Assembly: GCA_023130215.1 (NCBI GenBank)
Contig: JAGMAN010000101.1
Coordinates: 1-5,157 of the forward strand
Source of the DNA: a bacterium
Lineage (GTDB): Bacteria; NPL-UPA2; JAGMAN01
Direction of reading: 5' to 3'
DNA: 5,157 bases
A program made the translations under genes and the position numbers. Positions 1-5,157 of this stretch are shown here, piece after piece; the first letter of the stretch is position 1; every line of letters starts with the position of its first letter. Below the pieces are notes generated by a model that was not told the origin of the DNA, ran no database searches, and saw nothing but the letters and a program-made list of their open reading frames with translations.

Positions 1-34
1 TTCCTATACAGCAAAAAAGTTGCGAGGAATTTTC

Positions 35-62
35 TTGCATTGTATTTCAATCATGCTATAAT
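35..62 (+). promoter_or_regulatory. Sigma-70 type promoter with extended -10, driving the five-gene operon
   Basis: A perfect TATAAT -10 hexamer lies at 57-62 and is preceded by TGC at 54-56, which makes it an extended -10. A weak -35 candidate, TTGCAT (35-40), sits 16 nt upstream; only its first three bases match the consensus, as is common with extended -10 promoters. Transcription would be expected to start near 68-70, almost at the Shine-Dalgarno site, giving a leader of only about 20 nt. No other convincing promoter is seen inside the operon. The element is read directly from sequence; its activity is inferred. Confidence 0.72.
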
Positions 63-70
63 GTGTCGAA

Positions 71-77
71 AAGGAGG
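71..77 (+). promoter_or_regulatory. Ribosome binding site that fixes the start of the first gene
   Basis: AAGGAGG at 71-77 is a near-perfect Shine-Dalgarno sequence, 10 nt upstream of the ATG at 88. An in-frame ATG at 40 opens a longer frame, but it lies upstream of the -10 box, so it would not be on the transcript. This decides the start in favour of 88. Confidence 0.75.
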
Positions 78-87
78 CGATGTAGAT

Positions 88-762
88 ATGAAAATTATAG
101 GTGGTATCTTAGGGCGGTCTCCCTCCGGACCCATCCATGAACACATGATGAAAGTTAATGACTGTCTCAAACTTTTAAGGAAGTTAGTGAAAGAGTTTAC
201 AGAGGAAGACTATAGCAAGGTTAAAGAACACTCCGTAGAGATCTCAAGATTAGAGCACCAGGCGGATATGATAAAAGGGACAATTCGGGATAGTTTATCC
301 AAAAGTTTCTTCAGCTCCATTGAGAGGGCAGATATTCTGTCTTATCTTAAAGAGCAGGACAGGATTGCTGATTCTTGTGAGGATGTAGCAAAGCTTATGG
401 AGATGCGTAAGACGCGCTTGCCCGAGGTCTTGAAGAAAAGGCTGTTGAAGCTTACTGACAAGGTAATGGAGGCAGTAGAGGCAGTGAAGTCAGCTACAGC
501 GCAGTTGAAGTCTTTGGAGAAAAGCTCTTATGCCAGGAATGAACTGGACAAGGCGTTGAGATCATTAGACCTGGCGGCCAAGAGGGAGTGGGAAGCAGAT
601 GGGATACAACTTGATTTCGCTAAAAAATTATTTCAGGTAGAGAAGGAAATGGACCCTATCTCTGTATTCTTCTTAATAAACATATCTAAACAGATAGGGT
701 TAATTGCTGACCATGCTGAGAATGTTGCAGATATCTTGAGGAGAATGATTATCAGGAGGTAG
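88..762 (+). CDS. PhoU-like protein of the DUF47 / TIGR00153 family (phosphate-transport accessory protein)
   Basis: A 224-residue, mostly helical, soluble protein of the DUF47 (PhoU-like) family. Members usually sit beside phosphate transporters and are thought to modulate them in the cytoplasm. Length fits the family (roughly 210-230 residues). Two PhoU-type repeats are visible: an N-terminal helical half with ISRLEHQADMIKG (residues 52-64) and KEQDRIADSCEDVA (88-101), and a C-terminal half with KQIGLIADHAENVAD (201-215). The acidic D/E-rich signatures QDRIADSCED and GLIADHAEN correspond to the metal-cluster motifs of PhoU proteins. There is no signal peptide or membrane segment. The start at 88 is chosen from the AAGGAGG site and the promoter position. 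The cotransporter gene begins 2 nt after the stop, which supports a dedicated partnership. The family is clear; the exact role (gating the transporter or signalling) is inferred from context. Confidence 0.88.
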   Translation: MKIIGGILGRSPSGPIHEHMMKVNDCLKLLRKLVKEFTEEDYSKVKEHSVEISRLEHQADMIKGTIRDSLSKSFFSSIERADILSYLKEQDRIADSCEDVAKLMEMRKTRLPEVLKKRLLKLTDKVMEAVEAVKSATAQLKSLEKSSYARNELDKALRSLDLAAKREWEADGIQLDFAKKLFQVEKEMDPISVFFLINISKQIGLIADHAENVADILRRMIIRR

Positions 763-764
763 AG

Positions 765-2432
765 GTGGGCAGAGAATTAGTATTTGGACTAATTGGTGGA
801 TTAGGGCTATTCTTTTTTGGCATGAAACTGCTATCGGATGGACTCCGCAAAGTAGCGGGAGAACGGGTGAGAAGGATATTGCAACTACTCATCAAGACCC
901 CGGTCATTGGAGTCCTGGTCGGAGCGGCAGTCACTTGCATTATTCAGTCCTCAAGTGCCACTACCGTCATGACTGTTGGCTTAGTCAATGCCGGATTAAT
1001 GGGTCTCAGGCAAGCTATCAGCGTAGTTATGGGAGCAAACATCGGGACCACCGTTACCGCCTGGCTGGTATCACTCATCTCTTTTATGGAAGACTTCAAG
1101 ATCACGCACTTTGCCCTACCCATTATTGGAATAGGATTCGCCGTCTCCTCTATGGGAAGGAGCCGCAAGTCCAAACTCCGGGGTCAGGTCCTGCTTGGCT
1201 TTGGAATTCTCTTCCTGGGGCTCTCCTTTATGAAGGGAGCTTTTCAGCCTTACCACGACAGCCCGGCAGTCCAGAAGTTCTTCGAGAGCTTTAGCCGGAA
1301 TCCCCTCTTGGGGGTGCTGGCTGGAATGGTAGTCACTATGCTGTTCCAATCCAGTAGCGTCACCATTGCTATCATAGCGGTTATGGCCTTTCAGGGTTTA
1401 ATCAGCTTTCCGGCAGCCATTCCTCTCATCTTGGGCGACAACATCGGGACCACCATCACTGCTGAATTAGCCGCTATGGGCACAAATGTTCCGGCTCGAC
1501 GGACGGCTAGAGCTCATACAATGTTCAATGTAATCGGTGTAGCCTGGATGTTCCCTCTGGTTCAGTCTGGCTGGTATGCCAGAGCCATAGATGCTGTCAT
1601 TCCTGGTCCGATAGTAGCTGCCAACGTGATGTTTGCCATCGCTCTGGCTCACAGCGCTTTCAATATCGTCAATACTATTATATTCCTGCCTTTGATAGGT
1701 CTTCTGGAGAGGGTTTCCGTTAAGATAGTGCCTGGTGCGGCAGAGCTGGCAGCTGTCCCCAGGTATTTAGAGAAACATCTCCTTGACACTCCTCCCATGG
1801 CTTTTGAACAGGCGAGAAGAGAGATAGTGAGGATGGCAGAGGTTGCCCGGGGAGCAGTCAAGGATGCTATGGATGGATTTCTTAATAACGATGTTAAATC
1901 TCTTAACCGGGTAGCATCCACTGAGGAAGCCATTGATAATTTGCAAACTGAGATCACCCAATATTTAGTGGAACTATCTCAAAGAAATCTGAGTGAAGAA
2001 GAATCGCAGGAGCTGCCTGTTTTTCTGCACAGCGTCAATGACATTGAAAGAATAGGTGACCACGCCGAGAATTTAGTTGAGTTAGCTCAAAGGAAGATTG
2101 AGGAGAGGCTTCCCTTCACCGACCTGGCTATAGCCGAGCTAAAAGGGATGTACTCCGAGACAAGCAATATGATTGAAGATGTAATTACCGCTCTCAGAGC
2201 TAATGATAAGACCTCTGCCCGAAGGGCTCTCAAGCGGGAAGATAGAGTTAATCAACTACAGATTGAACTTCGTCAGAATCACATTCAGAGACTTAATAAG
2301 GGAGCTTGCAAGGTGCTTTCCGGAATAGTCTTTTTAGATTTTGTAAATAATTTAGAGAAAATAGGAGACCACCTCACTAACATCGCTCAAGCAGTCATGG
2401 GCTCACTTCGCTGGGAGAGGGCGGCTGAGTGA
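765..2432 (+). CDS. Na+/phosphate cotransporter family protein with C-terminal PhoU domain (NptA/YjbB type)
   Basis: A 555-residue inner-membrane protein of the Na/Pi cotransporter (PF02690) family, close in length to E. coli YjbB (about 540). The membrane part covers roughly residues 3-315 as two related halves. Each half carries the family signature: QSSSATTVM (61-69) followed by GANIGTTVTA (90-99), and QSSSVTIAI (195-203) followed by GDNIGTTITA (224-233). The QSSS motifs are the recognised substrate/Na+ site of this family. About nine hydrophobic segments are visible, followed by a cytoplasmic PhoU-like helical domain (about 345-550) with metal-motif repeats NDIERIGDHAENL (425-437) and NNLEKIGDHLTNI (528-540). 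The GTG start at 765 follows AGGAGGT (754-760), which overlaps the previous stop codon, so translation is probably coupled. Homologues move phosphate by Na+ coupling; some, such as YjbB, act mainly in export, so direction cannot be read from sequence. Confidence 0.92.
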   Translation: MGRELVFGLIGGLGLFFFGMKLLSDGLRKVAGERVRRILQLLIKTPVIGVLVGAAVTCIIQSSSATTVMTVGLVNAGLMGLRQAISVVMGANIGTTVTAWLVSLISFMEDFKITHFALPIIGIGFAVSSMGRSRKSKLRGQVLLGFGILFLGLSFMKGAFQPYHDSPAVQKFFESFSRNPLLGVLAGMVVTMLFQSSSVTIAIIAVMAFQGLISFPAAIPLILGDNIGTTITAELAAMGTNVPARRTARAHTMFNVIGVAWMFPLVQSGWYARAIDAVIPGPIVAANVMFAIALAHSAFNIVNTIIFLPLIGLLERVSVKIVPGAAELAAVPRYLEKHLLDTPPMAFEQARREIVRMAEVARGAVKDAMDGFLNNDVKSLNRVASTEEAIDNLQTEITQYLVELSQRNLSEEESQELPVFLHSVNDIERIGDHAENLVELAQRKIEERLPFTDLAIAELKGMYSETSNMIEDVITALRANDKTSARRALKREDRVNQLQIELRQNHIQRLNKGACKVLSGIVFLDFVNNLEKIGDHLTNIAQAVMGSLRWERAAE

Positions 2433-3205
2433 ACATTCAATCAGTAAAAAACCTTTTGAAGGATGTGCGGGCTAAAAAAATATCCGTGGAGAAGGCTCTC
2501 CGCCGGCTTAAGATTCTTCCCTACCAGGATTTGGGTTTTGCCAAGGTAGATAGCCACCGGACTCTCAGGAAAGGGTCCCCAGAAACAGTATTCTGCCCGG
2601 GGAAGTCGGTAGAAGAGATAGTAAAAATTGTAGATGAATTGGCGAAAGACAACTCAAGCGTCTTAGCCACCAGAGCCAATGAGGCCATTTTCCAGGCTGT
2701 TAAACTTCGCCATCCGAAGGCGCGTTACTTTGAGAAGGCAAGAGCAGTAATTATCAAGACCAGTAGCAATTTGCAACGGGTCAAGAGAAAAAAAGAAAAG
2801 TCAGTTAAAGGGAGGATCTTAGTGATCACGGCTGGCACCTCTGATATTCAAGTAGCTGAGGAGGCGGCCGTTACGGCCGAGTTCATGGGCAACCGGGTAA
2901 AGAAGCTCTATGATGTAGGAGTTGCCGGTATACATCGGCTCTTAGATAAGACCGAAGAGCTCTTTAAGGCCAATGTCATTATCGTGGTAGCTGGAATGGA
3001 AGGGGCTCTGCCCAGCGTGGTGGGGGGGATAGTTGAATGTCCTGTAATCGCTGTCCCCACCAGCGTTGGCTATGGAGCCAGTTTCAAAGGGATAGCTCCG
3101 CTGCTGACCATGCTCAATAGTTGCGCTCCCGGGGTAGCTGTGGTCAACATAGATAATGGCTATGGAGCAGGTTATTTAGCCAGCTTGATAAATAGGAGAA
3201 CATAG
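2429..3205 (+). CDS. larB: LarB: pyridinium-3,5-biscarboxylic acid mononucleotide synthase (nickel-pincer cofactor, step 1)
   Basis: A 258-residue cytoplasmic enzyme, full length for LarB. The family carboxylates C5 of the pyridinium ring of nicotinic acid adenine dinucleotide and cleaves the phosphoanhydride, releasing AMP, to begin nickel-pincer nucleotide synthesis. The N-terminal domain carries KVDSHRTLRKGSPETVFCPG (39-58). The C-terminal domain resembles the PurE carboxylase fold: VITAGTSDI (132-140), EEAAVTAEF (144-152), DVGVAGIHRLL (162-172), VVAGMEGALPSVVGG (186-200), AVPTSVGYGAS (208-218), LNSCAPG (229-235) and NIDNGYGAG (240-248). C232 in LNSCA matches the conserved cysteine reported to form the substrate adduct. 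The GTG start overlaps the transporter stop by 4 nt (GTGA), with a purine-rich GGGAGAGGG just upstream. A plain PurE is excluded by the N-terminal extension and the LarB-specific motifs. Confidence 0.95.
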   Translation: MNIQSVKNLLKDVRAKKISVEKALRRLKILPYQDLGFAKVDSHRTLRKGSPETVFCPGKSVEEIVKIVDELAKDNSSVLATRANEAIFQAVKLRHPKARYFEKARAVIIKTSSNLQRVKRKKEKSVKGRILVITAGTSDIQVAEEAAVTAEFMGNRVKKLYDVGVAGIHRLLDKTEELFKANVIIVVAGMEGALPSVVGGIVECPVIAVPTSVGYGASFKGIAPLLTMLNSCAPGVAVVNIDNGYGAGYLASLINRRT

Positions 3206-3212
3206 TAGTAGG

Positions 3213-4418
3213 ATGAGGATAGCCTATTTTGACTGTTTTTCCGGAATAAGCGGTGATATGATTTCAGGGGCATTGATTGATGCTGGCTTGAAGGTTAAAG
3301 TTCTTGAGGAAGAACTTAAAAAATTAGACCTGAGAGGATATCAAATTAAAACAGGAAAAGTGAAAAAGCATAACTTAGCCGGGAGACAGTTCAGAGTAGA
3401 AGTGACTAAGGGTAGGGTAGGGGAGCGAAATTTAAGCGAGATTCTCAGCCTTATTCAAAGAAGCAGATTGGATGAGGACATAAAGGAGAGAAGTCAGGCT
3501 ATATTTAGAAGGTTAGGAAAAGCTGAGGACAGGGTTCATAGAATGAAGAGGGGAGAGACCCATTTTCACGAAGTGGGAGCAATTGATTCCATAATAGATG
3601 TGGTAGGAGCAGTGATTGGGCTGAAGATACTGAGAGTGGAAAAGATCCATAGCTCTCCCTTATCTCTGGGAAGTGGATGGGTAGAAGTAGAAGGAGGTAG
3701 ATTGCCTGTGCCGGCCCCGGCTACCCTGGAGTTAGTGAAAGGCATTCCCGTTTCATTCTCAGATGTTGAAGGAGAACTGGTTACCCCAACGGGAGCGGCC
3801 ATTATCACTACCTTAACAGAAAACTTTGGCCAGGTTCCTCCCCTGAAGATAGAGTCCATTGGCTATGGAGCTGGCCGAAGAAATTTATCCGGCCGTCCTA
3901 ATTTGTTGAGAGTCCTCATTGGGCAGTCCAGGCCTGTATTTCAAAAACGGCCAGGCGGTAGTTATGAGCGAGATGAAGTGGTAGTGATAGAATCAAATAT
4001 TGATGATATGAATCCTCAGGTCTATGATTATCTGCAGGAGAGATTGTTTGAAGGAGAAGCCCTGGATGTCTTCCTGACCCAGGTGTGGATGAAGAAGAGC
4101 AGGCCAGGCATCCTTCTTACTGTTCTGTCTGAAAAAGCCCAGGCGGAAGATTTGATAAAGATTATATTCTCAGAGACTCCCTCCTTAGGCCTAAGAACCT
4201 ACTCAGTCAGCCGTTACAAACTGCCTCGGGTAGTAAAGGAGGTAAAGACAAAGTATGGGAAAATTAAGGTGAAAATAGCTAAAACCGGAAACAGAATAAA
4301 GCAGATTTCACCTGAATATGAGGATTGCAAAAGGATAGCCAGAGAGAAAGGGATTCCATTCCAGATGGTGTATGAAGAATCAAGAAAAAAGGGGAGGCTT
4401 CATGCAGGGAGTCATTGA
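3213..4418 (+). CDS. larC: LarC: nickel-pincer cofactor nickel insertase (CTP-dependent cyclometallase), single uninterrupted ORF
   Basis: A 401-residue protein of normal LarC length. LarC inserts Ni into pyridinium-3,5-bisthiocarboxylic acid mononucleotide using CTP, finishing the cofactor of LarA-type racemases and epimerases. Diagnostic segments are IAYFDCFSGISGDM (3-16), THFHEVGAIDSIIDVVGA (116-133) with a histidine pair likely to bind metal, GGRLPVPAPAT (161-171), GELVTPTGAA (187-196), the start of the C-terminal domain at ESNIDDMNPQ (260-269), KKSRPG (294-299) and ISPEYEDCK (365-373). In Lactiplantibacillus plantarum the protein is made as larC1 and larC2 joined by programmed frameshifting; here both parts are one frame. 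The ATG at 3213 is set by the stereotyped N-terminus. Its Shine-Dalgarno is poor: AGGAG at 3194-3198 lies 14 nt away, so translation may depend on coupling to larB, which stops 7 nt upstream. Confidence 0.95.
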   Translation: MRIAYFDCFSGISGDMISGALIDAGLKVKVLEEELKKLDLRGYQIKTGKVKKHNLAGRQFRVEVTKGRVGERNLSEILSLIQRSRLDEDIKERSQAIFRRLGKAEDRVHRMKRGETHFHEVGAIDSIIDVVGAVIGLKILRVEKIHSSPLSLGSGWVEVEGGRLPVPAPATLELVKGIPVSFSDVEGELVTPTGAAIITTLTENFGQVPPLKIESIGYGAGRRNLSGRPNLLRVLIGQSRPVFQKRPGGSYERDEVVVIESNIDDMNPQVYDYLQERLFEGEALDVFLTQVWMKKSRPGILLTVLSEKAQAEDLIKIIFSETPSLGLRTYSVSRYKLPRVVKEVKTKYGKIKVKIAKTGNRIKQISPEYEDCKRIAREKGIPFQMVYEESRKKGRLHAGSH

Positions 4419-4605
4419 TCGAATTGAGGAAGAGGTAGCCGTAATTCAATTGAGAGAAGGAGGGGAGGTTATTTTTCCCCTTGACCAGCTTCCTGAAGGT
4501 AGCTCTGAAGGAAGTGTGGTGGAAATTGTCATTAAGTCGGACGAAAAAGCTACCAGTCAGAGAAGAGAAGCTATAAGAAGAAGGCAGGAGCAACTGAAGA
4601 AATGA
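4402..4605 (+). CDS. DUF3006-type small protein of unknown function
   Basis: A 67-residue protein that opens MQGVIDRIEEEVAVIQLREG, followed by GEVIFPLDQLPEG and a charged helical tail ending RRRQEQLKK. The pattern VIDR-E-(D/E)-x-AV, a short beta-rich body, LPEG and a basic/acidic tail is typical of DUF3006 proteins, whose function is not established. The start at 4402 is preferred over an in-frame ATG at 4372 because GGGGAGG (4391-4397) lies 4 nt upstream and the family begins at this methionine. It overlaps the last 17 nt of larC in another frame, so it probably relies on ribosomes finishing larC. There is no signal peptide, membrane segment or cysteine. DUF3006 genes occur next to many unrelated genes, so a link to nickel or phosphate is only a guess. 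Confidence 0.72.
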   Translation: MQGVIDRIEEEVAVIQLREGGEVIFPLDQLPEGSSEGSVVEIVIKSDEKATSQRREAIRRRQEQLKK

Positions 4606-4618
4606 AATGATAAATGAT
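4605..4618 (+). repeat. Two tandem copies of a 7-mer just after the operon
   Basis: AAATGAT occurs twice in direct tandem (4605-4611, 4612-4618), followed by a partial third copy, AAAATG. It starts at the stop codon of the DUF3006 gene. No function is evident; it may be simple slippage in AT-rich spacer. Confidence 0.5.
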
Positions 4619-4652
4619 AAAATGCGCAGACAAATGTTTTACTTTCATAGGA

Positions 4653-4684
4653 AATGACACTTGAGCTTGTTGCTGTAAGTCATT
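4653..4684 (+). other. Imperfect inverted repeat between the operon and the tRNA remnant
   Basis: AATGAC (4653-4658) and GTCATT (4679-4684) are exact reverse complements, with AGC (4664-4666) and GCT (4672-4674) able to pair inside around a TTGTT loop. It is followed by AT-rich DNA but no clean T-run. It could be a weak terminator for the operon or an element near the tRNA promoter. The same stretch contains TTGAGC (4661) and TTGTTG (4667) upstream of TAATAA (4691-4696), so a tRNA promoter may overlap it. None of these readings is strong. Confidence 0.25.
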
Positions 4685-4699
4685 GAAATTTAATAATTT

Positions 4700-4742
4700 G
4701 CCCACGTAGCTCAGTTGGTAGAGCAGGGCTTTCGTAAAGCCA
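4700..4742 (+). tRNA. 5' half of tRNA-Thr(CGU), truncated after the anticodon arm
   Basis: The first 43 bases of a tRNA are clear. They comprise acceptor strand GCCCACG (4700-4706), TA, a D-arm GCTC-AGTTGGTA-GAGC (4709-4724) with the invariant GG, A26, and an anticodon arm GGGCT-TTCGTAA-AGCCA (4726-4742). Its outermost pair is a G-A mismatch. The loop gives anticodon CGT (4733-4735), meaning threonine (ACG codon). After this the sequence turns into an unrelated hairpin. The variable loop, T-arm (GGTTCGAATCC-like) and the 3' acceptor strand expected to read CGTGGGC are absent, and neither appears anywhere downstream to 5157. As it stands the gene cannot give a functional tRNA. It is a remnant of an integration, deletion or rearrangement, or of an assembly join. 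Confidence 0.8.
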
Positions 4743-4792
4743 AAATAAGGGATTACGTAAGTGGTTGAAAACACACGTAATCCCTTTATTTT
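4742..4792 (+). terminator. Long hairpin fused directly to the tRNA remnant (terminator-like or element end)
   Basis: GGGATTACGT (4749-4758) pairs perfectly with ACGTAATCCC (4775-4784). The stem extends outward through AAAATAA (4742-4748) against TTTATTTT (4785-4792) with a single bulged base, giving 17 base pairs. Inside, GTG (4761-4763) can pair with CAC (4772-4774) around an 8-nt loop. The 3' side runs into T-rich DNA, and the A-rich 5' flank gives the mirror pattern on the other strand, as in bidirectional rho-independent terminators. The stem is unusually long for a terminator and begins exactly at the tRNA breakpoint, so it may instead be the tip of an inserted element. Confidence 0.5.
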
Positions 4793-4846
4793 ATTATACT
4801 TACTTTGTTTGTTTCTCTTTGTCTCAATATGCTTCAAAATACCCCA

Positions 4847-4898
4847 TTTTGGTCCTCTTATGGACACTATTTGGACACCAGAATTAAGGAGGTCAAAA
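4847..4898. repeat. Imperfect inverted repeat flanking the TGGACAC pair
   Basis: The segment 4847-4860 (TTTTGGTCCTCTTA) and the reverse complement of 4885-4898 (TTTTGACCTCCTTA) agree at 10 of 14 positions. Further out, CCCCATTTT (4842-4850) faces AAAACTGGGG (4906-4915) with one extra base. The arrangement is roughly symmetrical around 4861-4884. It could be a protein-binding region or a degraded mobile-element end; chance is not excluded in AT-rich DNA. Confidence 0.3.
4861..4878 (+). repeat. Direct repeat TGGACAC, two copies at 11-nt pitch
   Basis: TGGACAC occurs at 4861-4867 and again at 4872-4878, with start-to-start spacing of 11 nt, about one helical turn. Such spacing suits cooperative binding on one DNA face. 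It lies about 120 nt beyond the tRNA breakpoint, so arm-type recombinase sites are one possible reading; this is inference. Confidence 0.4.
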
Positions 4899-4929
4899 GT
4901 ATCTGAAAACTGGGGTCAATATTTCATGG

Positions 4930-4966
4930 AAAAAAACACTTGGATAACCAAAATAGAGCTTTTTTT
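4930..4966 (-). terminator. Possible terminator for the minus-strand frame ending at 4982
   Basis: Seven A (4930-4936) and seven T (4960-4966) flank a small stem TTGG (4940-4943) / CCAA (4948-4951) with an ATAA loop. Read on the minus strand, this lies 16 nt past the stop at 4982 and ends in a seven-T run. The stem is weak and interrupted, so this is tentative. Confidence 0.3.
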
Positions 4967-4981
4967 CTTATTCATGGTTCT

Positions 4982-5157
4982 CTAACCAGATAATTCCCTT
5001 ATTTTTAATAAAACTTTTTTAAAAGAACGAAAAGACAAAATCATCCCTACAAAAATACCCCCCTGCTTCTCTAAACGAGCCTCAAAGACCCTCTCAGGGC
5101 TTAAGAATAGCCTTTTATGAGCATTGATCTTCACAGGTAATATAATAAGAAGTGTGT
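4982..5157 (-). CDS. C-terminal end of an unidentified protein, running in from the right edge (partial)
   Basis: On the minus strand a frame is open from the window edge (first whole codon at 5155) to a TAG at 4984-4982, giving 57 residues with no start codon needed inside the window. It begins TLLIILPVKINAHKRL, continues through SPERVFEARLEKQGGIFVGM (residues 19-38) and ends VLLKIRELSG. The composition looks protein-like, with charged amphipathic helices alternating with hydrophobic strands, whereas chance frames in such AT-rich DNA are usually shorter. The local R-x-x-Q-x-G-x-F pattern is faintly like the C-terminus of FRG-domain proteins, but that is too weak to name it. A possible terminator follows at 4966-4930. 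It may belong to the DNA that broke the tRNA gene. Confidence 0.35.
   Translation of the reverse strand, partial: TLLIILPVKINAHKRLFLSPERVFEARLEKQGGIFVGMILSFRSFKKVLLKIRELSG

What the first reader, a model, noticed from the sequence alone, without database searches (positions are those of the whole stretch)
4700..4792. tRNA-Thr(CGU) cut off after the anticodon arm and fused to a 17-bp hairpin
Acceptor, D-arm and anticodon arm are textbook, then sequence identity ends at about 4741 and a strong inverted repeat begins at once. Elements that integrate into tRNA genes normally restore the 3' half. Here it is neither restored at the junction nor found in the remaining 415 nt. This is either an unusual insertion that destroys the tRNA, a tRNA split by a large insert with its 3' half far away, a scar after deletion, or a false assembly join. 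A rare CGU isoacceptor is dispensable if a UGU tRNA-Thr exists, which would make it a tolerable target.
Basis: partly seen in the sequence, partly recalled or inferred. Interest (0 to 1): 0.62.

Follow-up and report, generated by a model that had tools for sequence, protein, structure and literature searches.

The report
Displaced tRNA half at integration junction
A threonine tRNA gene has been cut in half where a mobile DNA element appears to have inserted itself, leaving the front half behind, a rarer but already catalogued mirror image of the usual pattern in which the back half is left behind.

Summary
Window 4700-4740 matches the first 41 nt of an intact tRNA-Thr(CGU) in a same-genus genome, base for base; similarity then stops and a strong hairpin (4742-4791) begins. 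There is no 3' half in the window or the held genome (a 90%-complete, 136-contig draft).

Best explanation: a tRNA-targeting integrative element of the minority "5'-fragment" kind. Its attachment site carries the tRNA 5' half, so integration displaces the original 5' half and rebuilds the gene at the element's far end. The same genome shows the complete signature at tRNA-Lys(CUU): a displaced 5' fragment, about 3 kb, then an intact tRNA. There the intact gene has TAAGTNNTTG at -24 and the fragment has it at +58. The Thr half has both motifs at exactly those offsets, so it looks like a tRNA restored once and then split again. A viral contig carries a similar layout beside a tyrosine integrase gene. 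In a sister genome the intact gene abuts rpoN; here the rpoN contig ends just short of that point, so the rebuilt gene may lie in an assembly gap.

New member of a known kind (159 of 3,919 islands in Islander). Not shown: the element's integrase, its far end, or read support.

The parts
3213..4418 (+). larC-type nickel insertion protein gene: chromosomal context left of the junction
   Evidence: PF01969 E=1.2e-141; orthologues in G001-G004
4372..4605 (+). DUF3006 gene, last chromosomal gene before the junction
   Evidence: PF11213 E=1.4e-18. In G001 and G002 it is followed by a different conserved gene pair, so the arrangement to its right is specific to this genome
4675..4686 (+). GTAAGTCATTGA motif; its TAAGT starts 24 nt before tRNA nucleotide 1. 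Mark of an element end that supplies a tRNA 5' half (inferred)
   Evidence: 0 expected by chance; same -24 offset at intact tRNA-Lys(CTT) and at the intact G002 tRNA-Thr(CGT)
4700..4740 (+). tRNA-Thr(CGU) 5' half: acceptor strand, D-arm and anticodon arm up to the 3' strand of the anticodon stem
   Evidence: 41/41 identical to intact G002 tRNA-Thr(CGT); partial Rfam tRNA match
4742..4791 (+). Hairpin: arms 4742-4758 and 4775-4791; first bases of the element side of the junction
   Evidence: folding z = -6.3. Homologue in G001 C32:14791-14922, 72% over 134 nt
4757..4768 (+). GTAAGTGGTTGA motif inside the hairpin; its TAAGT starts at offset +58 from tRNA nucleotide 1
   Evidence: Same +58 offset after the displaced tRNA-Lys 5' fragment on C1
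4862..4878 (+). GGACAC direct repeat, possible integrase arm-type sites (inferred)
   Evidence: 0 expected by chance. Compare the AGGGCACAA repeats beyond both ends of the C1 tRNA-Lys insertion and GATCGCATTC repeats on both sides of the viral attP
5136..5157 (.). Contig end; the last 22 bases recur 1 nt from the end of contig C81, an assembly branch point

Best explanation
Window 4700-4792 is one junction of a mobile element integrated in a tRNA-Thr(CGU) gene. The element belongs to the minority kind whose attachment site carries the tRNA 5' half, from about nucleotide 1 to the 3' strand of the anticodon stem. A tyrosine integrase exchanges strands around the anticodon loop (inferred from the extent of the identity block). 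The original 5' half stays at one end, joined to element DNA (hairpin, GTAAGT motif, GGACAC repeats). The element's own 5' half joins the original 3' half at the other end and rebuilds a full tRNA, which must then use an element-borne promoter. Shown: the truncated 5' half, the complete signature at tRNA-Lys in the same genome, the matching motif offsets, and a viral attP of similar layout with an integrase gene. Inferred: that the Thr element has the same integrase type, that the rebuilt tRNA-Thr lies near rpoN in an assembly gap, and that the -24 motif left of this half records an earlier integration that had already replaced it once. The hairpin probably has no separate tRNA-related role; it is part of the element's end.
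For: (1) 41/41 identity to the intact G002 tRNA-Thr(CGT), ending in the anticodon stem. (2) Same genome, contig C1: a tRNA-Lys(CTT) 5' fragment (14433-14394, minus strand) matches the intact tRNA-Lys(CTT) (11344-11272, minus strand) at 39 of 40 bases, diverges at the same structural point, and lies about 3 kb upstream of it in the same orientation; AGGGCACAA repeats lie beyond both ends. (3) Offsets: intact Lys -24, Lys fragment +58, Thr half -24 and +58; the motif is otherwise rare (two hits of a stricter form in 1.01 Mb). (4) Viral contig L090: the motif at -23, a tRNA-Lys(TTT) 5' half cut at the same place, an inverted copy of the motif, repeated GATCGCATTC on both sides, and a tyrosine integrase gene 8617-9798 (PF00589, 8e-23). 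(5) L124, an acidobacterial contig, has a truncated tRNA-Thr(CGT) 5' half with the motif upstream. (6) L135: an integrase gene whose stop codon is the TAA of the motif, 23 nt before an intact tRNA-Thr(CGT). (7) A homologous element end in G001 at a locus with no tRNA half directly beside it. (8) G002's intact gene abuts rpoN; the G000 rpoN contig C23 (3,584 nt) ends inside rpoN.
Against: No integrase gene lies in the window. In G000 the two full-length PF00589 proteins are about 300 aa and may be housekeeping Xer-type enzymes (not tested), and the remaining hits are fragments, none with a tRNA within the stretches read. Neither the far end of the element nor a rebuilt tRNA-Thr(CGU) is in the assembly. 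The C1 tRNA-Lys element also lacks an integrase. The TAAGTNNTTGA motif also occurs in viral contigs away from tRNAs, so it may not be an integrase site. The left flank is a chromosomal gene pair that in sister genomes is not next to a tRNA, so a rearrangement or a join must also be assumed.
Confidence: 0.8

Rival explanations
1. False assembly join or strain mixture: a 5' tRNA fragment and element DNA from different places, or from an element of another organism, were joined in a metagenome assembly.
For: The genome is a 136-contig draft and the window is a whole contig. The contig end shares a 22-mer with the end of C81. DUF3006 is followed by other genes in both sister genomes.
Against: The two motifs sit at the same offsets from tRNA nucleotide 1 as at the independent tRNA-Lys element, which a random join would not produce. 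The right side has a homologue in a same-genus genome.
Confidence: 0.09
2. Decayed scar: an element integrated and later left by deletion, removing the 3' half for good, so the locus is now an inert pseudo-tRNA.
For: No 3' half or intact copy in the held genome; no element gene recognised in 4793-5157. A CGU isoacceptor can be dispensable when a UGU tRNA-Thr exists (general knowledge).
Against: Intact tRNA-Thr(CGU) genes were found in G002, G003, G004, G006 and G008. The expected place of the 3' half is a contig gap, so its absence is not shown. The 5' half has no mutation relative to G002.
Confidence: 0.09
3. Intron-interrupted or trans-spliced split tRNA, with the hairpin as part of an intron or pairing helix.
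For: The same genome has a tRNA-Asp(GUC) interrupted by a group I intron, so tRNA introns do occur here.
Against: The tRNA-Asp intron sits in the anticodon loop and is followed by a complete 3' exon; here the break lies in the 3' strand of the anticodon stem. Rfam finds no intron in the window. The hairpin arms pair with each other, leaving no free helix for a 3' half, and no 3' half is found.
Confidence: 0.02

Closest known systems
Islander-type genomic islands with a displaced 5' tDNA fragment (159 of 3,919 islands; PMC4383910)
   Same: Displaced 5' tRNA fragment; identity block ending at the anticodon arm (Islander subsite A). At tRNA-Lys in the same genome the regenerated tRNA lies on the expected side, in the same orientation, at an allowed distance.
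   Different: For tRNA-Thr only one end is available, and no integrase gene is present, which Islander requires.
pTN3-like archaeal integrases whose attB is the tRNA 5' half (PMC8371274)
   Same: The element supplies the 5' half, so the rebuilt tRNA would use an element promoter.
   Different: Those are archaeal; no relationship of the enzymes was tested because the integrase here is not in the assembly.
Viral contig IMGVR_UViG_3300030098_006942 (L090), putative attP
   Same: Motif at -23, tRNA 5' half ending at the anticodon stem, second motif near +60, repeated arm-like sequences.
   Different: Different tRNA (Lys UUU); second motif inverted rather than direct; different arm repeats; no matching hairpin noted at the junction.

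Membership tests
tRNA-targeting genomic island with displaced 5' fragment | Truncated tRNA end fragment identical to a cognate tRNA gene | tested here: met
   41/41 identity to the same-genus tRNA-Thr(CGT)
tRNA-targeting genomic island with displaced 5' fragment | Regenerated full tRNA downstream on the same replicon, same orientation | tested here: inconclusive
   Not in the assembly for Thr; the expected site is a contig gap. Met for tRNA-Lys on C1
tRNA-targeting genomic island with displaced 5' fragment | Tyrosine integrase gene within the element | tested here: inconclusive
   None recognised in the roughly 400 nt of element available before the contig ends; none next to a tRNA in the G000 places examined
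tRNA-targeting genomic island with displaced 5' fragment | Identity block bounded by a tRNA arm used as a crossover site (anticodon or T arm) | tested here: met
   Block ends in the 3' strand of the anticodon stem for Thr and Lys; L090 and L124 are cut there or near it
Group I intron tRNA | Catalytic core following the 5' exon, then a 3' exon | tested here: not met
   No Rfam intron in the window at E<=1; no 3' exon. The window ends 417 nt after the break, so a longer insert is not covered
Split (trans-spliced) tRNA | Separate 3' half with a complementary leader | tested here: not met
   No 3' half within 3 mismatches in the held, 90% complete genome; hairpin arms are self-complementary

The most novel reading that the evidence does not exclude
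A family of integrative elements, spread over several bacterial phyla, uses tRNA 5' halves and is defined by paired TAAGTNNTTG motifs at fixed places (about -24 and about +58) around the half. In this sparsely sampled phylum such elements have repeatedly replaced the front halves and promoters of tRNA genes for Thr, Lys, Arg and Met.
Probability: 0.2. Interest if true: 0.45.

Novelty: new member of a known kind. Interest (0 to 1): 0.27.

Why it matters
Readers mostly expect the 3' half of a tRNA to be displaced by integration; this shows how a 5'-fragment junction in a fragmented metagenome assembly can look like a destroyed tRNA. It also suggests that host tRNA genes can come under element-borne promoters, possibly more than once at the same gene, and gives a simple sequence signature for finding more such elements.

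Tried and rejected
Searching for a stray 3' half found only tRNA-Thr(GGT). The apparent third tRNA half on C86 proved to be a complete tRNA-Asp with a group I intron. The exact junction sequence and a Thr-specific truncation pattern gave no viral contigs. DNA similarity in phages and plasmids gave only short matches in or around the tRNA half. The 57-aa ORF at the contig end has no relative in the other 97 genomes searched. A joined C23-C4 locus could not be shown. The gene pair that follows DUF3006 in sister genomes is on C114 in G000 in another setting, so it does not mark the far side of the insertion. A search of papers for the motif letters gave nothing relevant among the titles listed. 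The hairpin was tested as a terminator by a simple scan: none called, though that scan allows loops of 3-8 only. Integrase fragments in G000 and G001 examined for tRNA neighbours: none.

Full report
What is there. The window is the whole of contig C4 of a draft genome (G000; 1.01 Mb, 136 contigs, 90% complete). Left to right it carries a PhoU-like gene, a Na/Pi cotransporter, larB- and larC-type genes and a DUF3006 gene, then at 4700 a tRNA-like sequence that ARAGORN does not accept and that Rfam matches only below its cut-off with the 3' part missing. From 4700 to 4740 it is identical, base for base, to the intact tRNA-Thr(CGT) of same-genus genome G002; from 4741 on the identity is at chance level. 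A hairpin with 17-nt arms follows at once (z = -6.3). The 3' half is not in the held genome with up to 3 mismatches.

Relatives. Intact tRNA-Thr(CGT) genes with near-identical 5' halves were found in G002, G003 and G004, and somewhat more diverged ones in G006 and G008. In G002 the gene abuts rpoN. In G000 the rpoN orthologue lies on contig C23, which ends inside rpoN, about 100 nt of gene short of that place. If the gene order is shared, the place where a 3' half or rebuilt tRNA would be expected is an assembly gap, and its absence from the assembly means little. In G001 and G002, DUF3006 is followed by a different conserved gene pair; the link DUF3006-tRNA-Thr is specific to G000.

The key comparison lies in the same genome. 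Contig C1 carries a tRNA-Lys(CTT) 5' fragment (14433-14394, minus strand) matching 39 of 40 bases of an intact tRNA-Lys(CTT) at 11344-11272, about 3 kb downstream in the same orientation. This is the published signature of an island that displaces a 5' fragment: fragment, insert, regenerated tRNA (PMC4383910). AGGGCACAA repeats occur beyond the fragment and before the intact gene. The insert holds an MqsA-like and a DUF2283 gene but no recognised integrase, so it is a remnant or a non-autonomous element.

Geometry. The intact tRNA-Lys has TAAGTCATTG at offset -24 from its first base; the Lys fragment has TAAGTCCTTG at +58. The window's Thr half has TAAGTCATTG at -24 and TAAGTGGTTG at +58. The 12-base form GTAAGTNNTTGA occurs twice in the window, at these two places only, with 0 expected. 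At the Lys element the -24 motif belongs to the end that supplies the new 5' half, and the +58 motif to the end next to the displaced fragment. The Thr half carries both, so it looks as if it had been supplied by an earlier integration and then split by a second. The intact G002 tRNA-Thr also has a motif at -24, which fits an older event (inference). GGACAC repeats at 4862-4878 are candidate arm-type sites.

Elsewhere. Viral contig L090 carries a similar layout that reads as an attP: motif at -23, a tRNA-Lys(TTT) 5' half ending at the anticodon stem, an inverted motif near +60, GATCGCATTC repeats on both sides, and a tyrosine integrase gene alongside. Of 23 contigs of named genomes with the motif just upstream of a tRNA start, 22 hold intact tRNAs and one (L124, an acidobacterial MAG) a truncated tRNA-Thr(CGT). 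In L135 an integrase gene ends with the TAA of the motif, 23 nt before an intact tRNA-Thr(CGT). In G000, tRNA-Arg(CCT) has a related motif at -22, and in G003 tRNA-Met has it at -23. A same-genus homologue of the hairpin and following sequence (G001 C32, 72% over 134 nt) sits behind a cold-shock gene, not directly behind a tRNA half; a near-identical cold-shock gene plus hairpin occurs on G000 C67. The hairpin side is therefore an element part that can occur without this tRNA.

Mechanism. Tyrosine integrases commonly exchange strands at the anticodon loop, flanked by the anticodon stem (review PMC8371274). If attP carries the tRNA 5' half, integration leaves the chromosomal 5' half at one end and rebuilds the tRNA at the other, which is the arrangement seen at tRNA-Lys. 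The rebuilt tRNA would then depend on an element promoter, as stated for pTN3-like elements and called seldom encountered in bacteria (same review). The arrangement is shown for tRNA-Lys by sequence and inferred for tRNA-Thr.

Limits. No integrase for this element was found, the far end is missing, and reads were not available. The motif also occurs in viral contigs away from tRNAs, so a role as an integrase binding site is a guess; here it serves only as a marker of position.

Verdict. An ordinary but less common integration signature, seen from one end only, probably because of an assembly gap. New member of a known kind; modest interest, mainly for the repeated use of tRNA 5' halves in a sparsely sampled phylum (9 genomes held).

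Noticed in passing
G000 C86:5946-6345 (about L069:1447-1843): tRNA-Asp(GUC) gene interrupted in the anticodon loop by a group I intron (RF00028, 88.5 bits) with a complete 3' exon; tRNA-Asp is not among the bacterial group I intron hosts I know of (from memory, not checked).
   Followed up: partly
G001 C32:14340-14382 (L071): tRNA-Ser(CGA) 5' fragment, also cut at the anticodon stem, followed by AATTGACAA repeats; its first bases after the break (AAATGGGCCATCT) resemble those after the G000 tRNA-Lys fragment (AAATGGGCTATCT).
   Followed up: partly
G000 C67 near 13170-13490 (L068:5170-5487) and G001 C32:14540-14846 (L071): Nearly identical cold-shock gene plus hairpin containing ACGTAAGTCATTGAAA, at different chromosomal settings in two species: a possible mobile cassette.
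   Followed up: partly
L145, L146, L149 (viral contigs): CGTAAGTNNTTGA-like motif occurs more than once in a short stretch with no tRNA detected in the locus; its role is unknown.
   Followed up: no
G000 C104:1165-1340 (L141) and G003 C67 (L081): Upstream of tRNA-Arg(CCT) and tRNA-Met respectively: the motif near -22/-23 and a shared stretch CCTGAATCGTGTTAAAA, probably remnants of related elements.
   Followed up: partly
window 5136-5157: The last 22 bases of the contig recur one base from the end of contig C81: an assembly branch point.
   Followed up: partly
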